DNA of 64,000 nt, from contig NZ_WMID02000012.1 of NCBI RefSeq assembly GCF_009711165.2, positions 1 through 64,000 on the forward strand. The letters are read 5' to 3'. The translations under genes were made by a program, and so were the position numbers. This DNA is from Flavobacterium sp. MC2016-06 (GTDB lineage Bacteria; Bacteroidota; Bacteroidia; Flavobacteriales; Flavobacteriaceae). The notes under the pieces were generated by a model. It was not told the DNA's origin and did no database searches. It saw nothing but the letters and a program-made list of their open reading frames with translations. Below, piece after piece: positions 1-64,000 of the stretch (position 1 is its first letter; each line of letters opens with the position of its first letter).

Positions 1-246
1 AAAAGTATTAGAAATAATATTTATTGCCTGTTCCTCATCAAAATTCTGAAAAGCTTCAACAGGAATTTTCAAAACTGCTGAGATTTGTTTAAGCAGATTA
101 TCTTCAATTACATCTTTTTGCTCCAGCAAAGAAATTTTCTTCTGGTTCCAGTCTTCTCCCAAATCATAAGCTAATGCTTCTTGTTTTATGTTAAGCATTT
201 CTCTAAAACGTTTTACGTTTCTTCCCTGATGTATTTTCTGTTCCAT
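1..246 (-). CDS. XRE-family HTH regulator, 3' part outside the window
   Basis: The open frame starts at an ATG on the minus strand (244-246) and runs off the left edge, so only the first 82 residues are visible. These residues are identical to the N-terminal part of the complete 134-residue HTH protein at 5531-5935. The two base differences inside the coding part are both synonymous, which suggests the copies are under similar constraint or diverged recently. The N-terminal half is an XRE/Cro-type helix-turn-helix (KQEALAYDLG followed by a recognition-helix segment NQKKISLLEQ). It probably binds DNA as a dimer; its targets are unknown. Whether this copy is complete cannot be told from the window. 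Confidence 0.8.
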   Translation of the reverse strand, partial: MEQKIHQGRNVKRFREMLNIKQEALAYDLGEDWNQKKISLLEQKDVIEDNLLKQISAVLKIPVEAFQNFDEEQAINIISNTF

Positions 247-447
247 AAATGAATTTGATTTTCCGAAGGCTCAAAGATAAAGCCATTCGGATTAAAAAGA
301 CTGAATTTCAAAGATAAAAAAATATCCCGTAAATATTCTTTTTGTCAGATATTATATCCAAATATGGAATAGTTTATTCGCTCTCCAAAGTGTTCTAAAA
401 ATCTACAACGCTGTGCGAATGTCTCCCGACTTCGCACCCACAACAAT
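1..447. repeat. Left copy of a 447-bp direct duplication (partner 5690-6136)
   Basis: Bases 1-447 align without gaps to 5690-6136, with about nine mismatches by eye. The duplication covers the 5' part of the XRE-family gene and its whole upstream region. Similarity stops after the shared CAACAAT. The left boundary lies beyond the window. This repeat, with the tRNA-tail remnant after it, accounts for most of the 407-base gene-free stretch 247-653. Confidence 0.95.
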
Positions 448-473
448 GAGAATAGAGTTTTTACAAAAGTAAT

Positions 474-545
474 ATAAAACAAAAAGTCTCAGATTTCCCT
501 TAGTAGCGGAAAGCATTCAATTATCTAACCATTTTATTGAAGATT
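474..545. repeat. tRNA-fMet tail/terminator remnant
   Basis: The stretch resembles the DNA just downstream of the intact initiator tRNA at 10017-10065: an A-rich lead, then TCTCAGATTTC, then TTAGTAGCGG. After that it continues into a 45-bp sequence (AAGCATTCAATTATCTAACC and onward) shared with 2342-2388 and 9073-9118. The terminator hairpin is partly deleted here. Confidence 0.6.
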
Positions 546-653
546 ATTTTTACGATAGTTTTTTTTTAGGGATAACAAATAAATTTGGACGTTTGAACAA
601 ACTTGTGAATTGAAATATTTGAGAAATTTGCCTCAGATAAAAACAAGAGGAAA

Positions 654-1466
654 ATGGAATCAAAAAAAGATCAAACTCTTTCAGAGTCTAAACTAATACA
701 AAATCTCTATTTTGGAGATAATGTTGAAGGCGAAGCCTTTGTGTCAGATCACATCTTTAGTTATATCATAAGTGGAAGGCATGATGTATGGATAGGATAT
801 AAGAAATATAGTTTTACTGCTGGCGATTATCGCTTCTTCAGAAGAAATCAATTAACAAAATCTATTAAACATACTGAATCTAATGGATTCAAGTCTATTG
901 CTGTTCATTTTGACCAAAATACTCTTATGGAGATTTCTAAAGAATACGGTTTCAAGTCGGAAAGGTTTTATGGTGAGGGTGTTAAGACTATAAGGGCTAA
1001 TGATAAGTTGAAGAAATCTGTAGAGATATTAAGTGAATATGCCCAAAGAAGCGATGTTGATCGTGAAATTTTACGAATTAAAATTAAGGAATTAGTAGTA
1101 ATACTTGCAGATATTGATCCAGAAGTTAAGCAAATGTTATTTGAATTTAATGCTCCTGGAAAACTGGATTTAGAAGGGTTTATGAATGGTCATTATAGGT
1201 ATAATGTTCCATTGGAAAAATTTGCTTTTCTCACAGGACGCAGTTTGTCAGGTTTCAAAAGAGATTTTGCTACATTGTTTAGGATTACTCCAAGCAGATG
1301 GCTTACTAAAAAACGGCTTTATGAAGCAAAATATTTAATAGAAAATTGTAAGCAGCGTCCGAGTGATGTCTATTTAGAAATAGGTTTTGCTAATATATCT
1401 CATTTTTCTTATGCGTATAAAAAAGAATTTGGGACGTCTCCGTTACAAAAAATTAAGAATAATTAA
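654..1466 (+). CDS. AraC-family transcriptional regulator
   Basis: The 270-residue protein has an N-terminal cupin-like sensor region (roughly residues 20-150) and a C-terminal double helix-turn-helix of the AraC/XylS type (roughly 180-268). The typical endings GFANISHFSYAYKKEFG and SPLQ are visible, the signature of the second HTH. It has no signal peptide or membrane segment, so it should act in the cytoplasm. An SDR-fold gene follows after only 12 bases on the same strand, so the two are probably co-transcribed and the regulator likely controls that gene. The inducer cannot be read from the sequence. The ATG follows an A/G-rich stretch (AAGAGGAAA), which decides this start. Confidence 0.88.
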   Translation: MESKKDQTLSESKLIQNLYFGDNVEGEAFVSDHIFSYIISGRHDVWIGYKKYSFTAGDYRFFRRNQLTKSIKHTESNGFKSIAVHFDQNTLMEISKEYGFKSERFYGEGVKTIRANDKLKKSVEILSEYAQRSDVDREILRIKIKELVVILADIDPEVKQMLFEFNAPGKLDLEGFMNGHYRYNVPLEKFAFLTGRSLSGFKRDFATLFRITPSRWLTKKRLYEAKYLIENCKQRPSDVYLEIGFANISHFSYAYKKEFGTSPLQKIKNN

Positions 1467-1478
1467 TTATAGATAAAA

Positions 1479-2276
1479 ATGGATTTAAAATTAAAAGGAA
1501 AAAGAGTGCTTGTAACTGGTTCGAGTTCGGGATTGGGAGAATCAATAGTTAAAATGCTGGCAAATGAAGGTGCGAGTGTTATAGTTCATGGTAGAAATGA
1601 AGACCGTGCCAAAGTCGTGTGCCAAGAAATCATAAGCAATGGCGGGATAGCAGAAATAGCTTTAGGTGATCTCAGTACGGATAACGGAGCTGATGAGGTT
1701 GCTTCTGCAGCGCTTAAAAATGGTCAGATCGATATTTTAATTAATAACGCAGGCGCAACATCGCATAAATCATGGGGCGAAGCGACAGCAAATGATTGGG
1801 CTGAAATTTATAATAACAATGTAGTTTCATATGTAAGAATGATTCAACGTATAGTGCCACAAATGAAAACTTTAGGTTGGGGGCGCGTTATTCATATAGG
1901 AGGAGGTCTTGGCATACAGCCTATCAAAGAACAGCCACATTACAATGCGACGCTTGCTGCAAGACATAACCTTTCAATCTCACTTGCAAGAACATTGAAA
2001 CAAACCGGAATAACTTCAAATGTAGTGTCTCCGGGTGCTATTATAAATCCTATGGTTGAAGATTGGCTTGTAAATGCTGCACCTAAGTTTAACTGGGGAA
2101 CTGATTTAGAAGAAATAAAATCTAAGGCTGTTGAGCAGCTAATTCCAAATGATACGGGAAGGTTCGGAGAGCCTGAAGAAATTGCTGGGGCAGTTGCATA
2201 TCTTTGCAGCACTTATGCTAACTACATTAGTGGAGCTACCATTAGAGTAGATGGCGGTACAATTAAATGTATGTAG
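1479..2276 (+). CDS. Atypical short-chain dehydrogenase/reductase (SDR) family protein
   Basis: The 265-residue Rossmann-fold protein has the classical SDR cofactor motif TGSSSGLG (residues 13-20), the NNAG motif (89-92) and a C-terminal DGG (258-260), and its length is normal for the family. The catalytic tetrad is abnormal. Tyr155 is present, but the lysine expected four residues later is leucine (159) and the serine expected about 13 residues earlier is glycine (142). It may therefore bind NAD(P)H without classical oxidoreductase activity, or use other residues. It lies 12 bases after the AraC regulator and probably shares its transcript. The substrate is unknown. Confidence 0.82.
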   Translation: MDLKLKGKRVLVTGSSSGLGESIVKMLANEGASVIVHGRNEDRAKVVCQEIISNGGIAEIALGDLSTDNGADEVASAALKNGQIDILINNAGATSHKSWGEATANDWAEIYNNNVVSYVRMIQRIVPQMKTLGWGRVIHIGGGLGIQPIKEQPHYNATLAARHNLSISLARTLKQTGITSNVVSPGAIINPMVEDWLVNAAPKFNWGTDLEEIKSKAVEQLIPNDTGRFGEPEEIAGAVAYLCSTYANYISGATIRVDGGTIKCM

Positions 2277-2341
2277 GACATTCTTTTAAAATAGGCTAAT
2301 AAAATAAAGGCCTTAAGTACGATTGTGCTTAAGGTTTTGTC

Positions 2342-2456
2342 TAGTAGTGGAAGGTATTCAAATATCTAACCAGTTTATTGAAGATTTTTACTAAATTGGT
2401 TTTAATTTGTGGGTACGAAGTTGTGAGACTTCGCACAGCGGGATATTAGTAGCGGT
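2342..2456. repeat. tRNA-tail remnants downstream of the SDR gene
   Basis: TAGTAGTGG followed by a 45-bp stretch (ATTCAAATATCTAACCAG and onward) at 2342-2388 matches the elements at 501-545 and 9073-9118. A second short piece, GCGGGATATTAGTAGCGG, lies at 2439-2456 and abuts the stop codon of the next gene. Both resemble the 3' end of the initiator tRNA at 10058-10130 in degenerate form. Confidence 0.5.
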
Positions 2457-2935
2457 TAATCTTCTGGTTTGATTTTACCATTTGAAAAATCTTCAATAAA
2501 CCTTCTTGGGTTTGTAACAAATTTCAAAGCATTGCTGCTTTCGATACTCTCCTTAAAATTATCTATTTGAGGCTCAAATATATTTTCATTTTGGTCTAAA
2601 ATTAAAAAATCTGATTCCTTGCAAACAGTTAGAAATGGTATAAGGAAATCATTAATATTCTCTCTTAAATCTAGTCGGAACATAATATGAACAATTTTAT
2701 TTGTGTCTGAGTTGTACGTAACACCTATGTCACATTTATCACTTGGACCCCAACTTTGAAATTGGTTCATACTCCATGATCTTTCAATAAAATTATCAAG
2801 TTTGTTGAAAAAGAAATCTTTATTAAGATAAAAAATATCTGACCATTCGTATTTGTAAAGGTTTACTTGATTACTTTTCGAGTATTCGTAAACACTCCTC
2901 GGAATTGCGTTGTAATGTGTTTGCCAAATCGCCAT
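2456..2935 (-). CDS. Hypothetical protein, paralogue of the protein at 9314-9814
   Basis: The 159-residue protein has no signal peptide or membrane segment. I do not recognise the family. It shares an architecture with the 166-residue protein at 9314-9814: the start MAIWQ followed by an early IP, a central FRLDLRE (FRFDLRT in the other), and a C-terminal NP plus I/V motif. Identity is low but the motif order is the same. Both copies lie in the tRNA-linked accessory region on opposite strands. Small cytoplasmic proteins scattered in such regions are often immunity proteins of toxin systems, but no toxin gene is seen beside it, so that is speculation. Confidence 0.65.
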   Translation of the reverse strand: MAIWQTHYNAIPRSVYEYSKSNQVNLYKYEWSDIFYLNKDFFFNKLDNFIERSWSMNQFQSWGPSDKCDIGVTYNSDTNKIVHIMFRLDLRENINDFLIPFLTVCKESDFLILDQNENIFEPQIDNFKESIESSNALKFVTNPRRFIEDFSNGKIKPED

Positions 2936-3137
2936 ATAATTGTGTTTAATGTTCCGTATATTAGCCCAGTAGTCATAAGTCGATGAAAAAATGGAATAAA
3001 AGGCACTCTTTTAAAACAGAGTATTTTTGCGAGAAAGATAAAGTAAGCCATTGTGCTAAACAGATGTTACTAGTAGTTTTTCTTAAAATTCCACAGCTCC
3101 CGCACGAATCCTTTTGTGAGATAATCGTAAAAGCAAA

Positions 3138-3185
3138 TATAAAACAAAAAAATCTCAGATTTCTTTGAAGCTTTGTCTTCGTAAC
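3138..3185. repeat. tRNA-fMet terminator remnant
   Basis: The sequence (ATATAAAAC, then CTCAGATTTCTTTGAAGC, then TTTGTCTTCGTAAC) is a mutated copy of the terminator and tail at 10017-10062. It occupies the centre of the 335-base gap between 2935 and 3271, in which I see no convincing gene. Confidence 0.55.
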
Positions 3186-3270
3186 AGAGAAATCTTGACA
3201 AAAAATTCTACAATTTGTTTTAAAGCCAATTTTTGCAGGTACAGATTAAGTCTACGCTATCGGGAATATT

Positions 3271-4776
3271 TTATGTCGAATACGTTGTTAGAAGATTTAA
3301 GGTTGTTTCATAGATTGTTTTTCGTCTCACTTTTGCAATCAGCCAGGATAAAAAACTCATAATTAAAACGTCCTTCGGTCCATTCTGGGCTGTAATTATA
3401 AAATCTTCTATTATTTTTTGAAATTTTTGTGTTTGTATAACTTCGGGTTTCATTACATATTGTTCTACATACATAAGATAGTGTACAACACGTTCTTCTT
3501 TTACCGTTAAAAGATATTTTTTATAACGTCGTTTAAAGCTTTTTATTCGGGATATTGCCAATTCTGTGTTTTCTTGCTGCGAATGAAGTAAAATTTCGAC
3601 AAGGCATTTTTTTATTGTCCAGTCCATGCCCATTTTCTTTTCGTACCAGCTGTCTGTATGGTTTAGTTTTGCCATTTCCTTTATGGCATTGTGTCCAGTA
3701 TTTTGTTGTAGATAAAAAACGATAAGCATAAGACGAATGTCGTTACTATCGTTAGGATCGGCCTTTTTATTTATGGAAAGCGATTTTTTGGCAATTTCTA
3801 TTGCTTTTTGAGGATGACCAATGTAATTTTCATTGAAAGCCAACAGTAAAAAATATCTAAGGCAGAAACGCTGATAATATTTTCCAGATTGTTTTTGAAG
3901 TTCTGTAAACATCAAATTCAGATAATTTAAAGACTCAGTAAACTGCCCATTACGAAAATAGAAGTTTGCTATAAAATACAAGATGTATATATGATAGTAT
4001 AAATGTCTATCTGCAAGATCAGCTTTTTTACTAATAAACTGGTAGCTTTTAACAACAAAAGGTTCTATAAGTGAATAATTGTTATTTATAGAAGCATATT
4101 CATTGGCAATAAACAATATTTGATATAAAGATTTAAAGGTTAATCCCTGCCTTAATGATATTCCATGTGTTTCAATGGTGTTTTTTATAAGCGCCTGAAA
4201 ATCTACTATTCGGCCTTCATGATAAATAGCAGCAAGTTCGCGACGCAGAACGGCATAACCTAAATTAAGCTGTTCCTCATATTCAAGCTGTTTTTTATTT
4301 GCTTTAAACTTCTGTATTGTTTTCTCTATTGGTTGTGAAAGATTGAAATGGGCATATTGAATCTGAGTCAGATAAATTTCATTTAGAAGATTAAAATGCT
4401 CAATATTCATTGCAATCTCTTCGGCTTTTATAAGACATTTAAAAGCTGTTTTTGTAAGTTTATGCTCAAAAAACAGACGGCTGACAACAATAAGACGAAG
4501 TACTGTGTTTTCTTGTGAAGTATCATTTTCAAAACTTCGATTAGCCATAAAATTAAGCATGTTATCATAAAGTCTCTTTCTAAGAGCATGATAAGCATTG
4601 GTGTTTTTTTTATCTTCTAAAATATTTTTTTTATACTTTATATCATCAGTTTTTATAAAATTAAATAATTCTATATTACCTGTATCTTTACGCTTATTTT
4701 TTTTTGATAGATAACTTATAAATGCTTTTTTTTCAGCTTCATTCATCATATTGGCTATTTCTTGGAGTGCATTCAT
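3271..4776 (-). CDS. Large helical-repeat protein of unknown function
   Basis: The 501-residue protein is rich in Leu, Lys, Tyr and Asn and appears almost entirely alpha-helical. It contains several segments resembling TPR-type helix pairs (for example around residues 110-160, and 270-330 where YYHIYILYFIANFYFRNGQF and ESLNYLNLMF lie). It has no signal peptide, so a cytoplasmic scaffold or regulatory role is likely. The yiaA-like gene diverges from it, with 128 bases between the two starts. No catalytic motif is visible. The codon use looks like that of the neighbours. I do not recognise a named family. Confidence 0.65.
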   Translation of the reverse strand: MNALQEIANMMNEAEKKAFISYLSKKNKRKDTGNIELFNFIKTDDIKYKKNILEDKKNTNAYHALRKRLYDNMLNFMANRSFENDTSQENTVLRLIVVSRLFFEHKLTKTAFKCLIKAEEIAMNIEHFNLLNEIYLTQIQYAHFNLSQPIEKTIQKFKANKKQLEYEEQLNLGYAVLRRELAAIYHEGRIVDFQALIKNTIETHGISLRQGLTFKSLYQILFIANEYASINNNYSLIEPFVVKSYQFISKKADLADRHLYYHIYILYFIANFYFRNGQFTESLNYLNLMFTELQKQSGKYYQRFCLRYFLLLAFNENYIGHPQKAIEIAKKSLSINKKADPNDSNDIRLMLIVFYLQQNTGHNAIKEMAKLNHTDSWYEKKMGMDWTIKKCLVEILLHSQQENTELAISRIKSFKRRYKKYLLTVKEERVVHYLMYVEQYVMKPEVIQTQKFQKIIEDFIITAQNGPKDVLIMSFLSWLIAKVRRKTIYETTLNLLTTYST

Positions 4777-4904
4777 AAGTATGATTTTATTCGTATAAAA
4801 ATATAAAAATCTATTTTTATATCGTCAGTTTTTTAAATAAATTGATTTTATTAATTGCTATTTCATGCTGAAATTTGCCTCAATAATTATAAAAACATAA
4901 AATT

Positions 4905-5378
4905 ATGGAACCGCTAAAATCAAATGAATTAAACAGTAATTTAGAATCAAAAAATGCAAAATTAAATAATGGAAATAATTCTTTAAAGCCTAGTGCTGCT
5001 TTTGTTGGGGCATCGTGGATGACTTTAATTATAGGTATGACCTCTTATTGTATTGGTCTTTATAATTCGGCTATGGCTTACAATGAAAAAGGATACTATT
5101 TTACAATTCTCCTTTTTGGCCTTTTCTCCGTAATATCAGTGCAAAAAAGTGTGCGTGACAGACTGGAAGGGATACCTGTAACTGATTTATATTACAGCAT
5201 AAGCTGGTTTAGTACCATTACTTCTATAGTATTGCTGATAATTGGTCTTTGGAATGCCAATATGCTCCTTAGTGAAAAGGGATTTTTTGGAATGTCGTTT
5301 GTATTAGGGCTGTTTTCTGCTCTTGCTGTACAAAAAAACACTAGAGATCTTAAACAATTTGAATTGGCTAATATATAG
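4905..5378 (+). CDS. yiaA: YiaA/YiaB-type inner-membrane protein
   Basis: The 157-residue protein has two repeats of a YiaAB unit, each with two membrane segments: a first one (GASWMTLIIGMTSYCIGLYN, then the loop NEKGYYF and LLFGLFSVISVQK) and a second one (SEKGFFG, then LGLFSALAVQKNTRD). The motif order, including VRD, LEGIP and the paired NEKG/SEKG loops, matches Escherichia coli YiaA closely. The first 30 residues are a polar Asn/Ser/Lys tail. Four membrane segments place it in the inner membrane. The molecular function of the family is not established. It converges on the XRE gene at 5531-5935 and shares its terminator. Confidence 0.85.
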   Translation: MEPLKSNELNSNLESKNAKLNNGNNSLKPSAAFVGASWMTLIIGMTSYCIGLYNSAMAYNEKGYYFTILLFGLFSVISVQKSVRDRLEGIPVTDLYYSISWFSTITSIVLLIIGLWNANMLLSEKGFFGMSFVLGLFSALAVQKNTRDLKQFELANI

Positions 5379-5490
5379 TTTTAGCGGGCCTCATTACTGT
5401 CACAAATTGTGCAGTTTTGAGGTTTTCTAAATTTTAGTATGAGATATAAAATCTAAATACATATTTCTTTATAAATGGAAATTTAAAAAC

Positions 5491-5522
5491 AAAAAAGCTT
5501 CAGAGAAATCCGAAGCTTTTTT
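5491..5522. terminator. Bidirectional intrinsic terminator
   Basis: An inverted repeat (AAAAAAGCTTC ... GAAGCTTTTTT) with a 10-base loop lies between the convergent yiaA and XRE genes. It carries A and T runs on both flanks, so it can end transcripts from either side. Confidence 0.8.
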
Positions 5523-5530
5523 ACGTATAA

Positions 5531-5935
5531 TTATTTGTTGAGCAGTTTTTCAAGTCTCTGCATCATCTCATCTTTTTCTTTCAGCATACGCTCGTATAGT
5601 GCTATTTTCTCTTCATGAAGCTGAATCAATTTTTCAATTGGATTGTTATTGAAAGTCGGGTTGTAATTTATTAAACCTTGAGTATCATGAAAAGTATTAG
5701 AAATAATATTTATTGCCTGTTCCTCATCAAAATTCTGAAAAGCTTCAACAGGAATTTTCAAAACTGCTGAGATTTGTTTAAGCAGATTATCTTCGATTAC
5801 ATCTTTTTGCTCGAGCAAAGAAATTTTCTTCTGGTTCCAGTCTTCTCCCAAATCATAAGCTAATGCTTCTTGTTTTATGTTAAGCATTTCTCTAAAACGT
5901 TTTACGTTTCTTCCCTGATGTATTTTCTGTTCCAT
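5531..5935 (-). CDS. XRE-family HTH regulator with C-terminal coiled coil
   Basis: The complete 134-residue protein has an N-terminal Cro/C1-type HTH (about residues 8-65), a short linker, and a Lys/Glu-rich helix at the end (about 105-134, including YERMLKEKDEMMQRLEKLL) that should form a coiled coil for oligomerisation. It is a small cytoplasmic DNA-binding protein. Its first 82 residues are repeated exactly in the partial gene at 1-246, as is the upstream region to 6136, so the two may bind the same operators and cross-regulate. No toxin or phage gene lies next to it. Confidence 0.85.
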   Translation of the reverse strand: MEQKIHQGRNVKRFREMLNIKQEALAYDLGEDWNQKKISLLEQKDVIEDNLLKQISAVLKIPVEAFQNFDEEQAINIISNTFHDTQGLINYNPTFNNNPIEKLIQLHEEKIALYERMLKEKDEMMQRLEKLLNK

Positions 5936-6136
5936 AAATAAATTTGATTTTCCGAAGGCTCAAAGATAAAGCCATTCGGATTAAAAAGACTGAATTTCAA
6001 AGATAAAAAAATATCCCGTAAATATTCTTTTTGTCAGATATTATATCCAAATATGGAATAGTTTATTCACTCTGCAAAGTGTTCTAAAAATCTACAATGC
6101 TGTGCGAATGTCTCTCGACTTCGCACTCGCAACAAT
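5690..6136. repeat. Right copy of the 447-bp duplication
   Basis: This stretch matches 1-447 without gaps at about 98 percent identity by eye. It includes the imperfect inverted repeat GTGCGAATGTC ... GACTTCGCAC near its right end. The two copies are in the same orientation, so recombination between them would delete 654-5689, including the AraC, SDR, helical-repeat and yiaA genes. Confidence 0.95.
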
Positions 6137-6162
6137 CATCTATAAAATTTTCAGAAAGTTAG

Positions 6163-6230
6163 CATAAACAAAAAAGCCTCAGATTTCTCTGAAGCTTTGT
6201 CTTAGTAGCCCTAACGGGACAATTCTCGAA
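6163..6230. repeat. tRNA-fMet tail and terminator remnant
   Basis: This is the best-preserved displaced copy. The terminator CCTCAGATTTCTCTGAAGC and the tail GTCTTAGTAGC match 10028-10061 almost exactly. A degenerate T-arm-like piece (ACGGGACAATTCTCGAACC) follows. Together with the duplication it fills the 390-base gap 5936-6325. Confidence 0.65.
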
Positions 6231-6325
6231 CCATTTTACAGATGATCTGAAAAATTTAAGTGAGATATAAAATAAACTGCATTCAGCACACATATAAAAA
6301 GTTGAAATAAAATCAATATATTTTT

Positions 6326-8674
6326 TTAAGCCTTCTTCTCAGGCTTTACCTCAATAACTACAGATTTTATATGCCCTTCAAATTTAAAAGGAGCTTTATA
6401 ATCTTCGGTTACTGGCGAACCATCATCTTCTCCAATTCCAAAAGTGTCAATTCCAAAACGACCTGCAACAGTTCCTTTAATTCTGGCTTCTCCTACTTTT
6501 TCATTATTCATATAAAGGGTAAATAAACCTCCTTTTCCTAAACCTCCTCCATCATATTTAAAATCAACTGTTATTGATGCTTGACCATCAGGTAATTTTT
6601 TAGTTGATTTTATAGTAATTATTTCCGATTCGAAGAAATTGTATAAAAATGTTGGATAACCGTCTTTAACATAAAGTGCATATCCAGCTCCCAAACCTCC
6701 TATAGCGTTAAGAACTCCATCTTTGCCTTTTGAAGAAGTTTCTACTTTTGCTTCCATATTCCAAGAACAATTTTTGGTGTTTGGTGCAGCTGTTTCAGGA
6801 ATACGGGTTGCTCCTTCGTAAAAAGTAAATTTTGTTCGTCCGGCAATTGGTGATGGTTTTGGAATTGATATACGCTGCGAACCTCTGTCATCTAAAGGGT
6901 AAACATGATTTTTCTCCGCTTCGCTATCAAACAATGCTTTAAGTTCTTTTAGTTTATCAGGGTATTTAGCAGCAATATCTTCAGCTTCAGAAAAATCTTT
7001 ATCTATATTATAAAGCTGCCATTTTTCATTTTCATAACCAGGAGCAACATCTTGTTTCCAAGGTAAAGTATGTTGATGAGCTGCTACCCAACCATCATGA
7101 TAAATAGCTCTGTTACTGAATTCTTCAAAATATTGTGTATGTCTGAACTCAGGGGCATTTTTATCGGTAAATGTATTCATAAAGGATATTCCGTCTAATG
7201 GCACTTGTTTAATTCCATTAATGTAGTCTGGCATTTTTATTCCTTCTGCTTCTAAGATAGTTGGCATGACATCAATTAAATGTGTGAATTGAGATCGCAT
7301 TCCTCCTTTATCTTTAATTACTTTTGGCCAAGAAATTACCATTGGATTACGGCTTCCTCCAAAATGTGAGGCTACTTGTTTTACCCATGGAAATGGAGTG
7401 TTTCCTGCAAATGCCCAGCCGACAGGAAAATGAGGTTCTGTAGTTGGTCCCCCAATCTCATCAGCTTTCTTTAAATTTTCCTCAATAGTACTTGAAATAC
7501 CGTTTAAACCTTTTATTTCATTAACGGTTCCTTCCAATCCACCTTCAGCACTAGCTCCATTATCTCCTACAATATAAATAATTAAGGTGTTATCTGCATC
7601 TGGTAATTCATGAATTGCATCTATTAATCGACCTACTTCATGATCTGTAAATGATAAATAACCTGCAAAATTTTCATATAATAATGCATAGAATTTTTTT
7701 TCTTGATCTGTTCTTGAATCCCAAGTTGGAACTTCTGGATTTCTTGGTGATAATTTTGCATCAGCTGGAATAATTCCCATTTTCTTTTGACGTTCAAATG
7801 TAATATCACGTTCTTTGTCCCAACCGTAATCAAATTTTCCTTTAAATTTATCTCTCCATTCTTTTGGCGCATGATGTGGTGCATGCGCAGCTCCAGGAGC
7901 AAAATACATAAATACTGGTTTGTCCGGCTGCATAGTTTTTTGAAGTTGAATCCAACTAATTGCACGATCCGTCATATCCGTCATAAAATGGTATCCTTGT
8001 TCTGGAGTTTTATTTGGTTCAACAGGAACTGTATTTTCAAAAATTACAGGATAATACTGATGCGTTTCACCTGCATTAAATCCGTAGAAATAATCAAATC
8101 CTAAACCTGTTGGCCAGCGGTCAAATGGACCCGCTGCCGATGTTTCCCAATCGGGTGTATTGTGGTTTTTACCAAACCATGATGTATTTATACCATTGTA
8201 TTTTAGGACTTGACCAATTGTTCCGGTACTTTTTTTCATCAAAGTGGTGTAACTTGGAAAACCTGTTGCCCATTCTGCTAAAAATCCATTTCCTGAAACG
8301 TGGTGATTTCTGCCTGTCAGCAATGCAGCTCTTGAAGGTCCACAAATAGCTGTAGTATGAAAACGATTATATTTAAGTCCTTCATCAGCTAGCTTAGTAA
8401 GGTTGGGCGTTGGTATAGATCCTCCAAAAGTACTTGTCATACCAAAACCAACATCATCCAATAGAATAATCACGATATTTGGAGCTCCTTTAGGCGGCTC
8501 CGGAAATTTAGGCCAAGCTGCCTCCGAATCTTTATAAGTTTTTCCTATTTTACCTGTAAATGCAGGGTCATCATATGGTAGTTTGTTACCATCTGTTTGT
8601 GCTTGAACTGTTCCAAAACTAAATAAAATAAAAATTAATAATTTTTTATTGCAACGATGTAGAAGTGATTTCAT
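6326..8674 (-). CDS. Secreted type I sulfatase (arylsulfatase)
   Basis: The 782-residue protein begins with a signal peptide (about residues 1-26, ending QAQ). It has the alkaline-phosphatase-like sulfatase core. Asp73-Asp74 (ILLDDVGFG) are metal ligands, and C-G-P-S-R with Cys111 followed by LLTGR is the sulfatase signature, in which cysteine is converted to formylglycine. The length and the extra C-terminal beta domain (about 600-780) fit the long arylsulfatases. It would cleave sulfate esters in the periplasm or at the cell surface. No maturase, SusCD pair or other carbohydrate gene is adjacent, so the substrate is open. It lies within the tRNA-linked accessory region. Confidence 0.9.
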   Translation of the reverse strand: MKSLLHRCNKKLLIFILFSFGTVQAQTDGNKLPYDDPAFTGKIGKTYKDSEAAWPKFPEPPKGAPNIVIILLDDVGFGMTSTFGGSIPTPNLTKLADEGLKYNRFHTTAICGPSRAALLTGRNHHVSGNGFLAEWATGFPSYTTLMKKSTGTIGQVLKYNGINTSWFGKNHNTPDWETSAAGPFDRWPTGLGFDYFYGFNAGETHQYYPVIFENTVPVEPNKTPEQGYHFMTDMTDRAISWIQLQKTMQPDKPVFMYFAPGAAHAPHHAPKEWRDKFKGKFDYGWDKERDITFERQKKMGIIPADAKLSPRNPEVPTWDSRTDQEKKFYALLYENFAGYLSFTDHEVGRLIDAIHELPDADNTLIIYIVGDNGASAEGGLEGTVNEIKGLNGISSTIEENLKKADEIGGPTTEPHFPVGWAFAGNTPFPWVKQVASHFGGSRNPMVISWPKVIKDKGGMRSQFTHLIDVMPTILEAEGIKMPDYINGIKQVPLDGISFMNTFTDKNAPEFRHTQYFEEFSNRAIYHDGWVAAHQHTLPWKQDVAPGYENEKWQLYNIDKDFSEAEDIAAKYPDKLKELKALFDSEAEKNHVYPLDDRGSQRISIPKPSPIAGRTKFTFYEGATRIPETAAPNTKNCSWNMEAKVETSSKGKDGVLNAIGGLGAGYALYVKDGYPTFLYNFFESEIITIKSTKKLPDGQASITVDFKYDGGGLGKGGLFTLYMNNEKVGEARIKGTVAGRFGIDTFGIGEDDGSPVTEDYKAPFKFEGHIKSVVIEVKPEKKA

Positions 8675-9030
8675 TGTTAATATTATTTGATTAATAATTT
8701 AAATAAAATGCAAGCTCAAGTCCTATGGGAATTTAGTAACGTAAAGAGTTGTTGTTGAATTCGTTACTGTACACTTTAAACAAATTTAACAATTATTATC
8801 TTAAGTTAAATTATTAAATTGTTTTAAATTAAAATATACTTAAGAGCAAAAAATATTGCATAAGTACTAATGAAAATAAGTTCTGAATGTTTTCAATTAT
8901 ATAAAGTCTATTGAAACAAAACCTACTAATTGAGAAATTGAAGATTCTTGACGGGACTCGAATCAATATTAGCTATAAATACAAACTTTCTAAAAAGTAA
9001 ATAAATTGCTAAATAAATTTCGAACCATAA

Positions 9031-9064
9031 AAAAAGCCTGAGAATATAAATTCTCAGGCTTTTC
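9031..9064. terminator. Intrinsic terminator
   Basis: The inverted repeat AAAAAGCCTGAGAAT ... ATTCTCAGGCTTTT has a perfect stem and a short A/T loop. It is not directly after a gene; its position beside a tRNA-tail remnant suggests it travelled with that sequence. Confidence 0.6.
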
Positions 9065-9072
9065 GTTTTTTA

Positions 9073-9118
9073 TAGTAGCGGGAAGCATTCAAATATCTAA
9101 CCAGATTATCTTGGATTA
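9073..9118. repeat. tRNA-tail remnant, third copy of the 45-bp element
   Basis: TAGTAGCGGGAAGCATTC and the following bases (AAATATCTAACCAG) match the copies at 501-545 and 2342-2388. The first eleven bases are identical to the 3' tail of the tRNA at 10057-10067. Confidence 0.6.
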
Positions 9119-9313
9119 TTATGATATTTTAAAATCCGCATCTTAATTTTTACTCTACTTTTTGTTTGCATGTAAACTCATATAAGTGCCAAAATGTATC
9201 AATCAAATTTAAAGTTCTTCTGACAGTTTGTAATGGAAAAATTATATATTTGAAAAAACAAACCCTGACTTTTATCAGACATATCTATAAGTTAGCAGCA
9301 ATTAAGAAATATT

Positions 9314-9814
9314 ATGGCGATTTGGCAACAAGGAATGATTGTAATTCCAGCAGTTTCGGAGATTTTGCCTAAACCAAACAAGGAATTACATTTTGAATAC
9401 GAAGACGCTTGGAGAAAACTTAGTATTGACCATAAGAAGTTTGTAGAGGAAATTGACTCTTTCATTCCAAGAGCTCATTGGGTAAAGTCCAATGATTATT
9501 TTTCTTGGAAAGGGGATACAGAGAACAAAGAAGATAATGACGTTGACCTTTGTATTGACCCTAAATCCGGAATAATAATTTCTCTTGGATTTAGATTTGA
9601 TTTAAGGACAGAATCACCTTATTTCCTTGAAAAGATATTGGGACTATGCATTAAAAATGGGTGGAAAATAGAAACCTACGGAGGATTTTTTTTTCAGCCT
9701 AACTTAACGATAATTCCAGAAGTAATTAAACAATCTGCCTGGAGAGAATTTCTTTCTAACCCAGAAGCATATGTAGAAAAAATAAAAGACGAACCTTGGA
9801 ATAAGAAAGAATAA
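9314..9814 (+). CDS. Hypothetical protein, paralogue of 2456-2935
   Basis: The 166-residue soluble protein begins MAIWQQG and has the FRFDLR and NPEAYVEKI motifs shared with the protein at 2456-2935. It has no signal peptide, membrane segment or recognisable catalytic motif. The start at 9314 is preferred because the paralogue also begins MAIWQ; an overlapping frame from 9166 has no such support. It is immediately followed by a long imperfect palindrome (9827-9937), so gene plus palindrome look like a single-gene mobile cassette. A role as an immunity or orphan defence protein is possible but not shown. Confidence 0.65.
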   Translation: MAIWQQGMIVIPAVSEILPKPNKELHFEYEDAWRKLSIDHKKFVEEIDSFIPRAHWVKSNDYFSWKGDTENKEDNDVDLCIDPKSGIIISLGFRFDLRTESPYFLEKILGLCIKNGWKIETYGGFFFQPNLTIIPEVIKQSAWREFLSNPEAYVEKIKDEPWNKKE

Positions 9815-9817
9815 AAG

Positions 9818-9945
9818 CTGCTAACACGGGCTTTGTGTTAGTGGGCAGACAGTGCGAATAGAAACATTTTAGCAATTAATAAACATTGGTGCTGACAGAC
9901 AGTTTTCGGTTTCAAAAGCTCACCAACGCAAAGCCCGATCGCCCA
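9818..9945. repeat. Long imperfect palindrome after the hypothetical gene
   Basis: The outer arms CGGGCTTTG (9827-9835) and CAAAGCCCG (9929-9937) are perfectly complementary. A nested hairpin CTAACAC ... GTGTTAG lies at 9821-9841, and the heptamer CAGACAG occurs twice inside. The layout, with a stop codon followed directly by a structured element of about 110 bases, resembles the recombination sites found downstream of gene cassettes, but integron-type core sites cannot be confirmed by eye. Confidence 0.5.
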
Positions 9946-9965
9946 GATATGTCTTGATAATCGTT

Positions 9966-9986
9966 AGCGCAGATTTGCAATCTGTG
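9966..9986. repeat. Short hairpin
   Basis: GCGCAGATT and AATCTGTGC pair over nine positions (one G-U) around a TGC loop. It lies between the palindrome and the tRNA terminator and resembles small palindromic repeats seen elsewhere in Bacteroidota. Confidence 0.45.
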
Positions 9987-10020
9987 CCCGCAAAGAAAAT
10001 TTACAAAAGTAAATATAAAC

Positions 10021-10050
10021 AAAAAAGCCTCAGATTTCTCTGAAGCTTTT
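10021..10050 (-). terminator. Terminator of the tRNA-fMet gene
   Basis: On the minus strand an AAGCTTCAGA / TCTGAGGCTT stem (one G-U pair) with a GAAA loop and a following T run begins eight bases after the tRNA 3' end. It is the parent of the displaced copies at 474, 3138 and 6163. Confidence 0.8.
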
Positions 10051-10057
10051 GTCTTAG

Positions 10058-10130
10058 TAGCGGGAACAGGACTCGAACCTGTGACCTTCGGGTTATGAGC
10101 CCGACGAGCTGCCTACTGCTCTATCCCGCG
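10058..10130 (-). tRNA. Initiator tRNA-fMet (anticodon CAU)
   Basis: The 73-nucleotide cloverleaf has acceptor arms CGCGGGA/TCCCGCT, a D-arm GAGC/GCTC, an anticodon arm TCGGG-CTCATAA-CCCGA and a T-arm ACAGG/CCTGT. Three features mark it as an initiator rather than an elongator: the unpaired first base (C1 against U72), the A11-U24 pair, and three consecutive G-C pairs at the base of the anticodon loop. CCA is not encoded (CTA follows the discriminator A), so it must be added after transcription. The gene is transcribed away from era. Its 3' end faces the accessory region, as in tRNA-targeted integration. Confidence 0.95.
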
Positions 10131-10142
10131 ATGTTTCGGGTG

Positions 10143-10172
10143 CAAAGATACGCCCATTTTTGAGAAAAACAA
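10143..10172 (-). promoter_or_regulatory. Promoter of tRNA-fMet
   Basis: On the minus strand the Bacteroidota -7 motif TATCTTTG (10143-10150) is preceded by TTG (10170-10172) with a 19-base spacer. The expected start site lies a few bases before the tRNA 5' end at 10130. Confidence 0.7.
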
Positions 10173-10219
10173 CGAAAACTTTAAAAAATGTTTTATTTTC
10201 TGTATTGAGTTGATATGAT

Positions 10220-10227
10220 TACCTTTG
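10220..10227 (+). promoter_or_regulatory. Promoter -7 element of era
   Basis: TACCTTTG matches TAnnTTTG and lies 20 bases before the era start codon, giving a very short leader. No clear TTG -33 element is seen at the usual spacing. Confidence 0.5.
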
Positions 10228-10246
10228 CAAAATAAATATTACGCAA

Positions 10247-11128
10247 ATGTCACATAAAGCAGGTTTTGTAAACATCATCGGGAATCCAAACGTTGGAAAA
10301 TCAACATTGATGAACGCCTTTGTTGGAGAAAGATTATCAATCATTACATCAAAAGCACAAACAACTCGTCATCGTATTCTTGGAATCGTAAATGGCGAAG
10401 ATTTTCAACTTATACTTTCGGATACACCCGGGATCATCAAACCAGCTTATGAAATGCAGGAATCGATGATGAACTTCGTAAAATCGGCATTTGAAGATGC
10501 TGATATCTTAGTTTATATGGTCGAAATAGGGGAGCAGGACTTAAAAGACGAAGCTTTCTTTAATAAAATCATTCACGCTAAAATTCCGGTTTTGTTGTTG
10601 TTGAATAAAATCGACAATTCAAATCAAGAACAATTAGAAGAGCAAGTGGCGTTTTGGACAGCAAAAGTGCCAAACGCAGAAATTTTCCCAATCTCGGCTT
10701 TACAGAATTTCAACGTTCCAGAAGTTTTTACGAGAATTATCGATTTACTTCCAGAATCACCAGCTTATTATCCAAAAGATCAATTGACAGACAAACCGGA
10801 ACGTTTCTTTGTAAACGAAACTATCCGTGAGAAAATCTTATTGAATTACAGCAAAGAGATTCCGTATGCGGTTGAAATAGTTACTGAAGAGTTTTTTGAA
10901 GACGAAAAAATTATCAGAATTCGTTCGATAATTATGGTAGAACGCGAAACTCAAAAAGGAATTATTATTGGACATAAAGGCGCGGCTTTGAAAAAAGTTG
11001 GAACAGACGCTCGTGCCGATTTAGAGAAATTCTTCGGAAAACAAATTCATATTGAATTGGTTGTAAAAGTGAATAAAAACTGGAGAAGTAACGCGAATAT
11101 GTTGAAACGTTTTGGGTATAATCAATAA
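10247..11128 (+). CDS. era: GTPase Era
   Basis: The 293-residue protein has the G1 motif GNPNVGKS (residues 12-19), the G3 motif DTPG (59-62) and NKID (120-123), followed by a C-terminal KH RNA-binding domain (about 200-290, with the GxxG loop in IIGHKGAALK). Era binds 16S rRNA near its 3' end and assists 30S ribosome maturation. Length and domain order are normal. It is divergent from tRNA-fMet and is followed, after a repeat-filled gap, by another ribosome-assembly GTPase, Der. Confidence 0.98.
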   Translation: MSHKAGFVNIIGNPNVGKSTLMNAFVGERLSIITSKAQTTRHRILGIVNGEDFQLILSDTPGIIKPAYEMQESMMNFVKSAFEDADILVYMVEIGEQDLKDEAFFNKIIHAKIPVLLLLNKIDNSNQEQLEEQVAFWTAKVPNAEIFPISALQNFNVPEVFTRIIDLLPESPAYYPKDQLTDKPERFFVNETIREKILLNYSKEIPYAVEIVTEEFFEDEKIIRIRSIIMVERETQKGIIIGHKGAALKKVGTDARADLEKFFGKQIHIELVVKVNKNWRSNANMLKRFGYNQ

Positions 11129-11215
11129 GAAAGGTTTGTTTTTATTTGTTTCAGGTTTCAAGTTTCAGGTTTTGGAACGTGAAACTTAAAACAAAATTTT
11201 CTTGTTACCTTGAAG

Positions 11216-11298
11216 CCTAGCCCTGATAGAAGTGGAAATCCTTTTGTGAGCTTCTTTAGCGAGCAAAAGATTGTAACGGATAGCAGGAAATAGCTCCT
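11216..11298. repeat. Structured dispersed repeat, about 80 bases
   Basis: The segment begins CCTAGCCCTGATAGAAGTGG and ends GGATAGCAGGAAATAGCTCC, with CTTTTG and CAAAAG arms in the middle. I recognise this pattern as one that recurs in Flavobacterium intergenic DNA; only one copy is present in this window. It lies in the era-der gap. Confidence 0.5.
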
Positions 11299-11318
11299 AA
11301 AAATGAATAGTTTTTATT

Positions 11319-11413
11319 TGTTTCAAGTTTCAAGTTTCAGGTTCCAACTTCGACGCTCCAAAACTTGAAACTTGAAACTTGAAACTTGAAACTTGAAACT
11401 TGAAACTTGAAAC
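11319..11413. repeat. Heptamer tandem repeat with inverted partner
   Basis: ACTTGAA is repeated about seven times in succession (11361-11413). The reverse-complement unit (TTTCAAG) is repeated at 11319-11343 and again at 11147-11171, so the array could fold back on itself. It makes up most of the 446-base era-der gap together with the structured repeat. Confidence 0.85.
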
Positions 11414-11470
11414 AAAAAAACAAAAAAACTCAGCAAATAAGTTAGATGGTGACTAAGCCATTTTTTTAAC

Positions 11471-11478
11471 TACCTTTG
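11471..11478 (+). promoter_or_regulatory. Promoter -7 element of der
   Basis: TACCTTTG matches TAnnTTTG and is followed by GCAAAAA, the same context as the era promoter. The leader would be about 95 bases and ends in a TCTAAAA-type repeat just before the start codon. Confidence 0.5.
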
Positions 11479-11574
11479 CAAAAAATTTAAGGACAGTATT
11501 TTAGCTTATAAATTAATGGGTTTTGTTTAAAACAGAATCTGAAATCTATGATCTAAAATCTAAAATTCAAAAAA

Positions 11575-12885
11575 ATGAATAACATTGTTGCGATAGTAGG
11601 AAGACCTAATGTAGGGAAATCAACCCTTTTTAATAGGCTGATACAAAGAAGAGAAGCTATTGTAGATTCTGTATCTGGGGTTACCCGTGATAGAAACTAT
11701 GGTAAAAGCGAGTGGAACGGAAAAGAGTTTTCTGTAATTGATACTGGAGGATATGTTCGCGGAAGTGATGACGTATTTGAAGGAGAAATCCGCAAACAAG
11801 TAGAATTAGCCATCGACGAAGCCGATGTTATTATATTTGTAGTTGATGTTGAAGAAGGTATTACACCAATGGATGATGTTGTTGCACGCTTATTGCGTAA
11901 AGTAACAAAACCAGTTTTATTGGCTGTAAACAAGGTTGATAACGCAATGCGTGAGAAAGATGCAATTGAGTTTTATAACCTTGGTTTAGGTGAATATTTC
12001 ACATTTGCAAGTATTTCAGGTAGTGGAACAGGAGATTTATTAGATGCTTTAATCGAATCTTTTCCGGTAAAACCAGAACCAGTTCAAGAAGCAGTTGTTT
12101 TGCCTCGTTTTGCAGTAGTTGGTCGCCCAAATGCAGGAAAATCAAGCTTTATTAATGCATTAATTGGTCAAGATCGTTTTATGGTAACGGATATTGCAGG
12201 TACGACTCGTGATGCAATTGATACAAAATTTGACCGTTTTGGTTTTGAATTTAACTTGGTTGATACAGCGGGAATTCGTCGTAAAGCAAAAGTTAAAGAA
12301 GATTTAGAATTTTATTCTGTAATGCGTTCCGTTCGTGCAATTGAGCATGCAGATATTTGTATATTGGTTATCGACGCAACCCGCGGATTTGAAGGGCAGG
12401 ATCAGAGTATTTTCTGGCTGGCTGAGAAAAACCGTAAAGGTGTTGTAATCTTGGTAAACAAATGGGATTTAGTTGAAAAAGATACTATGTCTACACGTGA
12501 TTACGAAGAGAAAATCAAAAAAGAATTAATGCCTTTTACAGATGTGCCAATTTTGTTTGTTTCGGCTTTAACGAAACAACGTTTGTTGAAAGCATTGGAA
12601 GCTACAGTTCAGGTTTTTGAAAATAGAAAACAAAGAATCCCTACTTCAAAATTCAACGAATTTATGTTGAAAGTGATCGAGGCTTATCCACCGCCGGCAA
12701 CAAAAGGAAAATATGTGAAGATTAAATATTGTATGCAATTACCAACGCTAACGCCTCAGTTTGTGTTTTTTGCTAATATGCCACAATACGTTAAAGAACC
12801 ATATAAAAGATATCTTGAAAATAAAATTAGAGAAAATTGGGATTTCGCAGGAGTGCCAATAGATATTTATATCAGAGAGAAATAG
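11575..12885 (+). CDS. der: GTPase Der (EngA)
   Basis: The 436-residue protein has two G domains in tandem, the hallmark of Der. G1 motifs are GRPNVGKS (residues 9-16) and GRPNAGKS (about 182-189), with DTGG and DTAG G3 motifs and two NK(V/W)D motifs. A KH-like domain follows at the C-terminus. It acts in 50S ribosome assembly. The length is normal. It ends before a strong bidirectional terminator and converges on the 624-residue hypothetical gene. Confidence 0.98.
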
Positions 12886-12908
12886 ATTTTTAGGAATCTT
12901 TAGAATAA

Positions 12909-12947
12909 AAAAAAGCAACATTTCAAAATTCGAAATGTTGCTTTTTT
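12909..12947. terminator. Bidirectional intrinsic terminator
   Basis: AAAAAGCAACATTTC and GAAATGTTGCTTTTT form a perfect stem around a short loop, with A and T runs on both flanks. It sits between convergent der and the 12963-14837 gene. Confidence 0.9.
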
Positions 12948-12962
12948 AGTTTAAATGGTTTT

Positions 12963-14837
12963 CTATATTTCAATCTTATCGTAGAAAAAAAGCTGTTCCA
13001 ATGGTGTACCGCCATTAGGATCTCCATAATCTCCATCGTGTTTTCTGGTAGATGAATAGAGTTTTACGATGTAAGTACAACGATCAAGAGCTGGCGGATT
13101 ATTAAGTTGCGAACCGTTACTCATTCTTTCGTCATCAGTCGTAGAAATTATAGCGTCTGAAATAAATCTTTGAGAATCAATAGGATCACTATTTTTTCTT
13201 ATAGTTAATGAACAAGAAGAAAGATATGGATGATACAAGGTATATTTAGCATGTATCGTTCCTTTAATTGGAGTACAAAGTGTACTTTCTTCTAATTCTT
13301 TTATAGACAATTTTCTATATATAGGATTGTTGTTCATAATAACCGAGTTCAATATTTTTCCGCCTGATATAGATCCAAATTGATTGGCTGGTTTGTTTTT
13401 TACTTCCCTGATTTCAAAACGAATTGCGAATTTTTCGATTCCAATTTTATTTGCTTCAGGAATGTCTTGTCCAGGATCAAAAATATCAGGAATATTTGCT
13501 GCGCTGGTTAGTGCAGCAGTATTCATACTAATAAGTGTGTCTTCTTCAATAATGTTATAAAGAGCTAAATCAGCAGCTGTTAAACCTGCATTTATCAATG
13601 CTCTTTCTATGGCGTGATTTACATCAAACCAGCCTTGTCCATCAAAATCACTTAGGTCACTGTACACAGTAATTTGATTATGGATTAAAGAAAAAACTTT
13701 GCGAATCAGTTTTGAAACAACACCAGGAGCAAACAAATTAGGATGCAATCCAACAATTTTTGTAAAACTTCCTTCAGGATGAATATTAATGACATCATCA
13801 TTTGCAAATGTGGTATTACTCACAGAAAAGCGATATTCGATAGGGTACCCCGCTGTAGATTTTAAAGCGGCTTGTCCCGTTAAACGTATGGTTGAATATA
13901 AAACATGTTTTGCCGAACCTGCATAACCTTCAGCATCAAAATCACCAGAATCAGTTCCGAATGATGAACTAAAAGTGTTTCCAATTCCTGTCCACGCACT
14001 TGGAAAATCTGTACCATTTGGAGTAACATTTACCTCAGAACATAAATTGACACACAAACAATAGCCAACATTTTTGCGTGCATCTGCTTTAGTCTCGTCA
14101 ACTAATTTTGTTCCAGCCAATTCTGCTTTAAAATAAACATCTGGACCACTTTGAAAAGAGAGAAAATTGGGATCTGTTTCTACATTTATCCACGGAGACA
14201 AAAAAGTCTTTTTAAAATCGGCTGAAGAATAATCAATTCTAAAATGTCCGTTTGCATCAGTAACTGCAGACCCTAAATTATCATCGGTAAGAAAATCGGC
14301 ATCCATTGCAGTAACGTTTGCATTGGCAATAGGAGTATTTGTTTTACAGTTCATCAAATGGCCGCAAATAACCCACGCATCAAAAAAGTGACCTCTTATG
14401 TAACACCACCATTTATAGACTATGTCGTATTTCCATACGTAATTTGGGTTTTGTGCTTGCTGCTCTAGCTCATATTTCATTGACAAAGTGGTAAGGTGAA
14501 ATTGCAGTATTCCATCTCTTTTTGGTATTGGAGGTTTTGGTGGAACAGTACCACAGATAAAATCAACATCTATGTCAGCCCCTATATATTGGTTTTCAAC
14601 TTCAAATTCAAAATCTCCATTTTTATCAGTTGTTGCTCTGCCAATACGCAGTTTCTCTCTCTGTCCAGCTTCTTCTTTTGAAACCAGATGAAATGTTTCT
14701 TTTACGTTTGAAACTGCATTGGTCGAAGGAATTTCTTTTCTGTATGGGAGATAAAATAAAACTTCAACGTTGGATATAGCCTCAAGACAGTCTTCACATA
14801 CATGTCCTCTTAAGGAACCTTTAAAAATATTTCTCAT
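12963..14837 (-). CDS. Unknown protein with two carboxypeptidase-regulatory-like folds
   Basis: The 624-residue protein has no signal peptide. Near the N-terminus is a short Cys motif (HVCEDC), then a transthyretin-like segment whose hallmark is TTDKNGDFEFEV (about residues 69-80). A second such unit at about 158-205 has GHLMNCKTNTPIANANV and TDANGHFRIDY. The remaining 400 residues are unassigned; they include an acidic, Asn-rich region and no catalytic motif I recognise. In Bacteroidota such folds usually belong to exported proteins, so the absence of a signal peptide is odd: either it is cytoplasmic or it leaves by a signal-independent route. It is a single gene between der and an outer-membrane receptor. 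Confidence 0.6.
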   Translation of the reverse strand: MRNIFKGSLRGHVCEDCLEAISNVEVLFYLPYRKEIPSTNAVSNVKETFHLVSKEEAGQREKLRIGRATTDKNGDFEFEVENQYIGADIDVDFICGTVPPKPPIPKRDGILQFHLTTLSMKYELEQQAQNPNYVWKYDIVYKWWCYIRGHFFDAWVICGHLMNCKTNTPIANANVTAMDADFLTDDNLGSAVTDANGHFRIDYSSADFKKTFLSPWINVETDPNFLSFQSGPDVYFKAELAGTKLVDETKADARKNVGYCLCVNLCSEVNVTPNGTDFPSAWTGIGNTFSSSFGTDSGDFDAEGYAGSAKHVLYSTIRLTGQAALKSTAGYPIEYRFSVSNTTFANDDVINIHPEGSFTKIVGLHPNLFAPGVVSKLIRKVFSLIHNQITVYSDLSDFDGQGWFDVNHAIERALINAGLTAADLALYNIIEEDTLISMNTAALTSAANIPDIFDPGQDIPEANKIGIEKFAIRFEIREVKNKPANQFGSISGGKILNSVIMNNNPIYRKLSIKELEESTLCTPIKGTIHAKYTLYHPYLSSCSLTIRKNSDPIDSQRFISDAIISTTDDERMSNGSQLNNPPALDRCTYIVKLYSSTRKHDGDYGDPNGGTPLEQLFFYDKIEI

Positions 14838-15160
14838 GATAAATTTGTTTAAAATTGCTTACTTTAATCAGTTTTCGGCTTCTCTGTCATACTCTTTTTT
14901 AGGATTTTCTGAGTTCTCCTTGTTTTTAGATTTCGAGATAACAAAGATTTTGTATTCTAACGAGAAAAAGATTCGGTTAAATACTGTTTTTTAGAGGGTG
15001 ATTTTACCCTTTTTTAAATTTATTTAAGTGAAATTTAAATTATTGTAAGTCAGTAGTTTAAATTTAAATTTTGTATCTTTTTTTAAATTTAAAATGATGG
15101 AAAAAGGTTGTGGCACTTTTTTTGAAGAAATTAAAAAAATAAATGTAAAAACCACAATTA

Positions 15161-15186
15161 AACCTTTTGCGTTTTTTATAGTCTTA
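15161..15186 (+). promoter_or_regulatory. Possible alternative-sigma promoter of the beta-barrel gene
   Basis: AACCTTTTGCG (15161-15171) and TAGTCTTA (15179-15186) lie 22 bases before the start codon at 15208 and do not fit TAnnTTTG. They could be an ECF-sigma type promoter, which is an inference from layout only. The rest of the 370-base gap 14838-15207 is A/T-rich, with one 33-codon frame (15094-15195) I do not accept as a gene. Confidence 0.25.
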
Positions 15187-15207
15187 CTATCCTAACTAAC
15201 CGAATTT

Positions 15208-17955
15208 ATGACCAAGTTTCACTATTTTTTATTGTTTTCGCTTTTTATTCTCACGGCAAATGCCCAAAACGACATTGTTGTTAAAGGAACTGTTGTCGAC
15301 ATTAATACGCAATTACCTTTAGAATTGGCAACGGTATATTTTACTACTGTTAAAGATTCTACTATTATAGAATATGCTACTACCGATAAAAACGGTGATT
15401 TTAGAATTAATATGAGAAAATATGATAAACCTGTTTTTATGAAGGTAAATCATATGGGATATCAAGTTTATTATGAAGAACAAAAAGCACTTATAGAAAG
15501 CAAAGATTTTGGAAAAGTATATTTACTTGAGAATGTAAACGCCTTAAATGAAGTAATTGTAAAAAGTGAAGCACCACCAATTACGATTAAAAAAGATACG
15601 CTGGAATTTAATGCAGCTTCTTATAAAGTCAGGCCTGACTCTAATGTTGAAACATTATTAAAACAATTGCCAGGTTTTGATGTTGATAATTCGGGGAAAG
15701 TTACGGTAAACGGTCGAGAGGTGACGCAGTTTTTGGTAAACGGAAAAACCTTTTTTGATAAAGACGGTGCAATTGCTTTGAAGAATTTACCTGCCGAGAT
15801 TATCAAAAAAATACAGGTTTCAGATTTTAAAACAAAAAAAGAAGAACTTTCTAAACAAGAATCGACTTCAGATTATTCGAGTATAAATATCACGATTGAC
15901 GAAAAGAAAAATAAAGGATTTTTTGGTAAAGTTATTGGAGGTTATGGCTCCGACGACCGTTACGAAACGAGTCTTATTATGAATTTCTTCAAGAATAAAC
16001 AAAAAATCAGCGTCTTGGCTTCGTCTAATAATATCAACTCAACGGGATTTTCTCAAGATGAGGTTTTTGATAATATGGGCGGAGGAAGAAACAGCAAAGG
16101 AAATACGCAGAGTACGGGCGGAAAAGGAATCACACAGTCTAATCTTGCCGGAGTTAATTATTCTGATGATTGGACAAAAGAGTTAGCATTTATGAGCAGT
16201 TATAATTTTTCTAATTCAATTAATAATAACGATAGTAAATCAAATCAGTTAAGTTTTCTGCCTACAGGAAATATCGTGACTTCGGCCGATTCTAAATCGA
16301 GAAGTGAAAATACAGGAAACAATGTAAATTTTGAATTAGAATATAAAATTAACCCAACAACTCGCCTTGTTGTAGCGCCAAAATTGAGTGAATCTCGATC
16401 TAATAGTAATTCGACGTCATCTACTGCTTCTGAAGATGAAAGCGGGCAGGCTTTAAACGAAAGTACAGCGAAGTCTTCTAGCGAAAGTTCTAATACTAAT
16501 TTCTCCAACAGCATTAACTTTAATAAAGCTTTTGAAAGGAAAGCGCGTAATTTTAGTTTGGTCTTTACAAACAATAATACAAGAAGTGATTCTAATGGAT
16601 TTAACCTTTCTGAAACTATTTTTTATCAGGATAATAAACCAAACGACGAGAGAAATCAAAATAGTGTAAGTAAATCTGTTTCTGATGCTTATTCTGTTGA
16701 TCTTGAATATACAGAGCCAATAACAGACTCATTGAGAGTACGATTTGGGACAGATATAGATTTGGCAAATTCATCAAATGACCAGAAAACATTTAATTAT
16801 GATGCGGCTACAGATTCTTTTTCAGATTTGAATTTGTCTTTGTCAAATTATACGTCTTCAAAACAAAATTCGATTGCACCAAAAGTGGGTATTACACTTC
16901 AAAAAAATAAGTTTACGATTAATCTTAATTCTAAAACGGCTATTGTCGATTATGATAATCACTCTTTATATTTAAACAATGTTACAGATTTAAATAAAAG
17001 ATATGCTTTGCCTTACGGAAATGCTCAAATTAGATACAGGTTTAGTCGATCTAAAAACCTGACCTTTAAATACGATTATTCAAACGCGCTTCCGTCTGCA
17101 GTTCAGTTAATGCCGGTTTTAAATTTGACAAATCCATTAAATACCGTGATTGGTAATCCAGACTTAAATCCTATTGAAAAAAACAGTGTTGCTTTAGATT
17201 TTAAAAACTTCGATTTCCGTACGCGTTCTGGGTATAGTTTATTTGCTAAAGCAGATTATTATAATAATGATGTTGTTTCAACTTCCATTTATGATGACAG
17301 CGGAAAAAGAACGACGACTTATGCTAATATATCTGGGACTTATATTGCTTCTGCTGGTGTCAACTGGAATCAATCTGTCAAAAAAGATGCGCATGTTTTA
17401 AGATATGGATTAGGATTAAACGGAAGTTATTCGTTTGATAAAGGATTTACAAATGCTGTTATTTACAACGCAAAAACAACAACACTTACACCAAAAGTAT
17501 ATTTAACGTACGAATACGGACAATTGCTTGTCATTTCGCCATCGTATAGCTTGGCTTATAATGAGGCAAAATATGAAAACTATTCTAGAGACGCGAGCTC
17601 TAATGTTGTCCACAAAATTAATTTGCAAACTACAACGTATTGGCCGGAAAATTTAATTTTTGGAAATGACTTCGGGTACAATTATAATTCAAATATTTCT
17701 GGAGATTTCAAAAAAGATTTCTATTTATGGAATACCAGTTTGTCTTATGGCTTTTTTGATAAAAAGATTTATGCTAAAGTAAAAGTATATGACATCTTAA
17801 ATCAAAATCAAAGTGCTACAAGAACCATTTCGGCAACTTCTATTAGAGATGAAGAAAACACTGTTTTAAAACGTTACGTGATGTTTTCGTTATCGTATAA
17901 AATTGGAAATTTTGTTTCTAACGAAAAAGGAAATAAGAGAAGACAAAGAGATTAG
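15208..17955 (+). CDS. Outer-membrane beta-barrel protein (TonB-receptor-like)
   Basis: The 915-residue protein has a signal peptide (about 1-19, ending NAQ), then a carboxypeptidase-regulatory-like domain (about 25-110), a plug-like region (about 120-215, VETLLKQLPGFDVDN and VNGKTFFDKDG) and a long Asn/Ser-rich beta-barrel. This arrangement fits the OMP beta-barrel 3 family of Bacteroidota. A clear TonB box is not seen, and no SusD partner is adjacent, so the ligand is unknown and it may not be a nutrient importer. It is a single gene converging on the DUF2490 gene. Confidence 0.85.
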   Translation: MTKFHYFLLFSLFILTANAQNDIVVKGTVVDINTQLPLELATVYFTTVKDSTIIEYATTDKNGDFRINMRKYDKPVFMKVNHMGYQVYYEEQKALIESKDFGKVYLLENVNALNEVIVKSEAPPITIKKDTLEFNAASYKVRPDSNVETLLKQLPGFDVDNSGKVTVNGREVTQFLVNGKTFFDKDGAIALKNLPAEIIKKIQVSDFKTKKEELSKQESTSDYSSINITIDEKKNKGFFGKVIGGYGSDDRYETSLIMNFFKNKQKISVLASSNNINSTGFSQDEVFDNMGGGRNSKGNTQSTGGKGITQSNLAGVNYSDDWTKELAFMSSYNFSNSINNNDSKSNQLSFLPTGNIVTSADSKSRSENTGNNVNFELEYKINPTTRLVVAPKLSESRSNSNSTSSTASEDESGQALNESTAKSSSESSNTNFSNSINFNKAFERKARNFSLVFTNNNTRSDSNGFNLSETIFYQDNKPNDERNQNSVSKSVSDAYSVDLEYTEPITDSLRVRFGTDIDLANSSNDQKTFNYDAATDSFSDLNLSLSNYTSSKQNSIAPKVGITLQKNKFTINLNSKTAIVDYDNHSLYLNNVTDLNKRYALPYGNAQIRYRFSRSKNLTFKYDYSNALPSAVQLMPVLNLTNPLNTVIGNPDLNPIEKNSVALDFKNFDFRTRSGYSLFAKADYYNNDVVSTSIYDDSGKRTTTYANISGTYIASAGVNWNQSVKKDAHVLRYGLGLNGSYSFDKGFTNAVIYNAKTTTLTPKVYLTYEYGQLLVISPSYSLAYNEAKYENYSRDASSNVVHKINLQTTTYWPENLIFGNDFGYNYNSNISGDFKKDFYLWNTSLSYGFFDKKIYAKVKVYDILNQNQSATRTISATSIRDEENTVLKRYVMFSLSYKIGNFVSNEKGNKRRQRD

Positions 17956-18004
17956 ACTTTAAAACGTTGTATGTTCCTATGTGCTAAAACAATTAGACAA
18001 TAGG

Positions 18005-18745
18005 CTATTTTTTTGTTTTTCTATTAATACGATGATAAACAGTAAAACGGATAATATCACGATCGTAAAAATCGACACCGCTGGCGCGACGCTGAAAGTT
18101 TTTAAGATAACCCATTTCTAAACCTAGATTTGGGTTAAAATGATAACGCAAAGCAACATAAAAGCGGTTCTGATCGAAGGTGTTTTTCTTATTGTCTTTT
18201 CCAAAATTGAATAAAACTTCATCAGAAATAGTACCTTTTATACTCCGTTTGTCTTTTTCCCAAAGCGTAAACATCGATTGTAAACGGTATCTAAATCTAA
18301 AGGCAAAAGAATAATCATCGAGTAATTCTGTTTTAGTAAATTTCTCGATAAAACGTTCTTCGAGCTGAAAACGATTGTGAAAAGTTATTTTAGCAATATC
18401 ATTTATCAAAGTAATATCCTGTTGAGAGCGATATTCTGGAACAGTAAATTCTGGATCTACATCAGGATTTTGAGTATTGACATTAAAATAAGCAAAACCA
18501 CCGCCCAATTCTATATTTTTAGTTGCTCTATAACGCCCTTGTACGCGTACAACAAATAAATTTTCATGAATAGGATTTAGGAAACTTCGATTATCAAATT
18601 CAGAATGAAGCGCCCATTTTTCAGTTAAAGGAAAAATATTATAGTATCGAATCCAGGTTAAAGTCTGGTGATCGATATTTTTTTGAGCCTGTACAGATGT
18701 AATCGTTACAAAGATCAGAATAAAAAGTAATCTATAATATTTCAT
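18005..18745 (-). CDS. DUF2490 family outer-membrane protein
   Basis: The 246-residue protein has a signal peptide (about 1-20, ending VQA), then a beta-rich body with alternating aromatic residues (TWIRYYNIFPLTEKWALHSE; RFYVALRYHF) and a terminal strand in VYHRINR, typical of small beta-barrels in the DUF2490 family. It probably sits in the outer membrane. The biological role of the family is not known. It converges on the large beta-barrel gene and lies downstream of the TonB-dependent receptor, but a terminator separates it from the latter. Confidence 0.8.
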   Translation of the reverse strand: MKYYRLLFILIFVTITSVQAQKNIDHQTLTWIRYYNIFPLTEKWALHSEFDNRSFLNPIHENLFVVRVQGRYRATKNIELGGGFAYFNVNTQNPDVDPEFTVPEYRSQQDITLINDIAKITFHNRFQLEERFIEKFTKTELLDDYSFAFRFRYRLQSMFTLWEKDKRSIKGTISDEVLFNFGKDNKKNTFDQNRFYVALRYHFNPNLGLEMGYLKNFQRRASGVDFYDRDIIRFTVYHRINRKTKK

Positions 18746-18864
18746 TCAGTAGTTATAAATTCAGGCTGCGAATTTATGCAAATGATATTGGTTTAATAGA
18801 TTAGTCGTTGAATTTTAATTCTGTTTTAAAAAATATTTTGTGATTTGAATACCCTTTCGATATA

Positions 18865-18905
18865 AAAAACCGAGATACACTTTTAAAGCATATCTCGGTT
18901 TTTTT
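18865..18905 (-). terminator. Terminator of the TonB-dependent receptor gene
   Basis: AAAAACCGAGATA and TATCTCGGTTTTT form a perfect 13-bp stem, 24 bases downstream of the receptor stop codon. Confidence 0.85.
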
Positions 18906-18928
18906 AATTGAAATTAACTAATTTGTTC

Positions 18929-21478
18929 TTATAAAGAGTATTTTAGTGTAACGCCATACGTTCTCTGATCTCCCAATACACCAGCATATTGTCCTGCATT
19001 TCCTCCAGCAGGAAGTAATTGTTCGTAATAATCTTTATTTAAAAGGTTACGTCCCCAGAAGTGTACAGATAAACCTTGAGTAGCACGGAAACCTAAACGC
19101 GCATTAAAAATAGCATAACCTTGTACCACTAAATATTTTGAAGCCGAAGGGCTAGAAGAGAATTCAGAACGAGCATAAGAATCAACTGCTACGAAAACTT
19201 TACCAGCATTGCCAAAGAATTTTGCTCTATCAGAAAGTTCACCTCCCAAAGATCCAGCCCATCTAGATGCGCCCGGTAAAGCAGTTCCTGATACATCTTT
19301 AAAAGATACAGGAGCACCAGTTTCTTCTAATGGAAGCGGTGCATTTGTAAATTTCACATACTTACCATCTGTATACGTTGCAGCCCCATTAATTGTTAAG
19401 TGTTCGCTAAATACAAAACTTGCATCTAGTTCAGCACCTCTTACACGTACTTTATCAGCATTAGCAAGGTAGCCACGGTTTACACCCAATTCTGCAGCTT
19501 GAACGTTTGTCTGAAAATCTTTAATATCGGTATTAAAGAAAGTCAAGTTGAATATTGAGTTTTTGAAAGGAGATGTTTTTACACCAATTTCATAATGATT
19601 TACTTTTTCTGGTTTAATTACCGCAAGATCTAATAACGGATTACCAGCAGCATCAGTTGGAAGTCCAGCTACATTTACACCAACTGGTTTGTAACTTTTA
19701 GCATACGTAGCATAAGCATTGATTTTATCAGAAGCTTTATACGATACTGTTATGTTTCCAGAAAAGTCTGTATTATCAGTATTTGATGTAAAAGCTTGAT
19801 TTGAATATACTAATTTTTTTAAGGCAAGTAAAGCAGGATCAGTAGTTTGAAGACCTCCGTAAGTGGTACGGTTATAATCTGCATCTTTCTTATCATAGTT
19901 ATATCTTAAACCTGGTAAAATATGTAAACGTTCTGTAATCGACCAGTCTAATTGTCCAAATACTGCAGCACTCGAAGATCTTATGCTGGCATCTGTTTTA
20001 ATTCCGTATCCTTCAAAAAGACCTGGAGTTTTCCATAAATTACTTGTTGTACTTTGAGAAAATCTCCATTGAGCATTACCAGATTCTTCAGTACCATCTG
20101 TTTTTGAAGTTTGGTCGATAAAAAATACCCCCGCAACACCGCTCAATTTTGAGGTAAGCTGACCTGCATAACGTACTTCTTGTGTAATTTGTGTTTGTCT
20201 AGTTGGATTTTGAGATTTTGCTAATACTTGCAATCCTGTAAAATCTCTATCATTTGATGGATCCCAATTCCAAAAACGCCAAGCTGTAGTAGAAGTAAGT
20301 GTACCGCCACCAATTTTTGTGTCAATATTAAGCGAAACACCACCTAAATCTTGATTAGAACGCCAAGGAGTATCTTGATCAATTTTGCGGTCAAAAGCAT
20401 TTAAGCTTGGTAGTTGATAATTTAAATCGGCAATAATAGCGTTAAACTGTCTGTAAGCAGCTCTTTGAGTAGGAGCAACGCCAGCAACAACCTGTGCATA
20501 TCCGTCAGGACGCTGTGTTGTAATATCTGCGGCCAATATAATATTTGTATTTTCTGTTGGAGTAAAAAGCAATTGTCCTCTAATTCCTTGATTGTTTAAA
20601 GTATTTGTAGCTCTTCCTGTTGCAACATTATCAATTAATCCATCACGAGATGTACCAGAAAAAGATAAACGACCTGCAATTTTTTTGCTCAAAGCTCCAG
20701 TAACCGAAGCCTTAGCTTGTAGAAAAGAATAATTTCCGTAACTCACTTCAAAGTCTGCACCAGAAGTAAAACTTGGTTTACGAGTTGTAATATTAAAAGC
20801 TCCAGAAGTAGTGTTTTTACCAAACAAAGATCCTTGCGGGCCGCGTAATACTTCAATTTGCTCAACGTCAATAAAATCAAGAGTTGTAGCAGCCGGGCGT
20901 GCGTAATAAACACCATCAACATAAAAACCAACACCTGGATCAATACCATCATTAGTAAGACCAAAAGGAGAACCTAAACTTCTAATGTTGATACCTGTAT
21001 TTCTTGGGTTTGAAGAATATAGTTGTACAGATGGAACTAATTCTTTAATTCTATTTACATTAAATGCTCCAGTTTGCTCTGCTTGTTTACCAGTAATTAC
21101 CGAAACTGCAATTGGCACATCCTGAACTTTTTCAATTCGTCGTCTAGAAGAAACCACAACTTCTACAAGTTCGTTTTCTTCATTTAATAATATGGTTAAT
21201 GGAGGCGCAGGTAAAGTAGTAACTTCAATTTCTGCTGTTTTATATCCTATGTACTGCACCAAAAGGGTTAGAGGAAGTTTTCCTTTAGTGTCTATCGAAA
21301 ATTTTCCGCTTTGATCTGTAGTTGTGCTAGAAGTTGTTCCTTTTATAACAACATTAACGGCTTCTAACGGAATGTTTGTACTTGTTGTAACTGTACCTTC
21401 AACATTTTGAGCGTAAGTACTTGTAAAGGCTAGTAGTAATAGTAAACTTGTAAGTGATATTTTATATAGATTTTTCAT
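18929..21478 (-). CDS. TonB-dependent receptor, SusD-less type
   Basis: The 849-residue protein has a signal peptide (about 1-23, ending TYA), a carboxypeptidase-regulatory-like domain (about 25-105), a plug domain (about 118-235, DVPIAVSVITGKQAEQTGAF and EQIEVLRGPQGSLFGKNTT) and a 22-strand-type barrel ending in a classical terminal strand (YGVTLKYSL). It imports a ligand across the outer membrane using TonB energy. An Rrf2-family regulator lies directly upstream on the same strand, with a palindrome near the predicted promoter, so control by that regulator is likely. Iron- or sulfur-related substrates would fit an Rrf2 partner, but this is inference. Confidence 0.9.
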   Translation of the reverse strand: MKNLYKISLTSLLLLLAFTSTYAQNVEGTVTTSTNIPLEAVNVVIKGTTSSTTTDQSGKFSIDTKGKLPLTLLVQYIGYKTAEIEVTTLPAPPLTILLNEENELVEVVVSSRRRIEKVQDVPIAVSVITGKQAEQTGAFNVNRIKELVPSVQLYSSNPRNTGINIRSLGSPFGLTNDGIDPGVGFYVDGVYYARPAATTLDFIDVEQIEVLRGPQGSLFGKNTTSGAFNITTRKPSFTSGADFEVSYGNYSFLQAKASVTGALSKKIAGRLSFSGTSRDGLIDNVATGRATNTLNNQGIRGQLLFTPTENTNIILAADITTQRPDGYAQVVAGVAPTQRAAYRQFNAIIADLNYQLPSLNAFDRKIDQDTPWRSNQDLGGVSLNIDTKIGGGTLTSTTAWRFWNWDPSNDRDFTGLQVLAKSQNPTRQTQITQEVRYAGQLTSKLSGVAGVFFIDQTSKTDGTEESGNAQWRFSQSTTSNLWKTPGLFEGYGIKTDASIRSSSAAVFGQLDWSITERLHILPGLRYNYDKKDADYNRTTYGGLQTTDPALLALKKLVYSNQAFTSNTDNTDFSGNITVSYKASDKINAYATYAKSYKPVGVNVAGLPTDAAGNPLLDLAVIKPEKVNHYEIGVKTSPFKNSIFNLTFFNTDIKDFQTNVQAAELGVNRGYLANADKVRVRGAELDASFVFSEHLTINGAATYTDGKYVKFTNAPLPLEETGAPVSFKDVSGTALPGASRWAGSLGGELSDRAKFFGNAGKVFVAVDSYARSEFSSSPSASKYLVVQGYAIFNARLGFRATQGLSVHFWGRNLLNKDYYEQLLPAGGNAGQYAGVLGDQRTYGVTLKYSL

Positions 21479-21676
21479 TTTTATATTAAGTATATGTAAT
21501 TAGTAGAATTTAAATTAAATTTTTTTACCAACACATACACATCATAAATGAATTGTTTCTCACGGTTGTGAATTGACTATTTTGATTTTTTTGCAAAAGA
21601 TTCTTAGATACACCTGATTGTCTTGAATGTACTTTCATAAGGGTTAAAATTTTGTAAATGTTCGTTAGTTTTTTTG

Positions 21677-21701
21677 CAAACATACACATAAATTCTATAG
21701 A
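21677..21701 (-). promoter_or_regulatory. Promoter and candidate Rrf2 operator of the receptor gene
   Basis: On the minus strand TATGTTTG (21677-21684) fits the TAnnTTTG -7 motif. The perfect palindrome TCTATAGA (21694-21701), within a longer near-palindrome, lies 9 bases upstream, where a repressor could block polymerase. A long leader of about 195 bases would result. The link to the neighbouring Rrf2 protein is inferred from position. Confidence 0.4.
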
Positions 21702-21727
21702 TTTAGTAGGGATTATAAAATATTTTT

Positions 21728-22141
21728 TTATTTATTTACTAATGAAGCGATTGTGATGCCTTCCATTGCCTTTAAAGTTTTGTCTCTAATAAGCATTAAA
21801 CCGTGACGCAGACTGCATTCAGACTCGGTTTTGCAATCGGAGCAAGGCTCGTAAAAATTTAAGGAAGCACAAGGTAAAAGTGCAATTGCACCGTCAAATA
21901 AACGATGAATTTCGGCCAAAGTAATCTCATTTTTGGATTTTATCAGATAATAACCGCCAAATTTTCCCTGCTTACTGCTCACAAAACGTCCACGTTTTAG
22001 ATCTAATAAAATCTGTTCTAAAAACTTTTTAGGTATGTTGGCGCCATCAGCAATTTCTATCGTTCTAGAAATGTGATTTTCGTCTTGTTCTGCTAAATAA
22101 AGTAAGGCCTTAAGGGCGTATTTTGCTTTATGTGATAACAT
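21728..22141 (-). CDS. Rrf2-family transcriptional regulator with Cys cluster
   Basis: The 137-residue protein has an Rrf2-type winged HTH (residues 1-75; KAKYALKALLYLAEQ, IPKKFLEQILLDLKRGRFV, then SKQGKFGGYYL). Four cysteines follow (C-x8-C-x2-C-x5-C, from LPCASL to SECSLRHG) in the place where IscR-type members bind an Fe-S cluster, although the spacing differs from IscR. It may therefore sense iron-sulfur status, sulfur supply or redox state. It lies 249 bases upstream of a TonB-dependent receptor on the same strand, the most likely target. Confidence 0.87.
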   Translation of the reverse strand: MLSHKAKYALKALLYLAEQDENHISRTIEIADGANIPKKFLEQILLDLKRGRFVSSKQGKFGGYYLIKSKNEITLAEIHRLFDGAIALLPCASLNFYEPCSDCKTESECSLRHGLMLIRDKTLKAMEGITIASLVNK

Positions 22142-22178
22142 ATGTTAATTTTTGTTAATATATTCAATTTAAAAATAT

Positions 22179-22841
22179 TTATATAGTTTCTGTTAAACAC
22201 CAGTTGACGGATGTGTAATACCTATCTATTTTATATTCAAAGCCATTTTTAATTTTTAATTTTACATCGTTAATGAAATTACGACGTTCATTTAAAATAA
22301 CACCATGATTAAGAAACAAAACTGAATCAATCATATTTTGAATTTCTAATTTTTGGTTATCATCTTCTATATCCGTATTAGGTACAAAGCGATGGGTAAT
22401 TTCATCATAGTCAAAATATTTTTCAGGAGTATACTCTTCTAAATCTGGTTTTAAATAAGGTACAATATCATTATTACATTTTCGACTATTTATAGTTGAG
22501 TCTATCATAAAAAAGTTTTCCCATAACCAATATTTTTCCTTTTTTTGATTAGGATCAAAATGTTCTAATTCACCACAATGATCAGTCCTTTTACAATTTT
22601 TTAAATTAGCAATTACATACCTATCATTTACCCAATTTTTTGAATCATATAATTCCTCAACACAAATATATTTTTCAGTATAGGCACAAACGCCTTCTTG
22701 GCATTTATATAAATTCATAACAACGTCGTCGTAATAAGTTCTTGACAATGGGTGTTTAATATTATTTGCTTCCAAATCTGTTACCCAATCCTTATATTTT
22801 TTAGACAATATATTTGGTGAGTTTTTATTTATTTTCCGCAT
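22179..22841 (-). CDS. PtuB-like HNH nuclease (Septu-type anti-phage system)
   Basis: The 220-residue protein has the layout of the PtuB/TIGR02646-like HNH family: an early C-A-Y-T-E (residues 52-56), the metal/catalytic E-H-F (93-95) with a following Asp-Pro, W-E-N (107-109), and K-C-N-N (121-124). Usual family members have paired zinc cysteines (CxxC twice). Here one position of each pair is replaced (Thr55, and Ser in the NSRKCN segment), so zinc binding may be reduced or different. It starts 3 bases after the ATPase gene, so the two are co-translated. In Septu the ATPase controls a nuclease that cuts nucleic acid upon phage infection. I see no reverse transcriptase, so it is not a retron. 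Confidence 0.72.
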   Translation of the reverse strand: MRKINKNSPNILSKKYKDWVTDLEANNIKHPLSRTYYDDVVMNLYKCQEGVCAYTEKYICVEELYDSKNWVNDRYVIANLKNCKRTDHCGELEHFDPNQKKEKYWLWENFFMIDSTINSRKCNNDIVPYLKPDLEEYTPEKYFDYDEITHRFVPNTDIEDDNQKLEIQNMIDSVLFLNHGVILNERRNFINDVKLKIKNGFEYKIDRYYTSVNWCLTETI

Positions 22842-22844
22842 TTA

Positions 22845-24191
22845 TTAATTCCATTTTGAAAGTTCATTTGATAAAATTTCAATTTTTTTAAGTATGTCTA
22901 TTTCTTCTTCACTTTTTTCCTTTGTATTATTTTTTTTTTGAATTTTTTGAATTTTAATATTTAAAGTTGCTAATTCATTAAGTTTTAAGCGTCTTTCCAT
23001 CGAACCATCATCTTGTAAATCGAAAACTCTTTGTAGAATGTCATCCCATCGCATTAGTTTTGGATTTAATTTATAATTATTAATGTGGTTCTCACCTTCA
23101 TAATATTCTTCTCTAAAGATTTTTCCATCTTTGTTAAATTTCAATTCAACTATTTCCCAAGGTTCAAAATTTGAAGCTATTATTGGAGAATGTGTTGAAT
23201 AAAAAAATTGACAATTCTTCGTTAAAGAATAATAATAATCAGTTATAATTCGTTGTAAATCAGGGTAAAGGGATCTTTCAGGTTCGTCGAATAAAATTAT
23301 TGTATTTTTAGGTTCTAAAAGATATAACGGTAATGCGCTTAGTATTACTTGCTTTGTTCCTGTACTCCATAAATCATGTGGAATTTCATTTTGATTATAA
23401 TCTTCAATTTTAATAAATCCAATATCGTTTTTGGTTTTAAAATCAATTTCGGTTTTAATTCTAATCTTAAAATTTTCCAATAATTTATTTAAACAATTAT
23501 CAGCTACATCAACAATTGGATTGAATTCGTTTTTTTTCCAATTTTCAAGTTCTTTTAGTGCTTTTTGAATTATATTTAAATCATTTGATGATTGCTCTAC
23601 TGTTTTAGAAATATTTTGTCTTATTGCAATTTCTTGTTCTTGATATTTTTGAATTTTTTCGAGTATTAAATTCCAAACGGAAGACACTTTGTCTTTGCTG
23701 AAATCAATTATTTCTTTATCGTGAATATTTTTATCTACTTCTATATCTAAATTATAATTTAAATTTGCAGGAAAATATATTAATTTAGATGATAAATTAT
23801 TTTCCCATTTTTCATCGTAATAATTTAAAACTTCTTTTCGGTCACATTTTTGATTATTGATTTTTGGATTTGCCCATACCCAAGAATATAGTTCGTCATT
23901 TTTAATTTCTATGTCAATAGAATATTCATTAAGTAAACCAAAAACAACTTCCATTGTAATTTCATCTGATACAGAATTAATACCGCTTTTTGTAATTAAA
24001 TTAGTGTCATAATCATATAAAAATTTTGGAATCAATTCCAATAAGGTAGTTTTTCCAGAACCACTTTGCCCTATAAAACATACTTTATCTAATGGTTGGC
24101 CTTCTTTTGTATGACCTTTTGGGTAAGTAATATCTAAAGTAAAATCTTTAAATTGATGAAAATCTTTAATATGTATTTTTTTTATTTTCAT
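22845..24191 (-). CDS. PtuA-like AAA/ABC-type ATPase (Septu-type anti-phage system)
   Basis: The 448-residue SMC/ABC-like ATPase has Walker A GQSGSGKTT (residues 41-49), a long helical insertion (about 165-225), a signature-like WSTGTKQ (275-281) in place of the classical LSGGE, Walker B IILFDEPE (298-305) and an H-loop STHSP (332-336). A lysine-rich helical tail follows. The order ATPase then HNH nuclease with a 3-base gap is that of Septu (PtuA-PtuB). It starts 35 bases after the TPM-protein gene on the same strand, so it may be transcribed from that housekeeping operon. The trigger is unknown. Other ATPase/HNH pairs could look alike, so the system name is a strong inference rather than proof. 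Confidence 0.75.
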   Translation of the reverse strand: MKIKKIHIKDFHQFKDFTLDITYPKGHTKEGQPLDKVCFIGQSGSGKTTLLELIPKFLYDYDTNLITKSGINSVSDEITMEVVFGLLNEYSIDIEIKNDELYSWVWANPKINNQKCDRKEVLNYYDEKWENNLSSKLIYFPANLNYNLDIEVDKNIHDKEIIDFSKDKVSSVWNLILEKIQKYQEQEIAIRQNISKTVEQSSNDLNIIQKALKELENWKKNEFNPIVDVADNCLNKLLENFKIRIKTEIDFKTKNDIGFIKIEDYNQNEIPHDLWSTGTKQVILSALPLYLLEPKNTIILFDEPERSLYPDLQRIITDYYYSLTKNCQFFYSTHSPIIASNFEPWEIVELKFNKDGKIFREEYYEGENHINNYKLNPKLMRWDDILQRVFDLQDDGSMERRLKLNELATLNIKIQKIQKKNNTKEKSEEEIDILKKIEILSNELSKWN

Positions 24192-24226
24192 TATTTAATA
24201 TTTATAATGTTTTTAAAATTAAATTT

Positions 24227-25060
24227 CTACCAGCTTCCGCTAGAACCACCGCCAGAGAAACCTCCACCGCCAAATCCGCCTCCGAAGCCACCGCCTCCTC
24301 CGCCAAATCCGCCGCCAGAAGACCCGCCAAAGCCTCCAAAACCACCACCGCTGCTACGTCCTAAATTACTTAGAATAATAGCATCGAGCAGGCTTGGACC
24401 GCCGCCACTATTGCCAGAATTTCCTCCACCGCCTCTTTTATTTCGAGACAGTAAAATTAATACAATTACCACAATAACAATAAACGGGAAAATAGGAAAA
24501 TCTTTTCCTTTATTTTGTTTGCGTTCGCCTTTATATTTTCCTTTAAAAACATCAAAAAGAGCATCAGTTCCTTTATCAAGTCCGTTGTAATAACTTCCAG
24601 CTTTAAATTCTGGAATTATAATATTTCTAATGATTTCGCCACCAATACCAGCAGTTAAACGATCTTCTAAACCGTACCCTGGATTAATAGCAATCTTTCT
24701 TTCTTTTTTGGCAAGTAAAATAATAACACCATTGTCATCTTTTGCAGTTCCTCCAACTCCCCATTTCTGACCCCAATTTGTAGCAAGCATGTTTACATCT
24801 TCATTTTGTAAACTTTCTACCGTAATCACTACAATTTGAGTTGTAGTAGAATCAGAATAACGAACTAGTTTTTCTTCTAACTGCGTTTTTTCAGAAGCAC
24901 TTAATACATTGGCATAATCGTAAACAGAAGTTTGAAAACTTGGTTTTTCTGGAATTGTATATTGAGCAAAAATACTATTACAGATAAAAAACGTTAGTAA
25001 CAAGAAGGTCAATTGAAAAATTCCTTTGGAATTTGATGTTTTATTTTTGGAAATTTTCAT
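24227..25060 (-). CDS. TPM-domain protein with Gly-rich tail
   Basis: The 277-residue protein has a signal peptide or N-terminal anchor (about 10-32), a TPM domain (about 40-165; VYDYANVLSASEKTQLEE and NDDNGV-type motifs are typical), a membrane segment (about 190-205, FPFIVIVVIVLILL) and a C-terminal glycine/serine/phenylalanine tail ending SGSW. The TPM fold is found in photosystem and membrane-protein quality-control proteins; the bacterial function is unsettled. It follows another TPM gene by 3 bases and LemA, a common Bacteroidota cluster. The reverse strand of the Gly tail gives a spurious Pro-rich frame. Confidence 0.88.
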   Translation of the reverse strand: MKISKNKTSNSKGIFQLTFLLLTFFICNSIFAQYTIPEKPSFQTSVYDYANVLSASEKTQLEEKLVRYSDSTTTQIVVITVESLQNEDVNMLATNWGQKWGVGGTAKDDNGVIILLAKKERKIAINPGYGLEDRLTAGIGGEIIRNIIIPEFKAGSYYNGLDKGTDALFDVFKGKYKGERKQNKGKDFPIFPFIVIVVIVLILLSRNKRGGGGNSGNSGGGPSLLDAIILSNLGRSSGGGFGGFGGSSGGGFGGGGGGFGGGFGGGGFSGGGSSGSW

Positions 25061-25063
25061 TGT

Positions 25064-25501
25064 TTATCCTTTTGAGATTTCGTTTGATAATTCGTTAGTA
25101 TCGTCAGCCGACCACGGAAAATATTTTTTTAATTGTTGTCCAGCACTTAAAATACCGTCAACAATACCTTGTTTAAAGTTTCCAGATCTAAATTGAGCTG
25201 TCATAATATCTTTGGTAGAATCCCAAAAATCAGAAGCAACAAGATCATTAATACCTTTATCACCACAAATAGCAAAAGTTTTATCTGCTACTGCAAAGTA
25301 AAATAAAACACCATTTTGCAATTGGGTTTCATTCATTTTTAATTCATAAAAAACTTCTAAAGCCCTATCAAAAGGAACTTTAGAAGTTGTTTTTTCTATA
25401 TGTACTCTAATTTCGCCAGAAGTGTTTTCTTCAGCCACACGAATAGCTTCAACAATTTCTTGTTCTTCTTCTTTGGTTAAAAAATCTTCTACTTTTGACA
25501 T
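25064..25501 (-). CDS. Small TPM-domain protein
   Basis: The 145-residue protein lacks a signal peptide and a membrane segment and consists of a TPM domain (about 10-130; AEENTSGEIRVHIEKT and a downstream GDKGIN). It is probably cytoplasmic or peripherally membrane-bound and paired with the membrane-anchored TPM protein encoded 3 bases downstream and with LemA upstream. A triple 15-bp repeat lies just before its start codon. Confidence 0.85.
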   Translation of the reverse strand: MSKVEDFLTKEEEQEIVEAIRVAEENTSGEIRVHIEKTTSKVPFDRALEVFYELKMNETQLQNGVLFYFAVADKTFAICGDKGINDLVASDFWDSTKDIMTAQFRSGNFKQGIVDGILSAGQQLKKYFPWSADDTNELSNEISKG

Positions 25502-25510
25502 TGGAGTTAT

Positions 25511-25555
25511 TTTAGATATTAGATTTTTAGATATTAGATTTTTAGATATTAGATT
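25511..25555. repeat. Three perfect 15-bp tandem repeats in a 5' leader
   Basis: The unit TTTAGATATTAGATT occurs three times without mismatch between LemA and the small TPM gene, ending 10 bases before the TPM start on the minus strand. A related degenerate unit continues to about 25570. Confidence 0.95.
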
Positions 25556-25604
25556 TTAGACTAAATCTTAGATGCTAAGAAGTCTAACAATCTGATAATC
25601 TAAT

Positions 25605-26189
25605 TTAGAATTTTACTTCAACTGGTTTATCTGCACCTGTTGATGCTTCAAAATAAGGTTTTTCTTTGTATTGACCTAGGAACCAATTATTTGGAATTGC
25701 TAAGATATATCCGTTATATTCTTGAACAGATTCGTTGAAACGAGTTCTTGCAGTCAAAATTTGATTTTCTGTACTAGCCAGTTCATCTTGTAATTTTAAG
25801 AAATTTTCGTTTGCTTTCAATGTAGGATATTGTTCTACAGAAACTAATAATTTTGATAAAGATGAAGTTACACCGCTTTGAGCTTGATTAAATTGAGCTA
25901 ATTGTTCTGGTGTTACATTGCTAGGATCTATCGTTACAGAAGTAGCTTTAGCACGAGCCTCAATTACAGCAGTAAGTGTTGATTTTTCAAAATCGGCTGC
26001 ACCTTTTACAGTATTTACTAAATTTCCAATAAGGTCATTACGTCTTTGGTAAGCAGTTTGTACATTTCCCCACTCTTTGTTAACAGCTTGATTGTATTTT
26101 AATCCATTGTTTTTAATTCCAATTGACCAAAAAGCGATGATAGCAATTAGTACTACAATAATTCCTACGGGGATTAACCATTTTTTCAT
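25605..26189 (-). CDS. LemA family protein
   Basis: The 194-residue protein has one N-terminal membrane helix (about 4-24) followed by a long four-helix bundle with the conserved LemA segments (NKEWGNVQTAYQRRNDLIGN and YNGYI near the end). The topology places the bundle outside the cytoplasm. Its function is not established. It heads a LemA-TPM-TPM cluster, a recurrent arrangement in Bacteroidota. Confidence 0.92.
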   Translation of the reverse strand: MKKWLIPVGIIVVLIAIIAFWSIGIKNNGLKYNQAVNKEWGNVQTAYQRRNDLIGNLVNTVKGAADFEKSTLTAVIEARAKATSVTIDPSNVTPEQLAQFNQAQSGVTSSLSKLLVSVEQYPTLKANENFLKLQDELASTENQILTARTRFNESVQEYNGYILAIPNNWFLGQYKEKPYFEASTGADKPVEVKF

Positions 26190-26231
26190 ATTTGTTTAAA
26201 TTTAAGTTGGTTTCTAATTTTTGAGATTATG

Positions 26232-26564
26232 CTATAATTCGTTTTTAATTTCGTTTAATTGTGTTTTTATGGTCTCTAATTTACGTATTATTTCGAATTT
26301 ATCTAAAGTTTTCTTTTGACCTTCTTTTAAATGTGTTTTGGCACCGTCCAGCGTAAAACCTCTTTCTTTAACCAAGTGATAAATTAATTGTAAATTAGTA
26401 ATATCATCTGGAGTAAACATTCTGTTGCCTTTGGCGTTTTTTTTAGGTTTTAGAATATCAAATTCGCTGTCCCAAAACCGAATCAATGATGCATTGACAT
26501 TAAAAGCTTTGGCAACTTCGCCAATACTGTAATATCTTTTATCTTTTGAAAGCTCAATATGCAT
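26232..26564 (-). CDS. MerR-family transcriptional regulator
   Basis: The 110-residue protein has a MerR-type winged HTH near its N-terminus (about 8-80; YSIGEVAKAFNVNASLIRFWDSEF, broken here at the turn, and KGNRMFTPDDI) and a short C-terminal coiled coil (about 85-110). The effector-binding domain of larger MerR proteins is absent. It lies between the LemA gene and the M23 peptidase on the same strand and may control cell-envelope genes in the cluster, which is inference. Confidence 0.88.
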   Translation of the reverse strand: MHIELSKDKRYYSIGEVAKAFNVNASLIRFWDSEFDILKPKKNAKGNRMFTPDDITNLQLIYHLVKERGFTLDGAKTHLKEGQKKTLDKFEIIRKLETIKTQLNEIKNEL

Positions 26565-26618
26565 GTTTTGTGTTTTTCTTATTCTATTTTTACTTCAAAA
26601 ATAATACTTTTTGCAGTA

Positions 26619-27596
26619 TTAATCTAATGATTGGTTTTCTTGGTTTGCCAAATGCGATATAGCAACATATTCTGCAGCCGAAATATTTCCGTAATAAAAA
26701 TTCAGCGGATTCACGACTTTTCCGTCTTTATGTACTTCGTAATGGCAATGTGGTCCTTCAGATCTTCCTGTGCTTCCTACATAACCAATAACGTCACCTC
26801 TTTTGACATGTTGTCCGGGTCTGCAGTTGTATTTGCTCAAATGCGCATACAAACTTTCGTATCCAAAACCATGCCTGATCACAACATGATTTCCAAACCC
26901 TGACGCAGCGGCATCTGCTCTGTCAACAACGCCATCACCAGTAGCGTAAACAGGAGTACCCGTATTGGCAGTAAAATCCATTCCGTTATGCATTTTTCGC
27001 ACTTTCGTGAAAGGATCAGTTCTGTACCCAAATCCAGAAGCCATACGTTTTAAATTTTCATTTCTAACGGGCTGAATCGCCGGAATTGCCAATAATAGAT
27101 TTTCTTTTGTACTTGCCAGTTTCAAAATTTCATCCAATGATTTAGATTGAATGGCTAGTTCTTTAGAGATTCTGTCAATTCGTTTAGTCGTATTTAATAC
27201 TAATTGAGAATTATTGTAACCTTCTAGGTTTTTATATCTTTTGGGATCTTTAAAACCTGCTTTTCGTATAGAATCTGGAATTTCAGATTTATTAAAATAA
27301 ACCCTGTATATATTATTATCTCGATCTTCTAATGCTTCGGCAACATCATCAATTTCATCCATTTTTTTATTTAAAATAGAATACTGCAATTTCAAATTCT
27401 CAATTTCACGTGTTTGCAAACGATCTTTTGGAGTCTCAAAGTAAGGAGTGTTAATTAAAAGAATAAAAACTAAAAAACCGAAAAGTGCCGAGGCTAACAA
27501 AAACAGTAGTGCATACACTAATTTTGCCCTTTTTCTGGTTTTTATTTTCGTATAAGCCAGATTTTCTGAGTCGTAATAATATTTTACTTTCGCCAT
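26619..27596 (-). CDS. M23-family metallopeptidase, membrane-anchored
   Basis: The 325-residue protein has one N-terminal membrane segment (about 30-52), a coiled-coil stalk (about 60-150) and a C-terminal LytM/M23 peptidase domain (about 190-300). The zinc ligands are visible: HNGMD (H-x3-D) and HCHYE (HxH). Such proteins cleave, or activate cleavage of, peptidoglycan cross-links during growth and division. It is divergent from alaS, a conserved arrangement in Flavobacteria. Confidence 0.93.
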   Translation of the reverse strand: MAKVKYYYDSENLAYTKIKTRKRAKLVYALLFLLASALFGFLVFILLINTPYFETPKDRLQTREIENLKLQYSILNKKMDEIDDVAEALEDRDNNIYRVYFNKSEIPDSIRKAGFKDPKRYKNLEGYNNSQLVLNTTKRIDRISKELAIQSKSLDEILKLASTKENLLLAIPAIQPVRNENLKRMASGFGYRTDPFTKVRKMHNGMDFTANTGTPVYATGDGVVDRADAAASGFGNHVVIRHGFGYESLYAHLSKYNCRPGQHVKRGDVIGYVGSTGRSEGPHCHYEVHKDGKVVNPLNFYYGNISAAEYVAISHLANQENQSLD

Positions 27597-27610
27597 ATTT
27601 TAAAATACGC

Positions 27611-27618
27611 TATTTTTG
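27611..27618 (+). promoter_or_regulatory. Possible -7 element for alaS
   Basis: TATTTTTG fits TAnnTTTG. It would give a leader of about 250 bases before alaS that carries an A/T-rich dispersed repeat (27811-27870). No clear -33 element is seen. Confidence 0.3.
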
Positions 27619-27810
27619 CAGCTTATAAAATAAGTCAGACGAATAAAACTGTAAAATGTTTCAAAAGTTCGACGCTTTTTTTATAAGAATTAATGATTAG
27701 ATATTGGGGCTATTTTATCATTAGATAATGCGCAAAGTAGACAATTTATTGTTTATAATATAAGTTTTTTTTGGTTCATTTTAAAAACTTAACGTAATTA
27801 TCAAATGAAA

Positions 27811-27870
27811 CAATTATCTAATTGTCTAATTTTCAAATTAACACATTAAATTGACACATTTTCTAATTAA
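27811..27870. repeat. A/T-rich dispersed repeat directly before alaS
   Basis: The pattern ATTATCTAATT ... TTTCAAATT ... GACACATTTTCTAATTA runs up to the alaS start codon. Related copies lie at 55760-55800, 55959-55992 and 57077-57114. Confidence 0.7.
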
Positions 27871-27873
27871 AAT

Positions 27874-30522
27874 ATGAAATCACAAGACGTACGTAAACAA
27901 TTTTTAGACTTTTTTAAGAGCAACGGACACTTAATTGTTCCATCTGCTCCAATCGTGCTTAAAGACGATCCAACTTTAATGTTTAACAACTCGGGAATGG
28001 CCCAGTTTAAAGAATATTTTTTAGGAAACGGTACGCCAAAAAGTAAAAGAATAGCCGATACGCAAAAATGTCTTCGTGTTTCAGGAAAACATAATGATCT
28101 TGAAGATGTAGGTTTTGATACTTACCATCATACAATGTTCGAAATGCTTGGTAACTGGTCTTTTGGTGATTATTTCAAAAAAGAAGCAATCAATTGGGCT
28201 TGGCAGCTTTTGACGGAAGTGTATAAAATTCCAAAAGAAAATCTTTATGTTTCCGTTTTTGAGGGAAGCAAAGAAGACAATGTTCCGTTTGATCAAGAAG
28301 CTTGGGATATCTGGAAAACCTTAATCGATGAAGACCGAATTATTCTTGGAAACAAAAAAGATAATTTCTGGGAAATGGGCGATCAAGGACCTTGTGGACC
28401 TTGTTCTGAAATTCACGTTGATTTACGTTCTGATGCTGAAAAAGCATTAAAGTCTGGAAAAGAAGAAGTAAACAACGATCATCCGCAAGTAGTTGAAATC
28501 TGGAATAATGTATTCATGGAATTCAACCGTAAAGCTGACGGATCTCTGGAAAAACTTCCTGCGCAGCACGTTGATACCGGAATGGGATTTGAGCGTTTGT
28601 GTATGGCTTTACAAGGAAAAACATCAAATTATGATACCGATGTTTTTACACCGCTTATCGAGAAAGTAGAACAAATTACAGGTTTAAAATATACACCGAA
28701 TGATGTCACTCTGAGCGGAGTCGAAGAGAGCGAAGAACAAAATAAAACCAATATTGCAATTCGTGTTGTTGTAGATCACGTTCGTGCGGTTGCATTTGCA
28801 ATTGCCGATGGACAATTACCATCAAACACTGGAGCAGGTTATGTAATACGTAGAATTTTGCGTCGTGCAATTCGTTACGGATTTACTTTCTTGGGAACAA
28901 AAGAACCTTTTATCAATAAATTGGTAGAAGTTTTAGCAAATCAAATGGGAGAATTTTTCCCAGAAATTAAATCGCAGCAGCAATTTGTAACGAATGTTAT
29001 TCGCGAAGAAGAAACTTCTTTTTTAAGAACTTTAGATCAGGGTTTACAATTGTTAGATAATGTAATTGCACAAACCAAAGGCAATGAAGTTTCAGGAGCA
29101 AAGGCTTTTGAATTATACGATACTTTTGGTTTTCCTAAAGATTTGACAGCTTTGATTTTGAAAGAAAAAAAGATGTCTTTCAATGAAGTAGAATTTGAAG
29201 AAAAATTACAAGAACAAAAAACACGTTCTCGTGCAGCATCTGAAGTTTCGACAGAAGATTGGTCTGTTTTAATTCCTGGAAATGTTGAAACATTTGTAGG
29301 TTACGATAAAGTTGAGAATGAGGTGAAAATCACTAGAATTCGTAAAGTTGACAGTAAAAAAGATGGTATTTTGTACCAAATCGTTTTAGACAACACGCCA
29401 TTTTATCCAGAAGGCGGAGGACAAGTAGGAGATAAAGGAACGTTGGTTTCTGCAAACGAAACGATCGAAATCATCGATACAAAAAAAGAAAACAACTTAA
29501 TTCTGCATTTTGCAAAACAATTACCAGAAAATATTGAAGCTGGTTTTGTTGCAAAAGTAAATACCGATTTAAGAGGTTCAACTTCTAAAAATCACTCTGC
29601 TACGCACTTAATGCATTTGGCTTTGAGAAACCTTCTTGGAACTCACGTTGAGCAAAAAGGGTCATTGGTAAACCCAAATTATTTACGTTTTGACTTTTCG
29701 CATTTTTCTAAAGTTTCAGAGGAAGAATTACGTCAGGTTGAAGCAAGTGTAAATGCACAGATTGAAGCACAATTAAATTTGGTAGAACATAGAAACATTC
29801 CAATTAAAGAAGCATTAGATAAAGGTGCAATGGCTTTATTTGGAGAGAAATATGGAGATAATGTTCGTATGATTGAATTTGGAGATAGTAAAGAACTTTG
29901 CGGTGGAATTCACGTGAAAAACACAGCAGAAATCTGGCATTTCAAAATTATTTCTGAAGGAGCTGTAGCTGCCGGAATTCGTCGTATTGAAGCGATTACT
30001 GGTGATGCAGTAAAAGATTTCTATCAAAATCAAGAGAATACTTTATCTGAAATAAAAGAAACATTAAAAAATCCTCAAGACACTATTAAAGCAGTAGTTT
30101 CTTTACAGGAAGATAATGCAAAACTGAAAAAACAAATTGAGCAATTACTAAAAGAAAAAGTTGGTGCACTAAAAGCTACTCTTGAAAAAGATTTCCAAGA
30201 AGTAAACGGCGTAAATTTCCTTGCAAAACAAGTAGATTTAAGCATGGCATCGACAAAAGATTTGGCTTCGGCATTAGGAAGCTCAAAAGCAGATTCTTTT
30301 GTGTTTTTAGCTTCTATTGAAGATGGACAACCAAACATTCACTGTTATATCGCTAAAGAATTAGTAGCAAGCAAAGGCTTAAATGCAAATGCTGTGATTA
30401 AAGAATTAGGAAAATATATTGAAGGAAATGGAGGAGGACAGCCTTTCTTCGCTTCTGGAAAAGGTAAAAATGCAAATGGAATTTCGGAGGCTTTGGTTAA
30501 AGCAGTTGAGTTTTTGAAGTAA
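27874..30522 (+). CDS. alaS: Alanine-tRNA ligase
   Basis: The 882-residue class II synthetase has the catalytic core (about 1-450; FFKSNGH and [11 protein letters not shown] motifs), the editing domain with zinc-binding HSATH and CGGIH motifs (about 575-690), and a C-terminal oligomerisation domain with a glycine-rich [12 protein letters not shown] (about 855-870). It charges tRNA-Ala and clears mischarged Ser/Gly. The length is normal and nothing is missing. It ends at a strong terminator/repeat. Confidence 0.98.
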
Positions 30523-30532
30523 ATTTTTTTAA

Positions 30533-30586
30533 TCTCGCAAAGACGCAGAGTCGCAAAGTTTTTTTTAGCTTTGCGACTTTTTTTTG
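30533..30586. terminator. alaS terminator embedded in a REP-like repeat
   Basis: TCTCGCAAAGACGCAGAG is followed by AGTCGCAAAG ... CTTTGCGACT, a 10-bp stem, and a run of T. The same 26-base core (TCTCGCAAAGACGCAGAG plus TCGCAAAG) recurs at 30621-30646 and inverted at 31145-31170. Confidence 0.8.
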
Positions 30587-30620
30587 TTCTTAAATTAGTT
30601 GCTTATTGATGTGTTTTTAA

Positions 30621-30646
30621 TCTCGCAAAGACGCAGAGTCGTAAAG
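30621..30646. repeat. REP-like repeat, second copy
   Basis: A copy of the TCTCGCAAAGACGCAGAG core with one base change in the second half (GTAAAG), 65 bases before the GxxExxY gene. Confidence 0.85.
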
Positions 30647-30710
30647 TTTTTTATTCTTTATGTTTTTATTATTTTAATTATTTGTAAGTTTATTCTTTAA
30701 TTAAAAAAGA

Positions 30711-31088
30711 ATGACTGAAAATGAAATTTCAGCTATCGTGGTTGATGTCTGTTATAAAATTCATGTAAAATTGGGACCTGGATTGCTAGAATCGGTATAT
30801 GAAGCTATTTTGTATCATGAGTTAACAAAAAGAGGATTATTTGTAGAAAGGCAAAAACCACTTCCAGTTATTTGGGATCAAATAAATTTGGATATAGGTT
30901 TTAGAGCCGATTTAATAGTGGAAAATAAAGTGATTTTAGAAATCAAATCAATTGAACAACTTACAGATATACATGCAAAACAAGTTTTGACTTACCTGAA
31001 AATTACCAAAATGAAATTAGGTCTGCTAATAAATTTTAATGTTCCAATAATTAAGCTTGGAATTAAAAGAGTAGTCTCAAATCTATGA
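30711..31088 (+). CDS. GxxExxY family protein
   Basis: The 125-residue protein has the family hallmark G-L-L-E-S-V-Y-E (about 25-32) and a PD-(D/E)xK-like nuclease core (FRADLIVENKVILEIKS, with a conserved Asp, Glu and Lys). The family is common in Bacteroidota and often lies among repeats. Its substrate and role are not established; the fold suggests nucleic-acid cleavage. It is bracketed by three copies of one REP-like repeat, two before and an inverted one after, which may mark it as a mobile unit. Confidence 0.9.
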   Translation: MTENEISAIVVDVCYKIHVKLGPGLLESVYEAILYHELTKRGLFVERQKPLPVIWDQINLDIGFRADLIVENKVILEIKSIEQLTDIHAKQVLTYLKITKMKLGLLINFNVPIIKLGIKRVVSNL

Positions 31089-31120
31089 TGCGATTGACTT
31101 TAAAACCTTAAAAACAAAAA

Positions 31121-31170
31121 GTCGCAAAGCCTTAAAAATAAAAACTTTGCGACTCTGTGTCTTTGCGAGA
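31121..31170. terminator. Bidirectional terminator with inverted REP copy
   Basis: GTCGCAAAG (31121-31129) pairs with CTTTGCGAC (31145-31153). The sequence then continues as the inverted copy of the REP core seen at 30533 and 30621. It lies between convergent GxxExxY and ABC-transporter genes. Confidence 0.75.
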
Positions 31171-31184
31171 TTAAAAAAAGATGA

Positions 31185-32930
31185 TTATTTTCTCTCCCCG
31201 ATTTGCTGGCGCCACATAGCGTAATAAAGACCTTTCTCAGCAATTAAATCATCGTGTTTACCTTGCTCGATAATTTTACCTTGTTCAAGAACAAATATTT
31301 TATCAGCGTGCATTACAGTAGACAATCGGTGAGCGATAAGAACCGTGATTCTGTTTTTGTCTGAGATATTTCTAATAGTAGCATTAATTTCTTCTTCGGT
31401 AATAGAATCCAGAGCAGAAGTAGCTTCATCAAAAATCAATAAATTCGGATTTCTTAAAATAGCTCTTGCAATAGACAAACGTTGTTTTTCTCCACCCGAA
31501 ACTTTAATACCTCCTTCACCAATTGTAGTGTTTAATCCATCTTCGGCACGTTTTAGCAGTTTTTCACAACTAGCTCTTTTTAGGGCGTCATATATCTCTT
31601 CGTCTGTAGCATTTGGTTTCACAAACAATAAATTCTCGCGAATTGTTCCAGAAAATAATTGAGCATCCTGTGTCACAAAACCTAATTGTTTTCTTAAATC
31701 GAGCAAATCAATTTCTGTAGAATCAATGTTGTTATAAAGCACATGACCTTCGGCAGGAGTATATAATCCGACAAGTAATTTTACCAAGGTTGTTTTTCCA
31801 GAACCAGACGGACCAACAAAAGCAATGGTTTCGCCTTGTTTAATGTCAAAATTAATATTTTCTACTGCTTTAAATTTTGCTGTTTTATGCTGGAAACTAA
31901 CATTAGAAAAAAGCAAAGATTGAATTGCACCAACATGTTTTGGATTTTTTGGACGGAATTCTTTCGGAGCGCTTAATAAAACTTTGAAATTTTCCATTGA
32001 AACTTTTGTTTCGTTAAGAGCAATAATAAAATTACCTAGTTCTTGTAAAGGTCCAAAAATGAAAAAAGTAAAGAATACCATTGTCAATAAATCACCCACA
32101 ATAATTTTTCCTCCAAACAAGAAATAATATAAAGTGAAAACCACACAAGTTCTTAAAAAGTGAACTGTTGTACCTTGAATAAAACTTAAACTTCTAATGA
32201 AGCGGATTTTTTCTAATTCAAGATGCAGAATTTTAAAAGTATTTAAATTCAAACGTTTCTCTTCTTGATACGTTAAACCAAGACTTTTTACAAGTTCAAT
32301 GTTTCTTAAACTTTCAGTTGTAGAACCCGCCAGAGCATTGGTTTGATTAACGATTTTTTTAGAAACAATTTTGATCTTTTTACCCAAATACGAACTTACC
32401 AAAGCAATAATAGGAGCTGTAACTAGAAATATAAGCGAAATGCGATAATCAATTCGAGAAACATAGAGGATTACAAATATGAATCCGATGATCGTTTGAA
32501 AAATTAAAGAAATCGAAAGCGTAATTAATTTTTCAGAATCAGATCTTACTTTAGTTAATTTACTTAAAGTTTCACCGCTTCGCTGATCTTCAAATTCTGC
32601 AAACGGTAAATCGAGTGATTTTTTAATACCATCCGTATACATTTGCGCACCTGTGCGCTGAATAACGATATTGGTGAAATAATCTTGAAAGTTTTTGGTA
32701 ATTCTGGAAATCATCGCAGCACCAAGCGAAAGTCCAAGCCAGAACGATAAAGATTTTATAAAACCAGTTGGATTTCCCGCATATTTATGGAGTCCAACCC
32801 CGCAGTCCTGCATTAATTTACCCGTAATAATGGAGTCAGATAAGCTGAAACAAATGTTTATAGAAGCCATAATCAACGCAAAAAGCAATAGCATTTTATG
32901 TTTGATTATATAAGAATATAGTAATTTCAT
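31185..32930 (-). CDS. ABC transporter, fused permease and ATPase
   Basis: The 581-residue protein is a type I exporter half-transporter: six membrane segments in the first 310 residues, then an ATPase domain with Walker A GPSGSGKTT, a Q-loop (VTQDAQLFSGTI), the signature VSGGEKQR, Walker B LLIFDEATSALD and an H-loop (AHRLS). It should work as a homodimer in the inner membrane, exporting a lipid, peptide or drug; the substrate cannot be told. It is a single gene with its own promoter. Confidence 0.93.
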   Translation of the reverse strand: MKLLYSYIIKHKMLLLFALIMASINICFSLSDSIITGKLMQDCGVGLHKYAGNPTGFIKSLSFWLGLSLGAAMISRITKNFQDYFTNIVIQRTGAQMYTDGIKKSLDLPFAEFEDQRSGETLSKLTKVRSDSEKLITLSISLIFQTIIGFIFVILYVSRIDYRISLIFLVTAPIIALVSSYLGKKIKIVSKKIVNQTNALAGSTTESLRNIELVKSLGLTYQEEKRLNLNTFKILHLELEKIRFIRSLSFIQGTTVHFLRTCVVFTLYYFLFGGKIIVGDLLTMVFFTFFIFGPLQELGNFIIALNETKVSMENFKVLLSAPKEFRPKNPKHVGAIQSLLFSNVSFQHKTAKFKAVENINFDIKQGETIAFVGPSGSGKTTLVKLLVGLYTPAEGHVLYNNIDSTEIDLLDLRKQLGFVTQDAQLFSGTIRENLLFVKPNATDEEIYDALKRASCEKLLKRAEDGLNTTIGEGGIKVSGGEKQRLSIARAILRNPNLLIFDEATSALDSITEEEINATIRNISDKNRITVLIAHRLSTVMHADKIFVLEQGKIIEQGKHDDLIAEKGLYYAMWRQQIGERK

Positions 32931-33339
32931 ATTTAAGTTTAAAATTATAGAGATGCAAAAGTAGTGAATAGATAGACTTGGTAAATCTAATTTTAGTTAT
33001 TAAAAATTTAAATTTTACAAAAAAGATTATTATTAAAAAGGAAGTAAAAAAAATCCTAATATTAATCTATAAAGTAATGAAGATTTTTTGAAAAGTAAGA
33101 ATAATTTTACCGCTGTTTTATGTAAGACAAAACTTTATTTTAAGATTTTCGAAGTTAAAATAAGTAATATAATTTACTTACAGGTTTGTTTTTTAATAAG
33201 TTAAAAGTTAAAAAAGTAAAACAGCAACTAGTGTTAGAGTATTTGATGTTTTTTACTGTTAAAAAACGTTAATTTTTATTGGGTTTTTGATTTTGGTTTG
33301 TAATATATTTACAAATAATTATAATTTTAAATACCACAA
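32931..33339. other. 409-base divergent intergenic region
   Basis: The stretch is very A/T-rich with no gene seen. On the minus strand TACTTTTG (32956-32963) fits TAnnTTTG and would start the ABC-transporter transcript with a leader of about 20 bases. On the plus strand TTTG followed by TATATTTA (about 33305-33313) is a weak promoter candidate for the lipoprotein gene. Confidence 0.5.
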
Positions 33340-34119
33340 ATGAAAAAAATTTTATGCCTTTTCAGTGCCTTAACTTTGGTGCTAATGTCTTCTTGTTCTG
33401 GTGATGATAATACGCCAGATGTTGCATCTGAAACATTATTACCAAAAAAAATTGTTGAAACATCTGTTGAAAATGGACAATCAGGAAGTACTACTTATAC
33501 CTTAACTTATGATGGAAATAAATTGAAAGAAATTTCACTTAGTGATGCTTCTAGATCTGTTTATACGTACACTGGAGATGTTATTACTAAGGTTGAATTA
33601 TACTACTCAGGAGTTTTGCAGTCTACAGATGTTTATGCATACGAAAACGGAAAAGTAAGTTCTAGAATTACGACTAAAGCTTTTAATGCAACTTCTCAGC
33701 AAAAATTGACTTTTGTTTATAATACAAACGGAACAATTAATGTAAATGAGTCTGAAATCATCAACAAACAAGAAATTAAATACGATACAACTACTCTTTA
33801 CACTTTCGTGAATGGAAATATGGTTTCTTCAGAATATATCAATGGAGAAAGAGATAAAATCACAAGTACATTTGATGATAAGAAAAGTCCTTTTACTAAT
33901 GTAACTGGTGTAAAACTTTTGTTAGATCTAGATAATAACTTTGATTTTGCTTCAGTAAACAATACATTGACTAACACTACTGTAAGTTATGATAATGCTG
34001 GAAAAGTTATACAAACAGTAACTGAATCTAATACAAATAAATACAATGCAAATAGTTTTCTTACTGAGGCATTTGCTGGAGATACTAAAAACTCTGAAAA
34101 AATTGAGATTACTTACTAG
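33340..34119 (+). CDS. Lipoprotein of unknown function, paralogue of 35499-36302
   Basis: The 259-residue protein has a lipoprotein signal (LMSSC, Cys19) and a body of short beta-strand repeats with Tyr, Asn and Gly (YTYTGDVITKVELYYSG; YDGNKLKEISL), similar in style to YD/RHS-like or beta-propeller repeats. A second gene at 35499 encodes the same layout (LPKTIKYI/ITYDGNKI against LPKKIVE/LTYDGNKL). It should be anchored in the outer membrane. No enzyme motif is seen. A terminator follows. Confidence 0.75.
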   Translation: MKKILCLFSALTLVLMSSCSGDDNTPDVASETLLPKKIVETSVENGQSGSTTYTLTYDGNKLKEISLSDASRSVYTYTGDVITKVELYYSGVLQSTDVYAYENGKVSSRITTKAFNATSQQKLTFVYNTNGTINVNESEIINKQEIKYDTTTLYTFVNGNMVSSEYINGERDKITSTFDDKKSPFTNVTGVKLLLDLDNNFDFASVNNTLTNTTVSYDNAGKVIQTVTESNTNKYNANSFLTEAFAGDTKNSEKIEITY

Positions 34120-34141
34120 TAATTTTTAAAAAATAAAATAG

Positions 34142-34182
34142 AATCCCCAATAATCAATAATTGATTTTGGGGATTTTTTTTT
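34142..34182. terminator. Intrinsic terminator
   Basis: AATCCCCAA pairs with TTGGGGATT, an inner AATCAAT/ATTGATT extends the stem, and a run of T follows on the plus strand. It sits between the convergent lipoprotein and metalloprotease genes. Confidence 0.85.
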
Positions 34183-34213
34183 GGGGTTGTAAGATATTTT
34201 TAAACTGTTATTT

Positions 34214-35335
34214 TCAATCTCCTGATGACCATTTTACGACCTCATTATATAAAAGTACAAGATTTCCATCATCTTGCAGTTGTAGTTTTGCTCCAGGATA
34301 TTGGGCAGTGTTGCTACTCCAAATTGTGTTTACAATACTGCCTGCAGCGCTGGATCGACTTCCTTTAAGCACAAAATTACCGTTTGATTCTAAGGTACAG
34401 TTAGATTTGTATCTATAGGCAAATTGTCCAGCTTCCCACTTTATTGTATTATTGATTTCATCATAAATATATAGCAGACCATTATCAAAAAGTAATCGAT
34501 AATTACCATTAGGCGATCGTATAGCAAGAGTCCAGGGAATTAAATCAATTCTTTCTCCAGATGCTATAATTGATCTTATTGGAAACGGATACCACATATT
34601 TATTGACTTCATATCAATCGTAGACAAAACACTCATTTCATTTACACCAACTCCATTAGTTGTAAGAGATGCAGGAACATAATAATGCATTATCGACAGA
34701 GGATCATATTGGCTGTAATTGCTAGAATTACTTTTTTCGATAACATAAGCATCCACTTCTTCTTTAGACCATCCCATTAAATCCTCATAATACGCGTAAA
34801 CCTTAGGTAAATTCCATTTAATAGTTGATGCAGGATTTATGGTTTCATGATATAATCCTAGTGCATGTCCAAACTCATGAAGCACTTTTCTACTAACAGA
34901 AGATTCCTCACCAGTCAAAGGACCTAAACGCATAGATTGATGATCTGATACGCCGTAAACAGATAGCATTCCTAATTCTGACCAAGCGCCGGGTTTACCA
35001 ACATTAAAACCAATTCTTATATCGGCATATTCATCTTTAGATACATATTCAAATTTAAGATTGGCGTAATTGGTCCATATGCTGGCAAATCGTTTCACTT
35101 TTTCTTGAGCAGCTGTATCGCCATCTAAAAATTTTATTTTAATAGTTTGACCCGTTTGCCATCTCGGCCAGTCAATGATTGCTGCATCAGGTTTTGTAGT
35201 AAGGTTACTGGATGCATTTATAAAATCAAATGTGCACATGTCTATTTGTTCAGTAGTAGAATCGATTAAATCTTCTTTCTGATCGCAGGATGATAACATT
35301 ATTATTAAAACAATTAAAAGGCTTAATTTTTTCAA
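34214..35335 (-). CDS. Astacin-like zinc metalloprotease lipoprotein with bulb-type lectin tail
   Basis: The 373-residue protein has a lipoprotein signal (LSSC, Cys17), a zincin domain and a C-terminal beta domain. The zinc motif HEFGHALGLYHE (residues 153-164) with its final Glu, and the Met-turn SIMHYY (214-219), are the signatures of the astacin (M12A) group. The last 110 residues have three short repeats (LLFDNGLLYIYD, LESNGNFVLK, LQDDGNLVLL) typical of bulb-type mannose-binding lectins. It may therefore be a surface protease tethered to glycan-bearing substrates. It is on the opposite strand to two paralogous lipoprotein genes that flank it. Confidence 0.87.
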   Translation of the reverse strand: MKKLSLLIVLIIMLSSCDQKEDLIDSTTEQIDMCTFDFINASSNLTTKPDAAIIDWPRWQTGQTIKIKFLDGDTAAQEKVKRFASIWTNYANLKFEYVSKDEYADIRIGFNVGKPGAWSELGMLSVYGVSDHQSMRLGPLTGEESSVSRKVLHEFGHALGLYHETINPASTIKWNLPKVYAYYEDLMGWSKEEVDAYVIEKSNSSNYSQYDPLSIMHYYVPASLTTNGVGVNEMSVLSTIDMKSINMWYPFPIRSIIASGERIDLIPWTLAIRSPNGNYRLLFDNGLLYIYDEINNTIKWEAGQFAYRYKSNCTLESNGNFVLKGSRSSAAGSIVNTIWSSNTAQYPGAKLQLQDDGNLVLLYNEVVKWSSGD

Positions 35336-35477
35336 GAGTATTCATTTATAAATCATCTTGCAATTTACGCAACAAAAGATTCTCTTTCTTATTTGATTTA
35401 GCAATATGTCTTATAATGATGTAAAAATGTCTTATAAAGGCAATTGTGATTTGTTAGAACATTGTTTTTTTACAAAT

Positions 35478-35485
35478 TAATTTTG
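35478..35485 (+). promoter_or_regulatory. Promoter -7 element of the second lipoprotein gene
   Basis: TAATTTTG fits TAnnTTTG and lies 13 bases before the start codon. A TTTG (35450-35453) 24 bases upstream could be the -33 element, but the spacing is long. Confidence 0.4.
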
Positions 35486-35498
35486 TAAGTCAAATATT

Positions 35499-36302
35499 AT
35501 GAAAAAGGAGTTTGTTTGTTTTTTATCTGCTTTCCTATTTATTTTAAGTTCTTGTTCTAATGATATTCAAGAAAATTCTAAAGTGAATTTAATTTTACCA
35601 AAGACAATAAAATATATTAATATAGAGAAACCTTCTGAAAGTTTGATTAGTGCAATTACTTACGATGGAAATAAAATTGTTAGTATTAAAGATAAAAAGG
35701 AAAGAACTGATTTTATTTATGAAAACAATAGAATAGTTAAACAAATAAAATATAAGCTAGACGGAGAAAAGGAGACTAAACATAAAGAAACTTCGTATAA
35801 TTATTTAGATAATAAATTATATATAGTAGAGACATTTGTGAATTATAAGAAAACTAAATATATCTATAAATATATTGAGGATAACACAATTAGGAAAGAA
35901 ATATATGATTTTGATAATGATACAGGAAAAGAGTCTATAAGTGCAAAAAATGAAATCTTTACATTTATTAATGGCAATATAACAAAATCAGTTTATGATT
36001 GGGGTTACATAAATCTTATTAGTAATAGTTTTTATCAATACGACACTAACAATAACGTATTTAAAAATATTTTAGGCTTAAATTTATTATTAGATCAAGC
36101 AGATTTTGGCTCTGAAATAAATATTTCTTCAGCAAATAATATGAAAAGGCATGTTGTAGCGATGGAACATGGACCAGAAATTGCTTCGGAACCCTATGCT
36201 GATAATTTAGAATACGTATATAATAGTAAAGGTTATCCAATTAGAAAAACAACTTATGATTATGCTGGAAGAGAAACGGAGATAATTGAATACACATATT
36301 AA
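35499..36302 (+). CDS. Lipoprotein of unknown function, paralogue of 33340-34119
   Basis: The 267-residue protein has a lipoprotein signal (LSSC, Cys19) and the same repeat style and motif order as the protein at 33340, including the N-terminal LPK(T/K)I, YDGNK, and a late N-G-N-(I/M) turn, with more Lys and Ile. The two appear to be an old duplication that brackets the metalloprotease gene. No function is known. Confidence 0.72.
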   Translation: MKKEFVCFLSAFLFILSSCSNDIQENSKVNLILPKTIKYINIEKPSESLISAITYDGNKIVSIKDKKERTDFIYENNRIVKQIKYKLDGEKETKHKETSYNYLDNKLYIVETFVNYKKTKYIYKYIEDNTIRKEIYDFDNDTGKESISAKNEIFTFINGNITKSVYDWGYINLISNSFYQYDTNNNVFKNILGLNLLLDQADFGSEINISSANNMKRHVVAMEHGPEIASEPYADNLEYVYNSKGYPIRKTTYDYAGRETEIIEYTY

Positions 36303-36321
36303 TAAGCAAAATTTATTTTAG

Positions 36322-36352
36322 AAAAAACTGACAATCACTTGTCGGTTTTTTT
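36322..36352 (+). terminator. Intrinsic terminator
   Basis: AAAAAACTGACA and TGTCGGTTTTTT pair (one G-U), with a run of T. Confidence 0.75.
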
Positions 36353-36392
36353 ATTTCTAAAAAAAGTCGAAATTTACACAAAAACATAAACA

Positions 36393-37352
36393 ATGCAATT
36401 CAGAACTCAAGTCCCAATTTCGCCAAGTAATAATCAAATAGATTACAATTCTAAAATTGTTTCTTTAGGTTCTTGTTTTGCAGTAAATATGGCCGAGAAA
36501 CTCGATTATTTTAAATTTGATAATAGCTGTAATCCGTTTGGGATAATCTTTAATCCAGTTTCGATTGAGCGAATAATTAAAAGAGTGGTTGAGCAGGAAT
36601 TATTTACAGAAAAAGATGTTTTTTTTCATAATGAACAATGGCATTGTTATGAAGTTCATTCAGAATTATCACATTCAGATAAAGAAGAATTTCTCAATAA
36701 ATTGAATTTATTGGTAAAGGAATTTCATTATCAAATTATCAAATTTTCTCATTTAATTATTACCTACGGAACTTCGTGGATTTACAGAAATAACGAAAGC
36801 CAAGAAATTGTCGCGAATTGCCATAAAGTACCTCAAAAGCAGTTTTTAAAAGAATTATTATCGGTTGAAGTAATTGAGAAAAGCATTCAAAATACAATCA
36901 ATTTAATTCAAACAATAAATCCAAACGCACAGTTTATTTTTACCGTTTCGCCCGTGCGCCATATCAAAGATGGTTTTGTAGAAAATCAATTAAGTAAATC
37001 ACATTTATTTACGGCACTTCATCAAGTTTTAAAAACTCATAATTCACAACTCATAACTCATAACTATTTTCCATCGTACGAAATCATGATGGACGAACTT
37101 CGTGATTATCGTTTTTACAACGAAGATATGCTGCATCCAAACCAAGTTGCGATCGATTACATTTGGAAATGTTTCAGCGAAAATTTCATTACAGAAAATA
37201 GTATTTCAACAATGAAAGAAGTTGCCGAAATTCAGAAAGGATTAACCCACCGAAGTTTTAATCCAGAATCAGAACAGCATAAAGCTTTTTTGTCGAAACT
37301 ACATCAAAAAAGAACTATTTTAGAGCAAAAATGGTCTCATATTAAGTTTTAA
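36393..37352 (+). CDS. GSCFA domain protein
   Basis: The 319-residue protein carries the name-giving motif G-S-C-F-A (about residues 28-32) and a later HPN (LHPNQVAIDYIW). This fits an SGNH/GDSL-type hydrolase-like fold in which the Ser of GSCFA and a late Asp/His could act. There is no signal peptide. Its substrate is unknown. It lies on its own before the tamB-like gene on the same strand. Confidence 0.9.
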   Translation: MQFRTQVPISPSNNQIDYNSKIVSLGSCFAVNMAEKLDYFKFDNSCNPFGIIFNPVSIERIIKRVVEQELFTEKDVFFHNEQWHCYEVHSELSHSDKEEFLNKLNLLVKEFHYQIIKFSHLIITYGTSWIYRNNESQEIVANCHKVPQKQFLKELLSVEVIEKSIQNTINLIQTINPNAQFIFTVSPVRHIKDGFVENQLSKSHLFTALHQVLKTHNSQLITHNYFPSYEIMMDELRDYRFYNEDMLHPNQVAIDYIWKCFSENFITENSISTMKEVAEIQKGLTHRSFNPESEQHKAFLSKLHQKRTILEQKWSHIKF

Positions 37353-37489
37353 ATCATCATTTATCAGTAAAATTTTAGAATAATTGCGCGTAATTGTGTA
37401 AATTGTTGAGGTATATTTTTTACAAATTTGTAAATTGTATAAGACAACAATTTTAGCAACGCATTCTTCTAAACGTGTTTTATTGACGC

Positions 37490-40400
37490 ATGAATAAAAA
37501 AACAATTCATTTTCTAAAAAAAACACTTCGTGTACTGCTTTGGTGCGTAGTTTCGGTTGTCGCCTTGTTGTTACTTCTTACCATTTTAATTCAAATTCCG
37601 TCGATTCAAAATTATGCAAAAGACAAAGCGATTACGTATCTGCATAAAAAGATCAAAACCAAAGTTTCTTTAGACCGAATTGCTATCAATTTTCCCAAAG
37701 AAGTAGTTCTGGAAGGTTTCTATTTTGAAGATCAAAAAAAGGATACTTTATTGAGTGGGGAAAAATTGGAACTCGATGTAGATTTATTTAAATTGATAAG
37801 CAGCGAACTCGAAATAAATTCTATTGCGCTTAAAAATACAACCGCCAATATTTCTAGAAATAAAGACGGCGTTTTCAATTTCGATTATATCATAAAAGCA
37901 TTCGAATCTAAAGAAGAAAAACCTGCAGATCCAGATGCCAAACCATTTAAAATATCAGTAGTAAAAATTGATTTGGATAATATTAAATTCAATTTTAAAG
38001 ACGATTTGTCTAAGAATGACATTCGCGTTAAGCTGACTAATTTTGATACCAAATTTGAGAAATTTGATTTAGATAAAATGGATTTTGATATTCCAAATAT
38101 CAATTTAAACGGATTAAAAGTTATTTTGAATCAGGATTTGGTAGAGAAAATTGCTGAAGCTTCGGTGAAGACAGTTGACACGATTTCGAAACGACCAGAT
38201 TTTAAATTAAAACTGAATAAAATCAGTTTGTCTAAAATCGATATTTTATATGACAATAAAGATTCAAAACTAAATTCAGGTTTAGCTTTGGGAAATTTAG
38301 ATTTGAAGGTCAATAAAATCGACATGAAAAATCAGATGTTAGATTTTGATACTTTTCAATTAAAAAATCTAAAAGGAAATTTAAGATTAGGGGCAAAAGA
38401 CAAACAAATTAAAACACCAAATTTAGATACAACTGCAATTGCACAAACGGGCTGGAAGGCTAAAATTCAAAATGTTGATATACAAAATGTAGCTTTCAAA
38501 TTTGATGATATGCAGTCAAAACCAACTCAAAAAGGAATTGATTACAGCCATCTCGATTTGAATAAATTTAATCTTAATGCCGAGAAATTATATTATTCGA
38601 CCGATACGATTTCGGGAAATATAAAAACGTTTACGGTAAATGACAAAAGTGGTTTACAAATTCAATCTTTTAAAACTGATTTCTTTTACGGACCTAAAAA
38701 TGCGTATCTGAATAATTTGTATTTACGAACGCCACAAACACTTTTAAAAGACAAAATAAAGGTTCAATATCCGTCAATTGCAAAAGTTTCTAAGAATATT
38801 GAAACCTTAAATTTAGATGCCAATTTAAATCAATCAAAAGTTGGATTTAAAGACATTTTATTGTTTGTTCCCGATTTGAAAAAACAAGAAGTTTTCAGGA
38901 AAAATCCAAATGCAATTTTACTTTTGAATGCTCGCTTGAGCGGAAAAGTAAACGATCTTTCGATACAGCAATTTGATATGAGCGGACTCGGAACAACCAA
39001 AGTTTCGCTTTCGGGAAAAATAAAAGGAATGCCAAATGTCGACAAATCTTATTTTGATTTGAATATCAAAAAGATGTCAAGTTCGGCTAAAGATGTTTTG
39101 ACTTTTGTACCAAAAGGAACAATTCCTAATAACATTCAATTACCTTCTCAATTTAATGTTCAAGGAAAATTTAAAGGATCTATTCAGAATTTCAAAACCA
39201 ATCTTACTTTAAACAGCAGTTTCGGAAATGCGAAGGTTGATGCTTTGTTTGATCAAAGAATTAAGAAATCAGAGAAATACGATGCGCAGGTTTATTTATT
39301 GAATTTTGATTTAGGCCGATTAATTAAAAATGATTCGATTGGAAAAATTACGCTTAAAGCGAATGTAAAAGGAAAAGGTTTAGACCCAAAAACGGCGCAG
39401 GCACATTTGGATGGAATTATTCAAAAAGCTGAATTCAATAAATATACCTACAAAGATTTAGCTTTAAATGGAAATATTAAAAATGGAGCTTTTGATGTAA
39501 AATCGGGAATGAAAGATCCAAATTTGAATTTTGAATTGGTTGCCAGCGGCAGTACAAAAGAGAAATATCCGTCGGGAAAAATAAAATTAAACTTAGATAT
39601 TGCCGATCTCGAAAAACTAAATCTTCATGCCGGCCCATTAAAACTTCGTGGCAATGTTGATGCCGATATCGCTAATAGTAATCCTGATTTTTTAAACGGA
39701 AAAGTGTTCTTGTCGAATATTCAAATCCTGCAGAAAGCAGAACCAATTGTTTTAGATTCTATTAGAATAATTGCTGTTGCAGATCAAAATCATAATAATA
39801 TTAAAGTTTCTTCTCAATTTTTGAAAGCAGAAATTGATGGAAAATACAAACTGACAACGCTTTCGAATAGTTTGACAAAATCACTTTCAAAATATATTGA
39901 TTTACAAACACCAACAACAAAAGCAACTTCAGATGAGCAGATTGTAAATTTTAGTTTAAGTGTTGATAACGATCCAATTTTGTTTCAATTAGTTCCAAAT
40001 CTTACAGGTTTAGAGCCAATAAAAATTACAGGAAAATACAATAGTGTTGCCGATTCTTTAGAAATAAAAGGAACGATTCCGAGAATTGTCTACGCTGGAA
40101 ATACCATTTCTGATGGAAAAATAAATATTGAAGCCAAAGAAAATGCGCTAGAATATCAAATTTCTGTAGCAACAGTTGAAAGTAGTTCTTTAAAGATTCC
40201 GTTTACAAGTGTAACCGGTAAAGTAGAAAACAATATTCTTTCGTATGCTTTAGAAGTTAAAGATGCAAAAGAAAAACAACAGTATTTTATTGCTGGAGAA
40301 TTACTTCATGATAAAGATAAAAATGTTGTAAAATTTGATGCAGAAAACTTCATTTTGAATTATGATAAGTGGAATATTGATGCTGATAATTCGATAGAAT

Positions 40401-42586
40401 TTGGAGCTAAAAGATTGTACGTAAATAAGTTTTTCTTAGAAAATTCTGGAAATCAACTCAAAATACAATCAGAAGGAAATCAAGATAATGCGCCTTTAAA
40501 ATTAGAATTTGTAAACTTCAAAATCGAAACCATTTTAAACATGGTTAAAAAAGACGAATTGTTGATGCAAGGTTTAATAAACGGTTCTGTTTTGGCCGAT
40601 AACGTAATGACCAAACCAACGTTTACATCGGATTTAAAAATAGATAAGTTTGCTTTTAAAGGAGAACCTGTTGGCGATATTGCTGTAAAAGTAGACAATA
40701 AAACCGATAATACATTAAACGCAAATGTTACTTTAACGGGAGAAGGAAATGACGTAAATCTTACTGGAGATTATAAAATAGATGCTGGAACTTTTGATTT
40801 TGATGTTGCCATAAATAAACTGTACATAAAAAACATTCAAGGTTTTAGTATGGGAAATATCAAAGACGGAACAGGCTTTTTAGCAGGCAATTTTAAAGTT
40901 ACAGGAAATACAGATGCACCAAAAATAAACGGTGAATTGAATTTTAATGATGCAGGTTTTAGAGTTACACAGCTCAATTCTTATTTTAAAACTAATAATG
41001 AGAAAATAACTTTTAATAACGAATCGATTTCATTTGATAAATTTTCTCTTTTTGATGAAAATGATAATGAATTATTTGTAGATGGAAACATTCAATCGGC
41101 AGATTTTAGAAATTTTAATTTTGCATTAGTTGTTCAAGCAGATGATTTTAGAGCCATTCATTCTAAAGAAAAAGACAATGATTTGTTTTACGGAGATTTG
41201 TTTTTGGATACTAAATTAAACGTAAAAGGAAATCTGGAAAGTCCGGTTATCGATGGAACAATTAAAATAAAGAATGAAACCAAATTTACGGTTGTTTTAC
41301 CACAATCAGATCCTTCAATTGCAGATCGCGAAGGAATTGTAGAGTTTGTTGACGAGGATAATATGTATTTGAAACAAACCGTTGCAATGCAGAATAAACT
41401 CAATCAAGCGGAGTTGAAAGGTATGGATGTAAATGTCGCGATTACAATCGACAAAGAAGCCGAATTGACTTTGGTAATTGATAAAGGAAATGGTGATTAT
41501 TTAAATCTAAAAGGTGAAGCACAACTTGTAGGAGGAATTGACAAATCTGGAAAAACGACACTAACTGGTAAATACGAGTTTTCGGATGGTGCTTATGAAA
41601 TGAATTTTAATGCCATTCGAAGAAAATTTAATATTCAGAAAGGAAGTTCGATTACCTGGAACGGCGAACCAACTATGGCAACTTTAAATATTACGGCTAT
41701 TTATAAAACCAATGCAGCGCCAATAGATTTACTTGGTACTCAATTGTCGGGAAAAACGGCGACAGAGAAAAACATCTACAAACAAAAGCTTCCTTTTCAG
41801 ACTTTATTAAAAATGAATGGAGAATTATTGAAACCTGAAATTTCGTTTGATATTGTGCTGCCAGAAGGCAATTATGATGTTTCTTCAAATGTGGTTGATG
41901 ATACGCAAGCAAAATTAAAACAATTGCAGCAAGATCCTGCAGAATTAAACAAACAGGTTTTTGCACTGTTATTATTAAACAGATTTGTAGGCGAAAATCC
42001 GTTTGCGAGCGAAAGCGGCGGCACAAGTGCCGAAACTTTAGCCAGACAAAGTGTGAGCAAAATATTATCACAGCAGTTAAACGATTTGGCTGGCGAATTG
42101 ATAACAGGAGTGCAGCTAGAATTTGATTTAGAATCTACAGAAGATTACACTACTGGAACAATGGAAAACAGAACAGACTTAAATGTTGCTGTTTCTAAAA
42201 AACTACTTGATGATCGATTGAAAGTTACTGTAGGAAGCAGTTTTGCTGTTGAAGGTCAAGAACGCGCCAACGAAGAAACTACCAATATTGCAGGCGACGT
42301 TGCTTTAGATTATCAGCTTACGAAAGACGGACGCTATATAGTGCGTGCGTACAGAAAAAATCAATATCAAGTTGCTGTTGAAGGACAGGTTGTAGAAACA
42401 GGTGTAGCTTTTGTGATTACGATGAGTTACAATAAATTTCGAGAACTTTTTCATCGTACCGAAGCTGAAAAACAATTGATAAAAGAAGAAAAAGTTCGCA
42501 AAGAGAGACTAAAAAAGAAAGAAAAAGAAGAGAAGGAAAAACAAGAAAATCAACCAGAAATTGAAGGAAATGAACAAAAAACATAG
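37490..42586 (+). CDS. TamB-like translocation and assembly module protein
   Basis: The 1698-residue protein has an N-terminal membrane anchor (about 10-33), then a very long stretch of beta-strand repeats (AsmA-like N-terminal part, about 40-200) and a C-terminal TamB (DUF490) domain (about 1250-1640). TamB-like proteins form a periplasm-spanning groove between the membranes and help assemble outer-membrane proteins or move lipids. The last 30 residues are Lys/Glu-rich. The stop overlaps the start of the tamL gene by 17 bases, so the partners are translated together. Confidence 0.92.
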   Translation: MNKKTIHFLKKTLRVLLWCVVSVVALLLLLTILIQIPSIQNYAKDKAITYLHKKIKTKVSLDRIAINFPKEVVLEGFYFEDQKKDTLLSGEKLELDVDLFKLISSELEINSIALKNTTANISRNKDGVFNFDYIIKAFESKEEKPADPDAKPFKISVVKIDLDNIKFNFKDDLSKNDIRVKLTNFDTKFEKFDLDKMDFDIPNINLNGLKVILNQDLVEKIAEASVKTVDTISKRPDFKLKLNKISLSKIDILYDNKDSKLNSGLALGNLDLKVNKIDMKNQMLDFDTFQLKNLKGNLRLGAKDKQIKTPNLDTTAIAQTGWKAKIQNVDIQNVAFKFDDMQSKPTQKGIDYSHLDLNKFNLNAEKLYYSTDTISGNIKTFTVNDKSGLQIQSFKTDFFYGPKNAYLNNLYLRTPQTLLKDKIKVQYPSIAKVSKNIETLNLDANLNQSKVGFKDILLFVPDLKKQEVFRKNPNAILLLNARLSGKVNDLSIQQFDMSGLGTTKVSLSGKIKGMPNVDKSYFDLNIKKMSSSAKDVLTFVPKGTIPNNIQLPSQFNVQGKFKGSIQNFKTNLTLNSSFGNAKVDALFDQRIKKSEKYDAQVYLLNFDLGRLIKNDSIGKITLKANVKGKGLDPKTAQAHLDGIIQKAEFNKYTYKDLALNGNIKNGAFDVKSGMKDPNLNFELVASGSTKEKYPSGKIKLNLDIADLEKLNLHAGPLKLRGNVDADIANSNPDFLNGKVFLSNIQILQKAEPIVLDSIRIIAVADQNHNNIKVSSQFLKAEIDGKYKLTTLSNSLTKSLSKYIDLQTPTTKATSDEQIVNFSLSVDNDPILFQLVPNLTGLEPIKITGKYNSVADSLEIKGTIPRIVYAGNTISDGKINIEAKENALEYQISVATVESSSLKIPFTSVTGKVENNILSYALEVKDAKEKQQYFIAGELLHDKDKNVVKFDAENFILNYDKWNIDADNSIEFGAKRLYVNKFFLENSGNQLKIQSEGNQDNAPLKLEFVNFKIETILNMVKKDELLMQGLINGSVLADNVMTKPTFTSDLKIDKFAFKGEPVGDIAVKVDNKTDNTLNANVTLTGEGNDVNLTGDYKIDAGTFDFDVAINKLYIKNIQGFSMGNIKDGTGFLAGNFKVTGNTDAPKINGELNFNDAGFRVTQLNSYFKTNNEKITFNNESISFDKFSLFDENDNELFVDGNIQSADFRNFNFALVVQADDFRAIHSKEKDNDLFYGDLFLDTKLNVKGNLESPVIDGTIKIKNETKFTVVLPQSDPSIADREGIVEFVDEDNMYLKQTVAMQNKLNQAELKGMDVNVAITIDKEAELTLVIDKGNGDYLNLKGEAQLVGGIDKSGKTTLTGKYEFSDGAYEMNFNAIRRKFNIQKGSSITWNGEPTMATLNITAIYKTNAAPIDLLGTQLSGKTATEKNIYKQKLPFQTLLKMNGELLKPEISFDIVLPEGNYDVSSNVVDDTQAKLKQLQQDPAELNKQVFALLLLNRFVGENPFASESGGTSAETLARQSVSKILSQQLNDLAGELITGVQLEFDLESTEDYTTGTMENRTDLNVAVSKKLLDDRLKVTVGSSFAVEGQERANEETTNIAGDVALDYQLTKDGRYIVRAYRKNQYQVAVEGQVVETGVAFVITMSYNKFRELFHRTEAEKQLIKEEKVRKERLKKKEKEEKEKQENQPEIEGNEQKT

Positions 42587-44885
42587 CAATATAGAAACAC
42601 GTTTTGCGAGGTATTTTATACTGCTGTCCTTATTTTTTGTTTTTGGATGCAGTAACACAAAATACCTGCCAGAAGGCGAATTATTATATACAGGAGGTTC
42701 TGTAACGGTAAAAGATTCTATTATAAAAAAGAAGGATAGAAAAGCGCTGGAGAACGAACTCGAAGCTTTATTACGTCCAAAACCCAACAAACAAATATTA
42801 GGATTAAAACCAAAATTGTGGATTTACAATATTGCCGGCGAACCTAAAAAGCAAAAAGGAATAAGATATTGGTTAAGAACAAAAGTGGGAGAACCGCCTG
42901 TACTTTTTAGTAAAGTTGATTTAGATTATAATGCATCAGTTTTACGAAATTTTACAGAAAACCGTGGGTATTTTAAAACCAGAGTAAGCGCAGATTCTAC
43001 CGTGAGCAACAAAAGAGCAACGGCAGAATATACAGTTGTTCCTAAAAAGCAATACATTATAAAAAGCGTTACTTTTCCAGACGACTCTCTAAAGATGTCA
43101 AAAATAATTGCCAGATCAAGCCGTCGAAGTTTGTTGAAAGTAGGGAAACCATATGATTTGGATCTTGTAAAAGCAGAGAGAGAACGAATCGACGCTCGAT
43201 TAAAAGAAAAAGGATATTATTACTTTAATCCAGATTATATTTTGGCTAAAGTGGATAGTAGTAAAGGCGATCACGAAGTTAAAATTAGATTGGTTATAAA
43301 AGATGAAGCACCAGCAAAAGCATTAACGGCTTATAAGATTGGAAATATATTTGTTTACCCAAATTATTCGTTCTCAAACGATAGTGCTGTGTATCGCAAA
43401 AAAGATATACAGCAGTACAAAGATTTTACAATTATTGATACAGGATATACTTTTAAACCAAGAGTTTATGATAGAACGATTTATTTTAAAAAGGGTGATT
43501 TATACAACAGAAAAGATCATAATTTGACCCTAAACCGTTTTGTCAATCTAGGAACTTTCAATTTTGTAAAAAATGAATTTAAAGAATCTGATAGTATACC
43601 AAATACGCTTGATTCGTATTATTATCTAACACTTTTACCTAAAAAATTTATTCGTTTTGAAGTTGTTGGTAAAACCAATTCTGCCAGTTATACAGGAACA
43701 GAAGTAAATGTAAATTGGAATAATAGAAACCTTTTTCACGGTGCAGAATTGTTTACCGTTTCTGTTTTTGGCGGTGCTGATTTTCAGCTTGGAGGAGCAA
43801 ACAAAGGAAAAAATATTTACAAATTAGGAGCAGAAACCAGTTTGACCTGGCCTCGATTTATAACGCCTTTTCATATTGAAGGAAACAGCGAATTTGTTCC
43901 TAAAACCAAAGCTACTTTACGATACGAATATCAGAAGAGAACGCAGTTGTATGCGCTAAATTCATTCACGACTTCATTTGGTTATTTGTGGAAAGAAAAC
44001 ATCAGAAAAGAACATCAATTGAATGTAATAGATATTACTTATGTGAGTCCAAATCATGTAACTCCCGAATATTTAGCAGATATTGAGCAAGATGCATCAT
44101 TAGGAAAAGTAATTGAAAAACAATTGATTTTTGGACCAACTTACAATTACACCTACACCAATACAATGCAAAAGCGTAAAAAAAATACGTTTTATTTTAA
44201 TGGAGAAATTGATTTGGCGGGAAATATTACGGGATTAGTGACAGGCGCAAATATCAAGAAAAACGATACCATAAAAATATTTGATGTTCCTTTTAGCCAA
44301 TATGTTAAGCTAAAAACAGATTTTAGACATTATTTAAAATTAGGTAAAGAAAGTCAGTTAGCGAGCCGACTTATTCTTGGTGTTGGATATGCTTACGGAA
44401 ATTCAAACTCATTGCCGACATCTAAACAATTTGTTGTGGGCGGAACAAATAGTATTCGTGCTTTTAGAGCAAGATCTTTAGGTCCGGGAAGTTATCAAGC
44501 AACAGAAACTACAAGTGATTATGTACCAGATCAGTCTGCCGATTTAAAATTAGAATTTAATACCGAATATCGAGCGAAATTGTTCAGTATTGTTAGAGGT
44601 GCGTTATTTATTGATGCAGGAAATATTTGGCTTTTAAATGCCGATCCAAGTAGACCTGGTGCAGAAATTAGCAAAGATTTCATGAAACAAATTGCAGTTG
44701 GAGCCGGAGCAGGATTGCGTTTTGATTTATCATTCTTGGTTTTGAGAACCGATTTGGCTTTCCCACTAAGGATTCCATATTTGCCTGAAGGTCAAAGATG
44801 GGTAATTGACGATATTAATTTTGGAAGCGGCCCTTGGCGAAAAGACAACTTGATCTTGAATATCGCTATTGGATATCCTTTTTAA
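42570..44885 (+). CDS. BamA/TamA-family outer-membrane protein (TamL-type lipoprotein)
   Basis: The protein (771 residues from the ATG at 42570) has a lipoprotein-type signal (FVFGC, then SNTKYLPEGE), POTRA-like domains (about 80-330) and a C-terminal Omp85 barrel ending in a typical terminal strand (LNIAIGYPF). The in-frame TTG at 42561 is possible but the ATG is preferred. It is the outer-membrane partner of the TamB-like protein just upstream. In Bacteroidota the TamA homologue is often a lipoprotein, called TamL, which fits here. A palindromic repeat follows the stop. Confidence 0.92.
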   Translation: MNKKHSNIETRFARYFILLSLFFVFGCSNTKYLPEGELLYTGGSVTVKDSIIKKKDRKALENELEALLRPKPNKQILGLKPKLWIYNIAGEPKKQKGIRYWLRTKVGEPPVLFSKVDLDYNASVLRNFTENRGYFKTRVSADSTVSNKRATAEYTVVPKKQYIIKSVTFPDDSLKMSKIIARSSRRSLLKVGKPYDLDLVKAERERIDARLKEKGYYYFNPDYILAKVDSSKGDHEVKIRLVIKDEAPAKALTAYKIGNIFVYPNYSFSNDSAVYRKKDIQQYKDFTIIDTGYTFKPRVYDRTIYFKKGDLYNRKDHNLTLNRFVNLGTFNFVKNEFKESDSIPNTLDSYYYLTLLPKKFIRFEVVGKTNSASYTGTEVNVNWNNRNLFHGAELFTVSVFGGADFQLGGANKGKNIYKLGAETSLTWPRFITPFHIEGNSEFVPKTKATLRYEYQKRTQLYALNSFTTSFGYLWKENIRKEHQLNVIDITYVSPNHVTPEYLADIEQDASLGKVIEKQLIFGPTYNYTYTNTMQKRKKNTFYFNGEIDLAGNITGLVTGANIKKNDTIKIFDVPFSQYVKLKTDFRHYLKLGKESQLASRLILGVGYAYGNSNSLPTSKQFVVGGTNSIRAFRARSLGPGSYQATETTSDYVPDQSADLKLEFNTEYRAKLFSIVRGALFIDAGNIWLLNADPSRPGAEISKDFMKQIAVGAGAGLRFDLSFLVLRTDLAFPLRIPYLPEGQRWVIDDINFGSGPWRKDNLILNIAIGYPF

Positions 44886-44900
44886 GAGATTTGTTTGTTT

Positions 44901-44992
44901 GCCACGAATTACACAAATTTCCACGAATTTTTTAATTTGAAAAATCGATAAAAGCTAAAATATAATTTGTGAAAATTAGTGTAATTCGTGGC
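44901..44992. repeat. REP-like palindrome, family A (GCCACGAATTACAC)
   Basis: Perfect 14-bp arms (GCCACGAATTACAC, 44901-44914; GTGTAATTCGTGGC, 44979-44992) enclose further imperfect pairing. A lone half copy (GTAATTCGTGGC) lies at about 45038-45049. Related elements are at 52338-52420 and 63870-63970. Confidence 0.9.
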
Positions 44993-45114
44993 AAAAAACT
45001 TTTCACTAAGTAAAAGCAGAATTGCTAGAAATAACTGTAATTCGTGGCAGAAAACTTCGTTCAAAATATTAAGCCACAAAAAAAAGAAGTAAATTCGTCT
45101 TATAATTTATTTGA

Positions 45115-45744
45115 ATGGAAAACTTAATTAAAAGAATTTTAGCTGTTACTGTAATTGTTGTTGTAGTGATATTGGCTTTTAAATATTGCGAATTCAAAAA
45201 AGACGACGATTCTACAATCGATTATAACACCAATCTAATTCAGCAGCAAATCTTAAATGTTGGAAAATTAGTCGTTACCGAAGGGCATTTTTCAGAAGTT
45301 ATAACTTATAAAAATCAACAGAAATATTTGATGGATATGGTTTCTTTTGAAAAGAAAGCACTTGTTGTGGTAAATGCAAATGTTACGGTGGCGTATGATT
45401 TGCATAAAATGAAATACGATATCGACGAAAAAAATAAAACCATTACGATTTTAAGCATTCCTAAAGAAGAAATTACCATCAATCCAGATATTCAGTTTTA
45501 CGATGTGGAACAAAGTAAATTGAATGAATTTACGGGAGATGATTACAATAAAATCAACAAATCGGTAAAGGCAAATCTGGCCAAGAAAATTGAAAAATCT
45601 TCTTTAAAAACAAATGCCCAAAACAGATTAATCAGCGAATTATCTAAGATTTTAATCTTGACGAATAATATGGGATGGAAATTGCAATACAACGGAAAAA
45701 CGATTCAATCTGATAAAGATTTTGATCAAGATTTGAAGCTTTAA
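45115..45744 (+). CDS. DUF4230 protein
   Basis: The 209-residue protein has one N-terminal membrane segment (about 7-25) and an extracytoplasmic domain of the DUF4230 type (about 40-200; VGKLVVTEGHFSEVITY). The function of the family is unknown. It follows tamL and a palindromic repeat on the same strand, and a second, longer palindrome lies after its stop. Confidence 0.88.
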   Translation: MENLIKRILAVTVIVVVVILAFKYCEFKKDDDSTIDYNTNLIQQQILNVGKLVVTEGHFSEVITYKNQQKYLMDMVSFEKKALVVVNANVTVAYDLHKMKYDIDEKNKTITILSIPKEEITINPDIQFYDVEQSKLNEFTGDDYNKINKSVKANLAKKIEKSSLKTNAQNRLISELSKILILTNNMGWKLQYNGKTIQSDKDFDQDLKL

Positions 45745-45812
45745 TCTAAGGTGCTAAGGTTCTAAGAAGCTAAGTTTTTGAGTTTTTTTACAATCTTGTG
45801 ATTCTCCCAATC

Positions 45813-45898
45813 TTGTCATTTCGAGGAACGAGAAATCGCACTCGCTAAGCCAAAATGATGGAATAACTAGTGCGATTTCTCGTTCCTCGAAATGACAA
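45813..45898. repeat. REP-like palindrome, family C, 30-bp arms
   Basis: Two 30-base arms (TTGTCATTTCGAGGAACGAG at the left end, CTCGTTCCTCGAAATGACAA at the right) are perfectly complementary around a 26-base loop. It separates the convergent DUF4230 and hydroxylase genes and may act as a terminator on both strands although it lacks a long T run. Confidence 0.95.
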
Positions 45899-45927
45899 CT
45901 GTATGTCAAACTGAGCGAAGTTGAAGT

Positions 45928-47685
45928 TTAAACAGCTTCCTTATCAAAAATCAAATCCAAACCACCAGAAATCAAATGTGCTACTTCTGGGCGTCTTGTT
46001 TTCAATTGATCCAAATGAGCTAATACTTCTTGCAATAATTGTGTTTCTTCAGAATCTTTCAAAAGCTCTGCAATTTCAACAGAAAGCAACCAATCGTTTG
46101 AATGATTGTTTCTAAGTTTTTCAAATACAGATTTAAGTTCGGCTTTAGAATCTTTATTTTCTCTAATCAAACGAACAGTTTGATATAGAATTTCCAAATC
46201 ATCACGTTCGTCAGAATGTTTTGCTTTTATAGTGGTCGTTTTCGGAACATTATTTATCAAATCAAAACTATTTACATCAGCAGGACCAGAAAAAGCAGAA
46301 ACCACTTTTTTACCAATTGCCATATCGTAATTTCCCCATTCTGGACGAAATAATATTTCGTCGCCATGTGTTACGGTACAATTTCTAAAACTGATAAGAA
46401 TAATTTCTCCGTGCAGGTTTCTAGAACCTGTAATGATTTCACCTTCCACAATAATATTGCCTTCAAACTCTAATTTTACAGCTTCATTTTCAACAATACT
46501 ATACGCTTGTAAATCCATCGGACTCATGTCTTCAATCGCTAAATTGAAGCCTTTTAGTTTCCCAATCGGACTTCCAAATCCATCAGGATGTGTCAAAGTT
46601 CCGTGACCCACTAATTCTTTTTCGCGGTAAGATAAAGCTGTTTTTCCAGTTGATTGAATGTAAACAGGTTTTCCTTCTTCTTCAACAACTTTAGTAAAAA
46701 CACCAGAGATTTGTAAACCAGTACTCAATTCAATTGTACCTAAAGCATTCGAATGAATCAGTTTATTAATTCCAGAAAGACCTCCAGTTCGCAAAGCCAT
46801 TTTATTAGCAAATTCCTCCAAGATCAAACTTAAATAAGAGAAATTTGGCGTTACATACAATTGAGGTTGCAATTGAGTAATATCAAAATTCTGATTCGCT
46901 GCCGAAATATCATAAGGGATTTTCTTTACGTTATCCGTCATGCACCAAGCACTTTCTCCAATAGAAGAAAGCAATCCAGCACCATAAATTTTAGGGTTTT
47001 CAACAGTTCCAATTAAACCGTATTCAACAGTCCACCAATGCAGGTTTCTAATTTGAGCCATTTCAGACAATTCGCCCATATTATTTTGTAAATCGGCAAC
47101 CGCTTTTTCAGCTTCGTCAATTTTTTCCTGAGGTGTATCTTCGGCTTCTTTCAAAATCGATAAAAGACGAATTGCTTCATACATCTGATAATCTTTATGA
47201 GAAGAAATTGCTTTACAGCCAATTTCTCCAAAACGACGTAAATATTCGGCATATTCTGGATTGGCAATAATAGGAGCGTGGCCGGCACCTTCGTGAATAA
47301 TATCCGGTGCGGGTGTGTATTCTATATGTTCTAATTGTCTAATATCTGATGCAATAACCAAAACGTTGTATGCCTGAAATTCCATAAAAGCATTTGGCGG
47401 AATAAAACCATCAACAGCAACAGCAGCCCAGCCAATTTCAGTTAGGATTCGGTTCATACCGTACATACTCGGAATCGAGTCAATTTCGATTCCTGTTTTT
47501 CGTAAACCATCCAAATACGAATGATGTGCAACTTTTGATAAATAATCCACATTTTTGCGCATTACATAACGCCAAACCGCCTGATTAATTGGAGTATAAT
47601 CGCTATAATCCTGAGGTTTAATAAATTGCTTTAAATGTTTAGGCAATCGCTCTAGTAACGGATTTGTTTCAATAGTTGGGTTCAT
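45928..47685 (-). CDS. Aromatic amino acid hydroxylase with long C-terminal extension
   Basis: The 585-residue protein has the catalytic core of the biopterin-dependent hydroxylases. The iron ligands are His131 and His136 in HEGAGH and Glu221 in VEYGL. It would hydroxylate phenylalanine (possibly also another aromatic residue) using O2, iron and a pterin. Typical bacterial enzymes are under 300 residues; here about 300 more residues follow (about 285-585) with no family I recognise, including an acidic helical end. A group III truncated haemoglobin gene lies 138 bases upstream on the same strand, and the region between holds a promoter and a CRP-type palindrome. Confidence 0.9.
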   Translation of the reverse strand: MNPTIETNPLLERLPKHLKQFIKPQDYSDYTPINQAVWRYVMRKNVDYLSKVAHHSYLDGLRKTGIEIDSIPSMYGMNRILTEIGWAAVAVDGFIPPNAFMEFQAYNVLVIASDIRQLEHIEYTPAPDIIHEGAGHAPIIANPEYAEYLRRFGEIGCKAISSHKDYQMYEAIRLLSILKEAEDTPQEKIDEAEKAVADLQNNMGELSEMAQIRNLHWWTVEYGLIGTVENPKIYGAGLLSSIGESAWCMTDNVKKIPYDISAANQNFDITQLQPQLYVTPNFSYLSLILEEFANKMALRTGGLSGINKLIHSNALGTIELSTGLQISGVFTKVVEEEGKPVYIQSTGKTALSYREKELVGHGTLTHPDGFGSPIGKLKGFNLAIEDMSPMDLQAYSIVENEAVKLEFEGNIIVEGEIITGSRNLHGEIILISFRNCTVTHGDEILFRPEWGNYDMAIGKKVVSAFSGPADVNSFDLINNVPKTTTIKAKHSDERDDLEILYQTVRLIRENKDSKAELKSVFEKLRNNHSNDWLLSVEIAELLKDSEETQLLQEVLAHLDQLKTRRPEVAHLISGGLDLIFDKEAV

Positions 47686-47710
47686 TTCGAAAACGTTATA
47701 GGTTATAATG

Positions 47711-47718
47711 CAAAATTA
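47711..47718 (-). promoter_or_regulatory. Promoter -7 element of the hydroxylase gene
   Basis: On the minus strand TAATTTTG fits TAnnTTTG, 25 bases before the start codon. No TTG is seen at -33, which is common where an activator is needed. Confidence 0.55.
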
Positions 47719-47738
47719 CGAATTTAGAGATCGATTTT

Positions 47739-47754
47739 TGTGACTTTAATCACA
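47739..47754 (-). promoter_or_regulatory. CRP/FNR-family type palindrome
   Basis: TGTGA and TCACA arms flank six bases, an exact match to the CRP consensus. The centre lies about 41 bases upstream of the start site expected from the -7 element at 47711, the class II activator position. Confidence 0.55.
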
Positions 47755-47823
47755 AATTTTTATTTAAAACTATGCTTTGTTGCATTTTTAATCGATTTTC
47801 TCTTAAGCTTTGCAGCTCACTTT

Positions 47824-48210
47824 TTATTCGTTTCCTAAATTCCTAAAATATTGAATTTTGTGATTGAACATAAAAGCCATATTTGTAGCGCGCATTTTAG
47901 CCTCTTCGGTAATTAGTCCTGCAAATTGGGCATCAATTGTGGTATTAAAAATTTGAATCCAGCGATCAAAATGGGTTTGATCTACAGGAAGTTGTTTGTG
48001 AGGTGGAAAAGGTGTTCCAGAATAAGCGCGGACATCAAATAGAATAGTCTGCCAGAATCCGTACATTTTTTGTAGATGAGGTTCCCAGCGGCCTTGTAAT
48101 TTATCATTAAAAATAGGACCAATAAGATCGTCCTTTCTAACATTGTCATAAAAGGTGTCAACCATTTGTTTAATATCGTCTATGGTCGAAATATCTTTAA
48201 GTGTTTCCAT
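47824..48210 (-). CDS. Group III truncated haemoglobin
   Basis: The 128-residue protein matches group III truncated haemoglobins: an early DTFYDNVRKDDLIGPIF helix, a proximal His region (PPHKQLPVDQTHFDRWIQIF), and a Trp-rich centre (WEPHLQKMYGFWQTILF). It binds haem and O2 or NO in the cytoplasm; the exact role of this group is unclear. A promoter-like TATTTTTG (48234-48241, minus strand) precedes it. The neighbouring gene encodes an oxygen-using hydroxylase, so oxygen or NO handling for that enzyme is a plausible link. Confidence 0.92.
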   Translation of the reverse strand: METLKDISTIDDIKQMVDTFYDNVRKDDLIGPIFNDKLQGRWEPHLQKMYGFWQTILFDVRAYSGTPFPPHKQLPVDQTHFDRWIQIFNTTIDAQFAGLITEEAKMRATNMAFMFNHKIQYFRNLGNE

Positions 48211-48596
48211 GTTTTCTGTAGTAAAATGAATTACAAAAATACAATATAACCAAGTCTCTATTCCCTGATATTTATCATTTAACGATTTTTTTGTTTACTA
48301 ATTTGTCAGGATAAAACTTTGAGAGCCGTAGTCTTTTTAAATTTATTTTGATGAAAGTATTACTCTTGTAAGTTTTGTGTTTTTTGATGTGAATTTTTAA
48401 TTAACTAATTACTTGATTATTAGTATCTTGAATTAAAATTAGATAAGCTTTTGTAAGGTTTTTGTGTTGATTTGATGTGTATTTGTAAGGTTGCTAAAAT
48501 GCTGTATTGATTAAATTTAACATAATTTTGAATGTAATTAATAAAAATTAATCTTAAAAATAGAGAAAAATTAAATTATTAAAAACTTAAAAAAAC
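48211..48596. other. 386-base divergent intergenic region
   Basis: No gene is seen. Apart from the truncated-haemoglobin promoter near 48234, the stretch is A/T-rich and contains direct repeats of a TTTGTAAGGTT unit (about 48450 and 48483), which might be binding sites for a regulator of the GH30 gene. This is weak evidence. Confidence 0.35.
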
Positions 48597-50999
48597 ATGA
48601 ACAAAACTACCCAAAAAACCAAAAACTGGATGAAATTTACTGTAATGATGCAATTTGTTATGTTGATTTCATTTACTGCTAAAATGAATGCTCAGACAGT
48701 TACGCCATGGATTACATCTGGAGATCAATCTAAATTATTACAGCAGCAGACAAATGTAAGTTTTGGCGCAAATTCAGGAAGTAATCCTTCGACAGTAACA
48801 ATTAATGCATCAACTACTTATCAAACCATGGATGGGTTTGGTTATACGCTTACAGAAGGAAGCTGCGAAGTAATTAGCGGTATGGCAGCAACACAGCAAA
48901 ATCAATTATTAAATGATTTGTACAATCCAACAACGGGTTTAAATGCCAATGTTGTTAGAATTAGTATTGGAGCTTCAGATTTAAGCAGTTCTTCTTATAG
49001 TTATAATGAAACTTCTGGAGATGTAAATATGAATAATTTCAGTCTTAACGGACCAGATTTAACGTATCTAGTTCCCATCATCAAAAAGATATTATTAATC
49101 AATCCAAATATAAAAATATTGGCAACTCCGTGGTCGCCTCCACGTTGGATGAAAACAAATAATTCTTGGTTTGGCGGAGCGCTGCAAACGCAGTATTATG
49201 CTGCATACGCAAGATACTTTGTCAAATATTTTGCAGCTATGCAGGCGCAGGGAATTTCTATTTGGGGAATCACACCTCAAAACGAACCTGAAAACCCAAA
49301 CAACGAACCAAGTATGTTGATGAATTCTACCGAACAAAAGAATTTTATCAATACAGAACTTGGTCCGCAAATGGTTGCAGCAGGTTATGGAAATATAAAA
49401 ATTATCGCTTTTGATCATAACTGCGACAACACAGCTTATCCAATTGATGTTTTAAATAACAGCAGTTATGTTGATGGAGCTGCGTTTCATTTGTATTTAG
49501 GAAATATCTCGGCAATGTCAACAGTACGAAATGCAACAAATAAAAATGTCTATTTTACAGAACAATATACAGGTTCTGGTGGCAGTTTTAGCGGTGATTT
49601 TGGCTGGCACATTCAGAATGTTGTTGTTGGAAGTACAAATAACTGGGCAAAAACAGTTTTAGAATGGAATGCTGCTAATAATTCAAGTTTAGGCCCGCAC
49701 ACTTCTGGAGGATGTAATACTTGTTTAGGAGCAATTACGGTTAATAATAGTACGAGTTATACTAAAAATGTAGCTTATTATATTATAGGTCAAATTTCAA
49801 AATTTGTAAAAGCAGGTGCTGTAAGAATTGGTTCTTCGAGCACAAGCGGTACTATTCTTTCGGTTGGATTTAAAAATCCTGACGGATCAATTGCACTTTT
49901 GGTTTATAATTCAGGCGGATCATCAAATACTATTAGAGTTGTATCAGGATCTTCAGCTTTTGATTATGCCGTTCCTGCATCTTCAGCAGTAACGTTCAAT
50001 TGGGCAGCAAGTGGTACAGTTCCGGTTACAGGAGTAAGTGTAACGCCAGCTTCAGCATCAATTGCAGCAGGATCAACGACACAATTAAGTGTAGCAGTTG
50101 CACCAAGCAATGCAACAAATACCAGCGTTACTTGGAGTTCTAGTAACACAGCCGTTGCAACAGTAAATGCATCAGGATTGGTTACTGGCATCTCAGCTGG
50201 TTCGGCAACCATTACAGTAACTACGGTTAGCGGTGCTAAAACTGCAACAAGCACCATTACGGTTACAGCTTCGTCGTCAACTTATCCAGGATATTATAAT
50301 ATTATTTCTAGAAATAGTAACAAAGGTTTAGATGTTGCCGATAATTCTACCACAAGCGGAGGCCGTATTCAGCAATATGATATTACAAACGGAGGAGGAA
50401 ATAACCAGCGCTGGAAGTTTTTATCTGACGGAAGCGGTAATTTTTACATTATAGTAAAATCGACTCAAATGTATTTGGCAACTGAAAATAACGGAACTGG
50501 AGATGGCGTAAAAGTGGTGCAAAAAACATTTGCATCTTCTAATGAATTTAAATGGACGGTTACAAATCTTGGTGGAGGTTATTATAAAATTATTAATCTT
50601 AATAGCGGAAAATCGCTTGATGTTGAAAGCGTTTCTACTGCAAATGGAGCAAATATTCAGGTTTGGACCTATACAGGAGGGCTTAATCAGCAATGGCAGT
50701 TTGTACAGGTGGAATCTTCTACAGGTAAAAAAACACCAATAGAGGAAGTAAAAACAGCTCTAAGTGAAGCTTTAATTTATGTAGATGCTTCTCATGACTA
50801 TTTGAAAGTTAACAACAAGAATTCTGGTTCTGGAGAAATTGAAGTTTATTCGATAACAGGTCAATTAGTAATAAAGAAAGCCGTTGATTTTGTGGAAGGA
50901 AGCGAATCTCAAGTAGAAATTTCGAGATTATCAAAAGGCGTTTATGTCGTTAAAGTGAATGACGGAAAAGAAGTGCATTCTAAAAAAATAGTGAAATAA
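48597..50999 (+). CDS. Secreted GH30 glycoside hydrolase with Ig-like, lectin and T9SS domains
   Basis: The 800-residue protein has a signal peptide (about 1-32), a GH30 catalytic domain (about 60-475), a BIG2-type Ig-like domain (about 482-562), a ricin-type beta-trefoil lectin (about 567-705, with repeated QxW: NQRWKF, NQQWQF) and a T9SS type A sorting domain (about 728-800, ending in a KKIVK-like tail). The catalytic pair is Glu230 (TPQNEPE, acid/base) and Glu322 (YFTEQYTG, nucleophile). The family includes glucosylceramidases and beta-1,6-glucanases; the substrate here could be fungal or oomycete beta-1,6-glucan, which is inference. It should be exported by the type IX system. Confidence 0.92.
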   Translation: MNKTTQKTKNWMKFTVMMQFVMLISFTAKMNAQTVTPWITSGDQSKLLQQQTNVSFGANSGSNPSTVTINASTTYQTMDGFGYTLTEGSCEVISGMAATQQNQLLNDLYNPTTGLNANVVRISIGASDLSSSSYSYNETSGDVNMNNFSLNGPDLTYLVPIIKKILLINPNIKILATPWSPPRWMKTNNSWFGGALQTQYYAAYARYFVKYFAAMQAQGISIWGITPQNEPENPNNEPSMLMNSTEQKNFINTELGPQMVAAGYGNIKIIAFDHNCDNTAYPIDVLNNSSYVDGAAFHLYLGNISAMSTVRNATNKNVYFTEQYTGSGGSFSGDFGWHIQNVVVGSTNNWAKTVLEWNAANNSSLGPHTSGGCNTCLGAITVNNSTSYTKNVAYYIIGQISKFVKAGAVRIGSSSTSGTILSVGFKNPDGSIALLVYNSGGSSNTIRVVSGSSAFDYAVPASSAVTFNWAASGTVPVTGVSVTPASASIAAGSTTQLSVAVAPSNATNTSVTWSSSNTAVATVNASGLVTGISAGSATITVTTVSGAKTATSTITVTASSSTYPGYYNIISRNSNKGLDVADNSTTSGGRIQQYDITNGGGNNQRWKFLSDGSGNFYIIVKSTQMYLATENNGTGDGVKVVQKTFASSNEFKWTVTNLGGGYYKIINLNSGKSLDVESVSTANGANIQVWTYTGGLNQQWQFVQVESSTGKKTPIEEVKTALSEALIYVDASHDYLKVNNKNSGSGEIEVYSITGQLVIKKAVDFVEGSESQVEISRLSKGVYVVKVNDGKEVHSKKIVK

Positions 51000-51033
51000 T
51001 AAATACATCACGATAATTAATTTAGTAATTTTT

Positions 51034-51069
51034 AAAAGGCTGTCTGATTCTGGTATCAGACAGCCTTTT
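51034..51069. terminator. Bidirectional intrinsic terminator
   Basis: AAAAGGCTGTCTGA and TCAGACAGCCTTTT form a perfect stem between the convergent GH30 and ilvA genes. Confidence 0.9.
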
Positions 51070-51072
51070 GTT

Positions 51073-52317
51073 TTAGCCAATCAACTGTGTAAACAAATCA
51101 TGTTTATCATTTAAATATTGAAATTCAAAACCATTTTGAGTCATATTCATTTTAATGGCAAGAATATCTTTTTTGTTTTTTAATTCTAAACCAACTACAA
51201 CAGAACCAACTTCGCGGCTGTTTTTCTTCGCAAATTGAAAATAAGTAATGTCATCATCAGGACCTAAAATATTATTTACAAATTCTTTTAAAGCTCCAGG
51301 ACGTTGCGGAAACTGAATCATAAAATAATGCATTAATCCTTCATAAAGTAAAGAACGCTCTTTTATTTCGGCCGTTCTTTCAATATCATTATTGCTTCCG
51401 CTCACAATACAGACAACAGTTTTACCTTTTATTTTATCTTTATAAAAATCTAAAGCAGCAATCGTCAAAGCGCCAGCAGGTTCTACAACCATGGCTTCTT
51501 CATTGTATAATCTCAAAATAGTCGTGCAGACTTTTCCTTCGGGAACCAGAACTACATCTTCTAGATTTTCTTTACAGATCTCAAAAGTCATATCACCAAC
51601 TTGTTTTACGGCCGCACCGTCTACAAATTTATCAATGGTTTTTAATGCTGTATTTTTATTCTCTTGAATAGAAGTTTTCATCGATGGAGCACCTTTAGGT
51701 TCTACACCAATAATTTTAGTATGCGGACTTAAATGCTTAAAAACTTCAGATAAACCAGAAGCCAATCCGCCTCCGCCGATGGGAACAAAAACATAATCGA
51801 TAGGTTCTTTGTAAGTGTCTAAAATCTCTAAACCAACAGTTCCTTGGCCTGCCATAACTTTTATATCATCAAAGGGATGAATAAAAATTTTATGGTTTTT
51901 TATGGCATCTGCAGTTGCTGAGGCATAAGCATCATCAAAAGTATCACCTGTAAGTACAATTTCAACAAACGATTTTCCAAACAATTGTACCTGTTTTACT
52001 TTTTGCTTCGGAGTAGTTTTTGGCATGTAGATTTTGCCTTTTATATGCAGCAGATTACAAGAATACGCAACGCCTTGCGCATGATTTCCAGCACTGGCAC
52101 AAACAATTCCTGTAGCTTTTTCATTTTCAGTTAACGAAGAAATTTTGTTATAAGCGCCTCTAATTTTATACGACCGGACAATTTGTAAATCTTCTCTTTT
52201 TAATAAAATAGTCGATTTAAATTCGTCTGAAAGATTTAAATTTTGAGTCAGTGGAGTAGCAGCAACTACATCTCCAAGCTGCATTTTGGCGGCAAGTACT
52301 TCGTTAAATAAATTCAT
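51073..52317 (-). CDS. ilvA: Threonine dehydratase (threonine deaminase)
   Basis: The protein is 414 residues from the ATG at 52317. The pyridoxal lysine is Lys51 in SYKIRGAYNK, and the glycine-rich PLP loop is GGGGLASG. A C-terminal ACT-like regulatory domain (about 335-414) should bind isoleucine. It makes 2-oxobutanoate, the first step to isoleucine. The frame stays open to 52437, but that extension is translated from a palindromic repeat and has no family similarity, so the ATG at 52317 is chosen. The gene is preceded by an Ile-rich leader frame and a terminator, an attenuator. Other ilv genes are not in the window. Confidence 0.95.
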   Translation of the reverse strand: MNLFNEVLAAKMQLGDVVAATPLTQNLNLSDEFKSTILLKREDLQIVRSYKIRGAYNKISSLTENEKATGIVCASAGNHAQGVAYSCNLLHIKGKIYMPKTTPKQKVKQVQLFGKSFVEIVLTGDTFDDAYASATADAIKNHKIFIHPFDDIKVMAGQGTVGLEILDTYKEPIDYVFVPIGGGGLASGLSEVFKHLSPHTKIIGVEPKGAPSMKTSIQENKNTALKTIDKFVDGAAVKQVGDMTFEICKENLEDVVLVPEGKVCTTILRLYNEEAMVVEPAGALTIAALDFYKDKIKGKTVVCIVSGSNNDIERTAEIKERSLLYEGLMHYFMIQFPQRPGALKEFVNNILGPDDDITYFQFAKKNSREVGSVVVGLELKNKKDILAIKMNMTQNGFEFQYLNDKHDLFTQLIG

Positions 52318-52337
52318 GATGGTTGGTTTTATTATTT

Positions 52338-52420
52338 GCCACGAATTACACCAATTTTCACGAATTGATTTTCTTCCATAAATGATAAAGAAATTAGTGA
52401 AAATTTGTGCAATTCGTGGC
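52338..52420. repeat. REP-like palindrome, family A, in the ilvA leader
   Basis: GCCACGAATTACACC and GGTGCAATTCGTGGC-type arms (52338-52352 and 52406-52420) flank a 53-base centre. It lies between the attenuator terminator and the ilvA start codon, so it is transcribed when ilvA is on and would form a hairpin in the mRNA. Confidence 0.9.
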
Positions 52421-52442
52421 AGTTTTAAATTATTCATTAAAT

Positions 52443-52468
52443 AAAAAAACCTCCCGATGTGGGAGGTT
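52443..52468 (-). terminator. Attenuator terminator before ilvA
   Basis: On the minus strand AACCTCCC pairs with GGGAGGTT around the loop ACATC, followed by a run of T. A short upstream piece (GAGGT, in GGCGAGGTG just after the leader stop codon) is complementary to ACCTC in the left arm and could form a competing antiterminator. Confidence 0.85.
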
Positions 52469-52510
52469 TATAAATTGTATTTGTTTACTTATTTATACAA
52501 CACCTCGCCA

Positions 52511-52573
52511 TTATTGCTCGATTGCAATACTGTTAATAATAGCGATAATAATAATGTTATTTAAATTCGTCAT
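52511..52573 (-). CDS. Isoleucine-rich leader peptide of ilvA
   Basis: A 20-codon frame starts with ATG at 52573 and stops with TAA at 52511. Eight residues are isoleucine: four in a row at positions 7-10, then 12, 13, 16 and 18. It lies about 12 bases after the start site expected from the TACATTTG promoter and about 40 bases before the terminator hairpin. Ribosome stalling at the Ile codons when charged tRNA-Ile is scarce would be expected to prevent formation of the terminator, switching on ilvA. No Leu/Val run is present, so isoleucine alone is sensed. The peptide itself is probably not functional. Confidence 0.8.
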   Translation of the reverse strand: MTNLNNIIIIAIINSIAIEQ

Positions 52574-52591
52574 TTTTTCTTGTTTGAAAAA

Positions 52592-52599
52592 CAAATGTA
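52592..52599 (-). promoter_or_regulatory. Promoter -7 element of the ilvA leader
   Basis: On the minus strand TACATTTG fits TAnnTTTG. It lies just after the stop codon of the DUF4136 gene, and its transcript would begin about 12 bases before the leader ATG. The expected -33 TTG is not clear. Confidence 0.6.
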
Positions 52600-52603
52600 T
52601 TAA

Positions 52604-53140
52604 TTATTTTTTTACTGGCGGATATTGCGCTAAAATTTTAGTTACAAACTCATTAACTTTTTCGTCTTTTTTATCCACGTTTTTAGTTAAGTTTCCAATA
52701 CCTTCACCTTGCCAGATCATTTCTTTCTTTTTAGCATCGATCAAATCGATGTATAAAGTTCCTTCTGTAGAAGTAGAAACAGTAGTTTGTCCGCCGTACA
52801 TCATGTAAGGATTCCAACCCCAGCCCCAGCCGTAACCCCAGCCAGCACTAAATTGATTTACGTTTACTTGTTCTCTTGATTTTGTAAAAATGTTTACTAA
52901 TACATCTGGGTTTTCACTTTTTGTAAAACCTTTAGCCTGCATTTGCTCGTCTATAGCGCGCAGAATACGTCTTTTATCCAAATCAGAAATTTCTACCTTA
53001 TCAATTCCGGGCTTAAAAAAAGCATAAGTCTTATAAGGCGTAAAATCTACGGTTTTATCGTAGTCAGAATAAACACTAACGGTACTGCACGAAGTTAGTA
53101 TCAAAAGCAAAAAAATCGGAACTAATTTGAATGTTTTCAT
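52604..53140 (-). CDS. DUF4136 lipoprotein
   Basis: The 178-residue protein has a lipoprotein signal (LTSC, Cys18) and a DUF4136 domain (about 20-175; VDFTPYKTYAFF, then a glycine/tryptophan-rich loop GWGYGWGWGWNP). It is probably anchored in the outer membrane; the function of the family is unknown. It ends just upstream of the ilvA leader promoter on the same strand, and no terminator is visible between them. Confidence 0.9.
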   Translation of the reverse strand: MKTFKLVPIFLLLILTSCSTVSVYSDYDKTVDFTPYKTYAFFKPGIDKVEISDLDKRRILRAIDEQMQAKGFTKSENPDVLVNIFTKSREQVNVNQFSAGWGYGWGWGWNPYMMYGGQTTVSTSTEGTLYIDLIDAKKKEMIWQGEGIGNLTKNVDKKDEKVNEFVTKILAQYPPVKK

Positions 53141-53186
53141 ATTTATGGAAATTTAATGTTCACATTTTAAAACAAGAAACTCTAGA

Positions 53187-55163
53187 TTAAAGCAGACTTT
53201 CGTCAACAATATTAGGTAAAGTAACTTTTAATAACGGCTGTACCTCCATAGCTCTTTTTATAGCAAAAACAGCTTCGTCATTTCGAGCCCAGCTTCTTCT
53301 TGAAATTCCGTTGTTAACATCCCAAAAAAGCATTGATGCTAAACGCTTTGAAGCCTCCTTAGAACCATCAAGAACCATACCAAATCCGCCGTTTATAACC
53401 TCTCCCCAGCCCACGCCGCCGCCATTATGAATAGAAACCCAAGTTGCACCCCTAAAACTATCTCCAATTACGTTTTGAATCGCCATATCGGCAGTAAAAC
53501 GAGAGCCATCGTAGATATTAGAAGTTTCTCTATAAGGTGAATCAGTTCCAGAAACATCATGATGATCGCGTCCTAAAACAACAGTTCCAATTTCGCCTTT
53601 AGCAATCGCTTGGTTAAAAGCTTCTGCAATTTTAATTCTTCCTTCCGCATCAGCGTATAAAATACGAGCCTGAGAACCCACAACCAATTTGTTTTCCTGC
53701 GCACCTTTAATCCATTTGATATTATCCTGCATTTGCTGCTGAATTTCATTTGGAGCCGTTTTAGCCATTTCTTCTAAAACTTGAGAAGCAATAGTATCTG
53801 TCTTTTGCAAATCTTCGGGTTTTCCAGAAGTACAAACCCATCTAAAAGGCCCAAAACCATAATCAAAACACATTGGGCCCATAATGTCCTGAACGTAACT
53901 CGGATATTTAAAATCGATATTGTTTTTTGCCATAACATTTGCACCAGCACGTGAAGCTTCAAGTAAAAAGGCATTTCCGTAATCAAAAAAGTAAGTTCCT
54001 TTTGCGGTGTGTTTATTAATCGCATCGGCATGTCGGCGTAAAGTTTCCTGCACTTTTTCTTTAAATAATACAGGATTGTTGGCCATCATTTCGTTAGCCT
54101 CTTCAAAAGAAATTCCAACAGGATAATAACCGCCAGCCCAAGGATTATGAAGCGAAGTTTGGTCGGAACCTAAATCAATTTTGATGTTTTCTTTGTCAAA
54201 ACATTCCCAAACGTCAACTACATTTCCTAAATAAGCTATTGAAACAACTTCTTTATTGGCTTTCGCCGAAGTTACTCGCTTTACTAATTCTTCCGTCGAA
54301 GTTACAATTTCATTAATCCATCCTTGTTCGTGACGAATTTTAGTAATTTTCGGATTTACTTCCGCACAAACCGTAACGCAACCTGCAATATTTCCCGCTT
54401 TTGGCTGCGCGCCAGACATGCCGCCCAATCCAGAAGTTACAAATAAGCTTCCTTCAGGATTTTGTTTTATTTTTCTAAAACCATTCAAAACCGTAATAGT
54501 TGTTCCGTGTACAATTCCTTGTGGGCCAATGTACATATAACTTCCGGCCGTCATTTGTCCGTATTGCGAAACACCTAAAGCATTCATTTTTTCCCAATCG
54601 TCAGGTTTAGAATAATTCGGAATTACCATTCCGTTTGTAACCACAACTCTTGGCGCTTCAGAATGCGAAGGAAATAATCCCATCGGATGTCCTGAATACA
54701 TGGTCAAAGTCTGTTCATTTGTCATTTCAGACAAATATTGCATGGTCAATAAATATTGCGCCCAATTCTGAAAAACAGCACCATTTCCACCATAAGTAAT
54801 TAACTCATGCGGATGCTGCGCCACGGCATAATCCAGATTATTCTGAATCATGTGCATAATTGCTTTTGCCTGCACTGATTTCCCGGGATATTCGTCAATT
54901 GGTCTTGCGTACATTCTGTAATCAGGGCGAAGACGATACATATAAATACGACCGTAAGTTTCTAATTCTGCTGCAAATTCAGGAATTAATTCGGCGTGAT
55001 GTTTTGGCTCAAAATAACGTAAAGCGTTTTTTAAAGCCAGTTTTTTTTCCTCAGCAGAAAGAATATCTTTTCGTTTTGGCGCATGATTAATCGCTAAATC
55101 GTATTGTTTTTTTGGAGGTAATATTGAAGGTATTCCTTGTTGTATTTGTTCTTTGAAAGTCAT
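53187..55163 (-). CDS. hutU: Urocanate hydratase
   Basis: The 658-residue protein has the conserved urocanase segments: GGNGAVFQNWAQ, then YSGHPMGLFPSHSEAPRVV, TAGSYMYIGPQGIVHGTT, the NAD-binding GLGGMSGAQPKAG, and GRDHHDVSGTDSPYRETSN. It converts urocanate to imidazolone propionate, the second step of histidine breakdown. It is longer than the common 550-residue enzyme, with extra N-terminal residues, as in other Bacteroidota. The other hut genes are not adjacent. Confidence 0.96.
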   Translation of the reverse strand: MTFKEQIQQGIPSILPPKKQYDLAINHAPKRKDILSAEEKKLALKNALRYFEPKHHAELIPEFAAELETYGRIYMYRLRPDYRMYARPIDEYPGKSVQAKAIMHMIQNNLDYAVAQHPHELITYGGNGAVFQNWAQYLLTMQYLSEMTNEQTLTMYSGHPMGLFPSHSEAPRVVVTNGMVIPNYSKPDDWEKMNALGVSQYGQMTAGSYMYIGPQGIVHGTTITVLNGFRKIKQNPEGSLFVTSGLGGMSGAQPKAGNIAGCVTVCAEVNPKITKIRHEQGWINEIVTSTEELVKRVTSAKANKEVVSIAYLGNVVDVWECFDKENIKIDLGSDQTSLHNPWAGGYYPVGISFEEANEMMANNPVLFKEKVQETLRRHADAINKHTAKGTYFFDYGNAFLLEASRAGANVMAKNNIDFKYPSYVQDIMGPMCFDYGFGPFRWVCTSGKPEDLQKTDTIASQVLEEMAKTAPNEIQQQMQDNIKWIKGAQENKLVVGSQARILYADAEGRIKIAEAFNQAIAKGEIGTVVLGRDHHDVSGTDSPYRETSNIYDGSRFTADMAIQNVIGDSFRGATWVSIHNGGGVGWGEVINGGFGMVLDGSKEASKRLASMLFWDVNNGISRRSWARNDEAVFAIKRAMEVQPLLKVTLPNIVDESLL

Positions 55164-55286
55164 TTTTTAATTTTAGATTTTAGACTGTTGATTTTAGATT
55201 TTTTTCATTGTCTAGTTATCAAATGTCTTTTGTTGGTTAAAATATGTCGCCCCGCTGGGGCTAAAATCGAAACGCTCATTTTATTT
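55164..55286. repeat. TCTAAAA-type leader repeat and small GC hairpin
   Basis: Next to the hutU start the minus strand has repeats of a TCTAAAAT unit. A hairpin GCCCCGCTGGGGC (55249-55261) follows, of the same style as those in the array to its right. Confidence 0.6.
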
Positions 55287-55697
55287 CTATAAATATTACA
55301 CTCCTAAAGGAGTTGTTCAAAGCCTTGGAAAGGTGTTCTAATTATATTCTATTTCCATCAAAATGGAATTCTAACATATTTATTTTTAGCCTTGGAAAGG
55401 CGTTATATTTACAGATTAAACTATAAATATTACACTCCTAAAGGAGTTGTATTTAGCATTAAAAAGGTGTTATAATTACATTCTATTTCTATCAAAATGG
55501 AATTCTAACATATTTATTTTTAGCCTTGGAAAGGCGTTATATTTACAGATTAATAAAACTATAAATATTACACTCCTAAAGGAGTTGTATTTAGCATTAA
55601 AAAAGGTGTTATAATTATATTCTATTTCTATCAAAATGGAATTCTAACATATTTATTTTTAGCCTTGGAAAGGCGTTATATTTATAGATTAATAAAA
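55287..55697. repeat. Tandem array of three 134-139-bp units made of small hairpins
   Basis: Units start at 55287, 55421 and 55559 with CTATAAATATTACACTCC. Each holds CTCC-TAAA-GGAG and GCCTT-GGA-AAGGC hairpins. The first also has TTCCAT-CAAA-ATGGAA, which carries one base change in units two and three. A related hairpin (GCTCC-ATA-GGAGC) follows the array near 55711. I see no coding potential. A further structured piece (AAGATT-TGTG-AATCTT at 55834-55849 inside ATATCCG/CGGATAT arms) fills the rest of the 829-base gap 55164-55992. Confidence 0.9.
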
Positions 55698-55759
55698 CGT
55701 ATGCGATAAAAAGCTCCATAGGAGCGAAATGTTTGTCTATGAAAAATTGATTTTTCAAA

Positions 55760-55800
55760 TAATCATCTCATTTTCAAATTGCCACATTTTCAAATTAAAA
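55760..55800. repeat. A/T-rich dispersed repeat
   Basis: A copy of the TTTTCAAATTGCCACATTTT pattern also found at 27811-27870, 55959-55992 and 57077-57114. Confidence 0.7.
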
Positions 55801-55958
55801 AAAACTAGGGATAACGAATATCCGACCTGTGATAAGATTTGTGAATCTTAATCCTAAATTTTCTTGAACGGATATCCATATAAGTATTTTAGATTGTTGA
55901 TTTTAGATTGTTGAATTATTAAATTTTCTAATTAACATATTATCTTAATTTTATATTG

Positions 55959-55992
55959 AATTATCTAATTTTCAAATTGCCACATTTTCTAA
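55959..55992. repeat. A/T-rich dispersed repeat
   Basis: TTATCTAATTTTCAAATTGC continues with CACATTTTCTAATTA and ends at the stop codon of the 2-hydroxyacid dehydrogenase gene. Confidence 0.75.
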
Positions 55993-56967
55993 TTAATTAT
56001 AAACCTCTTCATTTACGCAAAATGGCATTTTTTTATTTTCAAAAAGCGCTATTATATTTTGTGCGGCACAAACGGCCATTGCATTTCGGGCTTCGTATGT
56101 TGCCGAACCAATATGAGGTAAAATACAACAATTTGGTAAAGATAATAATGGATTATTTTGCAACATTGGTTCTGGATTGGTAACATCAAGTCCGGCGCCC
56201 CAGATTATATTATTTGTTAATGCATAAAAAAGGTCTTCTTCGTTATGAAATTTTCCTCTTGCTGTATTGATAAAAATGGAATTAGATTTCATTTTTGCAA
56301 AAGTATTTTTATTAAAAAGTTCGTTGTTTTCTGCACTATAATTCGAATGAATGCTCAAAATATCACTTTCTGCGAGTAAAGTTTCAAAATCAACAAATTT
56401 GGCGTTCAGTTCTTTTTCGGCATTTTCATTACGAGAACGATTGTGGTAAATGATATTCATTCCAAAAGCAGCTTTACATTTTTTAGCCATTTCAAAACCA
56501 ATTCTTCCTAACCCAAATATTCCCAGTGTTTTTCCGTAAAGTTCTTGTCCTAAATTTGCTAAGGCATCAAAAGAACCCCATTTCCCATCTAAAATCCTTT
56601 TATGATTAAAAAATGACTTTCTGGCAACACTCTGTATCAATAAAAAAGCAATATCAGACGTGGCGCGGCTCAAAACATCAGGAGTATTTCCAATAGGAAT
56701 TTTTCTGCTGTTTGCTGATGGAATATTTACATAATCAAATCCAACCGAAAACAAAGCTATCCCTTTTAAATTAGGACATTGCTCAAAAAAATCTTCATCA
56801 AAATTATTAGTTCCAACATTAAGAAGAGCATCGTTTTTTTTACAAATTGCTATAAACTCATTTCTTGACAAGATTTTCTCTGTTGGATTTATGGTAAGGT
56901 TGATACCTTTTTCTTGAAGTAGAAGAATGCCAGCTTCTGGTATGTTTTTATTGATGAAAACGTTCAT
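55993..56967 (-). CDS. 2-hydroxyacid dehydrogenase (D-isomer specific)
   Basis: The 324-residue protein has the D-2-hydroxyacid dehydrogenase fold with the NAD(P)-binding GLGRIG (about 148-153), an Arg in INTARGKF, a Glu in DVTNPEP, and the catalytic His in LPHIGSATYEAR. It is likely a glyoxylate/hydroxypyruvate or related 2-ketoacid reductase; the exact substrate cannot be told. It acts in the cytoplasm. The leader has TCTAAAA-type repeats. Confidence 0.9.
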   Translation of the reverse strand: MNVFINKNIPEAGILLLQEKGINLTINPTEKILSRNEFIAICKKNDALLNVGTNNFDEDFFEQCPNLKGIALFSVGFDYVNIPSANSRKIPIGNTPDVLSRATSDIAFLLIQSVARKSFFNHKRILDGKWGSFDALANLGQELYGKTLGIFGLGRIGFEMAKKCKAAFGMNIIYHNRSRNENAEKELNAKFVDFETLLAESDILSIHSNYSAENNELFNKNTFAKMKSNSIFINTARGKFHNEEDLFYALTNNIIWGAGLDVTNPEPMLQNNPLLSLPNCCILPHIGSATYEARNAMAVCAAQNIIALFENKKMPFCVNEEVYN

Positions 56968-57076
56968 TTTGTTTAGATTTTTAGATGTTAGATTGTTAGA
57001 CTTCTTAGATTTTTTTGAAGCTGGAAATCATATCTATCTTTAATGGGTTAGCTTAATTTAAAATTCACTTTCAATA

Positions 57077-57114
57077 ATTATCTAATTATCAAATTGGCAC
57101 ATTTTCTAATTAAA
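57077..57114. repeat. A/T-rich dispersed repeat
   Basis: ATTATCTAATTATCAAATTG continues with GCACATTTTCTAATTAA and ends at the stop codon of the DUF5522 gene. Confidence 0.75.
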
Positions 57115-57291
57115 TTATTTCTTAATCCTGCCTGTTCGTTTATCAAATCCATACGGACAATGACGACAACCGCTTTTACAGCAATAACCGCGTTTTAAAT
57201 GGTGTTTTTCGGTAAAGCATTTATAACCTTCGGGAGTATAGTAAAAATCTTCACCTTCGGTTAATTTATTTTCATTACTTTGCTCTTTCAT
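57115..57291 (-). CDS. DUF5522 small cysteine-rich protein
   Basis: A 58-residue frame starts at ATG 57291 and stops at 57115. It has DFYYTPEGYKCFTEKHHLKR followed by GYCCKSGCRHCPYGF. The five-cysteine arrangement in a short basic protein (C, then CC-x3-C-x2-C) suggests a metal-binding site, zinc or iron-sulfur. The pattern YCCxxGCRHCPYG is that of the DUF5522 family. It is cytoplasmic; its function is unknown. It lies between the dehydrogenase and the divergent HExxH protein. Confidence 0.85.
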   Translation of the reverse strand: MKEQSNENKLTEGEDFYYTPEGYKCFTEKHHLKRGYCCKSGCRHCPYGFDKRTGRIKK

Positions 57292-57405
57292 AATTCTTTT
57301 TAGGGGCGATATTTGTTTGTTTTAAAAATCAAATCAATAATTTTGATTGTGGTTTTAATGAAAACAAATAATTTTGGCTCTACAAATTTATAAATTTTAC
57401 AGCTA

Positions 57406-57747
57406 ATGTTTCTGATTGTTGCTAAATATTTAATTCCGAAAGGTTATCGCGGCATGACAATTTTTCCTTTTGTTTTAGTTAAATATTATAAAGATAAAGT
57501 AAATGCTGTTTTTATAAATCATGAAAAAATACATTTGCGTCAACAACTAGAAATGCTGGTTCTTCCTTTTTTTATCTGTTATATTTTGGAATATTTAGTG
57601 CGTTTAATTCAATACAAAAATACAGCATTGGCTTATCAGAATATAAGTTTTGAAAGAGAAGCTTACGCGAAAGAAACAGATTTTAATTATCTAAAAAATC
57701 GTTCACTTTTTCAATCTTGGAACTACTTAACATTAAAACAAAAATAG
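57406..57747 (+). CDS. Small membrane-associated HExxH protein
   Basis: The 113-residue protein contains H-E-K-I-H followed by LRQQLEML (about 44-56), a hydrophobic segment (about 57-75, VLPFFICYILEYLVRLI) and a downstream FEREAY. The HExxH motif with a later Glu is that of zinc metallopeptidases, and the small size and membrane segment recall short M56-like or unknown zincin proteins. The stop is followed after three bases by a TTG-started gene in the same frame, so translation may be coupled. Function is unknown. Confidence 0.7.
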   Translation: MFLIVAKYLIPKGYRGMTIFPFVLVKYYKDKVNAVFINHEKIHLRQQLEMLVLPFFICYILEYLVRLIQYKNTALAYQNISFEREAYAKETDFNYLKNRSLFQSWNYLTLKQK

Positions 57748-57750
57748 ATT

Positions 57751-58647
57751 TTGAACCAAGAAATTCATATCGATTTTCCTAACGCTATTTCTTTGACTAT
57801 TAAACGCGAAGATTTGATTCATCCGTTTGTTTCTGGGAATAAATTTAGAAAACTAAAGTACAATTTACTTCAGGCGAAAGCCGAAAATCAAAAGACTTTG
57901 TTGACTTTTGGCGGTGCATTTTCAAATCATATTGCAGCAGTAGCTTTTGCTGGAAAAGAGCAGGGTTTTAAAACTATTGGAGTTATTCGTGGTGAAGAGC
58001 TTTTTGATAAAATTGAAGAAAACCCAACTTTAAAATTTGCTCAGGAAAATGGAATGCAGTTTGAATTTGTTTCGAGAGAAGAATATCGGCTTAAAAGCGA
58101 AAGTTCTTTTTTAGAGCATTTAAAACAGCAATTTGGAGACTTTTATTTAGTGCCGGAAGGAGGAACAAATGAATTGGCTGTAAAAGGATGCGAAGAGATT
58201 TTGACTGCCGAAGATGCTGTTTTTAATTATGTTTGCTGCGCGGTAGGAACCGGCGGCACGATTTCTGGATTGATAAATAGTGCTTTTTCAGATCAGAAAA
58301 TTTTAGGATTTCCGGCGTTAAAAGGTGACTTTTTAAAGGATGAAATTCGTATTTTTGCCAAAAGAGATAACTGGAATTTGATTTCTGATTATCATTTTGG
58401 AGGATATGGCAAGATAAATTTAGAATTAATTGAATTTATCAATGCTTTTTTTGAAGAAAATAAAGTGCCTTTAGATCCCGTTTATACAGGAAAGATGGTT
58501 TTTGGCGTTATAGATTTAATTCATAAAAACTATTTTCCTGCGCATTCAAAAATTTTACTCATTCACACCGGCGGCTTACAGGGAATTGATGGAATGAATT
58601 TAAAGTTGAAGCAGAAAAAATTACCAATACTAAAAAAGAATGTTTAA
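57751..58647 (+). CDS. ACC deaminase / D-cysteine desulfhydrase family PLP enzyme
   Basis: The 298-residue protein has the fold-type II PLP signature with the lysine in SGNKFRKLKY, the GGAFSNH phosphate/substrate loop, and GTGGTISG. It likely desulfhydrates D-cysteine or deaminates a related amino acid; true ACC deaminase activity cannot be decided by sequence reading. The start is TTG at 57751, because an in-frame stop (57745-57747) lies just upstream and no ATG fits. It overlaps the next gene by 8 bases. Confidence 0.85.
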   Translation: MNQEIHIDFPNAISLTIKREDLIHPFVSGNKFRKLKYNLLQAKAENQKTLLTFGGAFSNHIAAVAFAGKEQGFKTIGVIRGEELFDKIEENPTLKFAQENGMQFEFVSREEYRLKSESSFLEHLKQQFGDFYLVPEGGTNELAVKGCEEILTAEDAVFNYVCCAVGTGGTISGLINSAFSDQKILGFPALKGDFLKDEIRIFAKRDNWNLISDYHFGGYGKINLELIEFINAFFEENKVPLDPVYTGKMVFGVIDLIHKNYFPAHSKILLIHTGGLQGIDGMNLKLKQKKLPILKKNV

Positions 58648-59530
58648 AAAAATAATAATACTCTCCATAATCGCAGCGTTAGCAAGCTGTTCTTCTAGTA
58701 AACCTGCTATTGCAACGACCAAAAAACAAGCAGCAGTGCAGACTAGAACGGCTTCGGCTAAAAAAACAGCTTCTTCTAAACCTATTGCAAAATACCCTAC
58801 TACAAATAATACAACAGAAGTAATTCAATCTACGTCAAAAACAGTCGTTACCAGCGATTTAATCAATAATTATGTGTTGCAGTTTAAAGATATTGCAATG
58901 GGAAATATGCAAAAATACGGCATTCCTGCAAGTATTATTTTGGCGCAGGGAATTTTAGAATCGGGCGCAGGAAGAGGAGATTTAGCAGTAGATGCTAATA
59001 ATCATTTCGGAATAAAATGCCACAACGATTGGTTGGGAGAAAGCGTTCGTCATGACGATGATTCGTCACAAGAATGTTTTAGAAAATATACAGAAGCATC
59101 AGAATCATACCGAGATCATGCTTTATTTTTAGTAGGCAAAAAAAGATATGCGACTTTGTTTACTTATGAAAAAGACGATTATAAATCTTGGGCAAAAGGA
59201 TTACGAGCTGCAGGTTACGCAACAGATCCTAATTATCCAGATAAATTGATTAGTTATATTGAGCGTTATAATCTGCATCAATACGATTGTCAGGTTACGG
59301 GGAAAAATTATACGCCGATTAATAAAACAGCTCCTGCGAGAGCTTCATCTTCAAATACAAACACAAATATAAGTTCCAATTCAAATGATCCTTCTTTATA
59401 CGAAGTTCAAAAAGGAGATACTTTGTATTCGATATCTAAAAAATTCAACTTAATGGTTGATGATTTAAAGCAGAAAAATAATCTAACGGATAATGCGCTT
59501 TCGATAGGGCAGAAGTTAAAAGTGAAATAG
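58640..59530 (+). CDS. Lipoprotein glucosaminidase with LysM domain
   Basis: The 296-residue protein has a lipoprotein signal (ALASC, Cys17), a low-complexity Ser/Thr/Lys/Ala linker, a glucosaminidase domain (about 75-215; ILAQGILESGAGRGDLAVDANNHFGIKC, broken across lines of the fold, with catalytic Glu in QGILESGAG) and a C-terminal LysM peptidoglycan-binding domain (about 252-296; YEVQKGDTLYSISKKFNL). It would cut the glycan strands of peptidoglycan. The gene overlaps its upstream neighbour by 8 bases, so translation is coupled. Confidence 0.92.
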   Translation: MFKKIIILSIIAALASCSSSKPAIATTKKQAAVQTRTASAKKTASSKPIAKYPTTNNTTEVIQSTSKTVVTSDLINNYVLQFKDIAMGNMQKYGIPASIILAQGILESGAGRGDLAVDANNHFGIKCHNDWLGESVRHDDDSSQECFRKYTEASESYRDHALFLVGKKRYATLFTYEKDDYKSWAKGLRAAGYATDPNYPDKLISYIERYNLHQYDCQVTGKNYTPINKTAPARASSSNTNTNISSNSNDPSLYEVQKGDTLYSISKKFNLMVDDLKQKNNLTDNALSIGQKLKVK

Positions 59531-59572
59531 AAGACAATTAAAAAAATGATAATTAAAAATTAAAAATTGTTT

Positions 59573-59824
59573 ATGAAGAAGAAGATTTTAATTGCAGTTT
59601 TTACTTTTGCATTCATTTTAACGATAAGACTTTTTTGCGGTGTTTATATTCACGATGAATTTGGAGAAACACATTTTTTCATAAAACATCGACCAGTTTG
59701 GAAATGGGAATTTTATTCTCCTTTAGGAATGTCGGATACGGGAATAGAAGAACTTCCGGGAGATGAACAAATAGAACAAAAATATTTTAATGAGTTTGTA
59801 AGAGATCAAGGTTTAAGCAGATAG
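59573..59824 (+). CDS. Small single-pass membrane protein
   Basis: From the ATG at 59573 the protein has 83 residues: one N-terminal membrane or signal segment (about 4-22, ILIAVFTFAFILTIRLF) and a short extracytoplasmic tail rich in Asp, Glu and aromatic residues. An upstream in-frame TTG (59567) is less likely. I do not recognise a family. It lies between the glucosaminidase and hemL genes on the same strand. Confidence 0.65.
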   Translation: MKKKILIAVFTFAFILTIRLFCGVYIHDEFGETHFFIKHRPVWKWEFYSPLGMSDTGIEELPGDEQIEQKYFNEFVRDQGLSR

Positions 59825-59867
59825 CTTAATTCTAAAATCTGAACTCTAAAATCTAAAATAAAGATTA

Positions 59868-61154
59868 ATGATTTATAAAAGAAGTAGTCAGCTTTTTGCT
59901 GCAGCAGAAAAAGTAATTCCGGGAGGAGTAAATTCGCCAGTTCGAGCTTTTAAAGCCGTTGGAGGAACTCCGATTTTTGTAAAAAGTGCCAAAGGTGCTT
60001 ATTTATTAGATGAAGACGGAAATAAATTAATTGATTATATCAATTCTTGGGGACCAATGGTTTTGGGTCACGCATATCAGCCTGTTGTTGATGCTGTAAT
60101 CGAAAAAGCAAAATTGGGAACTTCATTCGGAATGCCTACAGAATTGGAAACAGAAATTGCAGCTTTGGCGGTTTCTATGGTTCCAAATATCGATAAAATT
60201 CGTTTTGTAAATTCAGGAACAGAAGCTTGTATGAGCGCAATTCGTCTGGCTCGTGGTTTTACAAAGAGAGATAAAATTATAAAATTTGCAGGTTGTTACC
60301 ACGGACATTCTGATTCGTTTTTGATTCAGGCTGGAAGTGGTGCTGTAACTTTTGGATCTCCAAATAGTCCTGGTGTTACAGAAGGAACGGCAAAAGATAC
60401 TTTGTTAGCAAAATACAATGATTTAGAGAATGTAAAAACGTTAATCGAAGCTAATAAAAACGAAATTGCAGCGATTATTATCGAGCCGGTTGCTGGAAAT
60501 ATGGGTTGTATTCCGCCAAAAGAAGGTTTCTTGCAGGGTTTAAGAGATTTATGTACGGCTAACGGAATTTTATTGATTTTTGATGAGGTTATGACGGGTT
60601 TTCGTTTGGCTCGCGGAGGTGTTCAGGAATTATATAATATCAATGCTGATATTGTGACTTTTGGAAAAGTAATTGGCGGCGGACTTCCGGTTGGTGCTTT
60701 TGCTGCTCGCGAAGAAATTATGAATTATTTGGCGCCGCTTGGTCCAGTTTACCAAGCAGGAACATTATCAGGAAATCCTTTGGCAATGGCTGCAGGTTTG
60801 GCAATGTTACAATCATTAGATAATGATCGTGCTGTTTTTACTCGTTTGGATGAAAAAACGGCTTATTTAGAAGCAGGAATTGACAGGGTTTTAAAAGCAA
60901 ATAATGTTGTATTTACAATCAATAGAGTTGGTTCTATGATTTCTGTACATTTTGATGCAAATCCTGTGACAGATTTTCAAACTGCTGCAAAAGGGGATAA
61001 CGAAACGTTCAAGAAATTCTTCCACGGATTATTGCAGGAAGGTATTTATATCGCGCCATCTGCTTACGAAACTTGGTTTATTACAGATGCTTTAACGTAT
61101 GAGGATTTAGATTTTACAATTAACGCAATTGATAAGGTTTCAAAGACTTTTTAA
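59868..61154 (+). CDS. hemL: Glutamate-1-semialdehyde 2,1-aminomutase
   Basis: The 428-residue protein has the class III aminotransferase fold with the pyridoxal lysine Lys267 in TFGKVIGGG and the typical N-terminal [10 protein letters not shown] and [18 protein letters not shown]. It makes 5-aminolevulinate, the precursor of haem, by the C5 pathway. Length is normal. A TCTAAAA-type repeat lies just before its ATG. A strong terminator follows. Confidence 0.97.
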
Positions 61155-61181
61155 GCTTTAAAACACTTCAAAATATTTTAC

Positions 61182-61217
61182 AAGGTTCAACTTTTTCATT
61201 AAAGTTGAACCTTTTTT
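61182..61217 (+). terminator. hemL terminator
   Basis: AAGGTTCAACTTT and AAAGTTGAACCTT form a perfect stem around TTCATT, followed by a run of T. Confidence 0.92.
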
Positions 61218-61295
61218 TATACTTTGCACTTAATTTTTATTTGTTAATAATAAGTTAAACCAATTTTAATTATATCTAAAATTGCAATCAAAATT

Positions 61296-61303
61296 TATTT
61301 TTG
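61296..61303 (+). promoter_or_regulatory. Promoter -7 element of the metalloprotease gene
   Basis: TATTTTTG fits TAnnTTTG and lies 30 bases before the start codon. No TTG lies at the usual -33 distance. Confidence 0.45.
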
Positions 61304-61333
61304 TTTAACAAATCACTATTAATCCTGCTATAA

Positions 61334-63808
61334 ATGAAGAAATTTTACATTTTTGCTGCAACAACGGCTTTTTTGCTGTTACCTGCAAGCCAATTTGCAC
61401 AATCTAAAAAAGACAAGTCTAAAAAAGGCGAAACCACTGTCGCTCCTCCGGAAAAAAAAACAGAATCTGCAATAAAAGAATACAGCAAAGTGATTACTAA
61501 AGACGCTGTTTCTGATTCGGGACTTTTTACCGTACATAAAGTCGATAAAAAATACTATTTCGAGATTCCGAATAAATATCTAAATAAAGACATGCTTTTG
61601 GTAAGCAGATTGTCTAAACTTCCATCAAATTTAGGTGGAGGATATGTAAATGCGGGCTCTGAAACTAACGAACAATTAATTGTTTGGCAGCGTTTTCAAG
61701 ACAAGATTCTTATTAAATCAAAATCTTTTAATGCTGTTGCAAACGATAGTTTACCTATTAGCATTTCGGTAAAAGCAAATAATTACGAACCTACATTATT
61801 TGCTTTTGATATCGTTGCTTTTAGTAAAGATTCTGCTAATACGGTTATCGATGTAACGAAGTTTTACAGCACAGATGTAAAAGCAATCAGCGGAATTTCT
61901 CCAGAAATGCGTGAAACTTATAAAGTAAAAGGTTTAGACGAATCTAGAACTTTTATTAATGCCATGAAGAGTTTTCCGATGAATATCGAGGTTATTCAGG
62001 ATATGACTTATAATGCTTCAAAACCATCAATGCTGGAAGATACAGAATCGATCAGTATTCAAATGAATCAATCGATGATTTTATTGCCAGAAGTTCCGAT
62101 GAAACCAAGATTGGCAGACCCAAGAGTGGGCTGGTTTACAATAAGTCAATACGATTACGGAAGCAATGAATTAAAATCTGATCTTAAAACTTACATTCGC
62201 CGCTGGAGATTAGAACCTAAAGATCCAGAAGCGTATGCAAGGGGAGAATTGGTTGAACCAATTAAACCAATTGTATATTATTTAGATCCTGCAACGCCTG
62301 TAAAACTTAGAAAATATATTAAAGAAGGAATTGAATCTTGGCAGAAACCTTTTGAAGCTGCTGGATTTAAAAATGCAATTATTGCAAAAGATGCTCCAAC
62401 AAAAGAAGAAGATCCAGATTTTAGCCCAGAAGATATTCGCTATTCTGTAATACGTTATGTGGCGAGTACGACAAGAAATGCTGTTGGACCAAGCGTTTCA
62501 GACCCTAGAACAGGAGAAATTATAGAAAGTGATGTAATCTGGTACCACAATCATTTGCGTTCGTACAGAAACCGATATTTGTTAGAAACCGGAGCAGCAA
62601 ATCCGTCAGCGAGAACTTTGGAAACAAGTGATCAAGAAATGGGTGATATGATGCGAATGGTTATTGCGCATGAAGTCGGGCATGCATTAGGATTTCCACA
62701 TAATATGGGCGCAAGCTCTTCTTATGATACAGAAAGCTATAGAAACGGAGATTTTACACAGCAAAATGGTATTTCGGCAAGTGTAATGGATTATGCACGT
62801 TATAATTATATTGCACAGCCAGGAGATAAAAACATTCGTTTTATCCGTAAAATGGGACCTTATGATAGTTATGCAGTAAATTGGGGGTATAGAGTGATTC
62901 CAAATGTAAAATCTCCAAAAGACGAATTACCAACATTAGACAAATGGATTTTAGAGAAAGCTGGAAATCCAATTTATAAATTCGGAAAACAAAGCAGTGC
63001 TTTTGATCCGACATCACAGACAGAAGATATTGGTAATAATTCGATGAAAGCTAGTTCTTATGGAATGAAAAATTTAGAATATGTTGCGGCTCATTTAAAT
63101 GAATGGACAAGCAATGTGACTAATAATTATGAAGATTTAGATGAATTATACAAAGAATTATTAGACGTTTGGAGCCGTTACGTTGGGCATGTTGTTACCA
63201 ATGTTGGTGGTGTTTATGAGAATACTAAAAACCCAAATCAAGCAGGAAATGTTTATGAGGTTGTTCCAAAAGCAAAACAAATAGAAGCTATGAATTGGCT
63301 GCAAACGAATGCTTTTGCTTCTCCAACTTGGATTGTAAATGTAAATACTTTAAAAAATACCGATTTTGCGGGTTACACAGAAAGATTTAGAAACATACAA
63401 GTAAGACAATTAAACAGTTTATTAAGCTTAGGGCGTATAGGCAGATTAATGGATAACGAAATTCTTGGTGGTGATACTTATACTGCTTTGGATATGTTTA
63501 AAGATACTCGTAAAGGAATTTGGAAAGAAGCCAATACGCCAGTGAATGTAACGATTTACAGAAGAAATTTACAACGTGCTTATCTTGAAAGAATGGGCTT
63601 TTTGATGACCGAAGAAATCAAGCCAAATGATAGATCAACAATATATTATAATGTATCGCAGTCTGATCTTAGAGCTTTAGTGCGTGGCGAGTTAACTGCT
63701 TTAAGAAAATCACTTGCCGCAGCAAAAGCATTGGGAGTAAATACAGAAACAAAATATCATTATGAAGATTGTATCAAAAGAATAGATTTGATATTGAATC
63801 CGAAATAA
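61334..63808 (+). CDS. Secreted zinc metalloprotease (DUF5117/DUF5118 type)
   Basis: The 824-residue protein has a signal peptide (about 1-22, ending FAQ), a Lys-rich linker, a DUF5118/DUF5117-like N-terminal part (about 45-320), and a metzincin-type catalytic domain with HEVGHALGFPHN (H-E-x2-H-x2-G-x2-H) in the 440-460 region, followed by a downstream SVMDYARYNYI Met-turn. This family of large periplasmic or surface zinc proteases is common in Bacteroidota; substrates are unknown. It is a single gene with its own promoter. Confidence 0.9.
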   Translation: MKKFYIFAATTAFLLLPASQFAQSKKDKSKKGETTVAPPEKKTESAIKEYSKVITKDAVSDSGLFTVHKVDKKYYFEIPNKYLNKDMLLVSRLSKLPSNLGGGYVNAGSETNEQLIVWQRFQDKILIKSKSFNAVANDSLPISISVKANNYEPTLFAFDIVAFSKDSANTVIDVTKFYSTDVKAISGISPEMRETYKVKGLDESRTFINAMKSFPMNIEVIQDMTYNASKPSMLEDTESISIQMNQSMILLPEVPMKPRLADPRVGWFTISQYDYGSNELKSDLKTYIRRWRLEPKDPEAYARGELVEPIKPIVYYLDPATPVKLRKYIKEGIESWQKPFEAAGFKNAIIAKDAPTKEEDPDFSPEDIRYSVIRYVASTTRNAVGPSVSDPRTGEIIESDVIWYHNHLRSYRNRYLLETGAANPSARTLETSDQEMGDMMRMVIAHEVGHALGFPHNMGASSSYDTESYRNGDFTQQNGISASVMDYARYNYIAQPGDKNIRFIRKMGPYDSYAVNWGYRVIPNVKSPKDELPTLDKWILEKAGNPIYKFGKQSSAFDPTSQTEDIGNNSMKASSYGMKNLEYVAAHLNEWTSNVTNNYEDLDELYKELLDVWSRYVGHVVTNVGGVYENTKNPNQAGNVYEVVPKAKQIEAMNWLQTNAFASPTWIVNVNTLKNTDFAGYTERFRNIQVRQLNSLLSLGRIGRLMDNEILGGDTYTALDMFKDTRKGIWKEANTPVNVTIYRRNLQRAYLERMGFLMTEEIKPNDRSTIYYNVSQSDLRALVRGELTALRKSLAAAKALGVNTETKYHYEDCIKRIDLILNPK

Positions 63809-63869
63809 GAGATTTAATCAATAAAAAAGAGGCTTTAAAAGTTGCCATGTGGACACAAGTATAAAAAAC

Positions 63870-63970
63870 AACACAAATTTCACGAATTGCCACCAATTCG
63901 TTTGTGAAATTTATTTCACAAACATAGGTTATACTATTAAAATTTGTGCAAATTTGTGAAATTCGTGTTC
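63870..63970. repeat. REP-like palindrome, family A, diverged copy
   Basis: AACACAAATTTCACGAATT and AATTTGTGAAATTCGTGTT are near-complementary arms around a 62-base centre that itself contains TTTGTGAAAT and ATTTCACAAA. It is related to 44901-44992 and 52338-52420. Confidence 0.8.
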
Positions 63971-64000
63971 AACATTGAATGATACTATTTATGTTCACAC

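Follow-up and report, generated by a model that had tools for sequence, protein, structure and literature searches.

The ilvA gene of Flavobacterium sp. MC2016-06 is preceded by what appears, with a probability of about nine in ten, to be a conserved ribosome-mediated transcription attenuator that senses the supply of charged isoleucyl-tRNA and is specific for isoleucine by those sequence criteria that lent themselves to testing. The short leader frame, its codon bias, the alternative structures that its RNA can form, their geometry and their conservation are apparent from the sequence and its comparison with related loci.

Layout and predicted working of the ilvA leader

The window, that is, the whole 64,000-nucleotide stretch of DNA analysed, carries on its minus strand the combination that marks an attenuator: an Ile-rich short leader directly after a promoter, and an intrinsic terminator before a biosynthetic gene (Table 1). 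These elements had been pointed out in an earlier note, and a direct reading of the minus strand agrees with its coordinates and counts to the base. The promoter it proposed is found as TACATTTG, which fits the sigma-A -7 box of F. psychrophilum, TAnnTTTG (PMC9723704); the T, A and TTTG of this element are invariant in 77 aligned loci, and its last base is separated from the leader start codon by 18 nt. No conserved -33 element is seen upstream of the aligned ilvA leaders. The A-rich block before TACATTTG is in part the end of the upstream gene, and hence its conservation is no evidence for a promoter. This upstream gene lies on the same strand and codes for a DUF4136 protein; four bases separate the end of its stop codon, at 52604, from the -7 box. 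The leader starts with ATG, ends with TAA and has eight Ile codons among its 20, codons 7-10 being all Ile, exactly as had been counted. On the 3' side, the TAA is followed by TGGC, then by GAGGTGTTGTAT and then by the terminator hairpin. The GAGG of region 2 (52506-52503) is separated from the stop codon by 4 nt, and the GAGGT after the stop (52506-52502) does have its complement in the ACCTC of the terminator stem (52467-52463). The terminator with its T run, the palindromic repeat and the downstream ilvA likewise stand where they had been placed.

Table 1. Elements of the ilvA leader and its surroundings, in window positions
Feature	Position	Strand	Basis or remark
-7 element TACATTTG, sigma-A type promoter	52592..52599	minus	sequence; pattern TAnnTTTG
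Leader peptide frame MTNLNNIIIIAIINSIAIEQ and stop codon	52511..52573	minus	sequence, conservation
Region 1, Ile codons pairing with region 2	52536..52560	minus	MFE folds
Region 2, leader end, stop codon and GAGGTGTTG	52497..52514	minus	sequence, folds
Antiterminator 2:3	52463..52506	minus	GAGGU/ACCUC and UUGUAU/AUACAA; folding
Intrinsic terminator 3:4	52443..52469	minus	9-bp stem AAACCTCCC, loop ACATC, GGGAGGTTT, T run
Dispersed palindromic repeat between terminator and ilvA	~52338..52420	minus	outside the switch
ilvA, threonine ammonia-lyase, 414 aa, with C-terminal regulatory domain	51073..52317	minus	profile matches

The product of the downstream gene matches the IlvA profiles NF006390 (622.9 bits; cut-off 421) and TIGR02079 (609.1 bits; cut-off 440.55) and contains the domains PF00291 and PF00585, the latter being the C-terminal regulatory domain. 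Its frame is also open upstream through the repeat as far as an ATG at 52437, from which IlvA may extend by 40 residues at its N-terminus. The repeat has 112 matches in the genome of this strain, both strands counted, and a further copy in the window at 44895-44998. Among 79 sequences measured, the gap between terminator and ilvA is only 18-29 nt in eight, and the palindrome pattern is matched in 49.

From this arrangement we infer the start site, the translation of the leader, the stalling, the read-through and the dependence of the latter on isoleucine. Transcription would begin just after TACATTTG, and a ribosome would start on the leader at once. When isoleucyl-tRNA is plentiful, this ribosome would reach the stop codon and cover the GAGG of region 2, leaving regions 3 and 4 to form the terminator, and ilvA would not be transcribed. 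When isoleucyl-tRNA is scarce, it would stall at any of the Ile codons and keep region 2 free to pair with region 3 once the latter is made, and the RNA polymerase would continue into ilvA. If the leader were not translated at all, the 1:2 hairpin would hide region 2 and the terminator would form.

Alternative structures and their conservation

We searched the 64 kb window, on both strands, for short frames in which any one amino acid is abundant and which a terminator-like hairpin follows. The ilvA leader is the sole Ile-rich case, and six shuffled strands yielded none; the two other frames returned, one Leu-rich and one Lys-rich, look spurious. The RNA of 52435-52580 folds with -33.7 kcal/mol against a mean of -19.0 kcal/mol for 200 dinucleotide shuffles, all of which are less stable (z -4.47), and its MFE fold combines a 1:2 hairpin, which buries GAGGTGTT in the Ile codons, with the terminator. 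If region 4 is omitted, region 2 pairs with region 3 through GAGGU/ACCUC and UUGUAU/AUACAA; the MFE of this antiterminator (52460-52514) is -11.9 kcal/mol, which 3 of 200 shuffles equal. By these folding predictions, the RNA is able to adopt each of the mutually exclusive 1:2, 2:3 and 3:4 structures known from classic attenuators.

For comparison, the upstream region was read in 80 ilvA loci from genomes titled Flavobacterium and a few titled Flavobacteriaceae bacterium or [Flexibacter]. Leader and terminator are present in 78 of these. One exception, L036, is cut off by a contig end within the terminator; in the other, L014, ilvA has been relocated behind another gene of 491 residues, judged by eye to be serine dehydratase-like, and has neither element. 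At L031, the leader lies further upstream, past several copies of the repeat. An alignment, A1, was built from 77 rows, namely the window and 76 loci; it leaves out L014, L036, L031, with its leader at the edge of the stretch, and L046, whose stem ACCTCCC escaped the pattern. The earlier note had called for such an alignment and had set against an attenuator the pattern of a leader lost with the terminator kept. The Ile codons are retained in 78 of the 80 loci, and the adverse pattern is as a rule absent, the genome G289 being an exception.

Within the alignment, the frame has 19 codons in 50 leaders, 18 in 26 and 20 in one, and each of the 77 has six to nine Ile codons. The Ile codons of the related leaders are mostly ATT (471) or ATC (116), with ATA used 4 times. 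The third codon position is the most variable in both of the larger sets: the entropies at positions 1, 2 and 3 are 0.074, 0.224 and 0.333 for the 19-codon leaders (50) and 0.184, 0.377 and 0.444 for the 18-codon leaders (26). At codons with an Ile consensus, the variant cells are synonymous in 24 cases versus seven others in the former set, and in six versus six in the latter. The Ile positions are held, and several other positions of the leader vary.

Folding of the 77 leaders recovers the 1:2 hairpin and the terminator in every case, with GAGGT paired into the leader frame throughout, and the GAGG:CCUC antiterminator, suggested earlier as a possibility, in 74 when region 4 is absent; the remaining three (L020, L043 and L069) use some other pairing. 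Stop codon and GAGG are 4 nt apart in 74 leaders, 3 nt in two and 5 nt in one. Other spacings vary in the same 77: from 42 to 48 between the beginning of the stop codon and the terminator stem, and from 17 to 22 between TTTG and ATG. With GAGG only 4 nt past the stop codon, a terminating ribosome should cover it. Judged by the size of a ribosome footprint, GAGG would be covered by a ribosome at the stop but left exposed by one that has stalled at any of the Ile codons.

As counted by pairs, covariation support for the helices is weak. In the antiterminator, 94.3% of the cells pair and two pairs have changed on both sides (6 cells), and the covariation score is reached by 6 of 500 shuffles. In the model of 1:2 plus terminator, 94.6% pair and four pairs have changed on both sides (4 cells); four such pairs arise in 39 of 500 shuffles, and the covariation score is reached in 437 of them. 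A second 1:2 model has 91.0% pairing, and its score is reached by 492 of 500 shuffles. We therefore rejected covariation as a proof of structure, the score of the 1:2 models being no higher than that of shuffles. The weakness arises because close relatives are too alike and because one of the paired arms is itself coding. Swapping region 3 between leaders also changed the pairing energy little, the mean native and swapped values being -9.38 and -8.99 kcal/mol for ilvA leaders, -7.93 and -6.57 for those of ilvD, -7.98 and -6.84 for those of ilvN2 (an acetolactate synthase small-subunit-like gene), and -6.78 and -6.87 for those of ilvE. Shuffling the spacer is a clearer test of the 2:3 fold than pair counting or swapping: the native fold is more stable than 95 or more of the 100 shuffles for 82 of 86 ilvA leaders, 9 of 13 ilvD leaders, 8 of 9 ilvN2 leaders, the single ilvB leader and none of three ilvE leaders, two further ilvE leaders having been dropped as the piece used held no terminator.

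Leader composition and competing explanations

Across the genus, the amino acid content of the leaders differs by the gene that follows. The 86 ilvA leaders have 43.5% Ile and 0.6% Val, the 13 ilvD leaders 23.1% and 18.5%, the five ilvE leaders 33.6% and 12.4%, and the nine ilvN2 leaders 47.6% and 1.4%; single loci were assigned to these classes by inspecting the start of the downstream protein by eye, one each of ilvA, ilvD and ilvN2 being checked. Threonine dehydratase serves isoleucine only, and IlvD and IlvE serve valine too; hence at ilvA, ilvD and ilvE the codons track the products. The ilvN2 leaders do not fit this simple rule, being Ile-only though an acetolactate synthase small subunit would serve valine too. 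Since all classes but ilvA were detected by a single model built from Ile-rich leaders, their Ile content is biased upwards.

These compositions bear on what the leader would sense. A translated leader might control read-through in response to general translation or growth rate, given that any condition slowing the leader ribosome would act, but the class-specific Ile and Val content and the constancy of the Ile positions amid several variable ones make such a signal very improbable. We consider it more improbable still that the terminator serves the upstream DUF4136 gene, that the Ile-rich frame is the by-product of an AT-rich palindrome and that the ilvA promoter lies further down. The region is indeed AT-rich, the codons double as one arm of the 1:2 hairpin, and in G289 a terminator directly follows the DUF4136 gene without a leader. 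Such a by-product would, however, leave unexplained why promoter motif, frame, start, stop and the distance from stop to GAGG are all conserved, why variation is highest at the third codon position (0.07, 0.22 and 0.33 in the 50 leaders) and why Val appears in the leaders of ilvD and ilvE, which code for enzymes that serve valine too. Least probable of all is an action in trans of the terminated leader RNA or of its peptide, as a small RNA or small protein: an RNA of ~140 nt, as predicted from the sequence, would arise when isoleucine is plentiful, but the conserved features are explained by action in cis, and no Rfam family matches the region at its gathering score.

That Rfam search found neither a T-box nor any other riboswitch at gathering score in the leader region, and a reading as a T-box or known riboswitch was rejected on this ground. 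The only matches at gathering score in the window are a tRNA and a Flavo-1 RNA (RF01705; 11215-11294, 77.6 bits), both outside the leader region. Phe_leader (RF01859, 33.7 bits) and Thr_leader (RF00506, 27.8 bits) match on the right strand and span leader and terminator; these scores lie below the gathering threshold of 55, and the leader does not belong to either as a sequence family. Most of the sub-threshold matches are surely due to chance; these two among them lend weak support to an attenuator.

The genome of the strain has a second unit, with the leader MQISIIITSSVIVNVIITSASGMV, before ilvD-ilvB-ilvN-ilvC (G000:C1:482093-482220); no ilvA is among the genes seen there. The covariance model R1 matches this leader with an E of 3e-4, which suggests that the ilvA and ilvD units share an ancestor, though convergence could also account for the features they have in common. 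R1 matches this genome at a third place (C6:21708, E 4.8e-4), where a repeat and a terminator-like hairpin stand with no Ile-rich leader; this match was dismissed as chance. Model-free scans for leader-terminator pairs, with a threshold on Ile, Val and Leu, were run on two sets: of 30 loci, 7 gave candidates before ilvD (one of them doubtful), against 0 of 30 in the reverse-strand control, and of another 40 stretches, chosen for mixed purposes, 12 gave candidates, against 2 of 40 in the control. The candidates include loci outside the class of the window but in the same phylum (L256, L259, L279, L289, L290 and L294). Most of the scanned loci gave no candidate, one reason being that other genes precede ilvD in its operon. 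Separately, at L183 (G365:C279) a short frame, MNLNVCNISKTMQEKSCGSLVA, and a terminator precede an O-acetylhomoserine sulfhydrylase-like gene, a 230-residue piece of which matches TIGR01326 with 316 bits; this frame is possibly another type of leader, or chance.

Gene order, serial units and known attenuators

R1 has matches in 88 of 249 genomes of the genus. An ilvA ortholog occurs in 54 of 120 genus genomes at least 95% complete, and 46 of these orthologs are at least 78% identical to that of the window; an R1 match lies just upstream of 42 of the 46, the two lists having been matched by hand. In G353, G301 and G228, ilvN2 stands between the R1 match and ilvA, and a gap of about 600-700 nt suggests the same for G254, G346 and G347. 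In G344 and G258, ilvA follows the end of an ilvC-like gene (by eye) and has no R1 match just upstream. In G250, the same place as L014, no leader was found before ilvA, and in G289 the terminator stays with the leader gone. Thus, a leader lies upstream of 42 of the 44 stand-alone ilvA orthologs in the genus sample. The other eight orthologs are at most 69% identical, and their context was read in five: ilvA is the last gene of an ilv operon with a leader at the operon head in G207, G209 and G354, and it has ilvE, ilvD, ilvB, ilvN and ilvC upstream, with candidate leaders before ilvE, in G210 and G264. In G291, a long distance separates ilvA from the ilvD leader. Outside the genus but within the family (125 genomes matched), ilvC is just upstream of ilvA in all 28 loci (L085-L112), and the 600 nt before ilvA in these hold one candidate frame, in L104, which by eye is not leader-like. 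This comparison of gene orders indicates that the ilvA leader goes with an ilvA standing alone. At L303 (in G289) and L165 (in G296), a terminator follows the DUF4136 gene, its end judged by eye, and the Ile leader is gone; the contig of L165 ends before any ilvA. Both are perhaps decayed attenuators.

The ilvA of the window has one unit only. Some related loci have units in series, which is less expected than a single attenuator. Two leader-terminator units with Ile-rich leaders stand in a row at nine of ten ilvN2 or ilvB loci (L146, L148, L150, L151, L163, L168, L170, L181 and L182; the exception is L149). They precede an ilvB-like gene at L181 and an acetolactate synthase small-subunit-like gene at the other eight. 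Before ilvE, two serial units occur at L272, at L283 (the first being read as L177) and, with weaker terminators, at L273, and three at L304, where units 2 and 3 are near-identical copies; L282 was grouped with L304 in this observation. Such a series could work as a steeper gate of the AND type. The branched-chain attenuator units of Flavobacterium may even be movable modules, an idea to which we give somewhat less than an even chance: in leaving an ilv(E)DBNCA operon, ilvA would have gained a unit tuned through its codons to isoleucine alone, ilvD and ilvE would have kept units with Ile and Val, and ilvN2 would have come to be guarded by two serial Ile units. If operated by ribosomes, these units would demonstrate that ribosome and RNA polymerase are closely coupled in Bacteroidota.

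In enterobacteria, ribosome-mediated attenuators control trp, his, thr, pheA, ilvGMEDA, ilvBN and leu. The ilvA unit resembles them in a leader rich in the regulating amino acid, in the 1:2, 2:3 and 3:4 structures, in the intrinsic terminator and in the biosynthetic gene downstream; it differs in phylum, in sequence and in its Bacteroidota promoter. The leader of E. coli ilvGMEDA has Ile, Val and Leu codons, whereas the Flavobacterium ilvA stands alone behind a leader with hardly any Val. For F. psychrophilum, transcriptome and structure evidence is reported to give strong clues to attenuation by leader peptides before amino-acid biosynthesis operons (PMC9723704), a case alike in genus and in position before such operons; unlike here, the attenuation passage of that paper names no gene, and its main text contains neither 'ilvA' nor 'isoleucine'. 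According to the same paper, initiation of translation in this group does not depend on Shine-Dalgarno pairing. A passage of PMC7366714 speaks of short leader frames in Bacteroides thetaiotaomicron. Hence, the mechanism of attenuation is not new to the phylum, and the earlier comment on how few descriptions of attenuators there are from Bacteroidota is fair, though, given the clues in PMC9723704, not absolute. The gene ilvA, an Ile-only leader and the link to a stand-alone ilvA are absent from the passages concerned in both papers. The serial loci, as distinct from the single unit at the window's ilvA, resemble the tandem attenuators described for Salmonella mgtCBR (PMC3641672) in having two short reading frames in one leader and attenuation-like control; mgtCBR, unlike the ilv loci, is not an amino-acid biosynthesis operon. 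A narrow phrase search of the literature for tandem attenuators gave no amino-acid biosynthesis case among the matches listed.

In a group whose promoters are unusual, the ilvA leader offers a compact example of amino-acid attenuation that is conserved and easy to test. An attenuation switch works only with a ribosome closely following the RNA polymerase, and hence this one would be a natural assay of transcription-translation coupling in Bacteroidota. The repertoire of leaders, with only Ile at ilvA and Ile plus Val at ilvD and ilvE, likewise constitutes a natural experiment in which the codons track the product of the enzyme.
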